Assembly (NCBI GenBank): GCA_015061915.1 | Contig: SUVR01000002.1 | Location: forward strand, 186,670 to 250,669 | Length of the DNA stretch: 64,000 nt | Direction: 5' to 3' | DNA from: Lentisphaerota bacterium | GTDB lineage: Bacteria > Verrucomicrobiota > Lentisphaeria > Victivallales > UBA1829 | In this document: positions 1 to 64,000 of the stretch, piece by piece | Numbering within the stretch: the stretch's first letter is position 1 | Layout of the letters: each line of letters opens with the position of its first letter | Notes under the pieces: model-generated | The model's database searches: none | What the model was told of the DNA's origin: nothing | Seen by the model: only the letters and a program-made list of their open reading frames with translations | Program-made: the position numbers and the translations under genes

Positions 1-247
1 TTTCCAGATTGTACAACAGGTGTTGCGTTGCTCCGGTCACGATCCGTTGTTGTCCGATCTGCACCGTATACGGTGCCATTCCTCCGCTCCATGCCAGACA
101 TACCGGTTCCGGTCGGGCAAGGTTCACCCGATCCAATGTATATTCTTCCTGTTCGCTCCAACACGCAGCCCGTTCAGCAACGACTTCTCGCCAGTCTTGC
201 CGCAATGTCCAAACAGTACCATTTTGCTGAGGTTGTTCAATTTTCAT
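1..247 (-). CDS. 5' part of an unknown protein, runs off the left edge
   Basis: An open frame begins with ATG at 247 and stays open to base 1, giving the first 82 residues (MKIEQPQQNGTVWTLRQDWR at the start). Its ATG overlaps the end of the MFS transporter gene, whose TGA is at 239-237, so the two are probably translationally coupled and belong to one operon. No signal peptide is visible. The stretch around residues 45-80 (PVCLAWSGG, YTVQIGQQRIV) has the alternating pattern of a beta-sandwich such as a fibronectin-type or heparinase N-terminal domain, but that is a guess. Function unknown; the operon context suggests sugar or polysaccharide use. Confidence 0.6.
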   Translation of the reverse strand, partial: MKIEQPQQNGTVWTLRQDWREVVAERAACWSEQEEYTLDRVNLARPEPVCLAWSGGMAPYTVQIGQQRIVTGATQHLLYNLE

Positions 248-1529
248 TTTGATTCTGCGGTCTCATAAAACGGTAGATCAGACTGGCGCCCAGGAGCAGT
301 CCGGATAGCGGCAGGATCCCCCAGAAATAGTATGTAAAAAGTTCTCTGCCATGAAAATGATGTTCCAGCAGACTGTAAACCAACGATCCGATCAGGGACC
401 CGATAAAGATCCCGCCGTTCCGGCAAAGACTGAACGCTGAAATGTAACACGTCGTCAGCTCGCTTTTTGCCAACTTGCTGCCCGCCGCATAAAGTCCGTA
501 ACCGAGACAGCCGCTGAAAAGGGAAACATTCCCATCCCAAAGCAGAATGGCAAAGGGGATCAGCATCCACAAATTGCCCGGAAAACAACAGAACAGTACC
601 CCACCGGCAAAACTCCCGAAAGAAAGGATCAGAAACATCCGGCGATAACCGATCCGGTCTGTCAACTGCCCGCTGAACGGCAGACTGCCGGTCAGCAGCA
701 AAGAAAGAATCAGACCGGCAAGAACAAGCGCTGACATATCAAATCGGCAGACCGTCAGAAAGTAAACACCAAGATAGGCGATCCATGCACCGCCGACAAA
801 ACCGTGAAGCAGCACCAGAAGCAGAATCGGCACATAAGCACGATCGCACCACGGTTTCCACAAACTGCCTTTGAGACTGCGTGAATGTTTCAAGATGGTA
901 TCCGGCAGTTCCAGGCGTTTCATCAAAAACATCGCAGGAACTTCAAAAAAAACACAGATCAGATGCATGATCGTAAAAATGATCAGAAAGGTACGGGTGT
1001 CCGCACTGTCATATTGATCCAGAATCCACGCCATCAGAACTCCAAGAAGGCTGGCTGGCAGCGAAATCAGAAGATTCATCATCCCCACCCGACGGTTGAA
1101 ATGTTCTTCCGGAAGAACAAGACGATACAGACTCATCAGGCTGTTGTTGGCAAAAGCAGCAAGGGTCATCCCAAGTGAAAGCAGAACAACCGCTGACCAG
1201 GTCAGTAATTCCTGATTGTCCGTAAACAGAGCAATCACAGGCAGCAGTGCAGGAAGCGTCGCCCGGAACAGATACGCCCAGATACAAATCAACTTGTCCG
1301 AAGTCCCGGGATTTCTCTGAAGCAACGGCGTGAATATCATATAAAGAACTGCCGATGCAACATACATACTGCCCTTGATCATCCCGAAACGGGAAAGATC
1401 GATCTCAAGCCGGAGAAGCAGTTTGTCCAGAAAAACAAAATTGCAGACAACCGTGATCGCAAGCGCTGTGAAAAGATTATAGCCGTAAAGACGCAGAATG
1501 TTGCGCCCCGTAGAACCTTCGGATACCAT
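237..1529 (-). CDS. MFS transporter
   Basis: The 430-residue product is almost entirely hydrophobic with about twelve predicted membrane segments in two halves split by a polar loop near residue 210, the layout of the major facilitator superfamily. A conserved MFS loop type motif appears as GQLTDRIGYRR in the second half. It likely moves a small organic solute, perhaps a sugar, across the inner membrane; the substrate cannot be read from the sequence. The ATG lies four bases after the stop of the GntR regulator with GGAG nine bases upstream, so the pair is co-transcribed and the solute or its product is probably the effector of that regulator. Confidence 0.85.
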   Translation of the reverse strand: MVSEGSTGRNILRLYGYNLFTALAITVVCNFVFLDKLLLRLEIDLSRFGMIKGSMYVASAVLYMIFTPLLQRNPGTSDKLICIWAYLFRATLPALLPVIALFTDNQELLTWSAVVLLSLGMTLAAFANNSLMSLYRLVLPEEHFNRRVGMMNLLISLPASLLGVLMAWILDQYDSADTRTFLIIFTIMHLICVFFEVPAMFLMKRLELPDTILKHSRSLKGSLWKPWCDRAYVPILLLVLLHGFVGGAWIAYLGVYFLTVCRFDMSALVLAGLILSLLLTGSLPFSGQLTDRIGYRRMFLILSFGSFAGGVLFCCFPGNLWMLIPFAILLWDGNVSLFSGCLGYGLYAAGSKLAKSELTTCYISAFSLCRNGGIFIGSLIGSLVYSLLEHHFHGRELFTYYFWGILPLSGLLLGASLIYRFMRPQNQNEN

Positions 1530-1533
1530 AAGC

Positions 1534-2202
1534 TCATTCTCCGGAATAAGATTTGTAATGCTGACGAAGCAGAGTCGTCAAACGCTCCGCATCGCGGCTT
1601 GACAGCGCATCGCAAATCGCAAGATGACGCTGGTATTCACACATGGGATCCGGATTTGAAGTCGGTCCGGATTCCGTTGCAAAAAAATGTACCACCAGAG
1701 GAATCAGACCGGTCAAAAGCTGATTATGCGCAATCTCAAGCAGGGCAATGTGAAACTCCATGTCCGTAAAAACGATTTGTTCTGTGCTGTACGGATGCTT
1801 GAAACGTTCGCAGACATTCTGCAAATGCTGAAGATCATTTTCTGTTACACGCTGAACCAGATAGGGCGCAAAACCGGCTTCCAGACATTCTCGCATCTCA
1901 GCAAGCTTCGGCCGTAATTCCGTCTGCGATGCAAGAATTGGAAAATAACCTGCATAAGGATTGTCCGGAATCAACGTGCGGATCACTGTCCCGACTTTGG
2001 GTTTGCTTTCGATCAACCCCAACGTCCGGTAATGCCGTAAAGCTTCACGCAAAATGTTCCGGCTGATACCCAGCGAAGATGCAAGTGACGGTTCCGGCGG
2101 AAGCACATCTCCCGGTTGAAGCCCCCTGCCGATAATATATTCACCGATCGCTGTGACCGCTGCTTCAAAAGTACTGAGCTTTTTGATGTTTTTCTGATTC
2201 AT
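1534..2202 (-). CDS. GntR-family (FadR-type) transcription regulator
   Basis: The 222-residue protein has an N-terminal winged helix of the GntR family (residues about 15-75; PGDVLPPEPSLASSLGISRN followed by REALRHYRTLGLIESKPKVGT) and an all-helical C-terminal FCD-type ligand domain with the usual acidic and histidine residues (RECLEAGF, DMEFHIALLEIAHN). FadR-type proteins of this size bind small acids or sugar acids. It is the first gene of an operon with an MFS transporter, and a sequence matching the family operator TNGTNNNACNA lies 17 bases in front of its start codon, so it probably represses its own operon. The effector is unknown. Confidence 0.88.
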   Translation of the reverse strand: MNQKNIKKLSTFEAAVTAIGEYIIGRGLQPGDVLPPEPSLASSLGISRNILREALRHYRTLGLIESKPKVGTVIRTLIPDNPYAGYFPILASQTELRPKLAEMRECLEAGFAPYLVQRVTENDLQHLQNVCERFKHPYSTEQIVFTDMEFHIALLEIAHNQLLTGLIPLVVHFFATESGPTSNPDPMCEYQRHLAICDALSSRDAERLTTLLRQHYKSYSGE

Positions 2203-2218
2203 AAAGAATGACCTTATA

Positions 2219-2229
2219 TTGTCCTACAA
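2219..2229. promoter_or_regulatory. Probable GntR/FadR operator
   Basis: TTGTCCTACAA is a palindrome that fits the published FadR/FCD-class operator pattern TNGTNNNACNA exactly. It stands between the tRNA-Gly gene and the start codon of the GntR regulator, the place expected for autoregulation. The assignment is by pattern only. Confidence 0.5.
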
Positions 2230-2247
2230 TTAAAATCCTCAAAAAAA

Positions 2248-2321
2248 TGGAGCGGGATACCGGAATCGAACCGGCGTGGCCAGCTTGGGAAGCTGGAGCA
2301 TAACCATTTTGCTAATCCCGC
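2248..2321 (-). tRNA. tRNA-Gly (CCC)
   Basis: Read on the minus strand, the gene folds as a full cloverleaf: acceptor stem GCGGGAT paired with ATCCCGC, a discriminator U and an encoded CCA. The anticodon stem CCAGC/GCTGG closes the loop TTCCCAA, whose anticodon is CCC, reading GGG glycine codons. The T arm carries GGTTCGATTCC. It lies between the pilus operon terminator and the GntR operon and has its own promoter at 2334-2361. Confidence 0.95.
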
Positions 2322-2333
2322 TTGGTGTCTTAT

Positions 2334-2361
2334 AACATAACCCGTTCCGCAAAAAAGTCAA
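2334..2361 (-). promoter_or_regulatory. Promoter of tRNA-Gly
   Basis: On the minus strand TTGACT (2361-2356) and TATGTT (2339-2334) are separated by 16 bases, and the tRNA 5' end at 2321 follows the -10 box by 12 bases. It is one of a group of similar promoters in this window. Confidence 0.6.
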
Positions 2362-2383
2362 GCCGTATCACAAAAAAAGTCAT

Positions 2384-2416
2384 AAAAAAAGCGCAGAACA
2401 TTGCTGCTCTGCGCTT
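2384..2416 (-). terminator. Rho-independent terminator after the secretin operon
   Basis: On the minus strand a stem AAGCGCAGA / TTCTGCGCTT with a nine-base loop is followed by a run of T. It begins about 20 bases after the stop codon of the last pilus-operon gene. Confidence 0.8.
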
Positions 2417-2435
2417 CGATTCGTACCGTTACGGA

Positions 2436-5207
2436 TCAGAAGGTGGGAATGCCACCACCTGCACCGTCGGGTCTCACAAGAGATCCATCGGACCGCACCA
2501 GCGTGGCGGTCAGGAAGATCAACAGGTTCGTCTTGGAGGAACCTTTACCCTTGCTCTGGAAGAGTCTGCCGATCACGGGCAGGTCGCCGAGAATCGGGTA
2601 CTGGTCATCAACCATGCTGACTTTATCCTTCACGATGCCGCCGAGAACGACCGTTGCTCTGTCGTAGCAGACAACCTTCGTTTCCACAGAACGGACTTCG
2701 ATGATCGGCATCTTCAGCGTATTGGGCCATTCTTGACCGTCAAGGACGATCTGGTAGGAGTAGTCAACCCATCCTGCAAAATCCAGGATCACGGGGTTCA
2801 TTTCCATTTCCAGCGTGTACTTTTCTTCGTCCAGAATTGCAGGCGTGACCTTCAGCACAATACCTTCATCAACCTGACCATCGCTTTCACGCTGCACGTC
2901 AGGCGTGGAGGGCGTAAACACGCTGGTACCGTCGGCATCGTCGAGAGAGGCTTCTTCCCACTCCGTCGGATAGATCTTCGTGGTGACCATTTTCAGGGAG
3001 GCTTCTTCGCCTGCCATCGTCGTAACACGCGGGCAAGTCAGGGTATCGGCGGAATCCGCCTGATCAAGCGCATGGAGGTTGGCTTCATACTTGTGTCCGC
3101 TGCTGGTCATACGGGACCAGTTGAACACCGTATCATTGACCGTTGTCTTGTCATCGCCGCCGAACGCAACAGGATTCAGATTGGCATTACGGACCATGCC
3201 CTTGCTGTTGGGTTCAAACGTCATGCTGTGACGGGTACGACCGGTGGAGCGGTCTGCAGGAGCTTCCGCAAAGTACCAGTTTGTGCCGGTCATATCATCA
3301 AAAACGACTTTGGAACCGGCAGGAACCTTGCCCTGCGGAATCAGGGTCGTGGGCGTCGTCACATAGGTGTAACCGTTGCCGCTGGCAGTCTGTTCCTGCG
3401 GTGCGGAATAGAGATAAGTCGCACGGTCAAATTTGATTTCCTGACCTGCAAGCGGCATATCCGGATTCAACGGGTCCGGAATGGGGAACACGACCGGCTG
3501 AGGTTCACCCAGCTGATTCGGGTCATAAACATCTTCGCGGCTGATGAAATATTCAAAGCCAAGTTCTTCCAGGTCGTTCTGGGAGATTTCCATAAACTTC
3601 ACCTGAATCTGAACCTGAGGATCCGTCAGAAGCAAGCTGTTGATCACTTCGGAAACCTTATCCAGCATTGCGGGAGTATTTGTGACGATCAGCTTATTGA
3701 TATGCTGGTCATAAACCGCTTTCGCACCATTGCCGAACTTGATGCCGCCGTGGCGTTCCAGATAAGCTTCCAGCGGGGTCTTTTCTTCGCCGTCTTCAGA
3801 AACTTCTTCACCTTCACCAACGGCTCCTTCCATAGAGTCGATGACTTCTTTATCGACCGTGAAGAACAGCGTAACATTGTCATCCAGCGGAACATTTTCC
3901 GGTGCGATCACAACTGCATATTCTTCCACACGATAATGGAGACCGGCACTCTGGCAGATCGCTTCGATCACCTTTTCCAGCGTAATGGCATCCACTTCGG
4001 TTTCTTCAGAAGCATCATCTTCATCGTCGCCATCCGTACCAAGATAGAAGGTAACGGAGGGGAAACCGCCTTCACTTTCACCTTCTTCTTCGGTGTTCTC
4101 TTCTTCCTCACCGTCTTCGGCATTTTCTTCGCCTTTAGCAGCAGAAGCAGCAGAAGCATCATTGAAACGGAGAACAAAGTTCACACCTTCGTGAGAGGGA
4201 TCAAGTTCTTTACTGCGGTCACGCAGGAACTGGATCACTTCATTCAGCGGAGTCTGGTCAAAAACCAGCTTGGTGAACTTGATGGAGTTCAGTTTCGTAC
4301 GGAGGTTCTTGGTGGGATCCTGTTTCAGAACAGGTGCATTTTCCGCTTCTGCATTTTCAGCACTGACTGCAGAAAGCAGAACCGGCGGAACCAGAGACCA
4401 GTTGACTTCGTTCAGAGCGACTTCAGCCGTAAGGTCTTTGCGCTGTTTACCGGCGGCAATCAGTTTCAGCGTCGCGCGGCGCTCCATGTCGATCGCAGAG
4501 ACATTGTAAGGATCCAGCGTGTAGATATAACGGCACTGTTCGATCACATCAGACCAACGACCGATCTTGTAGAAGGCGCGGGCCTTCTGAAGAGTGATTT
4601 CAATTTCGTTGCGGTTGTCATCAAAGTTCGGCAGGACCGTTTCCGTTGCCGTATCTTCACGGAATTCCAAAGCGCGCTTGGCAGCTTCGTATTTAGCAAT
4701 TTCCTTTTCCATCAGATCAGCGCAGGGTTCGTACATCTCTGCAGCCTGACGGCACTTGGCAATCGCTTCATCATATTTCTTCTTCTGGGCATCCTGCTGC
4801 GCAAGCTTGTACAGTTCTTCCGCCCAGCAATGGTAGGCGTTGGAGATGTGCTTGCGGAGCTGTTCGCGCCGGGCATCATTTTCACCGGGCTGGGCCATAG
4901 GCAACTTATCAGTGATCGTCAGCGCCTTGAGGTACTGATTGATCGCTTCTTCATATTTGCCCTGCGTAAAGAAGGAAATACCATTCTTGAACGCTTCTTC
5001 GGCATCACGCTTATTTTCATCGCGTGTCACGATTTCCTTGGCAATCGCTTTGGCATCCGCCTTGGCATCGGCTTTCGCATCTGCAGCGGTCACCGCAGAC
5101 ATTGAACCAAGAACCAGACAGGCAATCAGCGCGGAACCAACCGGTCTCCGGTAGGATTGATTATGCATTACTGCCTCCATAAAATATCTCAAAACATTCT
5201 TAGTCAT
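2436..5207 (-). CDS. Secretin-domain outer membrane protein, second copy (Amuc_1098-like)
   Basis: The C-terminal third is a type II/III/IV secretin domain: the hallmark QYPILGDLPVIGRLF is followed by TNLLIFLTATLV. In secretins this region forms the beta-barrel gate of a large outer membrane ring. The N-terminal half has a signal peptide and a helical TPR-like region (residues about 30-260), then N-domain-like modules interrupted by very acidic Glu/Asp-rich stretches around residues 350-400. It is the last gene of the operon, 13 bases after a related secretin. Two starts are possible: ATG at 5207 (923 aa, GGAGG eight bases upstream) and ATG at 5168 (910 aa, GGAGG five bases upstream), the latter giving the better signal peptide MHNQSYRRPVGSALIACLVL. 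Both proteins end in a GxPxF-like tail. Confidence 0.85.
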   Translation of the reverse strand: MTKNVLRYFMEAVMHNQSYRRPVGSALIACLVLGSMSAVTAADAKADAKADAKAIAKEIVTRDENKRDAEEAFKNGISFFTQGKYEEAINQYLKALTITDKLPMAQPGENDARREQLRKHISNAYHCWAEELYKLAQQDAQKKKYDEAIAKCRQAAEMYEPCADLMEKEIAKYEAAKRALEFREDTATETVLPNFDDNRNEIEITLQKARAFYKIGRWSDVIEQCRYIYTLDPYNVSAIDMERRATLKLIAAGKQRKDLTAEVALNEVNWSLVPPVLLSAVSAENAEAENAPVLKQDPTKNLRTKLNSIKFTKLVFDQTPLNEVIQFLRDRSKELDPSHEGVNFVLRFNDASAASAAKGEENAEDGEEEENTEEEGESEGGFPSVTFYLGTDGDDEDDASEETEVDAITLEKVIEAICQSAGLHYRVEEYAVVIAPENVPLDDNVTLFFTVDKEVIDSMEGAVGEGEEVSEDGEEKTPLEAYLERHGGIKFGNGAKAVYDQHINKLIVTNTPAMLDKVSEVINSLLLTDPQVQIQVKFMEISQNDLEELGFEYFISREDVYDPNQLGEPQPVVFPIPDPLNPDMPLAGQEIKFDRATYLYSAPQEQTASGNGYTYVTTPTTLIPQGKVPAGSKVVFDDMTGTNWYFAEAPADRSTGRTRHSMTFEPNSKGMVRNANLNPVAFGGDDKTTVNDTVFNWSRMTSSGHKYEANLHALDQADSADTLTCPRVTTMAGEEASLKMVTTKIYPTEWEEASLDDADGTSVFTPSTPDVQRESDGQVDEGIVLKVTPAILDEEKYTLEMEMNPVILDFAGWVDYSYQIVLDGQEWPNTLKMPIIEVRSVETKVVCYDRATVVLGGIVKDKVSMVDDQYPILGDLPVIGRLFQSKGKGSSKTNLLIFLTATLVRSDGSLVRPDGAGGGIPTF

Positions 5208-5220
5208 ATTTCAATCCTCC

Positions 5221-7803
5221 TCACTTGCGGAACCGGAAATCCGGAATCCCGTTGTCAGGACGGGCATTGATGGGCACACCGTCGCCGCTGATCAGGCGCG
5301 GAGAAACGGAAATCAGCAGGTTGGAACGGGAAGAAGTGTTTGCCGCCTTGGTGAAAAGTCTGCCAACGATCGGCAGATCACCGAGGATCGGATAACGGTC
5401 TTCCATATTGACCTGCTTATCAAGGACCATACCACCAACCATCATGGTCTGGGCATCAAAACATTTCAGTTTCGTGATCAGTTCGCGCTTGGAAATTTCC
5501 GGCATCTTGATATTGACACGGAACAGGTCCGTGGAAACAACCGTTGCAGGAAGGATCGGCGCAGTACCATCCTCATTATCCGTGTTGATATCTTCATCTT
5601 CCAGCGGATTACGACGGATCACCATATCATAGCTGTAGTCGGTCCAACCGGTCAGGTCCGTAATGCTGGGTTCGAGATCCAGCTGAACCGTGTACTTGTT
5701 GGAGCTGACAGTCGGCGTAACAGTGAACTGGATACCCACTTCGTCCGGTTCGCCGAATTCAGGATAACTGGTTTCCATAGCAACGTCGCCGTCATCGATT
5801 TCAGTATCAGGTGCTTCCCAGGAATCCGGGAAGTACATACTCTTGACCATCTTGATCACTGCAGTATCACCGTTCTTGACAACCACTTTCGGCGTGGAAA
5901 GCTGTTCCAGACGGTCCGTGCGGTCAACCGCGGAAACCGTCAGATAGAAGTTCAGCTGATGTCCGCCGTTCAGGTTCATGTTCGGGATGATATTGAGATT
6001 GTTGATCAGCTTGTCGTTCACGATGCCTTCCACTGCATTGACTGCGGAGGGGGCAACCGAACGGAGCGGAGAACCGAAGGAGAAATTGTAGGCGCTGTTC
6101 TTGTCGTTCGTGTAGGTCGCAGTCCAGTCAAAACCAAGTTCTTCTTCATCGTTGACGGTGATTTCAAGAATTTTGGATTCGATCAGAACCAGCGGCGTTT
6201 CGACGTCGATTTCACGAACCAGCAGTTCCAGTTTCTGCAGGTTTTCGCGGGTATTCGTAACAGCCAGTTTATGGGTCTTGGGGTTGTAGATCACGGAGGA
6301 ACGGTCATCGAACGGGATACCGCGTTCCACAAAGAATGCTCTCAGCTTCTTATCGGAAACAGCACCGCGCTTCTTGCCGCCGCCAGCGGTGATCGTCTTT
6401 TCAATGGAATCAATACCACGTGCGCCCCAACCGCCTTCTTCTTCACCACTTTCGCCTTCCTCTTCTTCCTCATTGGCAGAAGTGATCGTGTGGTAGACAG
6501 AGTTACGCATGGGAATTTCAGTGGATTCATAATCGCTGATACCGTGACCGTAAAGCACGAATGCTTCGCTGGTCTTCCAGGAGATCCCGGCTTTCTTGCA
6601 CAGGTAATTCAGCACAACGCTGATGGGAACATTGTCCAATTCAAGCGTAATTGCGACATTTTCAGTATCGGTTCCGGCGATACCGCGTTCCAGGAAGTTC
6701 ACGCCGAGTTTGCGGGGGTCAACTTCCTGACTTTTTTCACGGATCATCGTAATAGCATCTTTGATGGAATAATCGGCAAATGCCACAGAGATCTTCCAGG
6801 AGCTGAGTTTTTCCATCAGCGGATCTTTGACTTCGCGCTTCACATCATTTGCTGCGCGATTGCCACTTGCGGGAACCGCGTTAGACCACAGCCAGATCGT
6901 TTCTGCATCGCTGCGGAGGATTTCATTATACGCTCTCAGTTCAGAGTAGAAGTAAAGCTTCTTGTAGATTTTGTCCAGAAGTGCAATCGCTTTTGCATTG
7001 GTCGGATCTTCGATAAAGATCTGTTCGCAAAGGTCGCGTGCCTGAGTGTATTGGGAATCCCGGTAAAGATTATTGGCACGAGCATAAAGTTTGCTGATCT
7101 TATCCATACGGTTGGCATAGTTGGGATCGACTGCTGCCGTATCCGTCTGAACACGGAATTCATATGCTTTCGTGATCTTTTCACAAGCAGCCTTCAGCTG
7201 TGCGACACGGACGGCAAAATCCTGATTTCTGACAGTGATCTTTTTGTCACGCCATTCAGGATCGCGCGCGGCTGCGCTGTCAAGCGGATTCACATAGTAG
7301 GTATAACAGGCATCTTCAGCAAGTTCCTTCGCTTCCAGTGCTTTTTCTGCAGATGCAGAGGAAACGCCGGCTTTGGCTGCGCTTTCATAAAGTTTCTTCG
7401 CCTGCTGGAATTTCGCTTCTGCAGCAAGCGCACCGAAGGCGGCATGGTCATCATTGAAACGTTTTACGACTTCATCGTAGTAAAGGATCGCTTCACGGTC
7501 ACCTTTGAGGTCGACCAACTTGGTATCCAGTTTTGCCTTGATGGCTTTGAGTTTTGCGAAGGCTTCAGCAAAATTAATTTCTTTGCCTTCATCCACTTTT
7601 GCCATGCCCTCAACATCTGCAAGATCCTTCAGAATTTCCTGGAATTCTTTGGAACGAGCGTTGACTTCCTTCTGGATCGAGAGCTGGGCAGGTGCTTTTT
7701 CTGCAGCGTTCACCGGAACAGTGATCGCAAAGCAGGCAACCGCAAACACGGGCATCCCGACTTTCAAGGAAGTCAGAAGAAAGTTTGAACAGCTTTTCTT
7801 CAT
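5221..7803 (-). CDS. Secretin-domain outer membrane protein, first copy (Amuc_1098-like)
   Basis: The 860-residue product has a signal peptide, a long helical N-terminal region with TPR-like stretches (residues about 30-290), STN/N-domain-like segments near residue 350-440, an acidic loop (EEEEEGESGEEEGGWGARG near 450) and a C-terminal secretin domain with RYPILGDLPIVGRLF and SNLLISVSPRLIS. It should assemble as an outer membrane ring. In Akkermansia the matching gene, Amuc_1098, is next to Amuc_1099-1102 as here. Its start at 7803 has AAGGA eight bases upstream. Whether the two secretins form one mixed ring or two rings cannot be told. Confidence 0.87.
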   Translation of the reverse strand: MKKSCSNFLLTSLKVGMPVFAVACFAITVPVNAAEKAPAQLSIQKEVNARSKEFQEILKDLADVEGMAKVDEGKEINFAEAFAKLKAIKAKLDTKLVDLKGDREAILYYDEVVKRFNDDHAAFGALAAEAKFQQAKKLYESAAKAGVSSASAEKALEAKELAEDACYTYYVNPLDSAAARDPEWRDKKITVRNQDFAVRVAQLKAACEKITKAYEFRVQTDTAAVDPNYANRMDKISKLYARANNLYRDSQYTQARDLCEQIFIEDPTNAKAIALLDKIYKKLYFYSELRAYNEILRSDAETIWLWSNAVPASGNRAANDVKREVKDPLMEKLSSWKISVAFADYSIKDAITMIREKSQEVDPRKLGVNFLERGIAGTDTENVAITLELDNVPISVVLNYLCKKAGISWKTSEAFVLYGHGISDYESTEIPMRNSVYHTITSANEEEEEGESGEEEGGWGARGIDSIEKTITAGGGKKRGAVSDKKLRAFFVERGIPFDDRSSVIYNPKTHKLAVTNTRENLQKLELLVREIDVETPLVLIESKILEITVNDEEELGFDWTATYTNDKNSAYNFSFGSPLRSVAPSAVNAVEGIVNDKLINNLNIIPNMNLNGGHQLNFYLTVSAVDRTDRLEQLSTPKVVVKNGDTAVIKMVKSMYFPDSWEAPDTEIDDGDVAMETSYPEFGEPDEVGIQFTVTPTVSSNKYTVQLDLEPSITDLTGWTDYSYDMVIRRNPLEDEDINTDNEDGTAPILPATVVSTDLFRVNIKMPEISKRELITKLKCFDAQTMMVGGMVLDKQVNMEDRYPILGDLPIVGRLFTKAANTSSRSNLLISVSPRLISGDGVPINARPDNGIPDFRFRK

Positions 7804-7867
7804 AATTGCATCCTTACGTTATGTTTTATGTTTTATGTTATTATGTTTCAATTCAAAAAGCAACAGT

Positions 7868-9166
7868 TTAAGAAGCGGCTCCGTCTTCAACGGCTTCTCC
7901 ATCCTGAGCCGGAACAACGATCTTATATTCCGTACCTTTGCCGTCTTTAAGGACCAGAACAGTATTGGATCCGGATCCCTGAATTGCAACAGCGGTATAT
8001 TCTTCCGTACCGAATTCTTCACTTCCCAGCGTAATTTTCTCGCCGATCCGGACATTATACTTCTTCTGATCAATGGTACTGATCAGGAAAACCCGCAAAT
8101 GACCGGTAATGATCGGCTTGTTTTTGTAGCACTTGAAACGCAGAGCCGGTTCTTTGATGGAAACGATCTCAGCCACAGGCTGTTTCGTTTTTCTGATCTC
8201 GCCGTTGCGGCTGTTTTTCACTTCGACTTCTTCGACACTGATCTTATCCAGCTTGAATCCGATTGAAGGAACAAATCCCTTCGGATCGGAAGTGGCACGC
8301 TTACGATACTGGATTTCAGAACCGACTTTGCACGTTTCCATACGGCGGATCTTGCCATTGCTGGTATAACGGAATTTGCCACGGTCTGCACCGATTTTAT
8401 CTTCAAAGAGAATATTGGAGATCTCGCCGCGGAGCTTTTCATCAAGAAACTCATCGAAAGCGACATCTGCAGTGACTTTTTCGCTGTCCAGGACCAGCTT
8501 CGTCACATAAGCAGGGTGGCTCTTGGGATCGCAAGGATGCGTTCCGGCAAGATATTCCGCCTTGTCATCGAAACCGTCATTATCATTATCGCCGACAGGT
8601 GCAGGTTCATCACCGGAAGCGGCAACAAAAATCTTGTGCAGTTCTTCCCAATCATCGGGGATACCGTTCCGGTTCGTATCGTTGTCGCTGACCGGCTTGC
8701 TCTGATCGACCACATCAGCATCCGCCTTTTTGGGTGCATCCAGCGTCACATGACAGAAAATGCACTTTCCTTTTTCATCGGAACCGATGGGAGGGAAGGA
8801 GCTGATCGGCGTCAGATGGATGTCATTTGCATTTTTGCAAAGTGCCATCTTAACAGGGATCATCATATCGACCTGTGCGGCATTTTTATCATCTCTGAAG
8901 GGATTTTTTCCATCCCACAGATCACTCCAGCCGAGATTATTCTTATCAAAAAGAGCTTCTCTGCTGAATTCTTTTGCGTTATAATCCGTTTTCACAAAGT
9001 CAGCAGGCGGTTCCGGCGCATTGACAATGTCATCCACCTTCTTTCCCTGCGACTTCTGCACAACGGAAAGCTGCAGGTAAAGCAGACCGGAAAAGAGCAG
9101 CAGCAAAACTGCCAGGATCACTTTTTCATAGTGTTTATGAACGAATGTATTGGAAGCCATAGTCAT
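7868..9166 (-). CDS. Amuc_1099-like pilus-system protein with Ca-binding repeats
   Basis: The 432-residue protein starts with a single membrane helix (residues about 16-36) and otherwise should lie in the periplasm. It carries CIFCH (135-139), a CxxCH motif that could bind heme c or, more likely, be part of a metal knuckle, followed by two thrombospondin type 3-like acidic calcium repeats (DNDTNRNGIPDDWEE at 161-175 and DNDNDGFDDKAEY at 193-205). The remainder is beta-rich. Its position between the 1100-like gene and the secretins matches the Akkermansia order, which is the main basis for the family name. A second ATG at 9160 has the better spacing from GAGG and may be the true start. Confidence 0.7.
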   Translation of the reverse strand: MTMASNTFVHKHYEKVILAVLLLLFSGLLYLQLSVVQKSQGKKVDDIVNAPEPPADFVKTDYNAKEFSREALFDKNNLGWSDLWDGKNPFRDDKNAAQVDMMIPVKMALCKNANDIHLTPISSFPPIGSDEKGKCIFCHVTLDAPKKADADVVDQSKPVSDNDTNRNGIPDDWEELHKIFVAASGDEPAPVGDNDNDGFDDKAEYLAGTHPCDPKSHPAYVTKLVLDSEKVTADVAFDEFLDEKLRGEISNILFEDKIGADRGKFRYTSNGKIRRMETCKVGSEIQYRKRATSDPKGFVPSIGFKLDKISVEEVEVKNSRNGEIRKTKQPVAEIVSIKEPALRFKCYKNKPIITGHLRVFLISTIDQKKYNVRIGEKITLGSEEFGTEEYTAVAIQGSGSNTVLVLKDGKGTEYKIVVPAQDGEAVEDGAAS

Positions 9167-9171
9167 TTACC

Positions 9172-10530
9172 TCATTTCTTTGCGTTCATGATCTGGTCGC
9201 CGGTAAAGACGATGTAGTTAATATGGAAAACAGCATAAACTTCATCATTGACCCCGATCAGAGCTGCGCCCCAGTTATCGTTGACGATGCTTTTGTTTTT
9301 CTGTGCCTGTTTGATCTGTTCTTCATTTCCGGCGTTTTCCTCCGGAATGGTATTCAGCAGCTTTACATAGCTCATCGTGTTAGCAATCTCTTTGCTGTAT
9401 GTGCTGTCAGCTTTTCTGGCATCTTCATTTCTGTCACAACTGAGATTGAGATAAGTCACCAGGTAAACACGGTTGTTCTTGTATTCCTGATGCAGCTTAT
9501 TCGCAAAGTCGCGGATCTGCGGCAGAGTGCCACGAACTTCCAGCTCAGTGCTGAAGGTGCTGTAGCCGTTGTCTTCTGCATCCGGCAGATAACTTCCCGC
9601 ACGATAGAGGGAAACCAGTTTCACTCCGGCTTCACTCATATTTTTGATCAGATTTTCATAAATCTGAATGCGGGTCATAATGTAAGGAATATTTTTGTTC
9701 CCGATCTTGTTGAGAGCGGCGTCATTGGACTCTTCATCTTCGTCCGTGACTCCACGGCGACCGGTAAAGAGATTCGTGATCCGGGATTCGTTATTGTCCA
9801 TTTCCATATTGGCAAAGGGAATTTTCTTTTTCGCCACAAGATCAAGAGTATATTTCGAAAAATACGGTGCGAACTTCAGCGCATTTTCAAAGGACCGGGG
9901 CAAGCCCAATGCCTGCAGAAAAACAGCCTTCTGTACGGCGTATTCATCTTTCTCGCTGTTGAGATCTTCCAGCGTCACTTTGGAAGCTTCCGCCAGGAAC
10001 GCAGCAAACGCCTTATCATAGGCTACGCTGTCCTGAGCATCAGCAGAGGCAAGGATTTCTTCTTTCACCAGGCGGTAAAGTTTATTCAGACCGTCAATTC
10101 CGGGATTGACCGGCTTGAAATCTTTTCCCATATCCTTGACTTTTTTGACAAGGATTTCATGCAGACCATTCAAGGTCATTGCATCCGCTGCTTTTTTGAA
10201 CTTTTCAGAAGCGGCTTCCTTCTTGAGCGTATCAAGAAAAGCATTGACTGCGGGATCAAGATAGCAACCGAAAACACGCTGCTGTTCTTTTGTTTTCTGT
10301 TCAAGAGCGGCGGCGTCTTCATTGATCCGCACGGCATTTGCTTTCACCACGCGGGGATTGGTCTGCGCCGTGATCGCATTGATTTTGCCGTTGATATTAT
10401 CAATATTCTGCATTTTCTCATTGATCGCCTGATACTGCATGACGACCAGGGCGATCAGCACGACTGCGATCACTGCAGTTACGCCAAGGACCACCACAAG
10501 GGTCATATTTTTTTTGATAAATTCTGACAT
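9172..10530 (-). CDS. Amuc_1100-like pilus-system protein
   Basis: The 452-residue protein has a short cytoplasmic N-terminus, one membrane helix (residues about 10-32), a coiled-coil segment just after it (QYQAINEKMQNIDNINGKIN) and a mixed alpha/beta remainder that ends with strands like those of PilO/GspM-type ferredoxin folds. Its length is larger than the roughly 317 residues known for Amuc_1100. A typical AAGGAG ribosome site precedes the ATG at 10530. It follows the PilM-like gene by 21 bases, so an inner-membrane alignment complex of PilM-PilN-PilO type is the expected role. The family call rests on gene order and domain layout. Confidence 0.65.
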   Translation of the reverse strand: MSEFIKKNMTLVVVLGVTAVIAVVLIALVVMQYQAINEKMQNIDNINGKINAITAQTNPRVVKANAVRINEDAAALEQKTKEQQRVFGCYLDPAVNAFLDTLKKEAASEKFKKAADAMTLNGLHEILVKKVKDMGKDFKPVNPGIDGLNKLYRLVKEEILASADAQDSVAYDKAFAAFLAEASKVTLEDLNSEKDEYAVQKAVFLQALGLPRSFENALKFAPYFSKYTLDLVAKKKIPFANMEMDNNESRITNLFTGRRGVTDEDEESNDAALNKIGNKNIPYIMTRIQIYENLIKNMSEAGVKLVSLYRAGSYLPDAEDNGYSTFSTELEVRGTLPQIRDFANKLHQEYKNNRVYLVTYLNLSCDRNEDARKADSTYSKEIANTMSYVKLLNTIPEENAGNEEQIKQAQKNKSIVNDNWGAALIGVNDEVYAVFHINYIVFTGDQIMNAKK

Positions 10531-10551
10531 TGTATTTCTCTCCTTGGTGTA

Positions 10552-12309
10552 TTATTTCGCTACCGGCCAACAGATGGTGAACGCGGAAAGGTTGATTCCG
10601 GGAACCACATCATTTTTATAATAGTCATTCATCGTGCCGGAATCCAGACGGTATTCCTTATTCAGGACACCTTCCACAAACTTACCGAGCATGGTGCTGT
10701 GTTCACCGGCACCGGTCTTACCGGAAACGATATAACCTTTGAAACTCAACCAGGTTCCGGAAGCCTTTTCTTCCGACTTTTTCTCACCTCTGATAGAGCG
10801 TTTTTCCTTTTCCTTCAGGGAGAATTCAGGCTTATTGGAATAAACCACATTCGTAAACCAGAGCTGTTCATTCAGTGTCTGGTTGTTTCCGGCTGCTTCT
10901 GCAAAATATTCTTTCACATAGCCTTTCTGGATCACATCAAGTGCGGTCAGGAAGGAATTGCGTTTCTGCAGGAGCTGATCCGTAATATAGGAATGTTTCA
11001 CAGCACTCGCCTTCTGGCTTCTCTTGGCAGCTTCCACGCTCCGTTTCACAACCTGTTTTTCAGAAAGTTTCTGATTCATCCGGTTTTCCTTGATCTGCAA
11101 TTCGTCCACCTGCTGACCAAGGGACCAGAGGGAAATCAAAAGATAAACAAGGACAACTGCGGCGGAAGCGTAAATGTACGGCAGTTTCTGACGCATACGC
11201 GCCTGCTGTTTCACCGATTCCGGCACAAGAGCGATTTCCACCGGTGTAGAACGGAAACTGCGCATTGCAAGACCGATCGTTTCACCGCAGAGGTGCGCCT
11301 GTTCCTGCAACATTTCCTGATTCATATCCGGACTCAGATTGATCACCTGGAATGCATTGAAATAATCTACAGGGATCCGCAGTTTTTCCACAAAGAAACG
11401 CGGAGTGAATGCCATCACAGAACTGCCACCCGCCAGATACATCTTTTCCGGCTTTCTGCCATGCTGGGAAGCACGGTAAACATTGATCGAGCGGTTGATT
11501 TCTCCATGAAGTCTGGTCATCACATTACGGATGATCTTGGAAACGGTTGCCGCAACATCAGATTCCGGTTCTTCGTAAGCACCGCCGAGAGCGACAAAGC
11601 CATGACGGCGTTTGATTTCGTCCGCATCTGCAAAAGACATATTGAATTCTTTGGCGATCTGCTGGGTGATCGTATTGCCGGCGACCGGAATCGTACGGAT
11701 GAAGAATCGGGGACCATCCACAAAAATGAGCGTGGAGGATTTACCGCCGATGTTCAGGATCATCTCACACTGGGAATCTCCAATCCCGTTCGCACGGGCA
11801 GAGTTATAAAGAGCAGTGGGGGAAACTTCAATGGAAACGATCTTTTTTCCGGCTTCAGCGAGTGCATCGCGAATTGCAAGGACTTCATCATTCTTGACGC
11901 TGACCAGCATAGCATCAATTTCATCACTGCCATCCTGATCCTCAATCAGCTGGTAATCCCATGCGACCTCATTCAACGGATAGGGGATCCGCGATTCAGC
12001 TTCGTATGTGACCAGTTCCCGGATCTTTTCCGGATCGGTGGTCATTGCGGGGATCTTGATGAAGGGGATCAGTGCATCCTGCCCCGTAATCGCAACAAAC
12101 GCTTTTTTCGCTTTGAAGTCATTGTTTGCGAGCATTTCCTTCAAAGCATAAATCATTGCTTCCTGAGCGGTCGCTTCATCAGAGTCGTTCGTGTACTCAG
12201 AGTACACAAAGCTTTCCATTTCGATGTTCTCTGATGTGCAAGAGAACTCAGACATCTTGATGCTGTCAGCACCAATATCAATACAGAGAATTCTTTCTTG
12301 TCCTGCCAT
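10552..12309 (-). CDS. PilM-like actin-fold ATPase fused to a PilN-like part (Amuc_1101-like)
   Basis: The first 350 residues match the PilM/FtsA/actin fold: phosphate-1 loop ILCIDIGADSIKMSEF at the N-terminus, a second loop ILNIGGKSSTLIFVD near 190, and YLAGGSSVM near 300. A membrane helix follows at about 385-405 (YIYASAAVVLVYLLISLWSL), then a coiled coil and a C-terminal periplasmic domain. This is the arrangement of a PilM cytoplasmic protein joined to a PilN-like membrane protein, as in Amuc_1101. In type IV pilus machines PilM and PilN link the cytoplasmic motor to the periplasmic ring. The gene starts five bases after the 1102-like stop. Confidence 0.8.
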   Translation of the reverse strand: MAGQERILCIDIGADSIKMSEFSCTSENIEMESFVYSEYTNDSDEATAQEAMIYALKEMLANNDFKAKKAFVAITGQDALIPFIKIPAMTTDPEKIRELVTYEAESRIPYPLNEVAWDYQLIEDQDGSDEIDAMLVSVKNDEVLAIRDALAEAGKKIVSIEVSPTALYNSARANGIGDSQCEMILNIGGKSSTLIFVDGPRFFIRTIPVAGNTITQQIAKEFNMSFADADEIKRRHGFVALGGAYEEPESDVAATVSKIIRNVMTRLHGEINRSINVYRASQHGRKPEKMYLAGGSSVMAFTPRFFVEKLRIPVDYFNAFQVINLSPDMNQEMLQEQAHLCGETIGLAMRSFRSTPVEIALVPESVKQQARMRQKLPYIYASAAVVLVYLLISLWSLGQQVDELQIKENRMNQKLSEKQVVKRSVEAAKRSQKASAVKHSYITDQLLQKRNSFLTALDVIQKGYVKEYFAEAAGNNQTLNEQLWFTNVVYSNKPEFSLKEKEKRSIRGEKKSEEKASGTWLSFKGYIVSGKTGAGEHSTMLGKFVEGVLNKEYRLDSGTMNDYYKNDVVPGINLSAFTICWPVAK

Positions 12310-12314
12310 ACTTC

Positions 12315-13163
12315 TTATCTCCCGGCTGCCTGTTTTTTGGTGTGTTCCTGGCGTTCAAAATCAACCCATGCCCACGGGCTGTCTGAACCGGACAACACAA
12401 CATCAAACAATTCAAAATAGCTGCGGTTGTTTGCGTCATAATCCTTAAAACGGGCGGCAACCGCCGCTCTATCGTCATTTTTCATTTTGCCGTTCATTTT
12501 GTCCTTAATAAAAGAAGTGAATTCTTTTCCGGCAGGCTTGATTCCCTGCACTGCGGCACCACCGGCTCCTTCGATCGTCACACGGACAGGAATACCGGAA
12601 AGGATCTTTTCCAAATTCTTCGGCGGTTCTTTGTAGCCGACAAAATAGCGGGACACCGTAGCGGGAGAAAGATAGCAACGGATCACATGGTAAACGTAAT
12701 CACCTTTTTCTCCGACAATGTATCCGGGAGGGACAGCAAGGCCGCCGACATTTGCCACCGGTTCCAGTGTAAAATCACCGGAAAGGACCGCCCATTCCCA
12801 TCTGCCGTTCGGACCGATGACCGGGCTGAGCAATTCGACCTTAACTTTCAGATTATCCAACCACGGTGCTCCGGCTTTCGTGTTCGTCTTGAACGGAACA
12901 GCGATCTCACACCAGGGACGGGAATACTTCAATTCCGGTGCATCTTTTCCTTTGGAAAGCTCATACCGGGGCACAGTCTTCATTGAAACCGTGATCACAC
13001 CCGGAATATCTTTTGCGATTTCACTGGACTCACCACTTCCGGTTTTCGAGTCAAGGATCTGAACAAGTTGTGCGCCGCCACGCCCGCCTCGCTGCGCATT
13101 CAGCGTTGAAGCACCACACAGCAACAGAACGGTCAAAACACCGAAGATAATTCTGTTTTTCAT
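12315..13163 (-). CDS. Amuc_1102-like secreted protein, first gene of the pilus-like operon
   Basis: The 282-residue product has a clear signal peptide (MKNRIIFGVLTVLLLCGAST, then LNAQRGGRGG) and a beta-rich mature part with no enzyme motif. It is the promoter-proximal gene of the six-gene operon. The Akkermansia counterpart Amuc_1102 is secreted and reported to have an immunoglobulin-like fold; the resemblance here is by position, size and export signal, so the name is tentative. A GAGGAG ribosome site stands seven bases before the ATG. Confidence 0.6.
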   Translation of the reverse strand: MKNRIIFGVLTVLLLCGASTLNAQRGGRGGAQLVQILDSKTGSGESSEIAKDIPGVITVSMKTVPRYELSKGKDAPELKYSRPWCEIAVPFKTNTKAGAPWLDNLKVKVELLSPVIGPNGRWEWAVLSGDFTLEPVANVGGLAVPPGYIVGEKGDYVYHVIRCYLSPATVSRYFVGYKEPPKNLEKILSGIPVRVTIEGAGGAAVQGIKPAGKEFTSFIKDKMNGKMKNDDRAAVAARFKDYDANNRSYFELFDVVLSGSDSPWAWVDFERQEHTKKQAAGR

Positions 13164-13211
13164 TATCTGCTCCTCAATCTGTTATTTTTATGTTATTCTT
13201 CGTCATACCGA

Positions 13212-13240
13212 AAAATACAGTCTGTTTTCCATACTTTCAA
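13212..13240 (-). promoter_or_regulatory. Promoter of the pilus-like operon
   Basis: On the minus strand TTGAAA (13240-13235) and TATTTT (13217-13212) are 17 bases apart, about 50 bases before the ATG of the Amuc_1102-like gene. A TG pair precedes the -10 box. Confidence 0.5.
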
Positions 13241-13275
13241 GCAAAATCTTGTTTAAAAGTGAAAGAAATCTCTGA

Positions 13276-13320
13276 TTTTTTTGAAAAAAATGTAAAATTT
13301 ACTGTTTTTTTTCAAAAATT
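13276..13320. promoter_or_regulatory. Large AT-rich palindrome upstream of the pilus operon promoter
   Basis: An inner perfect palindrome GTAAAATTTAC (13292-13302) is bracketed by runs of A then T, and these by TTTTTTTG and CAAAAATT, so nearly 40 bases are self-complementary. It lies about 40 bases upstream of the pilus -35 box and 20 bases after the secG stop. It could be a regulator-binding site or a curved DNA element; it lacks the GC core of a terminator. Confidence 0.4.
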
Positions 13321-13341
13321 ACTGTAAGATTTGACTGCTTT

Positions 13342-13764
13342 TTATTTTTTATCTGCCGCTCCGGCTGCCGGCACTTCCGCCTTGACTTCCGTCACAGGCT
13401 GGCTCACCGGCTGCTCAATTTTATTTTCCTCAACAACAGGCTGAACAGCCTCAACCGCTGTTGCACTCTGTTTTTCTTCTGTTGCATCTCCTTCTTCCAC
13501 GCCCTCCATCAGGGAATCCGGGCTGGAGTGAGCGGAAATAACGGTCAGCGCAAGAGTCAGCGCAAAGAAGATGGCAATCAGCCACACAGTCAATTTGGAT
13601 GCGTGATCCATAGCATGGGCGCCAAACACATTTTCACCTGTGCCGCCGAACGCAGCACCGAGCCCGCCGCTTTTGGAAGGCTGGATCAGGATCAGGATTA
13701 CCAGAATGAACGCAATAATAACGATCAATGCGTAGATGATGACATTCAGGACTGAAAGAAACAT
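13342..13764 (-). CDS. secG: Protein translocase subunit SecG
   Basis: Two membrane helices (residues about 5-25 and 58-78) enclose the family motif LILIQPSKSGGLGAAFGG and a short cytoplasmic loop, as in SecG, which assists SecYE in moving proteins across the inner membrane. The first 85 residues are the whole conserved domain; the remaining 55 form a low-complexity tail rich in Glu, Val, Pro and Ala (for example EENKIEQPVSQPVTEVKAEV) that is probably disordered. It lies downstream of tpiA, the position secG often holds in bacteria. Confidence 0.93.
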   Translation of the reverse strand: MFLSVLNVIIYALIVIIAFILVILILIQPSKSGGLGAAFGGTGENVFGAHAMDHASKLTVWLIAIFFALTLALTVISAHSSPDSLMEGVEEGDATEEKQSATAVEAVQPVVEENKIEQPVSQPVTEVKAEVPAAGAADKK

Positions 13765-13932
13765 TTTTTTCTCCGTTGTTGCTATCTTTTATTTATTTTT
13801 ATTCTCTAAACCGGACCCGTATTTTATCAAGAAAATACTGCAGTCGGTTACTTATAGCACAGATTACGCCGTTTTCAAGACCTTAATCAAAAAAAGGATA
13901 AAAAAATATATACTATTTCAATTTAAAGGGAC

Positions 13933-13972
13933 AAAAAAATACCGGTCGGGGGTTTACCCGGCCGGTATTTTG
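13933..13972 (-). terminator. Terminator after tpiA
   Basis: A 14-base stem with core ACCGGCCGGG/CCCGACCGGT and a six-base loop is followed on the minus strand by a run of seven T. It ends the tpiA transcript; AT-rich sequence without other visible features fills the rest of the 230-base gap to secG. Confidence 0.85.
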
Positions 13973-13995
13973 AATTTATCAGGCAAAACGTTCGA

Positions 13996-14760
13996 TTATG
14001 CACCGATACCGTTCTTGACAAGAGCAGTGAAGGAATCAGCCTTCAGAGCAGCGCCGCCGATCAGACCGCCATCGATATCTTCCTTGGCGATGAGTTCTGC
14101 GGAGTTTTCGGGCTTCATGCTGCCGCCGTACTGAACGACGACTTCGTTGCCGGCTTCGCCGAACATTTCGACCAGAGTCTTGCGGATGAAAGCATGAGTT
14201 TCCTGAGCCATATCCGGGGTGGCAGTTTTGCCGGTACCGATCGCCCAGACCGGTTCGTAAGCGATCGTGATGTTCGCCATGTCAGCAGCCGTGATGTCTG
14301 CCAGACCGCCGCGGATCTGCTTATCCAGAACGCTGTTCGTGATGCCGCCTTCCCGTTCTTCCAGGGTTTCGCCGATGCAGACGATGGGCTTCAGAGCGTA
14401 CTTGAGAGCAGCTTTGATGCGGGCGTTGACCGTGGCATCCGTTTCACCGAAGTACTGACGGCGTTCGCTGTGACCGATGATCACATATTCCACACCGATT
14501 TCCTGCAGCATTGCGCCGGAGATTTCACCGGTGAACGCACCGTTGTCCGCCCAGTGAATGTTCTGAGCGCCGACCTTGACATTGGAGCCTTTCAGGACTT
14601 CCACAGCCGTTGCAAGGCTGGTGAAGGTGGGGCAAACTGCCACTTCCACTTTACCTGCCAGCGGGGCAAGGCTTTCTTTCAGAGCTTCGCAGAGAGCCTT
14701 TGCTTCTGCGGCAGTCTTATTCATTTTCCAGTTACCGGCAATAAAAATCTTGCGTGCCAT
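13996..14760 (-). CDS. tpiA: Triosephosphate isomerase
   Basis: This 254-residue cytoplasmic enzyme interconverts dihydroxyacetone phosphate and glyceraldehyde 3-phosphate. All family marks are present: GNWKMNK with the substrate lysine near residue 13, the electrophile histidine in VIIGHSERRQYFGE, and the catalytic glutamate and flexible loop in YEPVWAIGTGKTAT. Length is typical. It has its own promoter at 14809-14837 and its own terminator, although it lies in line with gapA and pgk. Confidence 0.98.
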   Translation of the reverse strand: MARKIFIAGNWKMNKTAAEAKALCEALKESLAPLAGKVEVAVCPTFTSLATAVEVLKGSNVKVGAQNIHWADNGAFTGEISGAMLQEIGVEYVIIGHSERRQYFGETDATVNARIKAALKYALKPIVCIGETLEEREGGITNSVLDKQIRGGLADITAADMANITIAYEPVWAIGTGKTATPDMAQETHAFIRKTLVEMFGEAGNEVVVQYGGSMKPENSAELIAKEDIDGGLIGGAALKADSFTALVKNGIGA

Positions 14761-14808
14761 AGTTCGTTTCCTTTATGTTGTTGATTGGTTGTTGTTTCGT
14801 CGTCTTTT

Positions 14809-14837
14809 AATATAGCATCTCTGCAGAAAAATTGCAA
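14809..14837 (-). promoter_or_regulatory. Promoter of tpiA
   Basis: On the minus strand TTGCAA (14837-14832) and TATATT (14814-14809) are 17 bases apart, about 50 bases before the tpiA ATG and directly after the stop of the isomerase-like gene. Confidence 0.6.
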
Positions 14838-14842
14838 ATCCT

Positions 14843-15616
14843 TCAGTCGATGGCATCCCAGGTCTTCCGCAGAACAGCGATCGCCGTTTCCGCATCCAGC
14901 TTTTTATCTGCAGAGCCATAACATTCCACAGAGATCCCGTGCGTGTACCCACCGTGTTTCAGAACAGAGAAGAATTCCGTCAGATCCCATTCCTGCATCC
15001 CTGGCGCCAGACGGTCCGGCGTTGTCGCAACGTGGATATGCCGCAGAAGCGGTGCGTTCCACGCAAGAGCCTCCAGTGCGTTGTCCGACTTGTAGAAGTG
15101 GTAGGAATCCGCCAGCAATTTCACATTGGGGTGGTTCACACGATTGACCAGTGAAGCACCAGCTCCGACAGAATTGATGATATTGGAGTCCGGGATCCCC
15201 AGCGGTTCCAGCACCAGTGTTACGCCGGACTTTTCGAGAACCGGCAGCAGGTCCTGCACAAAGGCAAGGATCTGCTCCGCTGCTTTCTCTGCGGGGAAAC
15301 CTTCGGGAACATCCCGTGCGCCGCCGGATCCGAAAACGATCGTGGGAATACCGCACTCGCCTGCACGGGTGATCACCTTTTCTGCATGAGCCATCAACGC
15401 CGCCCGATCCACGTTATCTCCAGTGATCTTGAGATTTCCGGGGATGAAACAGTTGGCGCTCAGACAGGGAAGTGCCGCTTTGGCGATCCGTTCTTTGCAG
15501 TCGTCCTGACACAGCACGGCAGAGGCGTTACATTCAAAAAAATCGAATCCCGCCTCTGCGTAGAGAGCTGTTTCTTCCGGCGCACAGCAATAACCGAACC
15601 GGACTTTCCGTTCCAT
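14843..15616 (-). CDS. Sugar phosphate isomerase/epimerase-like TIM-barrel protein
   Basis: The 257-residue product resembles the AP endonuclease 2/xylose isomerase-like TIM-barrel family: VRFGYCCAPEETALYAEAGFDF near the start, VLEPLGIPDSN with the metal-binding glutamate, LLADSYHFYKS with the aspartate-histidine pair, and HIHVATTPDR near the third metal site. Such proteins isomerise or epimerise sugars with a divalent metal; the substrate is not evident. The start at 15616 is chosen because its ATG overlaps the TGA of the upstream gene by one base (TGATG), which implies coupled translation. No signal peptide, so cytoplasmic. Confidence 0.82.
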   Translation of the reverse strand: MERKVRFGYCCAPEETALYAEAGFDFFECNASAVLCQDDCKERIAKAALPCLSANCFIPGNLKITGDNVDRAALMAHAEKVITRAGECGIPTIVFGSGGARDVPEGFPAEKAAEQILAFVQDLLPVLEKSGVTLVLEPLGIPDSNIINSVGAGASLVNRVNHPNVKLLADSYHFYKSDNALEALAWNAPLLRHIHVATTPDRLAPGMQEWDLTEFFSVLKHGGYTHGISVECYGSADKKLDAETAIAVLRKTWDAID

Positions 15617-16644
15617 CAGGGAAGAAGTCCTTCCGCTTTCAGGGCTTCGTATGCACATTCACGCAGGAATGCGGCATCTTCGTCATCGATCACGGGGTGT
15701 TTGCAATCGACCGTGCGCGGGTCAACGCCATAGATCGCACCGTACCAGACAGCCGCCTGCAGATATTCGCCGCGGGTGTTCAGGTGGATGTTGTCCATAC
15801 CGATCTTGCGCTTGCCGTTTTCGTCCTTGCCCCAATGCATAGCGCCGACCACGTCGCCTGCCTGAGAGGGCAGATCGGGCCAGCGGTATGTTGCCAGTTC
15901 CTCATCGGAGATCTTCTGGAACTTGATGGGGAATTTTGCACGGGCGATCTGAACTGCAGTGCCCGTGGGGATACGCAGGAAACCATACTGATCCGCCAGC
16001 TTTTTGTAAGCGGCATCCAGACGATTGTACATCTCGGTCTGGTCGATGTCCCAGGTGTTGTTGAAACGGCCGTCCTGGCAACGGTAGGACCAGGTCTGCT
16101 GGACCATGATCTTTGCCTGCGGCTGTTCTTTGCGGATCCGGGCGATGAGCGTATCAGCAAAAGGCTGGTACGTATCCGGCTGCCAGCTGAAATGGCTCGC
16201 CTGCTGGATCGTGATCACATCATATACATCATCTTTGAGCATATCAATGAGCGTGCCGCCGCGCTTTTCGGAGACCCATTCCAGTCTCACGCGACCGTTG
16301 GCAATGTGCCAGATCGTGTAGTCATAGGGACGGGAGTTGGGATCCGCTTCGCTCTTTTCCAGTTCCTGGCAGTGGCGTTCCAGAGAACAGCCGCCGATAC
16401 AGGCGCTGGTAAACTTGATGCCGTTGCCGTCCGCCAGTGCAAAACTGGGCATGAGACGACCTGCGGAAATGGAGAAACTGTTTCCGATCGCAAGGATCTT
16501 GATGCTTTGTTTCATCTTCTTTTTTCCTTTTTGAGGAGCAGTCAGGTTCTGCCCGGAGATTTTCTTTTTTACCGGTTCAGCATGGATGCCGGAGGCAGCG
16601 CAAAGCATGAGACCGGTCAGCATGAACGACAGAAAACGTTTCAT
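15616..16644 (-). CDS. Secreted DUF4886 / SGNH-like hydrolase
   Basis: A signal peptide (MKRFLSFMLTGLMLCAASGI, cut after HA) is followed by ILAIGNSFS near residue 50, a variant of the SGNH block with a nucleophile-like serine, and later by WHIANGRVR, ITIQQASHFSW and a C-terminal DNIHLNTRGEYL, where Asp and His could complete a triad. This pattern fits DUF4886, an SGNH-like family often seen near carbohydrate genes. It may be an esterase acting on acylated sugars outside the cytoplasm. It sits between pgk and a TIM-barrel isomerase, with which it overlaps, so the two probably act together. Confidence 0.8.
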   Translation of the reverse strand: MKRFLSFMLTGLMLCAASGIHAEPVKKKISGQNLTAPQKGKKKMKQSIKILAIGNSFSISAGRLMPSFALADGNGIKFTSACIGGCSLERHCQELEKSEADPNSRPYDYTIWHIANGRVRLEWVSEKRGGTLIDMLKDDVYDVITIQQASHFSWQPDTYQPFADTLIARIRKEQPQAKIMVQQTWSYRCQDGRFNNTWDIDQTEMYNRLDAAYKKLADQYGFLRIPTGTAVQIARAKFPIKFQKISDEELATYRWPDLPSQAGDVVGAMHWGKDENGKRKIGMDNIHLNTRGEYLQAAVWYGAIYGVDPRTVDCKHPVIDDEDAAFLRECAYEALKAEGLLP

Positions 16645-16676
16645 AAAAAATTCCCTTGGCAGAACCTGTATCTGAA

Positions 16677-17930
16677 TTATTTATCGTTCAGAGAAACGAC
16701 GCCCGGCAGTTCCTTGCCTTCCAGATATTCCAGAGAAGCACCGCCACCGGTGGAGATGTGGGACATCTTCGGAGCGAGACCGCTCTTGTTCACCGCTGCA
16801 ACGGAGTCGCCGCCGCCGATGATGGAGATGCCGCCGTTCGCCTTGACTTCCGCCACAGCAGCGCAGACACCGAAGGTACCCTTGTTGAATTTTTCCATTT
16901 CAAACACGCCCATCGGACCGTTCCAGACAACCGTCTTGGCGGACTTGATGGCGTTGGAGTAGAGTTCCACGGTCTGGGGACCGATATCGAGACCCATCCA
17001 GCCTTCGGGGATGTCCTGACCAACGATCTGGGTGTTGGCTTCGGCATCGAACTTGTCAGCAACAACGGTATCGACCGGGAGCAGGAAGTTCACGCCTTTT
17101 TCCTTGGCGGAAGCGAGCATTTCCTTGGCATATTCCAGCTGATCGTCTTCGCAGAGGGAGTTGCCGATCTGATGTCCCATCGCCTTCAGGAAGGTGTAAG
17201 CCATACCACCACCGATGATCAGGGTATCGACCTTGTTCAGCAGATTCTTGACCACTGCCAGCTTGTCGGAGACTTTTGCACCGCCGAGGATGGCAACAAA
17301 GGGGCGGACCGGGTTTTCAACCGCATTACCCAGGTATTCGATTTCCTTTTCCAGCAGGAAGCCGGAGACGGAAGTACCGATGTACTTGGTAATGACAGCG
17401 GTGGAAGCGTGTGCGCGGTGAGCAGTACCGAACGCATCGTTGCAGAAGATATCGCCGTAGGAAGCCAGCTTTTTCGCCAGTTCCTTCTGCTGATCCTTGA
17501 GAGCGGCTTTGCGGGCCTTGAAATCTTCGTCGGATTCGCCGTCTTTCTGCTTGCACTTTGCCTGTTCTTCCTTGTGATAGCGGGTGTTTTCCAGCATCAC
17601 GATATCGCCGTCCTTCATGGCAGCGACTTCTGCATCGGCAGCAGCGCAGTCAGCAACAAAAACGATTTCCTTGCCCAGGAGCTTGCCCAGGTAGTCGGCA
17701 ACGATCTTCATGGTGGTGTCGCCGGTGATACCTTTTTCATCGGGTCTGCCCATATGGCTCATGAGGATGAGCTTGCCGCCCTGTTCGATCACATATTTGA
17801 TGGAGGCGAGAGCACCCTGGATACGGGTATCGTCTTTGATCACGCCTTCTTTGACCGGCACGTTGAAGTCAACGCGCATGATCACGCGTTTGCCTTTGAG
17901 TTCCACATCACGCAGAGTTTTCTTGTTCAT
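16677..17930 (-). CDS. pgk: Phosphoglycerate kinase
   Basis: The 417-residue enzyme transfers phosphate from 1,3-bisphosphoglycerate to ADP in glycolysis. Visible marks are [15 protein letters not shown] at the N-terminus, [37 protein letters not shown] and the nucleotide loop [13 protein letters not shown] 30-residue insertion rich in charged residues ([20 protein letters not shown]) occurs in the first domain. The start at 17930 follows an AGAAGAAG ribosome site; a longer frame to 17993 would run through the gapA terminator and is not used. It lies directly downstream of gapA. Confidence 0.97.
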
Positions 17931-17965
17931 TTTGCTTCTTCTTTCTGTGTGTTCAGTTGTAAGGT

Positions 17966-18006
17966 AAAAAAGCCCGAAAGCTTGTTTGTTCAAGCATCCG
18001 GGCTTT
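17966..18006 (-). terminator. Terminator between gapA and pgk
   Basis: On the minus strand the stem AAAGCCCGGATGCTTG / CAAGCTTTCGGGCTTT closes a six-base loop and is followed by T. No promoter was found between it and the pgk start, so it may act as an attenuator that lowers pgk relative to gapA. Confidence 0.75.
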
Positions 18007-18029
18007 AGAGTCAGATCCGTATCAAGGTC

Positions 18030-19067
<1,038 letters not shown>

Positions 19068-19099
19068 TTACGGATATTTTTTTATCGAGCTTTGCATTT

Positions 19100-19127
19100 A
19101 ATATAATACCGGAAACAATTTTTTCAA
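19100..19127 (-). promoter_or_regulatory. Promoter of gapA
   Basis: On the minus strand TTGAAA (19127-19122) and TATATT (19105-19100) are 16 bases apart, ending about 65 bases before the gapA ATG. Confidence 0.65.
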
Positions 19128-19144
19128 GTTGTTTCACAGGATTT

Positions 19145-19504
19145 TTACAAATTTTCCGCTGTCCGCTCGATCTCGATGGAGATCAGACGGGCAATGCGGG
19201 CGGCGCCGGGCTTGCTGATCCGGAGCCGGACAGACCGGATATATTTCACTGCCAGCAGTTCTTTTGCCAGATTTTCCGCCAGTGCCTCCAGCAGTTGATA
19301 CCGGGAATCGGCAGTAAAATCATGGATCAGCTGTTCTGCGGCAGAGTAATCAAAAGTGAGTGTAAAATCATCCGCCAGACCGGCTGCGCGGAAATCGCCG
19401 CCCAGCTCTGCCGTAATGATCAACTTTTGAGGTGCAAGCCGTTCATGGGGAAGTGTCCCGATGATTGCCTGTACCTCCAGATCTTCGATCCGTATCCAGT
19501 CCAT
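19145..19504 (-). CDS. folB: Dihydroneopterin aldolase
   Basis: The 119-residue product has the FolB pattern: IRIEDLEVQAIIGTLPHERLAPQKLIITAE at the N-terminus with the pterin-binding glutamate, DYSAAEQLIHDF in the middle, LLEALAENLAKELL and a C-terminal RLRISKPGA containing the conserved lysine. It cleaves dihydroneopterin in folate synthesis and acts in the cytoplasm. It follows a small secreted protein gene by 12 bases and probably shares the pgi transcript. No other folate genes are nearby. Confidence 0.9.
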   Translation of the reverse strand: MDWIRIEDLEVQAIIGTLPHERLAPQKLIITAELGGDFRAAGLADDFTLTFDYSAAEQLIHDFTADSRYQLLEALAENLAKELLAVKYIRSVRLRISKPGAARIARLISIEIERTAENL

Positions 19505-19516
19505 ATTCTGATCAGA

Positions 19517-20116
19517 TCACTTCAGTTCGTTCATATTCTTCTGGATCTGTTCCTTCATGTGTTCATCTGCCAGTTTTTCCAGTTCCGCTTTCATGCGGTT
19601 CAGGTTGGCATCGTCCACCGGGTTTGCACCGCGGATCGCCACGGCGGTATCCCGTGCCAGCAGGATCCCCACGAAGTCGGAGGAACGCACCGTTTCAAAG
19701 GCGCGAGTCACAGTCTTGAGCAGTTTGCCATCCGCCTTGTAGATCGCAACTTCCGCGATCAGTTTTTTGCTGTCTTTCGGGTCACGCTTCGTGGAAAGCA
19801 TACAGAGATAGGAAGCCTTCACATCTTTGCAGAGTTTGGAAATATATTCCGCAGTGAGCGTATTATTTTTCTTACCGCGGCGACGGATCAGTGCTTCATC
19901 TTCCAGCATTGCATCGTTCTGGGAAATCACGATCCCGGAATGAGTGGCAAGTTCCGCTTTGAAATATTCTTTCAGCAGTTTGCCGGTACGGCGGTCATTG
20001 TGATCCGCAGCATTGCTGAACAGATTGGAACAGACTGCAATGTCGATGGCATCACCGGCACACAGGGTGAAACCGGCAAACAGGACAAAACAAAAGGTAA
20101 GGATTTTTTTCAGCAT
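19517..20116 (-). CDS. Secreted protein of unknown function, 199 aa
   Basis: The product starts with a strong signal peptide (MLKKILTFCFVLFAGFTLCA, cleavage near residue 20) and is likely periplasmic. The mature part has SNAADHNDRRTGKLLKEYFK, a strand-helix pattern with TAEYISKLCKDVKASYLCML, and a charged C-terminal helix (LNRMKAELEKLADEHMKEQI). The fold looks like the CsgG/TolB N-terminal type that senses or counts periplasmic partners, but I do not recognise the family. The start at 20116 has AAAGGAG nine bases upstream. It lies between pgi and folB. Confidence 0.7.
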   Translation of the reverse strand: MLKKILTFCFVLFAGFTLCAGDAIDIAVCSNLFSNAADHNDRRTGKLLKEYFKAELATHSGIVISQNDAMLEDEALIRRRGKKNNTLTAEYISKLCKDVKASYLCMLSTKRDPKDSKKLIAEVAIYKADGKLLKTVTRAFETVRSSDFVGILLARDTAVAIRGANPVDDANLNRMKAELEKLADEHMKEQIQKNMNELK

Positions 20117-20153
20117 CGTTTTATCTCCTTTAAGTTTAATGAGTGTGTATTTT

Positions 20154-21752
20154 TCACTTTTTTGCGACCGAGTAGACCCAGCCGCGATCCTTGTTCCAGG
20201 TGCGTTTGAGGGTGAATGCAAGATCACGCAGGTCATTATTTGCGGCGAGCTTCGCCAGAATACCATCGACCTCATATTCGCTTTCCTGCAGACCCAGTTC
20301 CACAGCGAACTCACTCACGGTACCGGAGAAGCCGTCAAGACCGGCAAGTTTTTCTTCCAGATCGGTCAGCAGCTTGATCACATTCTTGCTGGCGAGTTTG
20401 TACGCCTGAACGCCCGGCTGGTGGAAAGCGTTGATGTGGATCAGTTCAGCATAAGCAGCAACCGCGCGTTCGTAGATGGCGATCAACATACCCAGATTGA
20501 ACTCATTGACATCATCAATACGCATTTCGATCACATTTCTGCCCTTGCTGCGGAGCGCATTGGAAAGGCCGGTCATAAAGCCGTGGAGATAGTCCCCCAT
20601 CCCGACGCCCGGAGCGATATCCACGCGGGCTTTGTCCCGCAGAACTTCAATGAACGTGATAAAGAAGTCGTTGCGCCCGTCATTGAGCTGCTGGATAAAG
20701 GCATGGGCATCCGTGCCGCCTTTGTTACCAAACACGTTCAAGCCCTGATGGACCACATTACCATCCAGATCCAGTTCCTTTCCAAGACTTTCCATCACCA
20801 GCTGCTGCAGGTAACGGCTCATCAGGATCAGACGGTCGGAATACGGAACGATCGCCATATTCTTATCGCCCTTGCCGTTGCCTGCCATATACCAGACTGC
20901 AGCGAGCATATACGCCGGATTGTGGGAAAGATGCGGGTTACGGGTCAGCGTATCCATGTGGCAGGCGCCCTGCAGGAAGGTGCTGAAATTCACCCCGGCG
21001 AGTGCCGCGGGCAGATGCCCCACAATGCTGGTCACACTGGTTCTGCCGCCGATGGATTCCGCCATTTCAAAGGTGCGGAGCCAGTTGGAGGAGCGGGCGA
21101 GACGATCCAGTTCGCTGTTCTTCATCGTGATGGCGCAGCTGTGTTTGGCGAAGTCGAGACCGGCAGCCGCATAAGCGTTCATGCAGTCGATCATATTGTT
21201 CTTCGTTTCCTGCGTACCGCCGGACTTGGAAATATTCACGACCAGGGTCTTTTTCAGGTCGCAGACCGCCAGTGCGTCAACTGCACCTGCCGTATCAGTG
21301 TTGTCCAGGAAGTAGATCTTGAGATAACCGCGACGCTGCGCATCGGTCAATTCGTTCCAGTAGGGACCGTTGATCGCCATCTGGACGAGCTGGGGACCGA
21401 GGGCGGAACCGCCGATGCCGTTGATAATGGCATATTCAAATTTTTCACCGGTACTGCCGGTGATTGCTCCGCTGCGGACGCCTTCCACAAATTCTTCCAC
21501 TTCAGCAAAAATCTCGCTGCCGGTGTAAACGCTGCGGTCCGTAAAGTGAGTCACTTTCCGGTTTTCGTCCGGGTTCTTGATCTCGCCGATCTCGATCTTC
21601 TGCATTTCTGCATGAACGTTCTCAAAACGCCCTTCCAGTGCGGCAAGTTCTTCTTCCGCAAAGTTCATACCGGCAAAATTCACCTGAAAAGCACTTTCGC
21701 CGTCGATAAAGGTGTACTTATGGCAACGGTCGATCCAAATTCGGGACTGCAT
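20154..21752 (-). CDS. pgi: Glucose-6-phosphate isomerase
   Basis: The 532-residue enzyme interconverts glucose 6-phosphate and fructose 6-phosphate. Family marks include INGIGGSALGPQL, the signature region VNISKSGGTQETKNN with the phosphate-binding Ser/Thr, GGRTSVTSIVG, and the lysine block HQPGVQAYKLASKNVI near the C-terminus. A cytoplasmic homodimer is expected. It starts a minus-strand run followed by a small secreted protein and folB, and is divergent from kdsD, each with a separate promoter in the 180-base gap. Confidence 0.95.
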   Translation of the reverse strand: MQSRIWIDRCHKYTFIDGESAFQVNFAGMNFAEEELAALEGRFENVHAEMQKIEIGEIKNPDENRKVTHFTDRSVYTGSEIFAEVEEFVEGVRSGAITGSTGEKFEYAIINGIGGSALGPQLVQMAINGPYWNELTDAQRRGYLKIYFLDNTDTAGAVDALAVCDLKKTLVVNISKSGGTQETKNNMIDCMNAYAAAGLDFAKHSCAITMKNSELDRLARSSNWLRTFEMAESIGGRTSVTSIVGHLPAALAGVNFSTFLQGACHMDTLTRNPHLSHNPAYMLAAVWYMAGNGKGDKNMAIVPYSDRLILMSRYLQQLVMESLGKELDLDGNVVHQGLNVFGNKGGTDAHAFIQQLNDGRNDFFITFIEVLRDKARVDIAPGVGMGDYLHGFMTGLSNALRSKGRNVIEMRIDDVNEFNLGMLIAIYERAVAAYAELIHINAFHQPGVQAYKLASKNVIKLLTDLEEKLAGLDGFSGTVSEFAVELGLQESEYEVDGILAKLAANNDLRDLAFTLKRTWNKDRGWVYSVAKK

Positions 21753-21801
21753 AACTCGTTTTCTCCTGTCTGTTCGCTTGTGATTGTATGGAAATCAAAG
21801 T

Positions 21802-21829
21802 AATATATCACATCCCGACAATTTTTCAA
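21802..21829 (-). promoter_or_regulatory. Promoter of pgi
   Basis: On the minus strand TTGAAA (21829-21824) and TATATT (21807-21802) are 16 bases apart, about 50 bases before the pgi ATG. Confidence 0.65.
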
Positions 21830-21850
21830 ATCTTTTTCGCAATATACTTC

Positions 21851-21878
21851 TTGTTTTTCTGTATTGCGTGATTATATT
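21851..21878 (+). promoter_or_regulatory. Promoter of kdsD
   Basis: TTGTTT (21851-21856) and TATATT (21873-21878) are 16 bases apart, about 50 bases before the kdsD ATG, back to back with the pgi promoter. Confidence 0.6.
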
Positions 21879-21930
21879 ACGAAATATGAATCAGATTTTG
21901 AACAACAATCAGAAAAGGAAACCGTAGACA

Positions 21931-22917
21931 ATGGACACACCGGACCAGATCATAAAGAAAGCGCAAGCCGTTCTCCAGACCGAGATCGAAGGGATCGAAG
22001 CGATCAAACAGCAGTTGGACAATAATTTTGTAGAACTGGTGGCAGCCTGCATCAAGACACTGGATAACGGCGGCAAGATCGTCATTACCGGCGTCGGCAA
22101 GAGCGGGCATATCGGCAGCAAAATGGCGGCAACTCTCGCCTCCACCGGTTCCACAGCGATTTTTATGCACCCCGTGGAAGCGATGCACGGCGACCTGGGG
22201 ATGCTGCAGGAAAATGACATTATGATCGCCCTCTCCTACTCCGGCGAAACACAGGAACTGACCCGGATGATCATTCCGGCAAAGCGCCTCGGTGTCCCGG
22301 TCGCCTGTTTTACCGGAATCCCGGAATCCACGCTGGCAAAACTTTCGGATATCGTGGTGATCGGTGCAGTGGAAAAAGAAGCCTGCCCCTTCAATCTGGC
22401 TCCCACGACCACAAGTACCGCCCATCTGGCGCTGGGGGATGCCCTCGCAATGGTCCTGCTTCAGGAACGGAAATTCACCAAAGAAGATTACGGCAGACGC
22501 CACCCCGGCGGCGCCATCGGAAGAGCCGTTACGATGCGGGTCAGCGATCTTATGCGCAAGCCGGAAGCGATCGTGCTGGCAAAGCCGGATGATCTGGTCA
22601 AAAATACCCTCGTCCGTATGACTGCCGCACGCTGCGGGTCTGCCATCATCGTTGACGCGGAGAAAAAACTCCTGGGCATCTTCACAGACGGTGACTTCCG
22701 CCGCCGGGTGGAAAATGATCTTTCCATCCTGAACCGTCCTATGGAGGAAGTTATGACCCGCAACCCCATTTTCATCAAGAAGGAGTCTCTCGCAGTGGAG
22801 ATCCTCAAGATCCTCGAAAAACGGAAGATCGATGATCTGGTTGTGTTGGAAGAAGACGGCTGCACCGTTGCCGGTCTGGTGGATATCCAGGACCTGCCCG
22901 GTTTCAAACTGATGTAA
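21931..22917 (+). CDS. kdsD: Arabinose-5-phosphate isomerase (KpsF/GutQ family)
   Basis: The 328-residue protein has an N-terminal SIS sugar isomerase domain (VITGVGKSGHIGSKMAATLA near residue 50, HGDLGMLQENDIMIALSYSG near 90, then AHLALGDALAMVLL and YGRRHPGGAIGR) and two C-terminal CBS repeats (residues about 210-328). It converts ribulose 5-phosphate to arabinose 5-phosphate, the first step of Kdo synthesis for lipopolysaccharide. With lpxK elsewhere in the window this supports a Gram-negative envelope. It leads an operon-like run with a GH35 gene and a kinase gene. Confidence 0.93.
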   Translation: MDTPDQIIKKAQAVLQTEIEGIEAIKQQLDNNFVELVAACIKTLDNGGKIVITGVGKSGHIGSKMAATLASTGSTAIFMHPVEAMHGDLGMLQENDIMIALSYSGETQELTRMIIPAKRLGVPVACFTGIPESTLAKLSDIVVIGAVEKEACPFNLAPTTTSTAHLALGDALAMVLLQERKFTKEDYGRRHPGGAIGRAVTMRVSDLMRKPEAIVLAKPDDLVKNTLVRMTAARCGSAIIVDAEKKLLGIFTDGDFRRRVENDLSILNRPMEEVMTRNPIFIKKESLAVEILKILEKRKIDDLVVLEEDGCTVAGLVDIQDLPGFKLM

Positions 22918-22932
22918 GCAAGGAGCAGAAAA

Positions 22933-24729
22933 ATGTCAAGAGTGGAATTCAAAAACCGTTCCGTCATCATTGATGGCAAGCCGGTACAGATCATCTCCGG
23001 CGCCATGCACTATTTCCGGGTCCCCCGGGAATACTGGCGCGACCGCATGGAAAAAGCCGTCCAGCTCGGTTTGAACGGCATTGAGACTTATATGTGCTGG
23101 AACCTGCATGAACGCACGGAAGGAAATTTCGACTTTTCCGGAATGTTGGATTTTGAAGCGTATATCCGCCTCGCGCAGGAAATGGGACTTTATGTGATCG
23201 TTCGGCCCGGCCCCTACATCTGCGCCGAATGGGATAACGGCGGGCTGCCCGCATGGCTTATGAAGAAGTCCGGGATCCGTTACCGGCGGATGAACAAGCC
23301 GTATATTGACGCACTCACGAACTACATGAATGTGATCATCCCCAAGCTCAAAGCGCTGCAGTTCGATGAAGGCGGCCCCATCATCGCCATGCAGGTCGAA
23401 AACGAATACGGCTCCTATTCCTGCGACAAAGAATATCTGACCTATCTCCGCAGTCTTTACCGCAACGCCGGTGTCACGATTCCCCTTTTCACGGCGGATG
23501 GCGTCTCCTTCTGGGGCGATCCCGCCAACCGGGATCTGATGCTCCGGGGCGGAACCATTGAAGGCTCTCCCGCCTGTCTGAATTTCGGTTCCCGCGCCCT
23601 CGCATCCTTCGATGTGGGCAAAGCTGTCCGCCCCGATGATCCCCCGTTCTGTATGGAATTCTGGTGCGGTTGGTTCGACGCCTGGGGATGCGGCAAACAT
23701 CACACCCGGTCTGCCGAAAGCACCATTGATGAACTGGAAGATATGCTCTCCACCGGTGCCAGTGTGGACTTCTATATGTATCACGGCGGTACCAATTTTG
23801 AATTCACCGCAGGCGCAAACGGGACCGCTGATTCCGACTATGCGCCGGATGTGACCAGTTACGATTACGATGCATTGCTGGATGAAGCCGGCAATCCCAC
23901 CGAAAAATATTTCGCCGCCCAGAAAGTTATCCGCAAGTACGCTCCGGACCGTCCTTTCGGTACCCCGGAAAAGAGCAGAACGCTTCCCGCACGCAAGCTG
24001 GAGATCGCTGCTGTGGCGGAACTCTTTGACAATCTGGACAACGTGGCGGAAAAAGTCGCGGACAACTCCCCCCTTTCCTTTGAGGAGCTGGATCAGCCCT
24101 TCGGTTATGTGCTTTACCGCACAAAACTCCCCGGCAACGGCAGAGGATGCTTTGAACTGCAGGATGTCCGGGACAGAGCGGATCTTTATCTCAATGGCGA
24201 TCAGATCTACACCTACTACCGCAAAAATTCTGAAAAACGCACCAACACACACGAATTTTCCGCCGGTGCCACACTGGATGTGCTGGTGGAAAATCTGGGG
24301 CGGATCAACTATGGTCCCCTCTGCGGAAAGGACAGCAAAGGCGTCTGCGGTGACATCCGGTTCGAGTGGCAGGCGCTGGTCGGCTGGGAAATGTGGTGTC
24401 TCCCCTCCGCCACGCCTCCCGCAAAGTTGAACTGGAAACCGTACGCTCCGCTGCTGCGCTCCACGCCCGCTTACTATAAAGTGGAATTCGATGTGGAAGA
24501 TCCGGCTGACACCTACCTGAAATTCCCCGGTATCCACGGCGGCGCCTGGATCAACGGTCACGTACTGGGCAGATACTGGAATATCGGCCCCGGCTCCACT
24601 TTGTACATCCCCGGCGTCTGGCTGAAGAAGGGCAAAAACGAACTGGTGATCTTTGAGACCGAAAAACTGGTCAAGCCCTACGTCCGGCTGCTGGATCAGC
24701 CTGAACTGGACAAAACCATCGAATGCTGA
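22933..24729 (+). CDS. Beta-galactosidase, glycoside hydrolase family 35
   Basis: The 598-residue enzyme carries the GH35 marks: SGAMHYFRVPREYWRDRM, NGIETYMCWNLHE, VRPGPYICAEWDNGGLPAWL, the acid/base glutamate in QVENEYGSY, and the nucleophile glutamate in FCMEFWCGWFDAWG. The C-terminal half (from about 400) is the jelly-roll part with GRYWNIGPGSTLYIPG. No signal peptide is seen, so it should act in the cytoplasm on imported beta-galactosides. AAGGAG stands eight bases before the ATG, 15 bases after the kdsD stop. Confidence 0.94.
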   Translation: MSRVEFKNRSVIIDGKPVQIISGAMHYFRVPREYWRDRMEKAVQLGLNGIETYMCWNLHERTEGNFDFSGMLDFEAYIRLAQEMGLYVIVRPGPYICAEWDNGGLPAWLMKKSGIRYRRMNKPYIDALTNYMNVIIPKLKALQFDEGGPIIAMQVENEYGSYSCDKEYLTYLRSLYRNAGVTIPLFTADGVSFWGDPANRDLMLRGGTIEGSPACLNFGSRALASFDVGKAVRPDDPPFCMEFWCGWFDAWGCGKHHTRSAESTIDELEDMLSTGASVDFYMYHGGTNFEFTAGANGTADSDYAPDVTSYDYDALLDEAGNPTEKYFAAQKVIRKYAPDRPFGTPEKSRTLPARKLEIAAVAELFDNLDNVAEKVADNSPLSFEELDQPFGYVLYRTKLPGNGRGCFELQDVRDRADLYLNGDQIYTYYRKNSEKRTNTHEFSAGATLDVLVENLGRINYGPLCGKDSKGVCGDIRFEWQALVGWEMWCLPSATPPAKLNWKPYAPLLRSTPAYYKVEFDVEDPADTYLKFPGIHGGAWINGHVLGRYWNIGPGSTLYIPGVWLKKGKNELVIFETEKLVKPYVRLLDQPELDKTIEC

Positions 24730-24751
24730 ACAAAATAAGGATTTCTGCTCC

Positions 24752-26962
24752 GTGACAGACGACCGATCAGATTGGGATAACACACTGAAAATGGATACCC
24801 CGGATCTTTCCGGGAAGACCATTGAACTGCCGCTGGATGACTTTATGCCGCGGCGTATCCGGAAAAAGAAAAGCCCGTCCGTCAGCCGCACAGCGACCTT
24901 CTTCACGGAAACGCTGTCTCTGTTTCGGGATCATTCCAAAGACACCGAGGAAACGATCCGGGCGGAACAGGGACAGGTGCGTCATCACAATGTGGCACAG
25001 GAACAGGATGAATCCGAACAGTTGGGCAGGCTGGAAGAGGATTTTGAGCGTAAAGAAGCGTTCGCCGGTGGTGGTCAGGGCATCATTTCCAGAGGCAGAG
25101 ATCTGCATCTGCGGCGGCTGGTTGCCATCAAATCCCTCCGGGAAGAACATCTGAATGATCCTGCCCAACGGGGCGCATTTCTTGCTGAAGCCCGGGTAAC
25201 GGCACAGCTGGAACACCCCGCGATCCTACCCATCTACTCTATCCACAGCGACGACAACAAGGGCTTGCATCTGGCAATGAAAATGGTCTACGGGCAGGAC
25301 CTGAAGAGTTATCTCCAAACCATTGTAAAACATTACCGGAAGGACGGGATCCGTGCCTACAACGAACGCAAGTCCCTCCGGTTCCGTCTGGATCTTTTCC
25401 TGCGGATCTGCGATGCTCTTTCCTATGCTCACAGCAGAAATATCATGCACTGTGACCTGAAGCCGGAAAATATTATGATCGGCGAATATCACGAAGCATA
25501 CCTGATGGATTGGGGGATCGCCCGCCTGATCCGGGAACCGGGTTACGATCCGGCAACCTGGACCAAGCCAAAACGCATTACCGGAACACCCCGTTTCCTC
25601 ACACCGGAAGCCATCCGCGGCGAACACTGCGACGAACGGGCGGACATTTACGCCATGGGGCTGATCCTGTATGAGATCACCACACTGGAAGAAGCCTATT
25701 CCGGAAATACACCGGAAGCCATTATGCGCAAGATCTGCGCTCAGGATATGCGACCCGTTGTTCATCTTTTTAAACATCCCATTGACTCCGACCTGAAAGC
25801 GATCATTCTCAAAGCCGCCGCCGAAGACCCGGAGGACCGTTATCCCTCTGTCAAGGCTCTGGCTGACGATTTGCGGAAATATCTCCGCAACGAAGAAGTT
25901 TCGGCAAATCCGGATTCCCTGATCCGGAAAGCTGTCCGGTGGACCATGCACCACAGCAAGGCGACATTGATCTTCACTCTGCTTTGCGTGATCGCAGTTG
26001 TAGGTAATCTGGCGTATAATCTTGCCAAACAGATCACCACCCAGCAAACTGAATTTTCACAGAAAACCGCCGTCGGGATCGCATTTCATCACTGCGCTGA
26101 GATCGCATACAAAATTGACCGGGAACTTTCCAAAATGGAAAATCTGCTCATCGCCACCGGAAACGAGCTGGAATTTTTCTATAACCGCTCCACGCCGGTC
26201 CGCAGGGATCTTATTCCGGAGGAAACACAGCTCAAACTCTGGTCCGCACCCGGCACAAAACACCACGCAGACGATCACCGGATCCATGCAACCAATCTCT
26301 TTTCCAGACGCTTTATCAAACTCGTACATGGCGGACTCGGAAAAGATACCACCGGCATTTCTCCGGTCACTCTTGCCGGAATCTCCTTCGATGACGGGCT
26401 GAATTTCACCTATCCCGCCGATTCCGCCGCAATGGAAGATGACCTGCGGGACAACCCGGATTTCAAAAACCGGATCAGACAGGATCAACCCGTCTCCGGG
26501 TGGACCGCACCGTTCCGGCAGAAAAAGAACGCCGATGCCCCCACTGTTCTCACCTGCTCCGTACGGATCAATACGCCGGAGAAAAAAGCTGCCGGCATAC
26601 TCTATCTCGATCTGGATATCAGCAGACTGCTTCAATCCATCAAGGTAAAAAATGCCCTGCAGGATTATGCAGATGAAATGACCATCATCGACGATGCCGG
26701 CAGAATGATTCTCACCGGTAAAAGCGGACAGCTCGGCGAGGTCAGCGGAACTGATAACGGATACAAGGATAAAGCACTGCTGGCGTACATCCTGCAGTAT
26801 GAAAACGGCTATCTGAATTTTACCCGCAACGAAGACGGGACCGATGTGGAATATGTGTGTGTCTTCGCACGCTGTCAGACGCTCGGTCTGTTCTATCTGG
26901 AAATCTACAAACTCCAGACTTTGATCGAAAATCACGCCAAACTCCGTATCAAAAAAGACTGA
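24752..26962 (+). CDS. Membrane Ser/Thr protein kinase with an external sensor region
   Basis: Starting from GTG 24752 (AAGGA ten bases upstream) the product has 736 residues. After an 85-residue charged N-terminus comes a kinase domain: glycine loop AGGGQGII near 105, ATP lysine in VAIKSL (127), HCDLKPEN (234-241) and DWG (253-255), then TPEAIRGEHCDERADIYAMG. The HRD arginine is replaced by Cys and DFG by DWG; DWG is common in PVC kinases. One membrane helix (about 405-424) is followed by about 310 residues outside, probably a Cache-like ligand-sensing domain (ILYLDLDISRLL, MTIIDDAGRMIL). It follows the GH35 gene; a signal for sugar or envelope state is possible. Confidence 0.85.
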   Translation: MTDDRSDWDNTLKMDTPDLSGKTIELPLDDFMPRRIRKKKSPSVSRTATFFTETLSLFRDHSKDTEETIRAEQGQVRHHNVAQEQDESEQLGRLEEDFERKEAFAGGGQGIISRGRDLHLRRLVAIKSLREEHLNDPAQRGAFLAEARVTAQLEHPAILPIYSIHSDDNKGLHLAMKMVYGQDLKSYLQTIVKHYRKDGIRAYNERKSLRFRLDLFLRICDALSYAHSRNIMHCDLKPENIMIGEYHEAYLMDWGIARLIREPGYDPATWTKPKRITGTPRFLTPEAIRGEHCDERADIYAMGLILYEITTLEEAYSGNTPEAIMRKICAQDMRPVVHLFKHPIDSDLKAIILKAAAEDPEDRYPSVKALADDLRKYLRNEEVSANPDSLIRKAVRWTMHHSKATLIFTLLCVIAVVGNLAYNLAKQITTQQTEFSQKTAVGIAFHHCAEIAYKIDRELSKMENLLIATGNELEFFYNRSTPVRRDLIPEETQLKLWSAPGTKHHADDHRIHATNLFSRRFIKLVHGGLGKDTTGISPVTLAGISFDDGLNFTYPADSAAMEDDLRDNPDFKNRIRQDQPVSGWTAPFRQKKNADAPTVLTCSVRINTPEKKAAGILYLDLDISRLLQSIKVKNALQDYADEMTIIDDAGRMILTGKSGQLGEVSGTDNGYKDKALLAYILQYENGYLNFTRNEDGTDVEYVCVFARCQTLGLFYLEIYKLQTLIENHAKLRIKKD

Positions 26963-26998
26963 GCAAGCATTTTTTTCGGATTTTTTCTAAAACTTCAC

Positions 26999-27026
26999 TT
27001 GCATTTTTCAGAATGTGGTGTATCTT
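26999..27026 (+). promoter_or_regulatory. Promoter of the tRNA-Glu pair
   Basis: TTGCAT (26999-27004) and TATCTT (27021-27026) are 16 bases apart and end 20 bases before the first tRNA-Glu. The T-rich gap after the kinase gene shows no good terminator hairpin. Confidence 0.6.
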
Positions 27027-27046
27027 ATAAGCACAGTCCTTTGCGC

Positions 27047-27122
27047 GTCCCTATCGTCTAGAGGCCTAGGACACCAGGTTTTCATCCTGGTAACCGGGGT
27101 TCGAATCCCCGTGGGGATGCCA
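27047..27122 (+). tRNA. tRNA-Glu (TTC), copy 1
   Basis: A full cloverleaf with acceptor GTCCCTA paired with TGGGGAT (a G-U closing pair), D arm TCGTCTAGAGGCCTAGGA, anticodon stem CCAGG/CCTGG with loop TTTTCAT (anticodon TTC, reading GAA and GAG) and T arm CGGGGTTCGAATCCCCG. Discriminator G and encoded CCA follow. It is identical to the second copy 103 bases downstream. Confidence 0.97.
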
Positions 27123-27149
27123 TTTTTCAAAGAACTGTATTACCGGCGC

Positions 27150-27225
27150 GTCCCTATCGTCTAGAGGCCTAGGACACCAGGTTTTCATCCTGGTAACCGG
27201 GGTTCGAATCCCCGTGGGGATGCCA
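27150..27225 (+). tRNA. tRNA-Glu (TTC), copy 2
   Basis: Base-for-base identical to copy 1 over the whole 76 bases, and both are preceded by GCG and followed by ATTTTT-like sequence, so the pair arose by recent tandem duplication. Both probably leave the promoter at 26999 as one transcript. A partial third copy of the 3' end occurs at 27288-27311. Confidence 0.97.
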
Positions 27226-27265
27226 TTTTTTTGTTTTAAATCTCTCTATTTCGCTGTTGGGTTCG

Positions 27266-27384
27266 CCATGTCATCCGACATGGTACAAATCCCCGTGGGG
27301 ATGCCATTTTTAATGGCAAACGAAGACGCAAGTCTTCACTTCATGCGGCAACAGCCGCTCTTCACTCAAAAGGCGCAGCCTTTT
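27266..27384. repeat. Series of six small hairpins
   Basis: Six perfect short inverted repeats follow one another: CCATGTC-ATCC-GACATGG (27266-27283), ATCCC-CGTG-GGGAT (27289-27302), TGCCATT-TTT-AATGGCA (27302-27318), GAAGAC-GCAA-GTCTTC (27322-27337), GCGGC-AACA-GCCGC (27345-27358) and AAAAGGC-GCA-GCCTTTT (27368-27384). The last three are joined by spacers containing TTCA, the same word that forms the octamer repeat directly after. The stems differ in sequence, so this is not an ordinary direct repeat. No protein frame explains it. Confidence 0.7.
27288..27311 (+). pseudogene. 3' fragment of tRNA-Glu
   Basis: Twenty-four bases, covering the 3' half of the T arm, the 3' acceptor strand, CCA and the following T run, repeat exactly the end of tRNA-Glu copy 2. 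The 5' parts of a tRNA are missing, so this is a remnant of a third copy or one end of a lost insertion at the tRNA. Confidence 0.75.
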
Positions 27385-27436
27385 CTTCACATCTTCACAT
27401 CTTCACATCTTCACTTCTTCACATCTTCACATCTTC
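27385..27436. repeat. Octamer tandem repeat (CTTCACAT)
   Basis: Six units of CTTCACAT in a row, one with a single change (CTTCACTT), plus a half unit. It begins at the last base of the hairpin series. It lies outside any gene; copy number may vary by slippage. Confidence 0.85.
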
Positions 27437-27491
27437 TGTTTCCTGCCGTTGGCGCCCGATCCGGAACTTCCGCCATATGAATAAGGCATAC

Positions 27492-27530
27492 AACGGCTGC
27501 AGCACACACACTGCAGCCGTTTTCTTTTTT
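27492..27530 (+). terminator. Rho-independent terminator
   Basis: An 11-base stem AACGGCTGCAG / CTGCAGCCGTT with an eight-base loop is followed by TTTCTTTTTT. It is 265 bases after the second tRNA-Glu, so the tRNA transcript may run through the hairpin series before ending here. Confidence 0.85.
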
Positions 27531-27549
27531 ATTTTTTTGACTCCAGCCC

Positions 27550-27577
27550 TTGACTTTTTCTTTTTCCGTTGTATGGT
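27550..27577 (+). promoter_or_regulatory. Promoter of the candidate small RNA
   Basis: TTGACT (27550-27555) and TATGGT (27572-27577) are 16 bases apart. The expected start, seven to nine bases later, falls at the first bases of the closing stem of the small RNA. Confidence 0.55.
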
Positions 27578-27585
27578 AAGTTCCC

Positions 27586-27696
27586 AGGAAGCAGGGCACA
27601 TTCCCTCTGAACAAAGATTACATCAAAGTCACCAGACTTTACAGTACGTCGTTATAAAGTTGGAGCGACTATGTCCCCCTGCTTCTGTTTTATTTT
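27586..27696 (+). ncRNA. Candidate structured small RNA, about 111 nt
   Basis: The segment has no open frame but a clear fold: a nine-base closing stem GAAGCAGGG (27588-27596) with CCCTGCTTC (27677-27685), extended after a 1x2 internal loop by ACAT/ATGT, and an inner hairpin AAAGTC-ACCA-GACTTT (27625-27640). A second inner hairpin GTCG/CGAC (27649 and 27667 region) is weaker. The closing stem is followed by TGTTTTATTTT, so it also acts as the terminator. A promoter precedes it and a different promoter for uxaB follows it, so it is a separate unit. It does not match SRP RNA, 6S RNA, tmRNA or RNase P as far as I can judge. Confidence 0.55.
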
Positions 27697-27735
27697 AAAT
27701 CTCCTTCTTTCCCGCCGTTTTTTTCCGTTCTGCTC

Positions 27736-27764
27736 TTGACTTTTATTTTTGCACAGTATATGTT
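27736..27764 (+). promoter_or_regulatory. Promoter of uxaB-uxaA
   Basis: TTGACT (27736-27741) and TATGTT (27759-27764) are 17 bases apart, about 50 bases before the uxaB ATG. An overlapping TATATG at 27757 is an alternative -10 box. Confidence 0.5.
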
Positions 27765-27816
27765 ATCATATTCTGTAAAAAAATTCAACCTTAATTCAGG
27801 AAAGGATCGTGTTCTT

Positions 27817-29247
27817 ATGGATTTGCTCAAGCGTCAGACCCCCTGCAATATGCCGGTGAAAGTCGTTCAGTTCGGTGAAGGGAACTTCCTTCGTGCGTTT
27901 ATTGATTGGATGATCGATGAAATGAACCGGAAAGTCGGGTTCAACGGATCGGTTCAGATCATTCAGCCGCTGGATAAAGGTCTTTCGGATATGATCAATG
28001 CGCAGGACGGACTTTACACCCTGATCCTCCGGGGGATCGCCGACGGCAAACTGGTGGAAGATACCCGTGTGATCGAATCGGTCAAGGGCTGTCTGAACGC
28101 TTATACGGAATGGGAGAAAGCTATGGAAACCTTCCGCGGCGCAGATCTGCGGTTCTGTTTCTCCAACACCACGGAAGCCGGGATCGAATACAAGGCGGAA
28201 CCCTACACTCCGGGCGTCACCCAGACCACCTTCCCCGCCAAAGTCACGGCACTCCTTTACGAACGGTTCAAAGCCGGTCTTCCGGGGCTGATTTTCCTCC
28301 CCTGCGAACTCATTGACAAGAACGGGATCACCCTCAAAAAGCACATGATCCAGTATGCCACGGAATGGGCGCTCGGCGCAGATTATATCGACTACATCGA
28401 AAACGCCAACACCTTCTGCTGCACGCTGGTGGACCGGATCGTTGCCGGCTATCCCCGGGCAACGGCGGATGCCATCTGCGAAAAACTGGGCTACAAGGAC
28501 AACCTGCTGGACTGCGGTGAGCCGTTCCACTTCTTCGTGATCGAAGCACCGGACGACGTGGAAAAGGAACTGCCCCTCCGGGAAGCCGGTCTGGATGTGG
28601 TCTTTGTCAAGAATCAGGCACCCTACCGGACCAGAAAGGTCCGTTTCCTGAACGGCGCTCACACCGCAACCATCCCCGCCGCTTACCTGGCAGGATTTGA
28701 CTTTGTGGATGAAGTGGTTGCCGATCCTTTCTTCGGCAAATATATGCGCACGCTGCTCTTTGAAGAAGTTTATCCCACCGTGGATCTGCCGGACGACGAA
28801 AAAACAGCGTTCGCCTCTGCGATCGTGGAACGTTTTGCCAACCCCTTCGCCATGCACCGGCTCCTCTCCATTGCGCTGAACAGCGTCTCCAAGTGGGAAG
28901 TCCGCGTGCTGCCCAGCCTGCTGGATTATCTCAAGATCAAAGGTCAGCTCCCCAAAGTCCTTTCCTTCTCTCTGGCAGCACTCATTGCATTCTACCGCAA
29001 CGAAGGCGGAACCGGTTTGGGCAGAGTCAACGCATACCCTGTGGCGGACAGCGACGGCATTGCGGCGTTCTTTGAAGAACAGTGGAAAAACAATGAGATC
29101 CCAGCACTGGTCCGGAATGTTCTCGCAAGAACCGATTTCTGGGATATGGACCTCAATACCGTGCCGGGTCTCACCGATAACGTGACCGCCAACCTGAAAA
29201 ACATTATGGCAGATGGCGTCCGTCTCGCCGCAGGAGCCCTTTTCTGA
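27817..29247 (+). CDS. uxaB: Tagaturonate reductase (altronate oxidoreductase)
   Basis: The 476-residue protein belongs to the mannitol dehydrogenase family: nucleotide-binding start VKVVQFGEGNFLRAFIDWMI, FCFSNTTEAGI, LPCELIDKNGITLKKHM, CTLVDRIVAGYP and the catalytic-lysine region RKVRFLNGAHTAT. It reduces tagaturonate to altronate with NADH in galacturonate breakdown. The ATG at 27817 follows AGGAAAGGA; longer frames to 27736 overlap the promoter and are not used. It overlaps uxaA by one base (TGATG), so the two enzymes are made together. UxaB rather than the fructuronate enzyme UxuB is inferred from length and from the uxaA partner. Confidence 0.88.
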   Translation: MDLLKRQTPCNMPVKVVQFGEGNFLRAFIDWMIDEMNRKVGFNGSVQIIQPLDKGLSDMINAQDGLYTLILRGIADGKLVEDTRVIESVKGCLNAYTEWEKAMETFRGADLRFCFSNTTEAGIEYKAEPYTPGVTQTTFPAKVTALLYERFKAGLPGLIFLPCELIDKNGITLKKHMIQYATEWALGADYIDYIENANTFCCTLVDRIVAGYPRATADAICEKLGYKDNLLDCGEPFHFFVIEAPDDVEKELPLREAGLDVVFVKNQAPYRTRKVRFLNGAHTATIPAAYLAGFDFVDEVVADPFFGKYMRTLLFEEVYPTVDLPDDEKTAFASAIVERFANPFAMHRLLSIALNSVSKWEVRVLPSLLDYLKIKGQLPKVLSFSLAALIAFYRNEGGTGLGRVNAYPVADSDGIAAFFEEQWKNNEIPALVRNVLARTDFWDMDLNTVPGLTDNVTANLKNIMADGVRLAAGALF

Positions 29248-30677
29248 TGGAAAACAATATGCTTCAGATCTCTCCCGCCGATAACGTGGCGGTGGCGCTT
29301 TCCGGCGAAATGACCGGACACAAGTTTGCGCTCGTTGACATCGCAAAAGGCGAAAAAGTCATCAAGTACGGTATGCCCATCGGGTACGCCACGGAGAACA
29401 TTGCAAAAGGCGCTCATGTCCACACCCACAATGTGAAGACCCTGCTCAACGAACACGCCGAATATGAGTACAACAAGGAGCCGGAAACGGTACTGAAGAC
29501 CAACCGGAATGATTCCTTCCTCGGATACCGCCGCTGCGATGGCACCGCCGGGATCCGCAACGATCTCTGGATCATCCCCACTGTGGGTTGCGTCAATTCT
29601 CTGGCGGAAAATCTGGCAAAAGCGTTCAATGCCTCTGCCGCTCCGGACATGAAAGCGATCCCGTTCGTTCATCCCTACGGCTGTTCCCAGCTGGGCGACG
29701 ACCACGAACGGACTGCCGATCTTCTTGCCGCGTTCTGCAAACACCCCAATGCGGGCGGCGTGCTGGTGGTGGCGCTGGGATGCGAAAACAATACGCTGGA
29801 ATCCTTCAAAGAACGGCTGGGCGACATCTCCGGCAGAAACATTGCGTTCCTCCGGGCGCAGGATGCGGGTGATGAATTCAGCGCAGGTATGGACCTGCTG
29901 GAAGAGCTGAAAGAAAAGGCTGCCGTCTGTCAGCGGGAAACGATCCCGGTCAGCGAACTGAAGATCGGTTTGAAGTGCGGCGGCAGCGATGGTTTCTCCG
30001 GCATCACAGCAAACCCGCTGGTAGGCAGGATCTCCGATCTGCTCATTGCGCAGGGCGGAACCAGTGTTCTGACGGAAGTCCCGGAAATGTTCGGAGCGGA
30101 AACGCTGCTTATGAACCGGTGCGTGACCAGAGAAGTTTTTGAAAAATGCGTCGACATGATCAACGGCTTCAAAGATTACTTTGTCAGCCACGGTCAGGTG
30201 GTCTATGAAAACCCCTCCCCCGGCAACAAAGCGGGCGGGATCACCACGCTGGAAGATAAATCCCTCGGCTGCACTCAGAAAGGCGGACTCTCCCCCGTGG
30301 TGGATGTGCTGGCGTACGGCGATCAGCTCAAAAAGCCCGGTTTGAACCTGCTGTCCGGTCCGGGGAACGACATGGTCGCTTCCACGGTACTTGCGGCTGC
30401 CGGCTGCCAGATCGTCCTGTTCACCACAGGGCGCGGCACGCCTTTCGGAACAGTTGTCCCGACCCTGAAGATCGCCACGAATTCCGCACTTGCCGAAAAC
30501 AAGAAAAACTGGATCGACTTCAACGCCGGTCAGCTTCTGGAAGGCAAAAGTATGGAAGCGCTGGCAGATGAGTTTTTCGACCACATTCTTGCCGTGGCAA
30601 ACGGCACAGTCAAGGCGAAAAACGAAGTTGCCGGATTCCAGGAGATCACCATCTTCAAGGACGGCGTAACGCTGTAA
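29247..30677 (+). CDS. uxaA: Altronate dehydratase
   Basis: The 476-residue protein has both domains of UxaA: a small N-terminal SAF domain (residues 1-80; GEKVIKYGMPIGYATENIAKGAHVHTHNVKTLL) and a large C-terminal domain with GYRRCDGTAGIRNDLWIIPTVGCVN, the conserved CxxN-like cysteines, KCGGSDGFSGITANPLVG and GRGTPFGTVVPTLKIATNS. It removes water from altronate to give 2-keto-3-deoxygluconate. The later steps (kdgK, kdgA) and the first isomerase uxaC are not in the window. Confidence 0.95.
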   Translation: MENNMLQISPADNVAVALSGEMTGHKFALVDIAKGEKVIKYGMPIGYATENIAKGAHVHTHNVKTLLNEHAEYEYNKEPETVLKTNRNDSFLGYRRCDGTAGIRNDLWIIPTVGCVNSLAENLAKAFNASAAPDMKAIPFVHPYGCSQLGDDHERTADLLAAFCKHPNAGGVLVVALGCENNTLESFKERLGDISGRNIAFLRAQDAGDEFSAGMDLLEELKEKAAVCQRETIPVSELKIGLKCGGSDGFSGITANPLVGRISDLLIAQGGTSVLTEVPEMFGAETLLMNRCVTREVFEKCVDMINGFKDYFVSHGQVVYENPSPGNKAGGITTLEDKSLGCTQKGGLSPVVDVLAYGDQLKKPGLNLLSGPGNDMVASTVLAAAGCQIVLFTTGRGTPFGTVVPTLKIATNSALAENKKNWIDFNAGQLLEGKSMEALADEFFDHILAVANGTVKAKNEVAGFQEITIFKDGVTL

Positions 30678-30702
30678 GAATTTCCACTTTTCCGGAAATG
30701 TT

Positions 30703-30736
30703 AAAAGGAATTGCTCATCCGGGCAATTCCTTTTTT
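30703..30736. terminator. Terminator between convergent uxaA and acyltransferase-like genes
   Basis: The stem AAAAGGAATTGC / GCAATTCCTTTTTT closes an eight-base loop and is flanked by A on one side and T on the other, so it can stop transcription from both directions. Confidence 0.85.
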
Positions 30737-30742
30737 GTGGAC

Positions 30743-31918
30743 TCAGATCATTTCCAACGGGATAAAAAAGGCGCCGTTCCGGGCGTGTCCGCCGGACTTG
30801 AGATAAGCCGCAAAAGTCCGCTGCATACTGGTTTTGTGGGGGACCGCATCCAAACCGCCTTTGACCGCTTTCTCGCCGAAGACACGCCGGACAAGTTCTG
30901 ATTCGCCGGCAGGTCCCGGCATCCGGTATCCCAGACGCTGGAATTTGAGAATATTGGAAGTCTCCGGCAGAAGCCGGGCAAACATGGGGTCCAGCAGCCA
31001 GGATTCACACACAAAAGCTTTCGGTTCCCGTTTCAGCACTTCCCGGTGGAACTTCAACATTTTCCGGCAGGACTCCAGCGCCTGTTCCGGAAGAAGCGGT
31101 CCATCTGCAGGGATATGCAGGTGGATCACAGGATCATCCGGCTTGAGAAACTCCACCCAATCCGTCTTGGGGAGTGTGATTTTTTCCGGAAGGACCAGCC
31201 CGTTTTCCGCACATTTCCAACCGGTATATCCCTGATCATCCTCCGCCACGGGAGCGGTGGTAAACGCTGTTTCTTCATCGGGGAAGGCACTGAAACCATC
31301 CTTCCGGAAGTTCATGGAACAATCCATCAATGCGCAGAACGAGCCATCTTTTTTGTTGCGACAGACCCGGTATTCGTGATAAAATCCGCCACCATCGTTA
31401 CACTGAAGTCTGCCCAGCCGCATCACGGCGCCCACCATCTGATACCGGATCCAGGCAAAGCCGAAACTGATCCCGAACGCATCATTGTTCTCCCGGCAGA
31501 AATCGATCCAGATCCGGATATCCAGCAGCGCCTCTGCCCAAAGTTCGTCATACCAGCCTTTTTCCCGGTACAGCTGCTCCATGGTGGGGATCATACCCAG
31601 CAGAACGAGCAGATTGAACCCGTAAGGCTCTTTCACGCTACTGCCGAAACCGGGATCCCGTCCGCACAGCTGATTGCCCGTATCGTTCTGCAGTGAAAGC
31701 AGTTGCACCATCTTGAACCAGACGCGCAGCAGTTCCGGATCGGCGGAAACGGAAGACATCGTCTGCTTCAGCTGTTCCAATTCCACCGGGGTGAAATGTG
31801 CCTGTCCGGCAAGTTCCGGCAGACGGTCGAAAGCAGCAGCGGCAGTTTCGATATTGAATTCAAGATCCGGCGCAGAGAGACACTCCCGCCACATATCATC
31901 GGCAATCGTCAAAGCCAT
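30743..31918 (-). CDS. Acyltransferase-domain protein (NAT_N/GNAT_C type)
   Basis: The 391-residue protein resembles a two-part family annotated as acyltransferase domain-containing: an N-terminal helical domain (residues 1-120) and a GNAT-like C-terminal domain with IHLHIPADGPL near 255, CRKMLKFHREV and FVCESWLLDPMFARLLPETSN near 310, the most conserved segment I recall in these proteins. Substrate and reaction are unknown. The start at 31918 has AAGGAG nine bases upstream; longer frames upstream overlap lpxK's end. It follows lpxK by 19 bases and may share its transcript. Confidence 0.65.
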   Translation of the reverse strand: MALTIADDMWRECLSAPDLEFNIETAAAAFDRLPELAGQAHFTPVELEQLKQTMSSVSADPELLRVWFKMVQLLSLQNDTGNQLCGRDPGFGSSVKEPYGFNLLVLLGMIPTMEQLYREKGWYDELWAEALLDIRIWIDFCRENNDAFGISFGFAWIRYQMVGAVMRLGRLQCNDGGGFYHEYRVCRNKKDGSFCALMDCSMNFRKDGFSAFPDEETAFTTAPVAEDDQGYTGWKCAENGLVLPEKITLPKTDWVEFLKPDDPVIHLHIPADGPLLPEQALESCRKMLKFHREVLKREPKAFVCESWLLDPMFARLLPETSNILKFQRLGYRMPGPAGESELVRRVFGEKAVKGGLDAVPHKTSMQRTFAAYLKSGGHARNGAFFIPLEMI

Positions 31919-31937
31919 AATCCGGCTCCTTATCGGG

Positions 31938-33125
31938 TTAGATGAAACAGATTCTGGAAATGCACTGGTCAAAGCTTTCCTGACCGCGCAGAATATCGAT
32001 CTCGATACGCAAAAACAGGATCGGCAGGTCACGCCGGTCCAGACGGGGCATACGCACAGCATCCTTTTCCGTAGTCATAATGATTTCCGCACCTGCCGCC
32101 TTGGCATCGTTCACAAAGTCGATCATTTCCTGCTGGCGGTACCGGTGATGGTCCGCATAGTGCCGTTTCAGCACCAGATTTGCCCCGTTTTGAGTGAGAA
32201 ACGCATTGAAACTGGCAGGGTTGGCAATGGCGGAAAGGCTGGCGACTTTTCTGCCCTGAAGGTGAGAGAGCGGGAACTGCACACCGCGATCAAACACATC
32301 TTCCAGATACTGGGGACGGTGGCAGCACTCAATGATTTCTGCACGCCGGTTGTGACTGCGGCAGAATTCTTTGAGATGGCGCAGCCGCGGGGAGCCATCG
32401 GACTTTGTCAGGAAGATATAGTCTGCACGGCTCAGGTTTTTGATCGGTTCCCGCATCAGCCCCCGGGGCAGAGTATGATGATTGTCAAAAGGTGCAGTGG
32501 AGTCCACCAGCAGAATATTGATGTGAGACTTCAACCCCAGATATTGAAAGCCGTCATCCAGCACCAGTGTATCCACACCATACTTCCGGATGGCATAAAG
32601 TCCGGATTTGACCCGGTCCTTATCCACGATCACGCATACATCCTTCAGGTTGCTGGCGAGCATATACGGTTCGTCACCGGCATTCATGGAATCCAGCAGC
32701 AGGTTCTTTCCGTCGGAGACCACCCGGGGCGGCACTTCCATTTTTTCCGAGCTGAATTTCTGACACAGTTTCTCCCAGAACGAACGTTTATCCCGGCTCC
32801 GGTAGCCGCGGGAAAGGATCGCCACTTTTCTGCCCTTCCGGCTCAAGGTCTTGGCAAAGATCTCCACCACCGGTGTCTTACCCGTTCCGCCGCAGGTCAG
32901 GTTCCCGATACTGATGACCAGACACCCGATCGCCCGGTTACGGATCACACGGTTTTCATACATCCACAAACGCAGCTGCACAATATTCCGGTACACACGG
33001 GAAAAGAGAAACAGCAACCCCATAACAAGACGGTCGCCGAAGCCATGCCGTTTTTCTTTCAGCAGGTCCAGAAAGTACTGTTCCAGATTTTCGCCCAACT
33101 CGCGGATCGTCATTTCTCTGTTCAC
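31938..33125 (-). CDS. lpxK: Tetraacyldisaccharide 4'-kinase
   Basis: The 395-residue inner membrane enzyme phosphorylates the 4' position of the lipid A precursor. It has an N-terminal membrane-associated region, the P-loop SIGNLTCGGTGKTPVVE near residue 75, ILSRGYRS, DEPYMLA, the catalytic-site VDTLVLDDGFQYLGLK, and AIANPASFNAFL and TTEKDAVRM near the end. The conserved DDGFQ and TTEKD blocks make the call secure. A second ATG four codons in (MTIREL) could be the start. Together with kdsD it shows that the organism makes lipopolysaccharide. Confidence 0.95.
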   Translation of the reverse strand: MNREMTIRELGENLEQYFLDLLKEKRHGFGDRLVMGLLFLFSRVYRNIVQLRLWMYENRVIRNRAIGCLVISIGNLTCGGTGKTPVVEIFAKTLSRKGRKVAILSRGYRSRDKRSFWEKLCQKFSSEKMEVPPRVVSDGKNLLLDSMNAGDEPYMLASNLKDVCVIVDKDRVKSGLYAIRKYGVDTLVLDDGFQYLGLKSHINILLVDSTAPFDNHHTLPRGLMREPIKNLSRADYIFLTKSDGSPRLRHLKEFCRSHNRRAEIIECCHRPQYLEDVFDRGVQFPLSHLQGRKVASLSAIANPASFNAFLTQNGANLVLKRHYADHHRYRQQEMIDFVNDAKAAGAEIIMTTEKDAVRMPRLDRRDLPILFLRIEIDILRGQESFDQCISRICFI

Positions 33126-33225
33126 TCCGTTCGGTTCATTTTTCCTTTATCTTATAAATGTAGCCGTATTTTCCACTTTTCGCAAGGTGTTCTTGAAAAA
33201 AATTGCGTTTTTTCCCGCTTCCGGC

Positions 33226-33254
33226 TTGACTTTGGTATTACTTTGTATTATTTT
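33226..33254 (+). promoter_or_regulatory. Promoter and possible operator of the zinc import operon
   Basis: A TTGACT box (33226-33231) is followed by two near-identical direct repeats, TTTGGTATTA (33231-33240) and TTTG-TATTA (33242-33250), with a weak -10 such as TTATTT inside the second. Ribbon-helix-helix dimers often bind such paired short repeats, and the first gene of the operon encodes one. The -10 box is uncertain. Confidence 0.4.
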
Positions 33255-33294
33255 ATCCGCAGAATATACAAGCATACACAACAGGAAAAAGAGT

Positions 33295-33561
33295 ATGAAA
33301 CAGACGGTTATCACATTCAAGGCAGATGAGCAGATCACAAGCGCTCTGGAGCAGATCCCCAATAAATCCGAGTTCATACGGGCGGCTGTTCTGGCGGCGC
33401 TGGATGAAAGCTGTCCGTTCTGCGGCGGCACCGGCACGCTGAACCCGCATCAGCGCAAACATTGGGCGGCATTTCTCAAGGAACACCAGTTGGAACATTG
33501 CGACGAATGTAACGGCGTGAAGATCCATTGCAAACACCACGGAGAACACCACCATGAATAA
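33295..33561 (+). CDS. Small ribbon-helix-helix protein with zinc-ribbon and His-rich tail; likely metal regulator
   Basis: The 88-residue product begins with a ribbon-helix-helix pattern (KQTVITFKADEQITSALEQI, NKSEFIRAAVLAAL), typical of CopG/NikR-class DNA-binding dimers. Then come CPFCGGTG (Cys 40, 43) and CDECNG (Cys 69, 72), an arrangement like the DnaJ zinc centre, and a tail HCKHHGEHHHE. It would fold one zinc site and sense metal with the tail. GAAAAAGAG stands before the ATG at 33295. Its stop overlaps the znuA start by eight bases, so it belongs to the importer operon and probably represses it when metal is high. Confidence 0.7.
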   Translation: MKQTVITFKADEQITSALEQIPNKSEFIRAAVLAALDESCPFCGGTGTLNPHQRKHWAAFLKEHQLEHCDECNGVKIHCKHHGEHHHE

Positions 33562-34438
33562 GATCTTTTGCGCCTTTTTACTGATCGCTCTCGCCCTGCT
33601 GCCCGCTGCCTGCAAACGCTCTGCGTCCACCGAAAAAGAGATCGTCTGTACCACCTACCCTGTATGGCTGATCACACGGGATCTGATGCAGGGAGCGGAG
33701 AATCCGCCGCCCCTTTCCCTGCTGGTCCCGCCGGATAACGGATGTCCTCACGATTATGCTCTGGATACCAACAGTATGATCCGGCTTTCCCGCATCAAAA
33801 CCCTGCTGCTTCTGCGGAACGGCGGACTGGATGATATTCTGGCAGACTCGGTCAAAAAGTTGAATCCAAAGACCATGGATCACCCCATTATCACCCACGC
33901 CGGACACGATCACGGAAAATACGGGATATGCAGTCAGGATCCTCACATTTTCACGGCACCCGGACAGGCGAAGAAAATGGTTCTTTCGATTGCCAACTCT
34001 CTGATGGAATTCAACCCCGCCAACAACGTAGTCTATGCAAAAAATGAAGCCCGTCTTCTGGCGAAACTGGACGAACTGGAAGCGACGGCAAAAGACATTG
34101 GAAAAGGCAAAAAGATCCTCGCCATGCACAGCACCTTCAATCATTTATTGGCGGAAACCGGATTCAACCTGCGGGGCGTCATTTTCGGGGGGCATATCTC
34201 CGCCCTTTCCCCGGTTGAAACACAGAAATGGATCAACATGATCAAGCAGGAAAAGATTGCATTTCTGATTACAGAACCCCAGACATCCCGGCAGGTGGCG
34301 GAACAACTCCGGAACGAAACGGGGATCTCTCTGCTGGAGTTGGATCCAGCCGCCTCCGGTGCGATCGACGTTCCGGCGGAATATCTGCTGAAAACAATGG
34401 AGCAGAACATTGCAAAACTGCGTGAGGCGGCACAATGA
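33554..34438 (+). CDS. Metal ABC transporter substrate-binding lipoprotein (ZnuA-like)
   Basis: The 294-residue protein has a lipoprotein signal with lipobox LPAAC (Cys 20) and the cluster A-I metal-binding layout: TTYPVWLITRDLM, a histidine in NGCPHDYALD, THAGHDHGKYG, a histidine in DPHIFTAPGQ, and MHSTFNHLLAETGF. The long hinge helix follows. It should bind zinc (or manganese) in the periplasm and pass it to the permease. The His-Asp-His loop is short compared with typical ZnuA. It overlaps both neighbours by a few bases. Confidence 0.85.
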   Translation: MNKIFCAFLLIALALLPAACKRSASTEKEIVCTTYPVWLITRDLMQGAENPPPLSLLVPPDNGCPHDYALDTNSMIRLSRIKTLLLLRNGGLDDILADSVKKLNPKTMDHPIITHAGHDHGKYGICSQDPHIFTAPGQAKKMVLSIANSLMEFNPANNVVYAKNEARLLAKLDELEATAKDIGKGKKILAMHSTFNHLLAETGFNLRGVIFGGHISALSPVETQKWINMIKQEKIAFLITEPQTSRQVAEQLRNETGISLLELDPAASGAIDVPAEYLLKTMEQNIAKLREAAQ

Positions 34439-35277
34439 GTTACGCTGTCACCTTTGAAAATGTCAATGTAAAGTTGGGCGATACGCTGGTTCTGCAGAAT
34501 GTAAACGCCCACATTCCGCAAGGCGCATCCACCGCCATTATCGGTCCCAACGGTGCGGGCAAAACCAGTCTGGCGCTGGCGTTGTTGGGACAGGAACCCT
34601 ACACCGGAACGATCTCGTTCACAGATGGCAGATCCCGCCGCAGTATCCGGTTCGGGTTTGTGCCGCAGAAACTGCAGTTTGACCGGGATATGCCAATGAC
34701 CGTACTGGACTTTCTGCTCGCCGGGATCCAGAAAATGCCGGTCTTCTTCGGCGCATCAAAAAAAGAAAAAATGCGGGTCATGGAGATGCTCCGGGAAGTG
34801 GAATGTGAGAAACTGGCGGACCGTTCGTTCGGCGCTCTTTCCGGCGGGGAGATCCAGCGGGTCCTGCTTGCCGCCGCCCTGCTTCAGAAACCGGAGATCC
34901 TGATCCTGGATGAACCGACGGCGGGAGTGGACTTCAAGGGCGGACAACTCTGCTGCGAACTGCTGCACCGGATCCGGGAGAAATATCACTTCACCCAGGT
35001 TATGATCAGCCACGATCTTGCCACGGTCGCCGCCCACGCCAGCCACGTGATCTGCGTCAAGGGGACCGTCATTGCGGAAGGCGCACCGAAAGAGATCCTC
35101 ACACACGATGTCCTGAGTAAAACCTTCGGACTTCATTTGGGTATTCCCGATCCCCAAACACTGGCGGAGGATGTGATCCTCTGCGATGAAAGCTGTCCAC
35201 ACCATGCGGAACATACCGCCCGCGGAGCCGGCTGCAAATGCCACCATCATCACCACAACGGAAGGACGCACGCATGA
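34435..35277 (+). CDS. Metal ABC transporter ATPase (ZnuC-like) with His-rich tail
   Basis: The 280-residue protein has all ABC ATPase marks: Walker A IGPNGAGKTSLA near 35, Q-loop FGFVPQKLQFD, signature LSGGEIQRV, Walker B ILILDEPTAG and the H-loop MISHDLA. The last 30 residues carry CPHHAEH and GCKCHHHHHNGRTHA, a metal-binding tail not needed for ATP hydrolysis. Its ATG overlaps the znuA TGA (ATGA) and its stop overlaps the permease ATG (ATGA). It powers the importer from the cytoplasmic side. Confidence 0.9.
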   Translation: MSYAVTFENVNVKLGDTLVLQNVNAHIPQGASTAIIGPNGAGKTSLALALLGQEPYTGTISFTDGRSRRSIRFGFVPQKLQFDRDMPMTVLDFLLAGIQKMPVFFGASKKEKMRVMEMLREVECEKLADRSFGALSGGEIQRVLLAAALLQKPEILILDEPTAGVDFKGGQLCCELLHRIREKYHFTQVMISHDLATVAAHASHVICVKGTVIAEGAPKEILTHDVLSKTFGLHLGIPDPQTLAEDVILCDESCPHHAEHTARGAGCKCHHHHHNGRTHA

Positions 35278-36158
35278 TAACGGATCTGATCAACACGCTT
35301 GCAGAGTTTACTGCATATCTCTTTCCATTCGAGTGTATGGATGCCATGTTTATGCAGCACGCTATGCTGGCATTGCTTTTCATCGCTCCGCTCACTGCCA
35401 TCTCCGGCATACAGGTGGTCAATGCCCGTATGTCCTTCTTCTCTGACGCCATCGGACACTCCGCTTTTGCCGGTGTTGCGCTGGGATTGCTCTCCGGGAT
35501 CAGTCTGAACCTTTCCATGCCATTGACCGCCGTTCTGGTGGGGCTGCTGATCATGTTCCTGCACCGCAGCAGCAGACTCTCTTCCGATACTGTCATCGGG
35601 GTCATTTTCTCTGCTGTTGCCGCCGCAGGGCTTGCCATTATCTCACGGGACCGTGCCGCTGCCGGAAATATCCAGATGTTTCTTTTCGGCGACATCCTCA
35701 CGATCACGCCGGAGCAGATCGGCGGTATGGGGCTGCTTCTGATTCTTTTTATTATCTTTCAACTCTTTGCGTTCAATAAACTTCTGCTGATCGGGGTCAA
35801 TCCCATGCTGGCATCCGTCCACCGGGTGAAAGTGCGTCTTTACCAGTACCTTTTTGCATTACTGCTGGCACTGGTGGTGATCTCATCCGTCCGGGCTGCC
35901 GGGGTGATCCTGGTAACGGCATTGCTGGTGGTACCGGCGGCGGCGGCAAGAAACTTTGCTGTATCTGCGGGAAGCCAGTTTTTCCTGACGCTGGGGATCG
36001 GGTATTTCTCCTGCATTTCCGGGTTGCTGCTCTCTGCTCAGGAATCCATCAATATTCCCGCCGGATCTGCCATCGTACTGGTTGCAGTTCTGATCTTTTT
36101 CCTCTCACTCGGCTTCCAGCTGCTGCTGCCGAAACGCAAAAGTGATTCTGCCCTTTGA
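35274..36158 (+). CDS. Metal ABC transporter permease (ZnuB-like)
   Basis: The 294-residue protein has about eight hydrophobic helices and the ABC-3 family pattern: ALLFIAPLTAISGIQVVNARMSFFSDAIGHSAFAGVA near residue 35, SSDTVIGVIFSAVAAAGLA, and RAAGVILVTALLVVPAAAARN in the second half. It forms the inner membrane channel of the importer. The start at 35274 is fixed by the ATGA overlap with the ATPase gene. No terminator hairpin was noticed before gyrB. Confidence 0.9.
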   Translation: MITDLINTLAEFTAYLFPFECMDAMFMQHAMLALLFIAPLTAISGIQVVNARMSFFSDAIGHSAFAGVALGLLSGISLNLSMPLTAVLVGLLIMFLHRSSRLSSDTVIGVIFSAVAAAGLAIISRDRAAAGNIQMFLFGDILTITPEQIGGMGLLLILFIIFQLFAFNKLLLIGVNPMLASVHRVKVRLYQYLFALLLALVVISSVRAAGVILVTALLVVPAAAARNFAVSAGSQFFLTLGIGYFSCISGLLLSAQESINIPAGSAIVLVAVLIFFLSLGFQLLLPKRKSDSAL

Positions 36159-36194
36159 ACATACAAAAAATTTGAAAAATTCCGCTTTTTCTCC

Positions 36195-38757
<2,563 letters not shown>

Positions 38758-38783
38758 TTTGAAACGAAAAAGGAACAAAAACT

Positions 38784-39872
38784 ATGGCAGAAAAAAAATC
38801 CGCAGCACCCGCAGCGGCTCCGGGCAACAGCCAGGAAATCCGCGATAAAAACCTTTCCATTGCGATCGGACAGATCGAAAAAGAATTCGGCAAAGGTTCC
38901 ATTATGCGCCTGGGCGACAACAAAGTGGTGGATGTGCCGGTCATCAGCACCGGTGCGCTCTCTCTTGACATCGCGCTGGGCATCATGGGCTTGCCCCGGG
39001 GCAGAATCATTGAAGTTTTCGGTCCTGAATCTTCCGGTAAGACCACGCTCTGTATGCACGTGATCGCCAACGCCCAGAAGGCAGGCGGCACTGCCGCATT
39101 CATCGACGCAGAACACGCAGTCGACCCGGCATACGCCAAGAAGATCGGCGTCAACATTGACAACCTGCTCATCGCCCAGCCGGACTGCGGAGAGGATGCA
39201 CTGAACATCGCAGAAACGCTCGTCCGCAGCAATGCAGTGGACGTGTTGGTCATCGACTCTGTGGCGGCTCTCGTTCCCAAAAGCGAAATCGAAGGCAACA
39301 TCGGCGATTCCTTTATGGGGCTGCAGGCGCGTTTGATGTCCCAGGCACTCCGCAAGCTGACCCCGGTCATCAGCCGCAGTAAGACCTGCTGCATCTTCAC
39401 CAACCAGATGCGTGAAAAAATCGGTGTCATGTTCGGTAATCCGGAAACAACTCCCGGCGGTAACGCTATGAAGTATTACTGCTCCGTCCGTATGGACATC
39501 CGCCGTATTCAGGCGATCAAGGACAACAACGGCGAAGCGACCGGCGCCCGCACCCGCGTGAAAGTGGTCAAAAACAAGCTTGCGCCCCCGTTCAAAGTGG
39601 CGGAGTTCGACATCAACTTCAACGAAGGGATCTCCCGCACCGGCTCCATTCTGGACGTTGCCTGCGACATGGGGATCATCGAAAAGCGCGGCTCCTGGTT
39701 CTCCTTCGGCGAGGAACAGCTGGCACAGGGGCGGGAAGCGGTCAAAGCCCTTCTGGCGGAATCGCCGGATCTGGTGAACCGGCTCTACTCCCGGATCAAA
39801 GAAAAACTGGCTGAAAAGAACGGCACTGCCGAGGCGGAAGCAGAGGCTCCTGCCGCCGCTCCTGCGGAATAA
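38784..39872 (+). CDS. recA: Recombinase RecA
   Basis: The 362-residue protein forms filaments on single-stranded DNA for recombination and the SOS response. It has the P-loop [12 protein letters not shown] near residue 80, [27 protein letters not shown], the loop [23 protein letters not shown] and GGNAMKYY. Length is typical; the C-terminal tail is rich in Ala and Glu. It starts 26 bases after gyrB and has no clear promoter of its own, so it is probably cotranscribed with gyrB. Confidence 0.98.
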
Positions 39873-39887
39873 AACCGGAGTGATCGT

Positions 39888-42446
39888 ATGAAACTGGCTG
39901 CCCGCTCAAAAATTCTGTTTTTACTCCTTTCCGGATCGCTGCCGGCTGCTGTGATCGGTAATCCCGGCCCGCCGGATCCTGCCGTTGCGACAGAACAGGC
40001 AGTCCCGGAAGAACGCACCTACCCCGGTAAAATCTCCGGGGACAACGCTTTCGGGGAAGAAAACTATGTCGATGCAGCCCGTTTCTACCGTACCTACCGG
40101 GAAGAGGCAACATTCCATAAGGACACCCCTGCCCTGCTGGATGCTTATGAATGTGAAATCAACGCTTTGATCCTGGCGGCGGATGTCTCCACTGCGGAAA
40201 AAGTACTGAAAAGCTACGAAAAAATCGCAAAAAAAGAATCGGCTCTTTCCATCCACCTGTGGAAATCCGATCTGCTGCTCCTGCAGGGAAAAGCTCCGCA
40301 AGCGGAAAAGGATTTGAAAAAACTACTCTCTGCCATCCCGAAGCAAGATCCGCGGAGAACACGGGCAGAACTTATGCTGGCAACGGCATACGACCTGCAG
40401 GGAAAATATCAGGAGGCGGCAAAGATCTATTCTGCCATGTATAAACAGAATTCCGCTTCCGATTTCAACCGCCGGATCGCAGAAAGATTGATCTTTTCCC
40501 TGACGGCTGCCGGACAGAATGAAAAGGCGGTCCAGGTTCTGACATCGTTGAACACAGACAGCAGCGAACGCAACAATGAAGCGCATCATTTCCTGAATAT
40601 TTATCTCGCATTGAAGGGAAATCCGGAAAGCTCCACCAGCTTGAAATTTGAAAAGAAAAATGTGATCCTCACTTCCAGACAGGATGACTTTTTCTACCTG
40701 ATCACATCGCTGATCGGGGATGAATTTATGCGGAAAAATGATTTCCGGTCTGCCCTCAATGCATACAAACTGGCTTATCTTTACGCACGCAACCAGAAAG
40801 AAGTCGTTACCGCTCTTTCCCGTATGACACTGATGCTGGACCGGATGAAAGAAATCAAAGTCGCCGCCGAACTGGCTCTGACTCTGCAGGATGTTTTTCA
40901 GCACAGCACGACCGACTTGAAAACACGCCGTTTTGTGGCAAGACTTTTCTTCGATGCGGGCAAAACGGAAGAGGCGCTGGAGCATTACAAATGGATTTTT
41001 GAGAAGGACCGTTCCAAGCCGGATGCCATCCTTTCTCATTTGATCCGGAAAAAACAATTCCGGAACGCAAACCTGTTGCTCGATCTCTATTATCAGGAAA
41101 CACCGGATTCAGCAGATGCCTGTATCGCCCGTGCGACTGTCGCTCTGGCGGAGAAGAAAACGGAAAATGCCGTTCAGCTCTACAAAAATGCGTACCGGAA
41201 GGGAAATATGGATGCCGCCTCCAAGGCAATGCGTCTGTATCTGGAAATGAAAGAATACAAAGCATTGATCGATCTGACGAAGGAGATCATCCGGAAGCAG
41301 GGCGACCACGCAGAGGCATATTACTATCAGGCGAAAGCAAAAGAGAGTCTTGGCGAACTCAATGAAGCACGCACGGCATTTCTGTTTTGCGAACGGAACG
41401 GTTCTTTCCTGCCGGCACAGGCGCTGTTCAATGCTGCCACGATCAGTTACCGGCTGAACGATTACAAGCTGGCAAAAGATGACTTCAGACGCATCGTTGA
41501 AACCGATCTTCCCGCCTATCAGAAACTGGCTCCGGAGGCCGCCTACTGGCAGGCTCTCTGTGTTTACAATCTCAATAATGCCAGAGAACTGGAAAAAATC
41601 ACGCTCGCCATGCAGAAGAAATTTCCCGACTCCTCCTATACAGCGATGGCAATGCTTGTGCTGGCAGATGTCTATACAAAGTCCGGATTGCCGCAAAAAG
41701 CGGAGGAACTGCTGAAGCAGATCACGCTTCTGGACACACCGCCGGCGATCCGGGCGGATGCTCTGTTCAAACAGGCGGCTCTTGCATTCCGGGAAAAACA
41801 CTATATCACTGCGGAAAATCTGCTGTTGAAAATCCGCACGGATTTTGCGGAAGCAGCTCCGCTGGCTGACAACTATTACCTGCTCGGGGATATTTATCGC
41901 GCTCAAAACAAGTTTGAGGAAGCAATACAGGCGTACGACGAAGCCGCAAAACGCCGTCCCGGCTCACAGCTTGCCCAGGCGGCGATCGGCTCGAAAGGGG
42001 ATTGTCTCTTTGCACTTGCTTCTGCCTCCAACAGTCAAAGTCACTTCAAAGAAGCAAAAGAGATCTACGAACAACTGCTTGAGATGCAGGATATTCTGCC
42101 GGAATTCCGGATCATGACTTTCTACAAGGTTGCCCGCTGTATGCAGCTGCTCGGCGAAACGGATCAGGCGTTCAATCAGTACCGGATGATGCTTTCTGCG
42201 GTCCCTCATAAGGAAGCGGCGGCAAGTCCCGTTATGATTTTCTGGATCTCAAAGGGTATGGATGCCATGGAACTGATCGCACTCAAAAGTACCAGCATTG
42301 AAAAGATCAATGACGCCATCCGTACGATGAATTCCCTCAACCGGGCGCCCGGAGCTCTCCGGGGAAAACAGAATTATCCCGCAAGAATACAGCGGTTGAA
42401 CCATTATAAACTACAGCTCATCAACTCCGGAGAAACGAAAAAATGA
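39888..42446 (+). CDS. Secreted TPR-repeat protein, 852 aa
   Basis: A signal peptide (MKLAARSKILFLLLSGSLPA) leads a protein made almost entirely of about twenty tetratricopeptide-like helix pairs (for example YQEAAKIYSAMYKQNSAS, SDKLxA-type turns, LADVYTKSGLPQKAEELLKQ, DIYRAQNKFEEAIQAYDEAA). It should be a periplasmic or outer membrane-facing scaffold that binds other proteins. Its stop overlaps the ExbB-like start (ATGA), so it belongs to the energy-transduction operon that follows. TPR proteins coupled to ExbB/ExbD/TonB genes often take part in envelope or polymer uptake. It is not a known enzyme. Confidence 0.8.
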   Translation: MKLAARSKILFLLLSGSLPAAVIGNPGPPDPAVATEQAVPEERTYPGKISGDNAFGEENYVDAARFYRTYREEATFHKDTPALLDAYECEINALILAADVSTAEKVLKSYEKIAKKESALSIHLWKSDLLLLQGKAPQAEKDLKKLLSAIPKQDPRRTRAELMLATAYDLQGKYQEAAKIYSAMYKQNSASDFNRRIAERLIFSLTAAGQNEKAVQVLTSLNTDSSERNNEAHHFLNIYLALKGNPESSTSLKFEKKNVILTSRQDDFFYLITSLIGDEFMRKNDFRSALNAYKLAYLYARNQKEVVTALSRMTLMLDRMKEIKVAAELALTLQDVFQHSTTDLKTRRFVARLFFDAGKTEEALEHYKWIFEKDRSKPDAILSHLIRKKQFRNANLLLDLYYQETPDSADACIARATVALAEKKTENAVQLYKNAYRKGNMDAASKAMRLYLEMKEYKALIDLTKEIIRKQGDHAEAYYYQAKAKESLGELNEARTAFLFCERNGSFLPAQALFNAATISYRLNDYKLAKDDFRRIVETDLPAYQKLAPEAAYWQALCVYNLNNARELEKITLAMQKKFPDSSYTAMAMLVLADVYTKSGLPQKAEELLKQITLLDTPPAIRADALFKQAALAFREKHYITAENLLLKIRTDFAEAAPLADNYYLLGDIYRAQNKFEEAIQAYDEAAKRRPGSQLAQAAIGSKGDCLFALASASNSQSHFKEAKEIYEQLLEMQDILPEFRIMTFYKVARCMQLLGETDQAFNQYRMMLSAVPHKEAAASPVMIFWISKGMDAMELIALKSTSIEKINDAIRTMNSLNRAPGALRGKQNYPARIQRLNHYKLQLINSGETKK

Positions 42447-43090
42447 CCTCCTACTTGAAACTGATTTCCGATGGCGGACCGGTTATGTTTGCCATTATCG
42501 CCTGCAGTCTGATCGCAGTTTACATCTTCATCACAAAATGGTTCCAGTTCCACAGGGCGCAGGTCAATGTGGGAGAACTGATCGCCGGACTGGTCAATGT
42601 GTTGAAAAGGGACGGTATGATCGAAGCGATCACCCTTTGCGATCATACGCCCGGCCCCGTGGCAAGACTTCTCAACAGTGCGATCTACGCATACCGGAAT
42701 GATGACGATATTCAGAAAGCACTGGAAGCGCAGTCGCTGGTGGAAGTGCCGAAACTGGAAACAAGATTGAATGTCCTTGCAACCATCGCTTATGTCGCTC
42801 CGCTGCTCGGTCTGCTGGGTACCGTTCTCGGTATGTTTGAAGCATTCCAGACAATGGAAAACGGCGCTTCCATGTCGCTGCCCGAACTTTCCAAAGGAAT
42901 CTATACTGCCCTGACTTGTACCGCCGCCGGTCTCTGCGTCGCGATCCCGTGTCATATCGCATACAACTATCTCCTCTCCAGAGTTCAGAATTTCTGTATC
43001 GAAATGGAAAAGGCTTCTGCTGAGATCATTTATTTCTTCCAGCATCACGAAAAAGGCGAAGGAAATGTTGCCAATGACGAGCAGAAATAA
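42443..43090 (+). CDS. MotA/TolQ/ExbB proton channel family protein
   Basis: The 215-residue product has three membrane helices (residues about 12-32, 105-130, 140-165) and the family block ETRLNVLATIAYVAPLLGLLGTVLGMFEAFQ followed by GIYTALTCTAAGLCVAIPCHIAYN. Such proteins form the proton channel that drives TonB or TolA. It is followed by ExbD- and TonB-like genes, so ExbB is the closest role. Its ATG overlaps the TPR gene stop. Confidence 0.92.
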   Translation: MTSYLKLISDGGPVMFAIIACSLIAVYIFITKWFQFHRAQVNVGELIAGLVNVLKRDGMIEAITLCDHTPGPVARLLNSAIYAYRNDDDIQKALEAQSLVEVPKLETRLNVLATIAYVAPLLGLLGTVLGMFEAFQTMENGASMSLPELSKGIYTALTCTAAGLCVAIPCHIAYNYLLSRVQNFCIEMEKASAEIIYFFQHHEKGEGNVANDEQK

Positions 43091-43556
43091 CGATATCGCT
43101 TTCCGGATTAAACCGAACCTGAAACTTTTTAAGGGGTTCCCGAATCTCTTTCCCTATCTTTCCGTGTTCTTCATCCTGCTCTTTTTCTTCATGATCGGAA
43201 CAAACTTCGTCCCCGTGCAGGGTATTCCCGTTACACTGCCGCAGACCGCAGGCGAATTTACGTACGCTGCAAAAAATCTCATCGTTACCGTCGACAGAAA
43301 CGGCGATATTTTCTTTCACGATACCAGAATTGAAAACACGGATAAAGAACTGCTCAAACGCAGGATCGCTGCTGTAAGACTCGGTTACTCCAGACAGAAG
43401 GGAAAACGGGACAGCCTGATCATCCGGATGGACAGCAGCGCTCCCAATGACCGCCTCCTGACTTTGCTCTCCATCGCGAAAGAAATGGATCTCAACGCCA
43501 TCGTTATGACACAATCCACCAACAGCACGGATACCACCACGATCAAGGGAGAATAA
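43065..43556 (+). CDS. ExbD/TolR-like biopolymer transport protein
   Basis: The 163-residue protein has a short cytoplasmic start, one membrane helix (FPNLFPYLSVFFILLFFFMI, residues about 24-45) and a periplasmic domain with VDRNGDIFFHDTRI and DRLLTLLSIAKEMDLNAIVM, as in ExbD/TolR. The membrane helix of ExbD normally holds one essential aspartate (consensus PLiDvxxxlLiFF); here no Asp is seen in the helix, which is odd. The gene overlaps the ExbB-like gene by 26 bases; ATG 43074 is an alternative start. Confidence 0.8.
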   Translation: MLPMTSRNNDIAFRIKPNLKLFKGFPNLFPYLSVFFILLFFFMIGTNFVPVQGIPVTLPQTAGEFTYAAKNLIVTVDRNGDIFFHDTRIENTDKELLKRRIAAVRLGYSRQKGKRDSLIIRMDSSAPNDRLLTLLSIAKEMDLNAIVMTQSTNSTDTTTIKGE

Positions 43557-43561
43557 GGAAT

Positions 43562-44389
43562 ATGGCGGCGGTTCCGGAAAAAATGAAAAGCGATCGCCTG
43601 ACATGGGCAAACTTTTTCCTCTGCGCTTTGGCTGCGGTGGGGCTTCATGTTTTGCTGGCAGTCCTTTTCTGTAAAGAGCAGAATCGCCCCCCGGAACCGG
43701 AATCGAAAAATCGTGTCACGATCCTTTTTTCCGGAGATGATCCCCGTTTTTCCGCAGTGGCACAGAAGATCAAGACGGAACCGGATCCGGCTGAATTCAT
43801 CCGCGGCAGCAGCTTCGGTTACAGCAAATGCCCAAGTTGGAAGATCAAACCGGAACCGGAATTGAAAAATGAGCTTCCCGCCGTTCCCGGAAAACAGCAG
43901 ACCGAATCATCTGAAAAAGAAAACATCCCTGCAGAACGGACGTATGCGGATCTCAAGATCTACTCTGCGCCTGCCATAAAAGAAACAGCAGCACCGCAGG
44001 ATAACAGAAATCAGAAAGAACTTTACCCGATCTGGCGGGATGCTTTCGGGGTCGTTGATGAAGTCCGGAATGCGCTGGAAGGCTATAACAGCACGATCCG
44101 CGTCAATTCCAATGCAGTCACTGCTCCGACCGTCCTGAAGATCGTGTTCAATGCAAGAAAAAATACCGGAAAAGTTCCGGCTCACATCACACTTCAGCAG
44201 TCTTGCGGCGATCCGTTTCTGGATCAGTATGCAAAGAAAGTTCTGCAAAACCGGATTACTGATCCGGCATTTCTCAAGCGTTTCAACCCCAGATACAACG
44301 ACCGCATCTCGATCTACTGGCAGCCGGAGTTGAAGGCGGTGGATGAAAGCACGTTCCCGAAAGATATGTTCCCCGGAGGTGATAAATGA
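43562..44389 (+). CDS. TonB-like protein
   Basis: The 275-residue protein has one membrane anchor near the N-terminus (FFLCALAAVGLHVLLAVLF), a Pro/Glu-rich linker (residues about 40-140; RPPEPESKN, IKPEPELKNE) and a C-terminal globular part with VLKIVFNARKNTGKVPAHIT, GDPFLDQYAKKVLQ and RYNDRISIYWQPE, the strand-helix-strand order of TonB/TolA C-terminal domains. It should carry energy from the ExbB-ExbD pair to the outer membrane. Sequence match to TonB is weak, so it may be a TolA-like or novel member. Confidence 0.65.
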   Translation: MAAVPEKMKSDRLTWANFFLCALAAVGLHVLLAVLFCKEQNRPPEPESKNRVTILFSGDDPRFSAVAQKIKTEPDPAEFIRGSSFGYSKCPSWKIKPEPELKNELPAVPGKQQTESSEKENIPAERTYADLKIYSAPAIKETAAPQDNRNQKELYPIWRDAFGVVDEVRNALEGYNSTIRVNSNAVTAPTVLKIVFNARKNTGKVPAHITLQQSCGDPFLDQYAKKVLQNRITDPAFLKRFNPRYNDRISIYWQPELKAVDESTFPKDMFPGGDK

Positions 44390-44631
44390 TCCCCATTTCA
44401 TACAGTGGCATCTATGCCGTTTACATCAGCCTCTGGCTCATCATTCTGGCGATCCTCTGGTTCCGCGAAGAACGCAGAGCGGCAAAAAGCGATTGGGCGG
44501 TCGTCAAGAAAAAACTGTACCTCTGCGATAAATGCCACCTCTCCTTCCTCGCAAGCCACGATCAGGAACACATTACCCGCTGCCCCCGCTGCAATGAAAT
44601 GTGTTTCATCCGGAAAAGAAAGAGATTCTGA
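44386..44631 (+). CDS. Small membrane protein with a zinc ribbon, 81 aa
   Basis: One membrane helix (residues about 8-27) is followed by a charged linker and a cytoplasmic zinc-ribbon: LYLCDKCHLSFLA (Cys 47, 50) and TRCPRCNEMCFI (Cys 66, 69, with Cys 73). It overlaps the TonB-like gene by four bases (ATGA) and is followed three bases later by DUF2851. Such short membrane zinc ribbons are hard to place; a regulatory or scaffolding role for the energy complex is possible. No known family recognised. Confidence 0.7.
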   Translation: MIPISYSGIYAVYISLWLIILAILWFREERRAAKSDWAVVKKKLYLCDKCHLSFLASHDQEHITRCPRCNEMCFIRKRKRF

Positions 44632-44634
44632 CCC

Positions 44635-45960
44635 ATGAATGAGGTTCCACTTTTCCTCGCGGAAGCCTCCATGTACTGCGAACTGGCTTTGCAGGAAAGC
44701 TGGAGTATGATCCCGAAAGACCGGACTTTTCCGCTTCACGCGGGCGGTAAGGAATTCCGGGTCATTTCGAGAGGAACATGGAATCACGATGCCGGTCCGG
44801 ACTTTCTCAATGCCAAGATCGAGATCGATGGTAAGATCCTCACCGGTGATGTGGAGATCCATTGCAAAACATCCCATTGGGCAACACATGGACATCATAA
44901 TGATCCGATGTATCAGAATGTGATCCTGCACGCTGTCGGGATCAACGATCTTTCCCCGGCAAATGCCCCGAAACTGCCGTTGATCCCCCTCTTTATCCTG
45001 CCGGAAAATTACGATGAAACAACACCGTCTCCACTGCAGAAAGATGGTCTCTGCTCCGCATTTTTCGCACGGATGCCGGATACGGCGATCCATAAATTTG
45101 TCAGTGATGCAGGTCTGGAGCGACTGCAGGCAAAATCCGGAAAACTCTTGAGTGAAATGATCTCAAAAGGAACAAAAGATGCCTTGATCATGCGACTCTT
45201 TGAGCAAATCGGAATCCCCGGAAACCGGGCGCAATTCAAGCAGCTGGCGCAACGCCTCCTGACCTATGAAAAAGAGGTCCGGGAGAAGTATATACACGCG
45301 ATCCTCTGGGGTGAATCCGGCTGCCTGCCCGATCCGGCAAAAACAACATTACCCCACGAGGCGGCAGCAATCGTGAACGAACTTTGGAACCAATGGTGGC
45401 AGATCCGCAGGGTACATTTCGATCCGATCCAATTCTCCCATCACTCAAGACCCTTGAACAGCGTCAGCAGAAGAATTGCGATCCTTTCGGAATTCATCCG
45501 GAATTTCAGTGAAAATCCGCTCCCCGTGATGCTGGATGTCATTCGTGAAAACAACGTGGACGATGCGATCCGTATCTTTATCCGGAAATTGAATATCTCC
45601 GATCCGTTCTGGCAGAAACACACTTCGTTCATATCCGCAGAACTGAAAAATCCTGCCGTTCTGCTCGGTAATGACAGAATCATCGAACTGCTGGTGGATG
45701 TCATCATTCCGGCGATCCACGCTTATTCATCGGTCGCCGGAGAGTTCAAGCTGACCGCAAAAGTGGAATCACTGTTTCTGGCAATGCCGAAAACAGCATC
45801 CAATAAAACACTCCGGGAGATCACAAACCGCTGTTTCCCCGGGAAAGAATCAATCTTCAAAACCGCAGCCGCACAACAGGGATTGCTTCATATTCATAAA
45901 ACATGGTGCGAAAAATTGGCGTGCAACTGCAAAGCGTGCCCGATCTGTCAACTGGTATGA
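44635..45960 (+). CDS. DUF2851 family protein
   Basis: The 441-residue product has the DUF2851 start: a region with FRVISRGTWNHDAGPDFLNAKI and GDVEIHCKTSHWATHGHHNDPMYQNVILHAVG, containing several conserved Asp, Glu and His residues reminiscent of restriction-endonuclease-like or metal-dependent folds, then a helical part, and four cysteines at the C-terminus (CEKLACNCKACPICQL). The family's function is unknown. It ends a chain of closely spaced genes with the TonB-like cluster, with which it may only be transcriptionally linked. Confidence 0.85.
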   Translation: MNEVPLFLAEASMYCELALQESWSMIPKDRTFPLHAGGKEFRVISRGTWNHDAGPDFLNAKIEIDGKILTGDVEIHCKTSHWATHGHHNDPMYQNVILHAVGINDLSPANAPKLPLIPLFILPENYDETTPSPLQKDGLCSAFFARMPDTAIHKFVSDAGLERLQAKSGKLLSEMISKGTKDALIMRLFEQIGIPGNRAQFKQLAQRLLTYEKEVREKYIHAILWGESGCLPDPAKTTLPHEAAAIVNELWNQWWQIRRVHFDPIQFSHHSRPLNSVSRRIAILSEFIRNFSENPLPVMLDVIRENNVDDAIRIFIRKLNISDPFWQKHTSFISAELKNPAVLLGNDRIIELLVDVIIPAIHAYSSVAGEFKLTAKVESLFLAMPKTASNKTLREITNRCFPGKESIFKTAAAQQGLLHIHKTWCEKLACNCKACPICQLV

Positions 45961-45973
45961 AAGGATAAACACT

Positions 45974-46459
45974 GTGAAAAAGATAAAAATTGCCATCAGC
46001 GCCTGCCTCATCGGATTGAAATACCGGTACGATGGCGAGTCGAGATTCAGTCAGACGATCGTGGACCGGCTGAAAGATAAAGTGGACTTTATCCCCGTTT
46101 GCCCGGAAGTGGAGTGCGGTCTTTCCATTCCCCGCCCGAAAATGCACCTGGAAGTATCGGCAAAAGGAACACGGATGAAAGTGACGGAAAGCAGCGCCGA
46201 TGAAACCGATCGTATGATCACTTGGGCAGAAAATAAACTGGATCAACTGGAACGGCTCGGCATCTCCGGCTATATCTTCCAGGCAAGATCTCCCAGTTGC
46301 GGTCTGGCAGACGCAAAATTGCTGGCGCCCGGCGGCGGACGGGTGATCTCAACGGCAGAAACCGGCATCTTTGCAAAAATGATCAAACGCAGATTTCCCA
46401 AATTGATCGTCGCAGAAGAAAAAGATCTGGAGGAATTCTGCCGCCAGCTCGGTCTGTGA
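45974..46459 (+). CDS. DUF523 family protein
   Basis: The 161-residue protein fits DUF523 (YbbK N-terminal type): IAISACLIGLKYRYDGESRF, IPVCPEVECGLSIPRPKMHL and FQARSPSCGLADAKL, with three conserved cysteines in CLxG, CPE and SCG contexts that suggest a metal or thiol site. Function unknown. The start is GTG at 45974 after AAAGGA. It is the last gene before a bidirectional terminator. Confidence 0.88.
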   Translation: MKKIKIAISACLIGLKYRYDGESRFSQTIVDRLKDKVDFIPVCPEVECGLSIPRPKMHLEVSAKGTRMKVTESSADETDRMITWAENKLDQLERLGISGYIFQARSPSCGLADAKLLAPGGGRVISTAETGIFAKMIKRRFPKLIVAEEKDLEEFCRQLGL

Positions 46460-46479
46460 TCCGGAAAGTTCAGACATAA

Positions 46480-46513
46480 AAAAAACGCACACCTCGAAAA
46501 GTGTGCGTTTTTT
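46480..46513. terminator. Bidirectional terminator between DUF523 and secY
   Basis: The stem AAAAAACGCACAC / GTGTGCGTTTTTT closes an eight-base loop. Its A run and T run make it work on both strands, ending the plus-strand gyrB-to-DUF523 transcript and the minus-strand ribosomal-secY transcript. Confidence 0.9.
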
Positions 46514-46538
46514 GATCCATTGAAAAGGACAACCGGAA

Positions 46539-47921
46539 TCAGCTGCCTCTGCCGCTTCTGCTGTGAAGACGTCCGCGGGAAAGGAACCCGTCGTAATTCT
46601 TCATCACCAGGTGGGACTCCATCTGGCTCAGCGTGTCGATCGTAACCCCCACAATGATCAGCAGACTCGTGCCGCCGAAGAAGGAGGAAACATCAAACGG
46701 GATCTTCAGCCACATATACAGCAGACTCGGGAAAATGGCAAGACCGGTCAGGAAGATCGCTCCTGCAAAAGTTACCCGCGTCATCGTATTATCAAGGAAG
46801 TCCGCCGTCGGTTTACCGGGACGGATTCCGGGAATATACGCGCCTTCTTTCTTCAGATTATCAGAAATCTGAAGCGGATTGAACATATTGGCAACCCAGA
46901 AGAAACTGAATGCCAGGATCAGAAGTCCGTAGATCAGCAGATAGGAATAAGTCCCGTGCGTGAAATACTGCGTCCAGCTGCGAACTGTCTCATTATCGAA
47001 CAGCTGGAAAATCATCGGCGGGAACATCATGATCGCACCTGCAAAGATGATCGGCATAACACCGGAGAAGTTCACCTTCAGGGGCATATAGGTATTACCG
47101 CCGGTCAGCTTGTTGCCAACCGTTTTCTTCGCCATCTGGATCGGAACACGACGCATCCCCTGCGTCAGCATCACAGTCAGTGCTGTGACCACCGCAAAGA
47201 TCAGCAGAAGCATAAAGAGATGCGCCAGACGGAACTTGCCGCCTGCCGTCGTTTCACCGCTGCTGACCATCGAGATCAGGGACTGAACCGCCTGCGGCAG
47301 ACGTTCAATGATGTTGATCGTGATGATCAGAGACACACCATTGCCGATGCCTTTTTCCGTGATCCGTTCGCCAAACCACATAAGGATCATCGTGCCACAG
47401 GTAAGAATGATCACGGAGGTCAGAATAAAACCAATTCCGTTGTTGGGGTCAACAAGGGCGCCAGCTTCCGGCCGGGGAAGACTAAGACGTTCCGGATTCA
47501 TCATCGCAATCGCTGCCATCGCACCCTGAATCAGGCAGATCGCAATCGTGAGATAACGAGTATACTGGTTGATCTTGGCATAACCCACTTCACCTTCCCG
47601 TTTCAGCTTTTCAAGGGCAGGAAGAACAGGGGTCAGAAGCTGCATAATGATCGATGCCGAAATGTACGGCATAATCCCAAGAGCCCCGATCGCAAACTGC
47701 TGCAATGCACCACCGCTGAAGATGTTGACCATGTCAAGAATCCCGCCCGCCGCCTGCGAGTTGCCCGCAAGCTGATCAAAATACTTGGAGAGATTCTGAG
47801 CATTCACACCCGGACACGGAATGTTCGCCGCAATTCTGCACAGAATAATAATCCCGGCAGTATACAGAATGCGCTTCCGCAGTTCTTTCACTTTGAAAGA
47901 GTTAATAAATGCTGAAAACAT
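46539..47921 (-). CDS. secY: Protein translocase subunit SecY
   Basis: The 460-residue inner membrane protein has ten hydrophobic helices and the SecY blocks RILYTAGIIILCRIAANIPCPGVN, ALGIMPYISASIIMQLLTPV, the loop GEVGYAKINQYTRY and the C-terminal GTSLLIIVGVTIDTLSQMESHLVMKNYDGFL. It forms the Sec translocation channel with SecE and SecG. It is the last gene of the ribosomal run, behind rplO, and has a hairpin directly before its ribosome site. Confidence 0.97.
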   Translation of the reverse strand: MFSAFINSFKVKELRKRILYTAGIIILCRIAANIPCPGVNAQNLSKYFDQLAGNSQAAGGILDMVNIFSGGALQQFAIGALGIMPYISASIIMQLLTPVLPALEKLKREGEVGYAKINQYTRYLTIAICLIQGAMAAIAMMNPERLSLPRPEAGALVDPNNGIGFILTSVIILTCGTMILMWFGERITEKGIGNGVSLIITINIIERLPQAVQSLISMVSSGETTAGGKFRLAHLFMLLLIFAVVTALTVMLTQGMRRVPIQMAKKTVGNKLTGGNTYMPLKVNFSGVMPIIFAGAIMMFPPMIFQLFDNETVRSWTQYFTHGTYSYLLIYGLLILAFSFFWVANMFNPLQISDNLKKEGAYIPGIRPGKPTADFLDNTMTRVTFAGAIFLTGLAIFPSLLYMWLKIPFDVSSFFGGTSLLIIVGVTIDTLSQMESHLVMKNYDGFLSRGRLHSRSGRGS

Positions 47922-47936
47922 ATACCCTCATTTTCC

Positions 47937-47958
47937 GGCGCGGCTTTTACACCGCGCC
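47937..47958 (-). promoter_or_regulatory. Hairpin before the secY ribosome site
   Basis: A seven-base GC stem GGCGCGG/CCGCGCC with an eight-base loop lies eight bases before GAGGGT of secY. No T run follows, so it is not a terminator; it may slow or gate the reading of secY within the ribosomal operon. Confidence 0.45.
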
Positions 47959-47998
47959 TGTTAGGTGTAACGGGGACCAGTAAGGACCAAATCCGAAA

Positions 47999-48451
47999 TT
48001 ACTTGGATTCGATCACTTCCGCTGTGCCGCCCGCAGCTTCGATCTTCGCCTTCGCCGTGGCAGAATATTTCTCCGCCTTGAACGTGAAGGACTTGCTGAT
48101 CTCACCATTGCCGAGGATCTTCAGCGGTGCTTCGGACTTGCCAATCAGACCTTTGCCGCGCAGAGCAGCGGCATCAATCACGCTGCCGGCTTCAAAGACT
48201 TCGTCAATATCCTGAATGTTCGCAACATTGTAAATCAGCTTCACGCCGTTGCTGAACCCGCGTTTCGGAATACGGCGGAAAGACGGTGTCTGACCACCTT
48301 CAAAGTGATGACGGATCGCAGCACCAGTACGGGAACGCTGACCCTTTTCACCACGACCGGCTGTGCCGCCAAGACCGGAACCATCACCGCGACCGCGGCG
48401 GGTCTTGCTCTTGCGGGAGCCCGGAGTAACCTGCAATTCATGCAATTTCAT
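47999..48451 (-). CDS. rplO: 50S ribosomal protein L15
   Basis: The 150-residue protein has the L15 marks: MKLHELQVTPGSRKSKTRRG at the start, the glycine-arginine region GDGSGLGGTAGRGEKGQRSR and the C-terminal signature GTAEVIE after KAKIEAAG. It binds 23S rRNA late in assembly. rplO directly follows rpsE; the usual rpmD (L30) between them is absent. Confidence 0.97.
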   Translation of the reverse strand: MKLHELQVTPGSRKSKTRRGRGDGSGLGGTAGRGEKGQRSRTGAAIRHHFEGGQTPSFRRIPKRGFSNGVKLIYNVANIQDIDEVFEAGSVIDAAALRGKGLIGKSEAPLKILGNGEISKSFTFKAEKYSATAKAKIEAAGGTAEVIESK

Positions 48452-48467
48452 CGTCGTTTTCTCCTAA

Positions 48468-49007
48468 TTAGATCTTGCCGCGCTTTTCAAGGACTTCAGC
48501 CTTGGAGTGCATCATCTCGATCGCTGCGAAGGTAGCCTTCACAACGTTCGCCGGGTTGCTGGAACCCAGGGACTTCGCCAGAACGTCAACAACACCGGCC
48601 AGACCGAGGATCGCACGCATCGTACCGCCGGCGATCATACCCGTACCTTCAGAGGCAGGGCGGATCAGAACCTTGGAACCACGGAACTTGGCTTCCACCG
48701 TGTGGGGGATCGTGGTGCCGCGAACCGGAACAACGATCATGTTCTTGCGGGCAGCTTCGCCACCCTTGCGGATCGCATCGCTCACTTCGTTCGCTTTGCC
48801 ATAGCCATAACCAACTTTGCCGTTCTTATCGCCAACAACAACCAGCGCACCGAAACTGAAGTTTCTGCCGCCCTTGACGACCTTGGAGCAACGGTTGATG
48901 CTCAGAACGATCTCTTCTTCGCCGGAGGCTTCCTTCTGAGCGGCGTTGAACGCACGTTCTTCAGAGGCCTTCACTGCAGATTCATTTTTCGCTTTTTCAA
49001 TAGCCAT
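48468..49007 (-). CDS. rpsE: 30S ribosomal protein S5
   Basis: The 179-residue protein contains the double-stranded RNA-binding-like S5 N-terminal domain ([42 protein letters not shown]) and the C-terminal domain with [25 protein letters not shown] 30-residue Lys/Ala/Glu extension precedes the conserved core. It takes part in decoding accuracy. Confidence 0.97.
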
Positions 49008-49018
49008 TGCTTCTCTCC

Positions 49019-49378
49019 TCAGAATTTCAGACCGGCTTCACGGGCTGCATCAGCCAGCGCTTTGATTCTGCCGTGGTACTTCGCACCGCAACGGTCAAAA
49101 ACAACCGTGCTGATACCGGCAGCAACTGCCTTTTCAGCAGCAAGCTTGCCCAGCGCAGCAGCAGCTTCAACATTGCGCTTCAGATTCAGCGCCTTGAAAT
49201 CTTTCGACAGCGTGGATTCAGCCGCAAGCGTCACAGCTGCATCGTCATCGATGAACTGAACGTACATATTGTTGGCAGTGAAATTCACGCACATCCGGGG
49301 CCGCGCAGCCGTACCGCTGATTTTTTTGCGGATACGGATATGACGCAGCATCTTTTTGAATTTGGAATCTCTGATCAT
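49019..49378 (-). CDS. rplR: 50S ribosomal protein L18
   Basis: The 119-residue protein has the L18 pattern: [31 protein letters not shown] at the N-terminus and [32 protein letters not shown] at the end. It binds 5S rRNA in the large subunit. Confidence 0.96.
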
Positions 49379-49394
49379 TTCTCAAAACCTTTCA

Positions 49395-49925
49395 TCAGGC
49401 GTTCGTCTTGCCCGGCTTGATCACAACGTGTTCATCCGCATAACGGATACCCTTGCCCTTGTACGGCTCAGGCTTCTTGAAACGTCTGATACGGGCTGCA
49501 ACTTCACCAACCAGCTGCTTGTCAAAACCTTCGATCAGGATCTTCACACCGTCAGTAACGGTCATCTTGATCCCGTCCGGAACCATGTAATCAATGGCGT
49601 GAGAGTAGCCGACGTTCAGCGTCAGCTTCTTGCCCGCCAGCGTGGCTTTGTAACCGACACCAACGATCGCAAGCTCTTTCTTGTAGCCATCCATCACACC
49701 GATCACGGCGTTGTTGATCAGGCTGCGCACAAGACCGTGCAGCGCTTTGCAGTTATCATTCTTGCGGGTCACAACAACATTGCTGCCGTCGACCGCAACT
49801 TCCGTTCCTTCCGGAACCGGAATCACCAGCTTGCCCTGCTTGCCTTCCACAGTAACTTCTGCGCCGGCAACGGACACCTTCACACCTGCGGGAATCGCAA
49901 CAGGTTTGCTACCAATACGAGACAT
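49395..49925 (-). CDS. rplF: 50S ribosomal protein L6
   Basis: The 176-residue protein shows two repeated L6 domains, the start MSRIGSKPVAIPAGVKVSV and the conserved C-terminal signature PEPYKGKGIRYADEHVVIKPGK. It binds near the factor-binding site of the large subunit. Confidence 0.97.
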   Translation of the reverse strand: MSRIGSKPVAIPAGVKVSVAGAEVTVEGKQGKLVIPVPEGTEVAVDGSNVVVTRKNDNCKALHGLVRSLINNAVIGVMDGYKKELAIVGVGYKATLAGKKLTLNVGYSHAIDYMVPDGIKMTVTDGVKILIEGFDKQLVGEVAARIRRFKKPEPYKGKGIRYADEHVVIKPGKTNA

Positions 49926-49941
49926 ATCTTTACCTCACAGG

Positions 49942-50334
49942 TTACCAAACGTAGCAGAGGATTTCTCCGCCCACGTTTTCTTTTGCTGCATCTTTGCCGC
50001 TCAGGACGCCCTTCGGGGTCGAGAGAATGGCAATACCCATGCCGTCTTTCACTCTCGGAATGTCCTTGCTTCCGCAGTACAGTCTGCAAGAAGGCTTGGA
50101 AACTCTTTCGAGGTTTTCAATGACAGCGCGTTTCTGGAAATATTTCATTTCGATCTTCAAGACCTTACGAACATCTCCCTCGACCGTGAAACCGGCGATG
50201 TACCCTTCGTTCAACAGAACCTGGGCGATCGCTTCTTTCATCTTGGAGGAAGGCATCTCGACAACCTTCTGAACGGACATAACGCCGTTGCGGAGGCGGG
50301 TCAGCATATCGGAAATCGGATCCTGCATACTCAT
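49942..50334 (-). CDS. rpsH: 30S ribosomal protein S8
   Basis: The 130-residue protein has the S8 start DPISDMLTRLRNGVMSVQKV and the C-terminal signature GIAILSTPKGVLSGKDAAKENVGGEILCYVW. S8 is a primary 16S rRNA-binding protein and, in enteric bacteria, the translational repressor of the spc operon; a target for it here was not searched. Confidence 0.97.
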   Translation of the reverse strand: MSMQDPISDMLTRLRNGVMSVQKVVEMPSSKMKEAIAQVLLNEGYIAGFTVEGDVRKVLKIEMKYFQKRAVIENLERVSKPSCRLYCGSKDIPRVKDGMGIAILSTPKGVLSGKDAAKENVGGEILCYVW

Positions 50335-50355
50335 AATATCGATGACCTTTCTCTC

Positions 50356-50541
50356 TTACCAGCTCGCCTTCACCACACCCGGGATCTGGCCGGAAGAGGC
50401 CATTTCACGGAAGCAGATACGGCAAAGTTTGAACTTGCGGATGAATGCCCGCGGTCTCCCGCACGCAGCACAGCGATTGTAGTTCCGGGAAGAGAACTTG
50501 GAACCACGCTGCTGTTTGGCAATCAGACTTTTCTTAGCCAT
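50356..50541 (-). CDS. rpsN: 30S ribosomal protein S14, zinc-binding type
   Basis: The 61-residue protein is the short type Z form with four cysteines in CAAC (24, 27) and CRIC (40, 43), which bind one zinc. [15 protein letters not shown] precedes them and the C-terminal [11 protein letters not shown] is typical. A zinc-free, longer form was not seen in the window; a zinc importer operon is 15 kb away. Confidence 0.96.
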
Positions 50542-50553
50542 TGTGAATTCTCC

Positions 50554-51090
50554 TTATTTCGCAAACGGAAATTCCAGCATCGCCAGAAGTTCCTTCGCAG
50601 CGGCGTCAGTCTTCGCCGTGGTGACAAATGTGACGTTGATTCCCAGAGGATATTTGATCTTGTCCAGGTCAATTTCCGTGAAGATCGAAACATCGGGAAT
50701 ACCGAGGTTGTAGTTACCAACGTGGTCAAAACCCTTCTTCGGCGCACCGTGGAAGTCTCTCACACGCGGGAAGGCGTTGTGGACAAGACGATCCAGGAAC
50801 TGGTACATCTTTTCGCCGCGGAGCGTGACCATCAGACCGACGGTCTGGCCAACGCGCAGCTTGAAGTTCGCCACGTTCTTTTTGGATTTGCATGCGACAG
50901 GGCACTGACCGGCGAGAGCCGTGATGTGCGTACGCGCTTCGGAAAGAGCGTCCTTTTCCATCTTGGTGCTGATACCGGTGCTGATCACGATTTTCGTCAG
51001 CTTCGGAATCTCCATCACATTCTTCAGACCAAGCTTCTGCATGAGAGCAGGCTTGACTTCTTCATTGTATTTTTTCTTCATATCAGGCAT
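50554..51090 (-). CDS. rplE: 50S ribosomal protein L5
   Basis: The 178-residue protein has LKNVMEIPKLTKIVISTGI, the region AGQCPVACKSKKNVANFKLR (the family usually has ...KSKKSIAGFKLREG), ALPRV-like HNAFPRVRDFHG and the end GINVTFVTTAKTDAAAKELLAMLEFPF. It binds 5S rRNA. Confidence 0.97.
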   Translation of the reverse strand: MPDMKKKYNEEVKPALMQKLGLKNVMEIPKLTKIVISTGISTKMEKDALSEARTHITALAGQCPVACKSKKNVANFKLRVGQTVGLMVTLRGEKMYQFLDRLVHNAFPRVRDFHGAPKKGFDHVGNYNLGIPDVSIFTEIDLDKIKYPLGINVTFVTTAKTDAAAKELLAMLEFPFAK

Positions 51091-51108
51091 GATCGGTCCT
51101 CCAGAGGC

Positions 51109-51393
51109 TTACGCCTTCTCCTCTTGTTTCTTGACGTTGGAAACATGAACGGAGACAGAACGTTCGATCAGACCACCCTTGGGGTTCGCCTGACTCTTCT
51201 TCAGCGTGCGCATACCAATGTTCTGCTTCTTCGCATCAGAGAGATCCTGGAGTTCCAGGACAACGCGGTCTTTCTTCTTCAGAATGGCAACGATCTTGCC
51301 CTTCTCGCCTTTCCAGTCTCCGCTGATCACTTCAACAAGGTCACCCTTCTTGACGTGGTAGATCTTCTGGCATTTCGGAGTCATTTTATCCAT
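51109..51393 (-). CDS. rplX: 50S ribosomal protein L24
   Basis: The 94-residue protein holds a KOW motif (HVKKGDLVEVISGDWKGEKGKIVAILKKKDRVVLE) and NPKGGLIERSVSVHVSNV, both usual for L24, an assembly initiator. Its ATG overlaps the rplN TAA (TAATG), so the two are coupled; a second ATG three codons in is possible. Confidence 0.94.
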   Translation of the reverse strand: MDKMTPKCQKIYHVKKGDLVEVISGDWKGEKGKIVAILKKKDRVVLELQDLSDAKKQNIGMRTLKKSQANPKGGLIERSVSVHVSNVKKQEEKA

Positions 51394-51758
51394 TACAGCA
51401 CCTCCGGCGCAAGAGAAATGATCTTCATAAAGTTCTTCTCGCGCAGTTCACGGGCAACCGGACCAAAGATACGGGTACCCTTCGGGTTCTTCTGGTCGTC
51501 AATCACGACCGCTGCGTTGCTGTCAAATTTCAGATAGGAACCATCTTCACGACGGATCGGAGCCGCAGTACGGACGATCACCGCCTTGACAACATCACCT
51601 TTCTTCACCTGGCCGCCGGGGAGAGCTTCCTTGACAGCCGCAGTAACGATGTCACCGACGTGCGCAATGGTCTTGCGCTGGCCAAGAACTGTGATCACAG
51701 TGATTCTCTTGGCACCGCTGTTGTCAGCGACTTCCATATTTGTTTGCATCTGTACCAT
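51393..51758 (-). CDS. rplN: 50S ribosomal protein L14
   Basis: The 121-residue protein matches L14: [59 protein letters not shown] and the end [28 protein letters not shown]. It lies at the subunit interface. Confidence 0.98.
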
Positions 51759-51780
51759 AGTTTGCTATTCCTCCTGCAGC

Positions 51781-52101
51781 TTACTCTGCATGGCTGATGA
51801 TTTCAACGAGGCGCCAGTGCTTGTTCTTGCTCAGAGGACGGGTTTCCGCAATGCGGACCATGTCGCCCTTCTTCGCCTCATTCTTTTCATCGTGTGCCGC
51901 ATAACGGACACGGGATTTCACAACTTTCTTGTAGCGCTTGTGCGCGGTACGGTCCGTGATCTCAACAACGATCGTCTTTTCCTGAACGTCGCTGATCACC
52001 TTGCCCACGCGGCTCTTGCGGTTACCACGGACGGCAGTTGCCGGTTCCGCCGCGGTCATGTTTTTCGTTTCTTCCATGGTCGTATTTTCCATTTGTTCCA
52101 T
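51781..52101 (-). CDS. rpsQ: 30S ribosomal protein S17
   Basis: The 106-residue protein has RKSRVGKVISDVQEKTIVVEI, RTAHKRYKKVVKSRVRYAAHDEKNEAKKGDMVRIAETRPLSKNKHW. The first 25 residues (MEQMENTTMEETKNMTAAEP) are an extra low-complexity extension with several possible start codons, so the true start is uncertain. S17 is an early 16S rRNA-binding protein. Confidence 0.94.
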   Translation of the reverse strand: MEQMENTTMEETKNMTAAEPATAVRGNRKSRVGKVISDVQEKTIVVEITDRTAHKRYKKVVKSRVRYAAHDEKNEAKKGDMVRIAETRPLSKNKHWRLVEIISHAE

Positions 52102-52114
52102 GTTCTACTCAGGC

Positions 52115-52312
52115 TCACGCCTTGGCTGCGGTTCTCTGATTGAGTTCCGTCAACGCTCTGGCAAGGTCACGACGTGCAAGACGGATCTTCGCCGGGCTTT
52201 CCAGCTGACCCGCACGGGACTGCGCACGCAGATTGAATTTTTCCTTCTTCAGGTCTTCGATCTGGCGAGCCAGTTCTTCGTCGCTCATTTCTTTGAACAG
52301 TTTCATTTTCAT
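52115..52312 (-). CDS. rpmC: 50S ribosomal protein L29
   Basis: The 65-residue helical protein has MSDEELARQIEDLKKEKFNLRAQSRAGQLESPAKIRLARRDLARALTELNQR, the usual L29 pattern near the tunnel exit. It is preceded by rplP and followed by rpsQ in the common order. Confidence 0.93.
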   Translation of the reverse strand: MKMKLFKEMSDEELARQIEDLKKEKFNLRAQSRAGQLESPAKIRLARRDLARALTELNQRTAAKA

Positions 52313-52332
52313 TGTTCACTCATTCCTTTCCG

Positions 52333-52752
52333 TCAGGCATTGACAACGCGTGCGATGAAGCGGCAACGGATCGGCAGTTTGCTTGCAGCAAGCCCCATGG
52401 CTTCCTTCGCAACCGTTTCGGAACAGCCCGAAACTTCAAACAGCATTCTGCCCGGTTTCACAGGTGCGACCCAGTATTCAACCGCACCTTTACCTTTACC
52501 CATTCGAACTTCCAACGGTTTCTTGGTATAGGGTTTGTAAGGGAACACGCGGATCCAGACTTTACCACGTCTCTTCATGTGACGGGTGATAGCGACACGG
52601 GCCGCTTCGATCTGGTTTGCGGTCAGGTAGACACGGTCGAGGGCCTGCAGGCCGAACTCGCCGAAGTCCAGTTCGTTGCACCGATTCGACAGCCCGGCGT
52701 TATTACCGCGCTGCACCTTTCTGTGCTTTACTCTTTTTGGCATTAACGGCAT
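52333..52752 (-). CDS. rplP: 50S ribosomal protein L16
   Basis: The 139-residue protein has [73 protein letters not shown] and the end [15 protein letters not shown]. The start at 52752 is supported by GGAGG eight bases upstream, which lies inside rpsC; the gene overlaps rpsC by 50 bases. L16 helps build the A-site and P-site region. Confidence 0.96.
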
Positions 52753-53395
52753 TTTGCATTTCCTCCGTAGGTTCTTTGTGACAAATCCAGACCTTCACAC
52801 CGATCTTACCGGCGGTAGTATTGGCCTCGGAAAATCCATAATCAATAAAAGCTTTCAACGTATGAAGAGGCGTTCTGCCTTCTTTATACTGTTCGGTTCT
52901 GGCAAGTTCAGCTGCGCCCAGACGACCGGAGCACTGGATCTTGATGCCTTCCGCACCAAGCTGCATCGCAGTCTGGATCGCTTTCTTCATCGCACGGCGG
53001 AAACCGATACGGCGTTCCAGCTGCTGCGCAACGCTTTCAGAAACCAGCTGTGCGCTCGTTTCCGGCTGCTTCACTTCCACAATGTCAAGAATCAGCTCCT
53101 GCCCCTTGGAGAGAAGCTTGCTGACTTTTTCTTTCAGCTTGTCAAGTTCTGCACCTTTGGCACCAACCAACTGACCCGGACGGGCAGCGTAGACCGTGGC
53201 GCGCACGCGGTTCACATAGCGTTCGATCAGAACTTTGGAAATCGCGGCATTGACATATTCTTTCTTGATGAAGTTGCGGATCTTCACATCTTCATGCAAC
53301 CAGTCGCCAAAGCAGTCCTTTTTCGCGAACCACTTGGAACTCCAATTCTTGTTCAGGGCTAATCTCAGCCCGATGGGATTGACTTTCTGACCCAC
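52703..53395 (-). CDS. rpsC: 30S ribosomal protein S3
   Basis: The 230-residue protein has [26 protein letters not shown] at the start, the KH domain with [22 protein letters not shown], and the C-terminal [39 protein letters not shown] and [10 protein letters not shown]. The final 25 residues extend past the conserved end and overlap the rplP start. S3 lies at the mRNA entry tunnel. Confidence 0.97.
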
Positions 53396-53411
53396 GATAC
53401 GGCCCTTTCTG

Positions 53412-53744
53412 TTATTCGTCCGTAAGCACGACTGTGAAGTGGCTCATCCGCTTGCGGATACGGCCAGCCATACCGCGAGCTTTGGGACGGAAACGCTTCA
53501 GCATCGGTCCCGGATTCGCAACTGCCTGTTTCACCTTCAGTGCTTCTTTCTTGAGTTCATGATTGTTTTCCGCATTGGCGAGCGCACTCTTCAGCGTTTT
53601 TGCGAAGAGTCGTGCTGCTTTTCGCGGGCTCAGTTCGGCCATCGCCAGAGCTTCAGCAACCGGTTTTCCCTGGATCGTCCGGGAGAAATCGGATGCCTTC
53701 TGCGGCGATATCCGCACGTACTTCGTTACTGCACGCACTTCCAT
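53412..53744 (-). CDS. rplV: 50S ribosomal protein L22
   Basis: The 110-residue protein has VRAVTKYVRISPQKASDFSRTIQGK, ARLFAKTLKSALANAENNHEL and the end FRPKARGMAGRIRKRMSHFTVVLTDE, which lines the exit tunnel. The start at 53744 follows GAGAGTGAGAA; upstream in-frame codons look non-coding. It is the first ribosomal gene here: rpsS and the rest of the S10 operon are not next to it. Confidence 0.95.
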   Translation of the reverse strand: MEVRAVTKYVRISPQKASDFSRTIQGKPVAEALAMAELSPRKAARLFAKTLKSALANAENNHELKKEALKVKQAVANPGPMLKRFRPKARGMAGRIRKRMSHFTVVLTDE

Positions 53745-53802
53745 TTGGTTCTCACTCTCGTTAGTTATGTTTGAAAGATTAACTCGATTTTTCTTACTTA
53801 TC

Positions 53803-54909
53803 TTATTGCATTGCACGGACTTCCTGCCCAACCCCAAGTTCACTGCTGTTGCCTTTCACTACAACAGCCGCAGAAACAAAGGGTCGCACAGCCACAACCC
53901 GCAAAACACAGATCTTTTGATCCGTTCCGGCTTGAAGGCTCATATTCACGCGGACACCATCCCGATATCCAGCATTCAATACGATCATTTCAGGCGTTTC
54001 ACTGATCTCCAGTACCCGGCATTTTTTGAATTGCTCCGGCAACACCGAAGGAACACTCAGACGCGCAAAGCTTTGATTTTCAGTTGACAGTGCATCAAGT
54101 GCCACCCGTAATCTTGCTTTTTCCACATCTGCAAGCCCCAACTTTTCGATCTTCGGATACAGCATTTCGCAGACATTTGTGCTTTTCGCCACCAGTTTCA
54201 TACCGCTTTTCATCGTAAGATCAAGGGCATCAGCCAGTTCATTTTCCCGCACACCGGAATAAACCGGTGCCAGATTTTCAAGCACACCTGCCGCGCTCTG
54301 CTCCATCCGTTTCACCCGGTCGGAGAGTCTTGCACAGCGTTCCAATGTATCAAGCAGCTCACTGCGCAGGTTCTGATTTGTATCTGCAAGCAGGGAATTT
54401 TCAGCTTGAAGTTCCGTGGTACTCTTTGAAACTTCATTTTTCAGCTTTGCAATTTCCGCTTTCAGACCGGAGATCTCATCCTGCCGGCGCTTTGTTTCCC
54501 GTTTCAACACGGTCAACTCCGCCTCAAGATCAACTTTCATCCCGGAAAATTCGTCTTTTCTGCGCTGAATTTCCTGCTTTGCAGCAGTCAAATGCGCTTC
54601 CAATGCCGTTTTTTCCTTCGCAAGCCGTTGCAGTTCTGCTGTTTTCTGAGCATTTTCAGTCTGTTTCTGAATGTTCTCAGTTCTCAACTTCCCCGCTTCG
54701 GCTTTCAGTCTTTCGACCTCGGTTCTCAGCCTCGCAAGTTCTTTCTTGTTCGCCGCAAGCTCGCTTTCCATTTCCGGATCTGCAAGCTGAACTGTCACGC
54801 TTGCGGGCTTCGCATCCTCCGCCGCGCAAACACAAAGTGCAGTGAACAGGACTGTTAATATACACCCTGTTCCAAGAAATTTCCAGTATTTTTTTAACTT
54901 TTTTTGCAT
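53803..54909 (-). CDS. Secreted coiled-coil protein with MreC-like C-terminus
   Basis: The 368-residue product has a signal peptide or anchor (YWKFLGTGCILTVLFTALCV, residues about 8-28), a long coiled coil (residues about 45-215; heptads such as ELARLRTEVERLKAEAGKLR) and a C-terminal domain with GYRDGVRVNMSL and VAVRPFVSAAVVVKGNSSELGVGQEVR. That last pattern resembles the beta-barrel of MreC-type envelope proteins. It is probably periplasmic and structural. It precedes rplV by 58 bases without a terminator, so its promoter may also serve the ribosomal genes. Confidence 0.7.
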   Translation of the reverse strand: MQKKLKKYWKFLGTGCILTVLFTALCVCAAEDAKPASVTVQLADPEMESELAANKKELARLRTEVERLKAEAGKLRTENIQKQTENAQKTAELQRLAKEKTALEAHLTAAKQEIQRRKDEFSGMKVDLEAELTVLKRETKRRQDEISGLKAEIAKLKNEVSKSTTELQAENSLLADTNQNLRSELLDTLERCARLSDRVKRMEQSAAGVLENLAPVYSGVRENELADALDLTMKSGMKLVAKSTNVCEMLYPKIEKLGLADVEKARLRVALDALSTENQSFARLSVPSVLPEQFKKCRVLEISETPEMIVLNAGYRDGVRVNMSLQAGTDQKICVLRVVAVRPFVSAAVVVKGNSSELGVGQEVRAMQ

Positions 54910-54988
54910 TTTTTCTCAATTTTTTACTTTGTATATCCTTTTAATATAAGGCATCTTGTCCAACTTTTCAAGTAATTTTCAAAAAAAC

Positions 54989-55016
54989 TGGCAAAATCGC
55001 CCGCGCGTGCTATATT
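54989..55016 (+). promoter_or_regulatory. Promoter of gpmI
   Basis: A TATATT box (55011-55016) preceded by TGC forms an extended -10; a weak TGGCAA (54989-54994) is 16 bases upstream. The gpmI ATG is 60 bases downstream. Confidence 0.55.
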
Positions 55017-55075
55017 ATATAAGGAATAGCGAAACGGATCAAAGATCACATAAAATCAAGAAAGGTATCTTTACA

Positions 55076-56716
55076 ATGGAAGCTCTCGCAAAAAATGCAA
55101 AATTCCAGGGCCGCCGCGGTCCCGTGGTCCTCGTCATTATGGACGGTGTCGGGATCGGCAAGTATAAAGAAGGCGATGCAGTTCTGGACTCCAACACTCC
55201 GTTCCTCCACAAGCTTATGGAAACGATGCCGATGACGACTCTCAAGGCTCACGGCACTGCCGTTGGTCTGCCCTCGGATGCCGATATGGGCAACAGCGAA
55301 GTTGGTCACAACGCCATGGGTTGCGGCAGAGTCTTTTCTCAGGGGGCGATGCTGGTCTCCGAAGCCATCGGCAGCGGCAAGATGTTTGCCGGTCAGACCT
55401 GGCAGGAACTGATCGCCACTGCAAAGGCGGGCGGCACGCTCCATTTCATCGGTCTTTTCTCCGATGGTAATGTCCACAGCCACATCGACCACCTCAAGGG
55501 CATGATCGAACAGGCAAACAAAGAAGGCGTGGAAAAGATCCGGATCCATGCTCTGCTGGACGGCCGTGACGTTCCCGAAACTTCTGCTCTGGATTACATT
55601 GATCCCTTTGAAGAATATCTCGCCGCTTTCGGTAAGGACTACCGGATCGCTTCCGGCGGCGGACGCATGGTCATCACCATGGACCGCTACGGTGCGAACT
55701 GGGATATGGTCCGCAAGGGCTGGGAAACTCATGTCGCCGGCAAAGGCAGATACTTCAAGACCGCTCACGAAGCTGTGGAAACCCTCCGTGCCGAAACAAA
55801 AGCCATCGACCAGGACCTGCCCCCGTTCGTCATCTCCGACGACGGCGCGACTCCGGTCGGCGCCATTGCCGACGGCGATGCTGTGGTCTACTTCAACTTC
55901 CGCGGCGACCGGGCACTGGAAATCAGTCAGGCGTTCGATCAGGGCGATGAATTCAAGCAGTTCGACCGGATCCCCATGCCCAAAGCATACTATGCCGGGA
56001 TGATGGAATATGACGGTGACCTGCATATCCCCAACAAGTATCTGGTCAATCCGCCGGAAATCGACCGCACACTGGGCGAATATCTGGCAGCCTCCGGCGT
56101 CACTCAGCTGGCGATCAGCGAAACCCAGAAGTTCGGTCACGTGACCTACTTCTTCAACGGCAACCGGTCCGGTATGTTCAATGAAGATCTGGAAAAATAC
56201 GTTGAGATTCCCTCCGATGTGGTTCCCTTTGAACAGCGTCCCTGGATGCAGTGCGCCCTCATCACGGATGAAGTCTGCAAGGCAATCGAAAACAACGAAT
56301 TCCAGTTCATCCGCCTCAACTTCCCCAACGGCGACATGGTCGGTCACACGGGCGTCTATCAGGCAGTCCAGACCTCCATGGCAGCACTGGATATCTGTCT
56401 GGAACGGCTGTACAACAGCGTGGTCAAGGCGGGCGGTGTCATGATCATGACCGCCGACCACGGCAACGCCGATGATATGTACGAACATGACAAGTCCGGC
56501 GCCGTCAAGCTGGATAAAGCCGGCAACCCGAAACGCAAGACCAGCCACTCCCTGAACCCCGTCCCTGCCATCATCGTGGACCCGGAAAGCAAGGGCGAAT
56601 ATGATACAGCACTCAACAGCGGCCTCGGCATCAGCTCCATCGCCGCTACCTGTATCGACTTCCTCGGTCTGACCCCGCCGGCTGATTACGATAAGTCCGT
56701 GATCAACTTCAAGTAA
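55076..56716 (+). CDS. gpmI: 2,3-bisphosphoglycerate-independent phosphoglycerate mutase
   Basis: The 546-residue enzyme interconverts 3- and 2-phosphoglycerate using two manganese ions. Visible are VVLVIMDGVGIG (metal aspartate), GLPSDADMGNSEVGHNAMGCG with the catalytic serine, the region IHALLDGRDVPETSALDYI, IASGGGRMVITMDRYGANWDMV, and metal ligands in NGDMVGHTG and MTADHGNADDM. The start at 55076 follows AAAGG. Length fits the family. With pgi, tpiA, gapA and pgk it completes most of lower glycolysis in one window. Confidence 0.96.
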   Translation: MEALAKNAKFQGRRGPVVLVIMDGVGIGKYKEGDAVLDSNTPFLHKLMETMPMTTLKAHGTAVGLPSDADMGNSEVGHNAMGCGRVFSQGAMLVSEAIGSGKMFAGQTWQELIATAKAGGTLHFIGLFSDGNVHSHIDHLKGMIEQANKEGVEKIRIHALLDGRDVPETSALDYIDPFEEYLAAFGKDYRIASGGGRMVITMDRYGANWDMVRKGWETHVAGKGRYFKTAHEAVETLRAETKAIDQDLPPFVISDDGATPVGAIADGDAVVYFNFRGDRALEISQAFDQGDEFKQFDRIPMPKAYYAGMMEYDGDLHIPNKYLVNPPEIDRTLGEYLAASGVTQLAISETQKFGHVTYFFNGNRSGMFNEDLEKYVEIPSDVVPFEQRPWMQCALITDEVCKAIENNEFQFIRLNFPNGDMVGHTGVYQAVQTSMAALDICLERLYNSVVKAGGVMIMTADHGNADDMYEHDKSGAVKLDKAGNPKRKTSHSLNPVPAIIVDPESKGEYDTALNSGLGISSIAATCIDFLGLTPPADYDKSVINFK

Positions 56717-56760
56717 GTCAGCGGAAGAAGGACAGAACAACGGCACAACAGCCGCGCCGT

Positions 56761-56940
56761 ATACCGACAGGGCGGCGGTCCGCCGGAGCAAAATGTTTTT
56801 TGCTCCGGCTCTTTTTTTGTGCGGGCGGGCCGGCAGCCCATAACGCCAGCCGGAGCCCCCTTCCCCCGCCCGCCCGCACAAAAAAAGCAGAGCCATCCGG
56901 CTTCCGCCGGATGGCTCAGGACCGCCGCCCTGTCTGGTAT
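56761..56940. repeat. Cloverleaf-type inverted repeat, copy 1, with a terminator on each strand
   Basis: The 180 bases form nested inverted repeats. The outer arms (56761-56781 and 56919-56940; ATACC-GACAGGGCGGCGGTCC against its complement) match at 21 positions with one extra base. Inside are a hairpin GCCGGAGCAAAA/TTTTGCTCCGGC (ends near 56809) followed by CTCTTTTTTT on the plus strand, a middle stem GTGCGGGCGGG/CCCGCCCGCAC, and a hairpin GAGCCATCCGGC/GCCGGATGGCTC followed on the minus strand by TGCTTTTTTT. It therefore stops transcription of gpmI and of the glycosidase gene. A shorter relative is at 60248-60388. Confidence 0.85.
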
Positions 56941-56943
56941 GCG

Positions 56944-59277
56944 TTACCGGATCACCCGATCGGGATCCTGTTCTTCCGGATGAGCTGCCACATAGTCGAG
57001 CCACTCTTTTTCTGTTGCGTACGGCAGCCATCCGCGACGGCTCACGAACTCGGTATCCATCGTTTCAAACCGGAGTTCAAAAGGCATTTCATCGGCGGTG
57101 AACTTGACATTCAGGCTGATGACCGTCTGCATATCGCTGACCTCTTTCATGGTATTGGCGCTGATGGAGGGATCGAACACCATCTTCAGATGACGCGGCA
57201 TCAGAAACACCAGTCTGCCCTGTTCTCCTGCCGGACGGCACGCGATCCCGCGCAATGTTTTCGTTGTCTCATCGTACATCAAGTCTTTCACTTCTGCCCT
57301 GCCCTGTTCCACGTGGAGATCGGTCCCGATGAGCCACGGATATTCCCGCGCTTCGCAGATGCGGTACAATCTGCAATCTGCCGCCGGGACGGCGCAGGGG
57401 AATGTTCTTTTATAGGTACCGAGATATTCTCCGTTCCAGAATTCATAGATCCGGTATTCCTTCTCCGGATCGCAGCCCAGCCGTACAAGATCGATCCGGT
57501 CCGTATAAACTGCAGGGGCATCATCAGCGGTATTGAACACAGCCGCCAGCGTATAGGAATCGTAACCGGTATCCACTTTTTTCATCAGGATGCGGCACCC
57601 GCCTTCTTCGCTGGTCCGGTCGAACAGGTCCACCGGCTTCGGGATCCCGCGGGTCCGGGGGAAACACATTTTCAGCATCCGCAGCCGTTCCGGCATCATA
57701 TTGTCCAGATCATCCGCCACGCTGACAGGGCTGTCTCCGCTCAAGCCGAAGATCGTTACATTGATCCGTGCCTGATCGGCGGGAATGGGATGATCCAGCA
57801 GCAGATTGTTCAAGTCATTCACATATACCTTATCGTTTGTAAAGTACGCTGCCGCGGCATTCTGAAGGAAGGAATGATAGTTCGCAAAGTGCAGATCATG
57901 ACGGCAATGAGTCGCGTTCCGCCAGTTGGGGAACGGGTGCTGCGGACGCCCTTCCCCGTAATCCCGTACCACACGGGCAGAGTTGATGCAGCCGACAAAG
58001 GCGGGCGATGACGCCACGGCGGTCTGAATGTGTGTATCCCATCCGGCGGCTTCCCGGATCACACGGAAGATCTCCCGGGACGCCTCCACAGGCAGCAGAC
58101 TTTCATCGTAACGGACCGCACCGGGGATGATGCTCAAAAAATCCATCATGTAACTGCGGCAGCCCATTTCCCGGTAGGCGGTAAAGACTTTCCGCAGATA
58201 ATCCTTTGTCTTCGGGTGGGTCCCATCCAGAAAATATTTTGTCAACGGATCGTAAGCATAGCGGCCGCGTCCCAACTCCCAGCCGTTCGTAAAGGACTGG
58301 GTGATCGGCTTGCCATCCTTATCTTTCAGCAGATTTTCCCGGTTTTCCTCCAGCGTTTCCTCCGCCTCGCCGAAGAACCAGAACGGGGAGAACCAGAACT
58401 TGAACGTCTCGCCCTGCGCATGATATTTTTTCAGCAGTTCCGGATAGGGGACACCGCTTACATTATCCTCAAACTGCAGCCAGTGTCCGGGCAGACCGCC
58501 CTTGATGATACTGTGTGTTCCACCGACCAACTGATAAGGTCCCAATTTGCCGAACTCCCGTTTGACTGCCGCCGCCCGCTTTTCCATGGTCTCCGAAAAA
58601 TCCCGTCCCTGCGCAGAACAGGAAAAGATCGCTTTCACCGTACCGTCAAAACAGGGCTGATAGCGCCGGTTGATCCCGTCTGCCCAATCCTCCAGCGCCG
58701 TATAAGGATCGTCACAGTAACGGATCTGCAGTTCTTCTGATGCCAGTTCACAGCCCGGTTCCAGACGGAACTGACACGCAGAACAGGAAGAGGCGAAGTC
58801 CGCAACTGCACCGTTTTCATATTTGATATAATGGGAAACATTCATGCGGTCAACAGTGGTGAACGCGATCTGCAATGTATGACGGCTGTTCTTCTCCGTC
58901 AACAGGCAGAGCGTGGTACTGCTGACAACTTTATCAACTGCAAAATTTTCCACAGAAACACTCCAGGGCCACCAGCGGAAAAATCGCACATCCGCCTTGT
59001 GATCACCCAGTTCAAGGGAATTTGTTTTTCCGTACAACACATCAAAAACGCCGATGCGGACCATAGACGCACTTTCGTTTTTCAATGTCGCACGGACCAC
59101 AAGACCGGATTCCGTCTCCCGAACATCCCAAACCCAACGGATGCCGTGTGCCGCACAATCATCTGCAGCGACAAATGTGCCATCCAGTTCGACCTTGCCG
59201 GACAGTCCTTTCATGGAAAAGAGATTCGTGTTGTCTGCCGAGAAGGATAAACGCCCGTTTTCAAAATTCCACTTCAT
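56944..59277 (-). CDS. GH36/clan D-like glycoside hydrolase
   Basis: The 777-residue protein has an N-terminal beta-sandwich (residues 1-230) and a TIM-barrel part with FWFSPFWFFGEAEE, CRSYMMDFLSIIPGA (candidate nucleophile Asp near residue 379), CINSARVVRDYGEG (R-x-x-x-D acid/base pattern) and GLSGDSPVSVADDLDNMMPERLRML, the last being typical of alpha-galactosidase-like GH36 enzymes. A C-terminal beta domain follows. No signal peptide, so cytoplasmic. The start at 59277 follows AAGGA. The linkage cleaved cannot be told. It is divergent from an AraC regulator. Confidence 0.75.
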   Translation of the reverse strand: MKWNFENGRLSFSADNTNLFSMKGLSGKVELDGTFVAADDCAAHGIRWVWDVRETESGLVVRATLKNESASMVRIGVFDVLYGKTNSLELGDHKADVRFFRWWPWSVSVENFAVDKVVSSTTLCLLTEKNSRHTLQIAFTTVDRMNVSHYIKYENGAVADFASSCSACQFRLEPGCELASEELQIRYCDDPYTALEDWADGINRRYQPCFDGTVKAIFSCSAQGRDFSETMEKRAAAVKREFGKLGPYQLVGGTHSIIKGGLPGHWLQFEDNVSGVPYPELLKKYHAQGETFKFWFSPFWFFGEAEETLEENRENLLKDKDGKPITQSFTNGWELGRGRYAYDPLTKYFLDGTHPKTKDYLRKVFTAYREMGCRSYMMDFLSIIPGAVRYDESLLPVEASREIFRVIREAAGWDTHIQTAVASSPAFVGCINSARVVRDYGEGRPQHPFPNWRNATHCRHDLHFANYHSFLQNAAAAYFTNDKVYVNDLNNLLLDHPIPADQARINVTIFGLSGDSPVSVADDLDNMMPERLRMLKMCFPRTRGIPKPVDLFDRTSEEGGCRILMKKVDTGYDSYTLAAVFNTADDAPAVYTDRIDLVRLGCDPEKEYRIYEFWNGEYLGTYKRTFPCAVPAADCRLYRICEAREYPWLIGTDLHVEQGRAEVKDLMYDETTKTLRGIACRPAGEQGRLVFLMPRHLKMVFDPSISANTMKEVSDMQTVISLNVKFTADEMPFELRFETMDTEFVSRRGWLPYATEKEWLDYVAAHPEEQDPDRVIR

Positions 59278-59372
59278 AAAACAATTCCTTTGTTTTTGTT
59301 TCATTTGACTTTTCCGGATTTCTGTATTAAATTACAGCAAAGTCTGCAGAAAATCAATCAATACAAGCAAAC

Positions 59373-59404
59373 GGATTTGTTTCAAACAGTTCAGGATTTG
59401 TCTC
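59373..59404 (+). promoter_or_regulatory. Direct repeats likely bound by the AraC regulator
   Basis: GGATTTGTTTC (59373-59383) and GGATTTGTCTC (59394-59404) repeat with a 21-base period, two helical turns, as expected for half-sites of an AraC dimer. They lie between the two divergent genes and end at the AraC start codon, and the second repeat holds the ribosome site AGGA. A TTGACT box (59304-59309) further upstream may be the -35 of araC. Confidence 0.45.
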
Positions 59405-60226
59405 ATGGAACTTTTTAACGGAAAAACACGGATCATTGATCTCTCCGGACTGCCCCGCATCATGACCGGAAAGCCGCAGATCGAAAAAATCGCGTGGTTC
59501 AAAGATCATGTTTACTGGCACCGGAACTCCGTACTGGATGCCGATAATATTTCATTCTGTCTGGAGGAAGATCCGGGAGAACATATTGCGATCATCAACG
59601 GACAAAAAGTGCAGCACAACAGCTCCGGACCGCATATCGGATGCAGCCCTCACGGACTACACATCACAACGCTGGCAACAACCAGACGCAATGAACTGCT
59701 CTTCCGTTACCGATCCGGTACGACCATGATGGCAGATTATCCGTTCCCTAAACAGGATTTTGTGGTCACGCCCCGCTTTTCCGCCCTTCTGAACGAACTG
59801 GAAGATCTGCTGGATCATCTGACCGCACCCGGAACCGCAGACCGGCTCGATCTGCTGGCGCTCAATCTGATCCTTGAGGCAAGAATACCACAGACAAAAG
59901 GACCGCAGGTCCGGAAAAGTGTACAGGAACTTTATGAACGGATCATGTCGCACCCCGGTGACGACTTCAACATCGAAACCCTGGCGGAAGATGCCAACTT
60001 GAGCCGCGCCACCTTCTATCGGGAGTGGAAAAAACTTTCCGCACGCTCCCCTTATCAACTCCTGCTGCAAAACCGCATCAATATCGCAAAATGGCTGCTG
60101 AAACAGACCGGCATGACCGTGCAGGACGTGGCACGGCAGGCAGGTTTCCGTAACAGCAGCGTCTTCACAGAGACGTTCCGGAAACAAACCGGATGCTCCC
60201 CGCAGGAATATCGCAACCGGTTCTAA
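59405..60226 (+). CDS. AraC-family transcription regulator
   Basis: The 273-residue protein has an N-terminal cupin-like sensing part (residues about 20-140; FCLEEDPGEHIAIINGQKVQHN) and a C-terminal double helix-turn-helix (residues about 175-273; FNIETLAEDANLSRATFYREW and MTVQDVARQAGFRNSSVFTETFRKQTGCSPQEYRNRF, which is the AraC signature). It probably activates the divergent glycosidase gene when it binds a sugar. Both genes are enclosed by the two cloverleaf repeats. Confidence 0.93.
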   Translation: MELFNGKTRIIDLSGLPRIMTGKPQIEKIAWFKDHVYWHRNSVLDADNISFCLEEDPGEHIAIINGQKVQHNSSGPHIGCSPHGLHITTLATTRRNELLFRYRSGTTMMADYPFPKQDFVVTPRFSALLNELEDLLDHLTAPGTADRLDLLALNLILEARIPQTKGPQVRKSVQELYERIMSHPGDDFNIETLAEDANLSRATFYREWKKLSARSPYQLLLQNRINIAKWLLKQTGMTVQDVARQAGFRNSSVFTETFRKQTGCSPQEYRNRF

Positions 60227-60247
60227 TGGGCACTGCACCGCGCAGGC

Positions 60248-60388
60248 GGCGGTCCGCCGGAGCAAAATGTTTTTTGCTCCGGCTCTTTTTTTGTGCGGGC
60301 GGGCTGCCCAAACACCAGCCGGAGTCCTCCTTCGCCCGCACAAAAAAAAGCAGAGCCATCCGGCACTGCCGGATGGCTCAGGACCGCC
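60248..60388. repeat. Cloverleaf-type inverted repeat, copy 2, with a terminator on each strand
   Basis: The segment repeats copy 1 in the same orientation: outer arms GGCGGTCC and GGACCGCC, hairpin GCCGGAGCAAAA/TTTTGCTCCGGC with CTCTTTTTTT, a middle stem GTGCGGGCG/CGCCCGCAC, and the right hairpin GAGCCATCCGGC/GCCGGATGGCTC with TGCTTTTTTT on the minus strand. The middle arm is shorter than in copy 1 and the outer arm beyond eight bases has decayed. It ends the AraC and metallophosphoesterase genes. Confidence 0.8.
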
Positions 60389-60411
60389 TTTTGCCGCGCT
60401 AACCGTTCGCC

Positions 60412-61269
60412 TCAACGAACCCGGATCAATGCGCATTTGTTGAAGAAACCGGCACCGGCGATGATCTGTGGGAGACCGGGTCGCAGTTCGCTGCGATGTC
60501 CATGATGCAGATGTCCTGCCAGAACGGCTTTGATCTGGGGGTCGGTCTTGATCAGTTCGATCATTCCCAGCGTAACGGCGTCTGCCTTCTGCTGTTTGTA
60601 CCGGTCCGGCGCATAGTCCTGCATCAGCTCATCGGGCGTACCAACGAGATAAGCACAGGGCTTCCCCAGTTCTTCCCGTACAAAACGATACAGCTCGCCG
60701 GTATGAATGGGGTTATGCATGATCAGGATCGTTGGCATTTCCTCCCGTGCCAGTTCGGCTTTCAGGGCAGTGACCTGTTCCGGCAGGAAGAAATAGTATC
60801 CGTTGTTCAAAGCGATCAGCCGCAGACCGCCTACTTTCCGGACGGCAAATTCCAGATCATTCGGGCTTGCCGCCTGTACCATATCAAAACTTTGCATTTT
60901 GTATGCAGTATCTTCCTTTGCTTCGCCTACATACTGACTGAACTCATGATTGCCCGGCGCAAAAAACACGTCTTCCGTTTTCAATTTTGCTTTCAGAAAA
61001 TCCAGATTCGCAGCCGAGACAAAATCGACCAAATCACCGGTATGGATGATCAGATCTGCCTGCTCCCGGCCGAACGCCATCGCCTCATCCAACCACTGTT
61101 CGATCTGTTCGTTGCTACCGCCGAATGCACTTTTGATACGCCCTGCTGCAAGCACATTTTTCCGTTCGTTGTCCCGCTCATCTGCCAGACAGATATGTGT
61201 ATCGGAAAGATGCAGCAGTGTCACCGGCTCTTTCAGTCCGGCTTCGATTTCAAATTTTTCCAGTTCCAT
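60412..61269 (-). CDS. Metallophosphoesterase
   Basis: The 285-residue protein has the calcineurin-like motifs in order: LLHLSDTHI (D-x-H), IIHTGDLVDF (G-D), FFAPGNHEFSQ (G-N-H-E), MHNPIHTGE and VLAGHLHHGH (G-H-x-H). It should hydrolyse a phosphoester with a two-metal centre in the cytoplasm; substrate unknown. The start at 61269 follows AAGGA; the longer frame to 61332 has no ribosome site. It ends at cloverleaf repeat 2. Confidence 0.88.
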   Translation of the reverse strand: MELEKFEIEAGLKEPVTLLHLSDTHICLADERDNERKNVLAAGRIKSAFGGSNEQIEQWLDEAMAFGREQADLIIHTGDLVDFVSAANLDFLKAKLKTEDVFFAPGNHEFSQYVGEAKEDTAYKMQSFDMVQAASPNDLEFAVRKVGGLRLIALNNGYYFFLPEQVTALKAELAREEMPTILIMHNPIHTGELYRFVREELGKPCAYLVGTPDELMQDYAPDRYKQQKADAVTLGMIELIKTDPQIKAVLAGHLHHGHRSELRPGLPQIIAGAGFFNKCALIRVR

Positions 61270-61381
61270 CGTTCGATTCCTTACTTTTCTCCGTTTCCCG
61301 ACAAAATGCAAAATATACCATCCGAAATCCAATTTTCAACTCAAGAAAACAGATATTCTGCATCCTGCTTGATTCTTTCTG

Positions 61382-61409
61382 TTGACTTTTTTCTGAACCG
61401 TGCTATATT
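61382..61409 (+). promoter_or_regulatory. Promoter of the purF-like gene
   Basis: TTGACT (61382-61387) and TATATT (61404-61409) are 16 bases apart and 46 bases before the ATG. Confidence 0.7.
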
Positions 61410-61454
61410 TATAACATAGTAAATTATTGAATCGAATAACAGAGGCGGTGCTTC

Positions 61455-62900
61455 ATGGGTGGATTTTTCGGTGTTGTGTCACGGGATAACTGCGTGGCGG
61501 ATCTTTTTTACGGTACAGACTACCATTCCCATCTCGGAACAAAACGTGGCGGTCTGGCAGTTATGAACCAGCGCGGCGCCATCGGGCGCTGCATTCACGA
61601 CATTACCAACACCCAGTTCCGCTCCAAGTTCGATAATGATCTGGTGAAGCTGGACGGCAACTGCGGGATCGGTGTCATCAGCGACCTGGAAGATCAGCCC
61701 CTTGTAATCGCATCCGGGCTCGGTATGTACTCCATTGTCACGGTCGGCAAGATCAACAACATCAACGAACTTGCCAGGGAAGCCATCAAGGACCACCACG
61801 CCCACTATTCCGAACTCAGCACCGGCGATTACAACCCCACGGAAGTGGTCGCCTCCCTTATCAATACAAAATCTTCTTTCGAGGAAGGGCTTGCTTATGC
61901 GCAGGAGCGGATCAACGGTTCTTGCTCCATCCTGCTGATGACCGGCGGTGCCATCTATGCTGCACGCGATAAATTCGGCAGAACACCCATTGTCCTCGGA
62001 CACAAACACAACGCTTATGCCGTCGCTATGGAATCCACCGCTCTGCCCAATCTGGACTACGATATGGTCCGGGAACTGGGCCCCGGCGAGATCATTCTCC
62101 TGACGGAAGACGGCGTTTTCCAGAAGAAGAAACCCGGCAATAAAATGCAGATCTGCTCCTTCTTCTGGGTCTATTTCGGCTATCCCTCCTCCACATACGA
62201 AGGCAAAAATACCGAAACGGTCCGTTACCGCAACGGCGCCCTGCTGGCGGAGGAAGATGATACAGAGATCGATTCCGTCTGCGGCATCCCGGACTCCGGT
62301 GTTGCCCATGCCATCGGTTACTCCAATGCCAGTGATGCACCGTATATGCGGGCGCTGGTCAAGTACACCCCCACCTGGCCCCGCAGTTTCATGCCATCCA
62401 ATCAGGCAATGCGCAGCCTCGTGGCAAAAATGAAGCTCATCCCCGTGGATGAACAGATCGCCGGAAAAAAACTGCTCTTCTGCGATGACTCCATCGTACG
62501 CGGAACCCAGTTCAAAGACATCGCCCGCCGCCTCTACGAACGGGGCGCAAAGGAAGTCCATATGCGCTCCGCCTCCCCCCCGCTGGCATTCCCCTGTATG
62601 TTCCTCAATTTCTCCCGCAGTAAATCCACGCTGGACCTGGCTGCACGCCGGGTCATCAACACGCTGGAAGGCGGGGAACCGGACGATGTCGCCCTCAAGG
62701 AATACACCACTGCCGGTACTGAACGGTACAACCGCATGGTGGATGAGATCCGTAAAAATCTCGGGCTGACCACACTCAAGTACCAGAGCATTGAAAACCT
62801 GATCAAGGCCATCGGGCTGCCGAAGGAACAGGTTTGTACATACTGCTTCGATGGAGAAGATCCCACCGGTTGCTGCGAAAATTGTCCGTGCCACAAATAA
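61455..62900 (+). CDS. purF: Amidophosphoribosyltransferase (PurF) variant without the N-terminal cysteine
   Basis: PurF makes phosphoribosylamine from PRPP and glutamine, using Cys 1 (after Met) to free ammonia. Here the start is MGGFFGVVSRDN, so that cysteine is Gly. The rest is intact: PRPP loop FCDDSIVRGTQ (343-352), WPRSFMPSNQ, and the four cysteines that in Bacillus PurF bind a 4Fe-4S cluster appear at 234 (MQICSFFWVY), 381 (FPCMFL) and 461/464 (CTYCFDG). The C-terminus is Cys-rich. I recall similar proteins in Bacteroidota, so the change is likely genuine and not a start error; ATG follows GAGG. The role of the glutaminase part is unclear. Confidence 0.88.
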   Translation: MGGFFGVVSRDNCVADLFYGTDYHSHLGTKRGGLAVMNQRGAIGRCIHDITNTQFRSKFDNDLVKLDGNCGIGVISDLEDQPLVIASGLGMYSIVTVGKINNINELAREAIKDHHAHYSELSTGDYNPTEVVASLINTKSSFEEGLAYAQERINGSCSILLMTGGAIYAARDKFGRTPIVLGHKHNAYAVAMESTALPNLDYDMVRELGPGEIILLTEDGVFQKKKPGNKMQICSFFWVYFGYPSSTYEGKNTETVRYRNGALLAEEDDTEIDSVCGIPDSGVAHAIGYSNASDAPYMRALVKYTPTWPRSFMPSNQAMRSLVAKMKLIPVDEQIAGKKLLFCDDSIVRGTQFKDIARRLYERGAKEVHMRSASPPLAFPCMFLNFSRSKSTLDLAARRVINTLEGGEPDDVALKEYTTAGTERYNRMVDEIRKNLGLTTLKYQSIENLIKAIGLPKEQVCTYCFDGEDPTGCCENCPCHK

Positions 62901-62915
62901 CACACAGGAGAGGCG

Positions 62916-63407
62916 ATGCAGAACGAGATCATTGAGATTATTCTGACCGGCGGCAGGATCGAAAAGGTCATCAACGAGGAAATCGGACGCCTGAATTATG
63001 CCGACACCTCCTTCAAAGCGTGGGTGGAACAGGCGCACTGCCCCCTGAATTTCAGCAAACATCTGCTGATGCTCAAGGACAGTCAGGATATTACCGATGC
63101 GGATCTGGAGGCAATCACCGCCTGTTGTACACACACACCCGGCAAGCGGGTCATCATCGCCCACGGGGTCAACACGATGATTCGCACGGCACTGCATCTG
63201 AAACAGTTTGAGATCCCGAAAACGATCGTGCTTTTCGGGGCGTTTGTCCCTTATTCTCTCCAGAAATCGGATGCTCTGTTCAACTTCGGGTCCGCACTCG
63301 CCGCCTCCCAACTCCTCCCCCACGGCGTCTATATCGCTATGAACGGGATCGTGATCCCGGCGGAAAAAGCGATACGGGATCCACAAACCGGCGGCTTTAC
63401 CTGTTGA
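62916..63407 (+). CDS. Asparaginase-like protein, N-terminal domain only
   Basis: The 163-residue product matches just the first domain of type I/II asparaginases: IILTGGRIEK (family TGGTIE), LKDSQDITDAD (DS pair), IIAHGVNTMIRTALHLK (family HGTDTM) and VLFGAFVPYSLQKSDALFNFGSALA. The whole second domain (about 150 residues) is missing, and the HGTD threonine-aspartate pair is Val-Asn, so normal asparaginase activity is doubtful. It starts 16 bases after purF and is probably cotranscribed. It may be a degenerate amidase, a binding protein or a partner of PurF. Confidence 0.75.
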   Translation: MQNEIIEIILTGGRIEKVINEEIGRLNYADTSFKAWVEQAHCPLNFSKHLLMLKDSQDITDADLEAITACCTHTPGKRVIIAHGVNTMIRTALHLKQFEIPKTIVLFGAFVPYSLQKSDALFNFGSALAASQLLPHGVYIAMNGIVIPAEKAIRDPQTGGFTC

Positions 63408-63717
63408 GTGCTTCCTCTGCCAGGCGTGCGGCGATTTCCACACATTTTACGCACGGAAATCCTGCCGACTTGATCTCGCGGCAAAGTTCAGATCCTGCTT
63501 CGGAGCGGAATTTTGCCGCAACTTCTTCCCGTTTTTCTTCCGGCACCAGCAGCAATGCTGCATAAAGTGCCCCGCAGCGACCACCCTCCGCACGACCGCC
63601 GCCACAGGCAGAAAGCGCAGGACTCAGCGCTTCCGCTCCAAGTCCTTCCGCCACTGCCTGCGCACAGTTGACCCGTTTCGGGATTGCCGTAAAGATGTCA
63701 ACTGCCTTATTCATCAC
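63397..63717 (-). CDS. C-GCAxxG-C-C family redox protein
   Basis: The 106-residue protein has the family layout: NCAQAVAEGLG, ACGGGRAEGGRCGALYAALLL and LCREIKSAGFPCVKCVEIAARL, with five or six conserved cysteines that may bind metal or do thiol redox chemistry. Function unknown. The first two codons are both ATG; the start overlaps the stop of the upstream gene. Its 3' end overlaps the convergent asparaginase-like gene by 11 bases and no terminator separates them. Confidence 0.85.
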   Translation of the reverse strand: MMNKAVDIFTAIPKRVNCAQAVAEGLGAEALSPALSACGGGRAEGGRCGALYAALLLVPEEKREEVAAKFRSEAGSELCREIKSAGFPCVKCVEIAARLAEEALNR

Positions 63718-64000
63718 TTGCTCAGAAGCACATAGCTGTTCGGAGTCAGGACGATCTCTACGGTATTACCGGAAACTTTGACCTCATAATCTTCCAGATT
63801 GCGGGTTTCGTCCACGATCTTGCAGGTCATACCGGTCAGATCTCCGGCGGCATCGGTCAGCACCACCGTCTTGGCGTCCTTTACCTCATCATCTTCCTGA
63901 TAGTAACAGACAACCGTCTTGAGTGTGCCGTCTTCGCCTCTGGCGGCGATGGCGTATACATCCGGATCATCCGTTTCGCAGCTCACCTGATTTTTCAGAT
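63714..64000 (-). CDS. C-terminal part of an unknown protein, runs off the right edge
   Basis: An open minus-strand frame enters from beyond 64000 and ends at 63714; at least 95 residues are seen (LKNQVSCETDD onward). The pattern DPDVYAIAARGEDGTLKTVVCYYQ and VKVSGNTVEIVLTPNSYVLLSK is strand-rich, like the C-terminal beta-sandwich of many glycoside hydrolases, but no catalytic part is in view. Its stop overlaps the next gene's start, so they form an operon. Confidence 0.6.
   Translation of the reverse strand, partial: LKNQVSCETDDPDVYAIAARGEDGTLKTVVCYYQEDDEVKDAKTVVLTDAAGDLTGMTCKIVDETRNLEDYEVKVSGNTVEIVLTPNSYVLLSK

Follow-up and report, generated by a model that had tools for sequence, protein, structure and literature searches.

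What do two different secretins do when one pilus operon encodes both, one directly behind the other? To our knowledge, the solved secretins of type IV pili are rings of one protein. The window analysed here, a 64,000-nucleotide stretch from the genome of a gut-type Lentisphaerota bacterium of the order Victivallales, contains such an operon, a minus-strand unit of six open reading frames at positions 2436-13163, with coordinates identical to those of the original prediction. The Amuc_1102-, 1101-, 1100- and 1099-like genes come first and are followed by the two secretins, here called SecA and SecB. The intergenic gaps along the unit are 5, 21, 5, 64 and 13 bp. The features of the locus, from its 5' side, are as follows.

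13212..13240, minus strand: promoter-like site 5' of the unit (consensus scan, 9/12 matches; the count of such sites in the region is not above chance)
12315..13163, minus strand: secreted Amuc_1102-like protein of 282 aa, which opens the unit (PDB profile match 7dsz)
10552..12309, minus strand: Amuc_1101-like PilM-PilN fusion, 585 aa (PilM_2, 122.7 bits, and PDB profile matches)
9172..10530, minus strand: Amuc_1100-like protein of 452 aa with an N-terminal TM (match to NF038287 at E 2.5e-6, under the cut-off; operon position)
7868..9166, minus strand: Amuc_1099-family protein, 432 aa, N-terminal TM (NF042425 match)
5221..7803, minus strand: SecA, first secretin, 860 aa, architecture as in SecB
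2436..5207, minus strand: SecB, second secretin, 923 aa, with TPR region, N0, N1, secretin barrel and conserved GxPxF tail
3132..3536, minus strand: insert in the barrel region of SecB (about residues 558-692), specific to the lineage of the source genome
2388..2417, minus strand: intrinsic-terminator-like hairpin just past SecB (13-bp stem and T-rich tail; consensus match only)

The Akkermansia gene order Amuc_1102-1101-1100-1099-1098 with a doubled secretin, as first proposed from the letters, was confirmed by the open reading frames and the family matches. Both long reading frames scored far above the cut-off of 27.5 bits for the Pfam secretin domain PF00263, with 99.3 bits for SecB (residues 713-905) and 90.7 bits for SecA (residues 626-838). 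The best NCBIfam family of both was Amuc_1098_fam, at 316.8 bits for SecB and 226.7 bits for SecA; these values lie below the equivalog cut-off of 750, making the two proteins family relatives and not equivalogs. TPR_2 was above its Pfam cut-off in SecB. The PilM gene likewise matched Amuc_1101_fam best (397.5 bits), under the equivalog cut-off of 650. When its family profile was compared with PDB sequences, residues 1-352 matched PilM (E 2.9e-56), and residues 358-491 matched Myxococcus PilN (3jc8_Na, E 6.3e-6).

The remaining three proteins were recognized with varying clarity. The 1099 protein passed the NF042425 cut-off of 50 with 51.6 bits. Compared with PDB sequences, its family profile matched neither PilP nor GspC; the protein probably has a PilP/GspC-like role, linking the inner platform to the secretin, as its position suggests. 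A CxxC...CxxC motif and DxDxDG loops are conserved in its family alignment (A6; window 7868-9166), which suggests that this platform protein of the pilus binds zinc and calcium. The Amuc_1100-like gene reached 27.2 bits against an NCBIfam cut-off of 180; the top PDB matches of its family profile were the two Amuc_1100 structures, at an E value of about 0.1 that is not significant alone, and we infer a PilO-like role for it. The Amuc_1102-like gene had no Pfam or NCBIfam match, and the top PDB match of its family profile was the solved Amuc_1102 (7dsz), with a modest E value of 0.0045. Membership of the Amuc_1098-1102 families thus held for the 1098, 1101, 1099 and 1102 proteins, with the first two below equivalog level, and was weak for the 1100 protein.

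In Akkermansia, Amuc_1098 is PilQ, and the Amuc_1098-1102 cluster is type IV pilus-like (PMC4960237, PMC5332112). Lentisphaera araneosa also carries an Amuc_1098-like PilQ (PMC4960237). The locus described here shares with the Akkermansia cluster the gene order, the families and an N-terminal TPR region ahead of N0, N1 and the barrel, but Akkermansia-type loci have one secretin where this one has two, and its 1100- and 1102-like proteins bear a weak resemblance to those of Akkermansia. From the classical pilMNOPQ operons of Pseudomonas, Myxococcus and Vibrio, we could detect PilM, PilN and PilQ by profile comparison with solved structures. Unlike in those operons, PilM and PilN are fused, the secretin carries TPRs, PilQ is duplicated, and PilP is unrecognizable by sequence. 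In these six genes we recognize the envelope part of an ordinary type IVa pilus machine, here with PilQ present twice, in a variation on the Amuc_1098-type pilus locus. In the literature searched, an incomplete collection, we found no relevant paper on tandem or hetero-oligomeric PilQ or other secretins, or on the pili of Lentisphaerota or Victivallis, and none on Lentisphaerota secretins beyond the remark on the PilQ of L. araneosa (PMC4960237).

No pilin, PilB or PilC gene had been reported in the window, and this absence still stands. It raised the idea of a secretin machine without motors and unrelated to type IV pili, which the PilM-PilN fusion in the operon already argues against. The source genome (2.49 Mb in 31 contigs, 97% complete) contains all of the missing parts elsewhere. 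Contig C9 holds two PilB genes, one PilT and one PilC (114327-119557); prepilin-like proteins with N_methyl above cut-off occur at five scattered places, one of them at C9:111,880; and a Peptidase_A24 match of 51.6 bits identifies a prepilin peptidase. As far as gene content can refute it, a motorless machine is refuted, and we regard it as scarcely credible. Bacteria usually have split pil loci, and motors at a separate locus are common to the classical type IVa systems and the source genome. The second PilB might have been tied to the second secretin. This link was rejected: adjacent PilB doublets are widespread in the order and also occur in single-secretin relatives, including an Akkermansia-type genome (G024), so that the gain of a second PilB was separate from that of a second secretin. 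A separate Tad-type cluster (L026:6495-14751, source genome G000, contig C26) comprises CpaB, an FHA-fused CpaF-like ATPase and two T2SSF proteins, and has no secretin nearby.

The spread of the doublet was followed in loci anchored on PilM, not on the secretin, and fetched regardless of secretin number. SecA followed by SecB on the same strand was found in 31/31 genomes examined from Victivallales, covering six families, with a median gap of 17 bp between the two genes. A second genome collection agreed, with the doublet in Victivallis vadensis MAGs and in the complete genome of strain zth2. The copies are 25% identical and the doublet recurs in independent genomes, which rules out an assembly artefact. 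Among other Lentisphaeria, ten genomes had a single secretin, two genomes of family f10 had three, and one Lentisphaerales contig had two. Outside the class, one secretin was present in 21 of the 23 loci with enough downstream sequence, and two in the other 2; L229, cut by a contig end, was left out. The Akkermansia-type loci L093 and L094 had one secretin each. The doublet is thus routine in the order, and not in the wider phylum. Further tandem double or triple PilQ genes at the PilM locus were seen in L227 (G078), L231 (G125), L091 and L239 (G192 and G209) and L173. Like the Victivallales locus, those of Lentisphaerales (double in L173, triple in G192 and G209) and of G078 and G125, from two other families of the phylum, carry two to three secretins in a row beside PilM.

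SecA and SecB share 25% identity over about 800 aa. In a tree of 113 secretins they formed separate clades of 44 and 43 sequences (SH-aLRT 100 and 99), with similar internal branching in the two clades and the single copies outside the pair. In a wider tree of 97 secretins, SecA and SecB joined each other first (95), and next to join were the single-copy secretins from other orders, with a divergent unassigned secretin (L248) inside the SecA and SecB group. The Lentisphaerales duplications (clade 99) and that of G078 (pair 98) were placed apart from SecA/SecB, so that these tandem PilQ genes, most of the further ones seen, arose by duplications separate from the Victivallales one. Both trees were quick ones without bootstrap, in which long rows are placed less surely. 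Read from these trees, a single tandem duplication of PilQ preceded the diversification of Victivallales, with both copies kept as complete secretins, and separate PilQ duplications took place in Lentisphaerales and in one or more further families. That PilQ was duplicated in tandem more than once would fit plain gene dosage or redundancy. Against this, the identity of the two copies is about 25%, and both have been kept across the whole order; mere dosage seems very unlikely to us.

We then asked whether the two copies differ. The structure models, which were of monomers only, had mean pLDDT values of 77 for SecA and 75 for SecB, and each showed N0, N1 and the whole of a secretin barrel behind an N-terminal region made of helices. 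Their significant Foldseek matches were almost all solved secretins, with V. cholerae PilQ ranking first for SecB (6w6m) and second for SecA. The secretin hallmark and the tail had been predicted to be kept in both copies, and indeed barrel, lip motif and tail were retained; the lengths of the core segments were equal in SecA, SecB and the single copies. A degenerate copy, or one without a domain, was not seen in the paired loci compared, with models and segment lengths complete. The segment from ELGF to LSxP is 175 aa long in the SecB of the source genome, against a median of 83 in SecB orthologues. This large insert, partly of low confidence in the structure model, was rejected as an A/B difference, being lineage-specific.

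One copy might form the channel while the other has an accessory part, for instance as a cap, as a helper in assembly or as a second ring in the periplasm. The TPR regions, which are the most diverged and show no co-variation, would be expected to behave so with different partners. However, with barrel, lip motif and tail intact in both copies of the paired loci and core lengths equal, we judge an accessory role improbable. The divergence of the two copies was also equal, with a mean p-distance of 0.65 for SecA and 0.62 for SecB. Their distances were correlated with r 0.94, which is no more than expected from shared species history alone. No clade-diagnostic residue (at least 80% conserved in both clades, with a different letter in each) was found in the SecA/SecB alignment, so nothing yet indicates distinct ring positions for the two proteins.

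A more specific signal came from comparing pairs within and between genomes. In N1 (z -4.0) and in the barrel (z -7.0), SecA and SecB of the same genome were closer to each other than a SecA and a SecB taken from different genomes; in N0 this excess was weak (z -2.3), and the TPR region did not show it (z -1.5). The excess in N1 and the barrel persisted after a composition control (z -7.1) and was spread over many alignment columns. Exact DNA matches between the two genes of one genome were at most 20 nt, except in L085 and L099, and no long conversion tracts were seen among them. The long matches in L085 and L099 were discounted, as they are explained by overlaps of 68 and 53 bp between the called reading frames. 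Co-variation of N1 and the barrel is what would be expected of subunits in one ring, and we therefore read it as joint assembly. The similarity within genomes could also have another source, be it a partner or a membrane common to both proteins or short tracts of gene conversion long ago.

The main rival holds that SecA rings and SecB rings are two homomeric channels sharing one inner platform, that is, two versions of the machine, e.g., for different pilins, conditions or cargo. Each copy is complete, from N0 and N1 to barrel and tail, and could form its own ring, and the genome encodes five prepilin-like proteins at scattered places. Yet both copies lie in one operon with 13 bp between them and no convincing internal promoter, the source genome has a single set of type IVa motors, and it is the ring-forming domains that co-vary within genomes while the TPR regions do not. 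Two separate channels seem to us less probable than one joint gate. That SecA and SecB are subunits of one outer-membrane gate is the reading that we favor tentatively, giving it somewhat less than an even chance on these comparisons of sequences.

In the arrangement we favor, PilQ was duplicated in tandem once before the order diversified, and both copies were retained. The unit encodes the part of a type IVa pilus machine that spans the envelope, with motors and pilins supplied from other loci. Beside the PilM-PilN fusion and the PilO-like protein, it supplies the 1099 protein, which would connect the inner platform to the secretin. SecA and SecB would meet in one gate, either as a mixed, perhaps alternating, ring or as two stacked rings, and the single platform and single motor set would serve this joint gate. 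Both the joint assembly and the linking role of the 1099 protein are what we infer. Of the mixed or two-ring machine without its own motor that was originally proposed, the joint assembly is a live possibility; the missing motor is not, with the motor genes on C9. Ring domains that change in step over a whole order make the question of whether a secretin can be a hetero-oligomer directly testable by co-expression, and natural controls are at hand in the sister orders with one copy and in the duplications that arose on their own.

The source genome also contains eight genes of a family of smaller secretin-like proteins. They form four tandem pairs, each with a gene X (470-522 aa) followed by a gene Y (529-698 aa):

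L022:7115-10269, contig C4: X-Y pair
L023:6852-10536, contig C8: X-Y pair
L021:7648-10653, contig C27: X-Y pair
L020:8201-11499, contig C22: X-Y pair

Both X and Y matched solved secretins by profile, with identities of about 34-43% between X proteins, about 37-43% between Y proteins and about 22% between X and Y. X occurred in 54/231 genomes of the phylum, all in the order of the window and none outside it, and Y lay directly after X in 62 of the 65 fetched cases (median gap 18 bp). Genes for the import of solutes (phosphate, iron, amino acids) often lie behind the pairs. In six loci a PstS-like binding protein was encoded just downstream on the same strand, mostly together with a permease and an ATPase, and other loci had NMT1-like binding proteins or NMT1-type ABC importers, or amino-acid permeases, downstream. 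As a control, few transporters were found among the genes upstream of the pairs. One apparent iron-uptake cluster (L020:5558-12757, G000, contig C22) has DUF3793, flavodoxin, X, Y and FeoB on one strand. The loci are non-independent, several sharing a genus, and the neighbor pattern is given without a formal test. As a lead and not a result, the X-Y pairs may be secretin-derived gates for uptake. A bolder proposal, which we hold to be possible but less likely than not, is that SecA and SecB have formed one hetero-oligomeric type IV pilus secretin through the history of the order. Going further still, Victivallales may make wide use of paired secretin-like proteins, with the X-Y pairs letting solutes through the outer membrane to supply importers in the inner one. 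A role of the pairs in uptake would take secretins beyond export and the assembly of pili; we found no description of such pairs in the literature searched, itself an incomplete collection. Behind the lone unpaired secretin of the genome (L024:6830-10594, G000, contig C25) come genes for a MacA-like adaptor and an ABC ATPase, an order that would suit a secretin acting as the exit duct of an ABC exporter.
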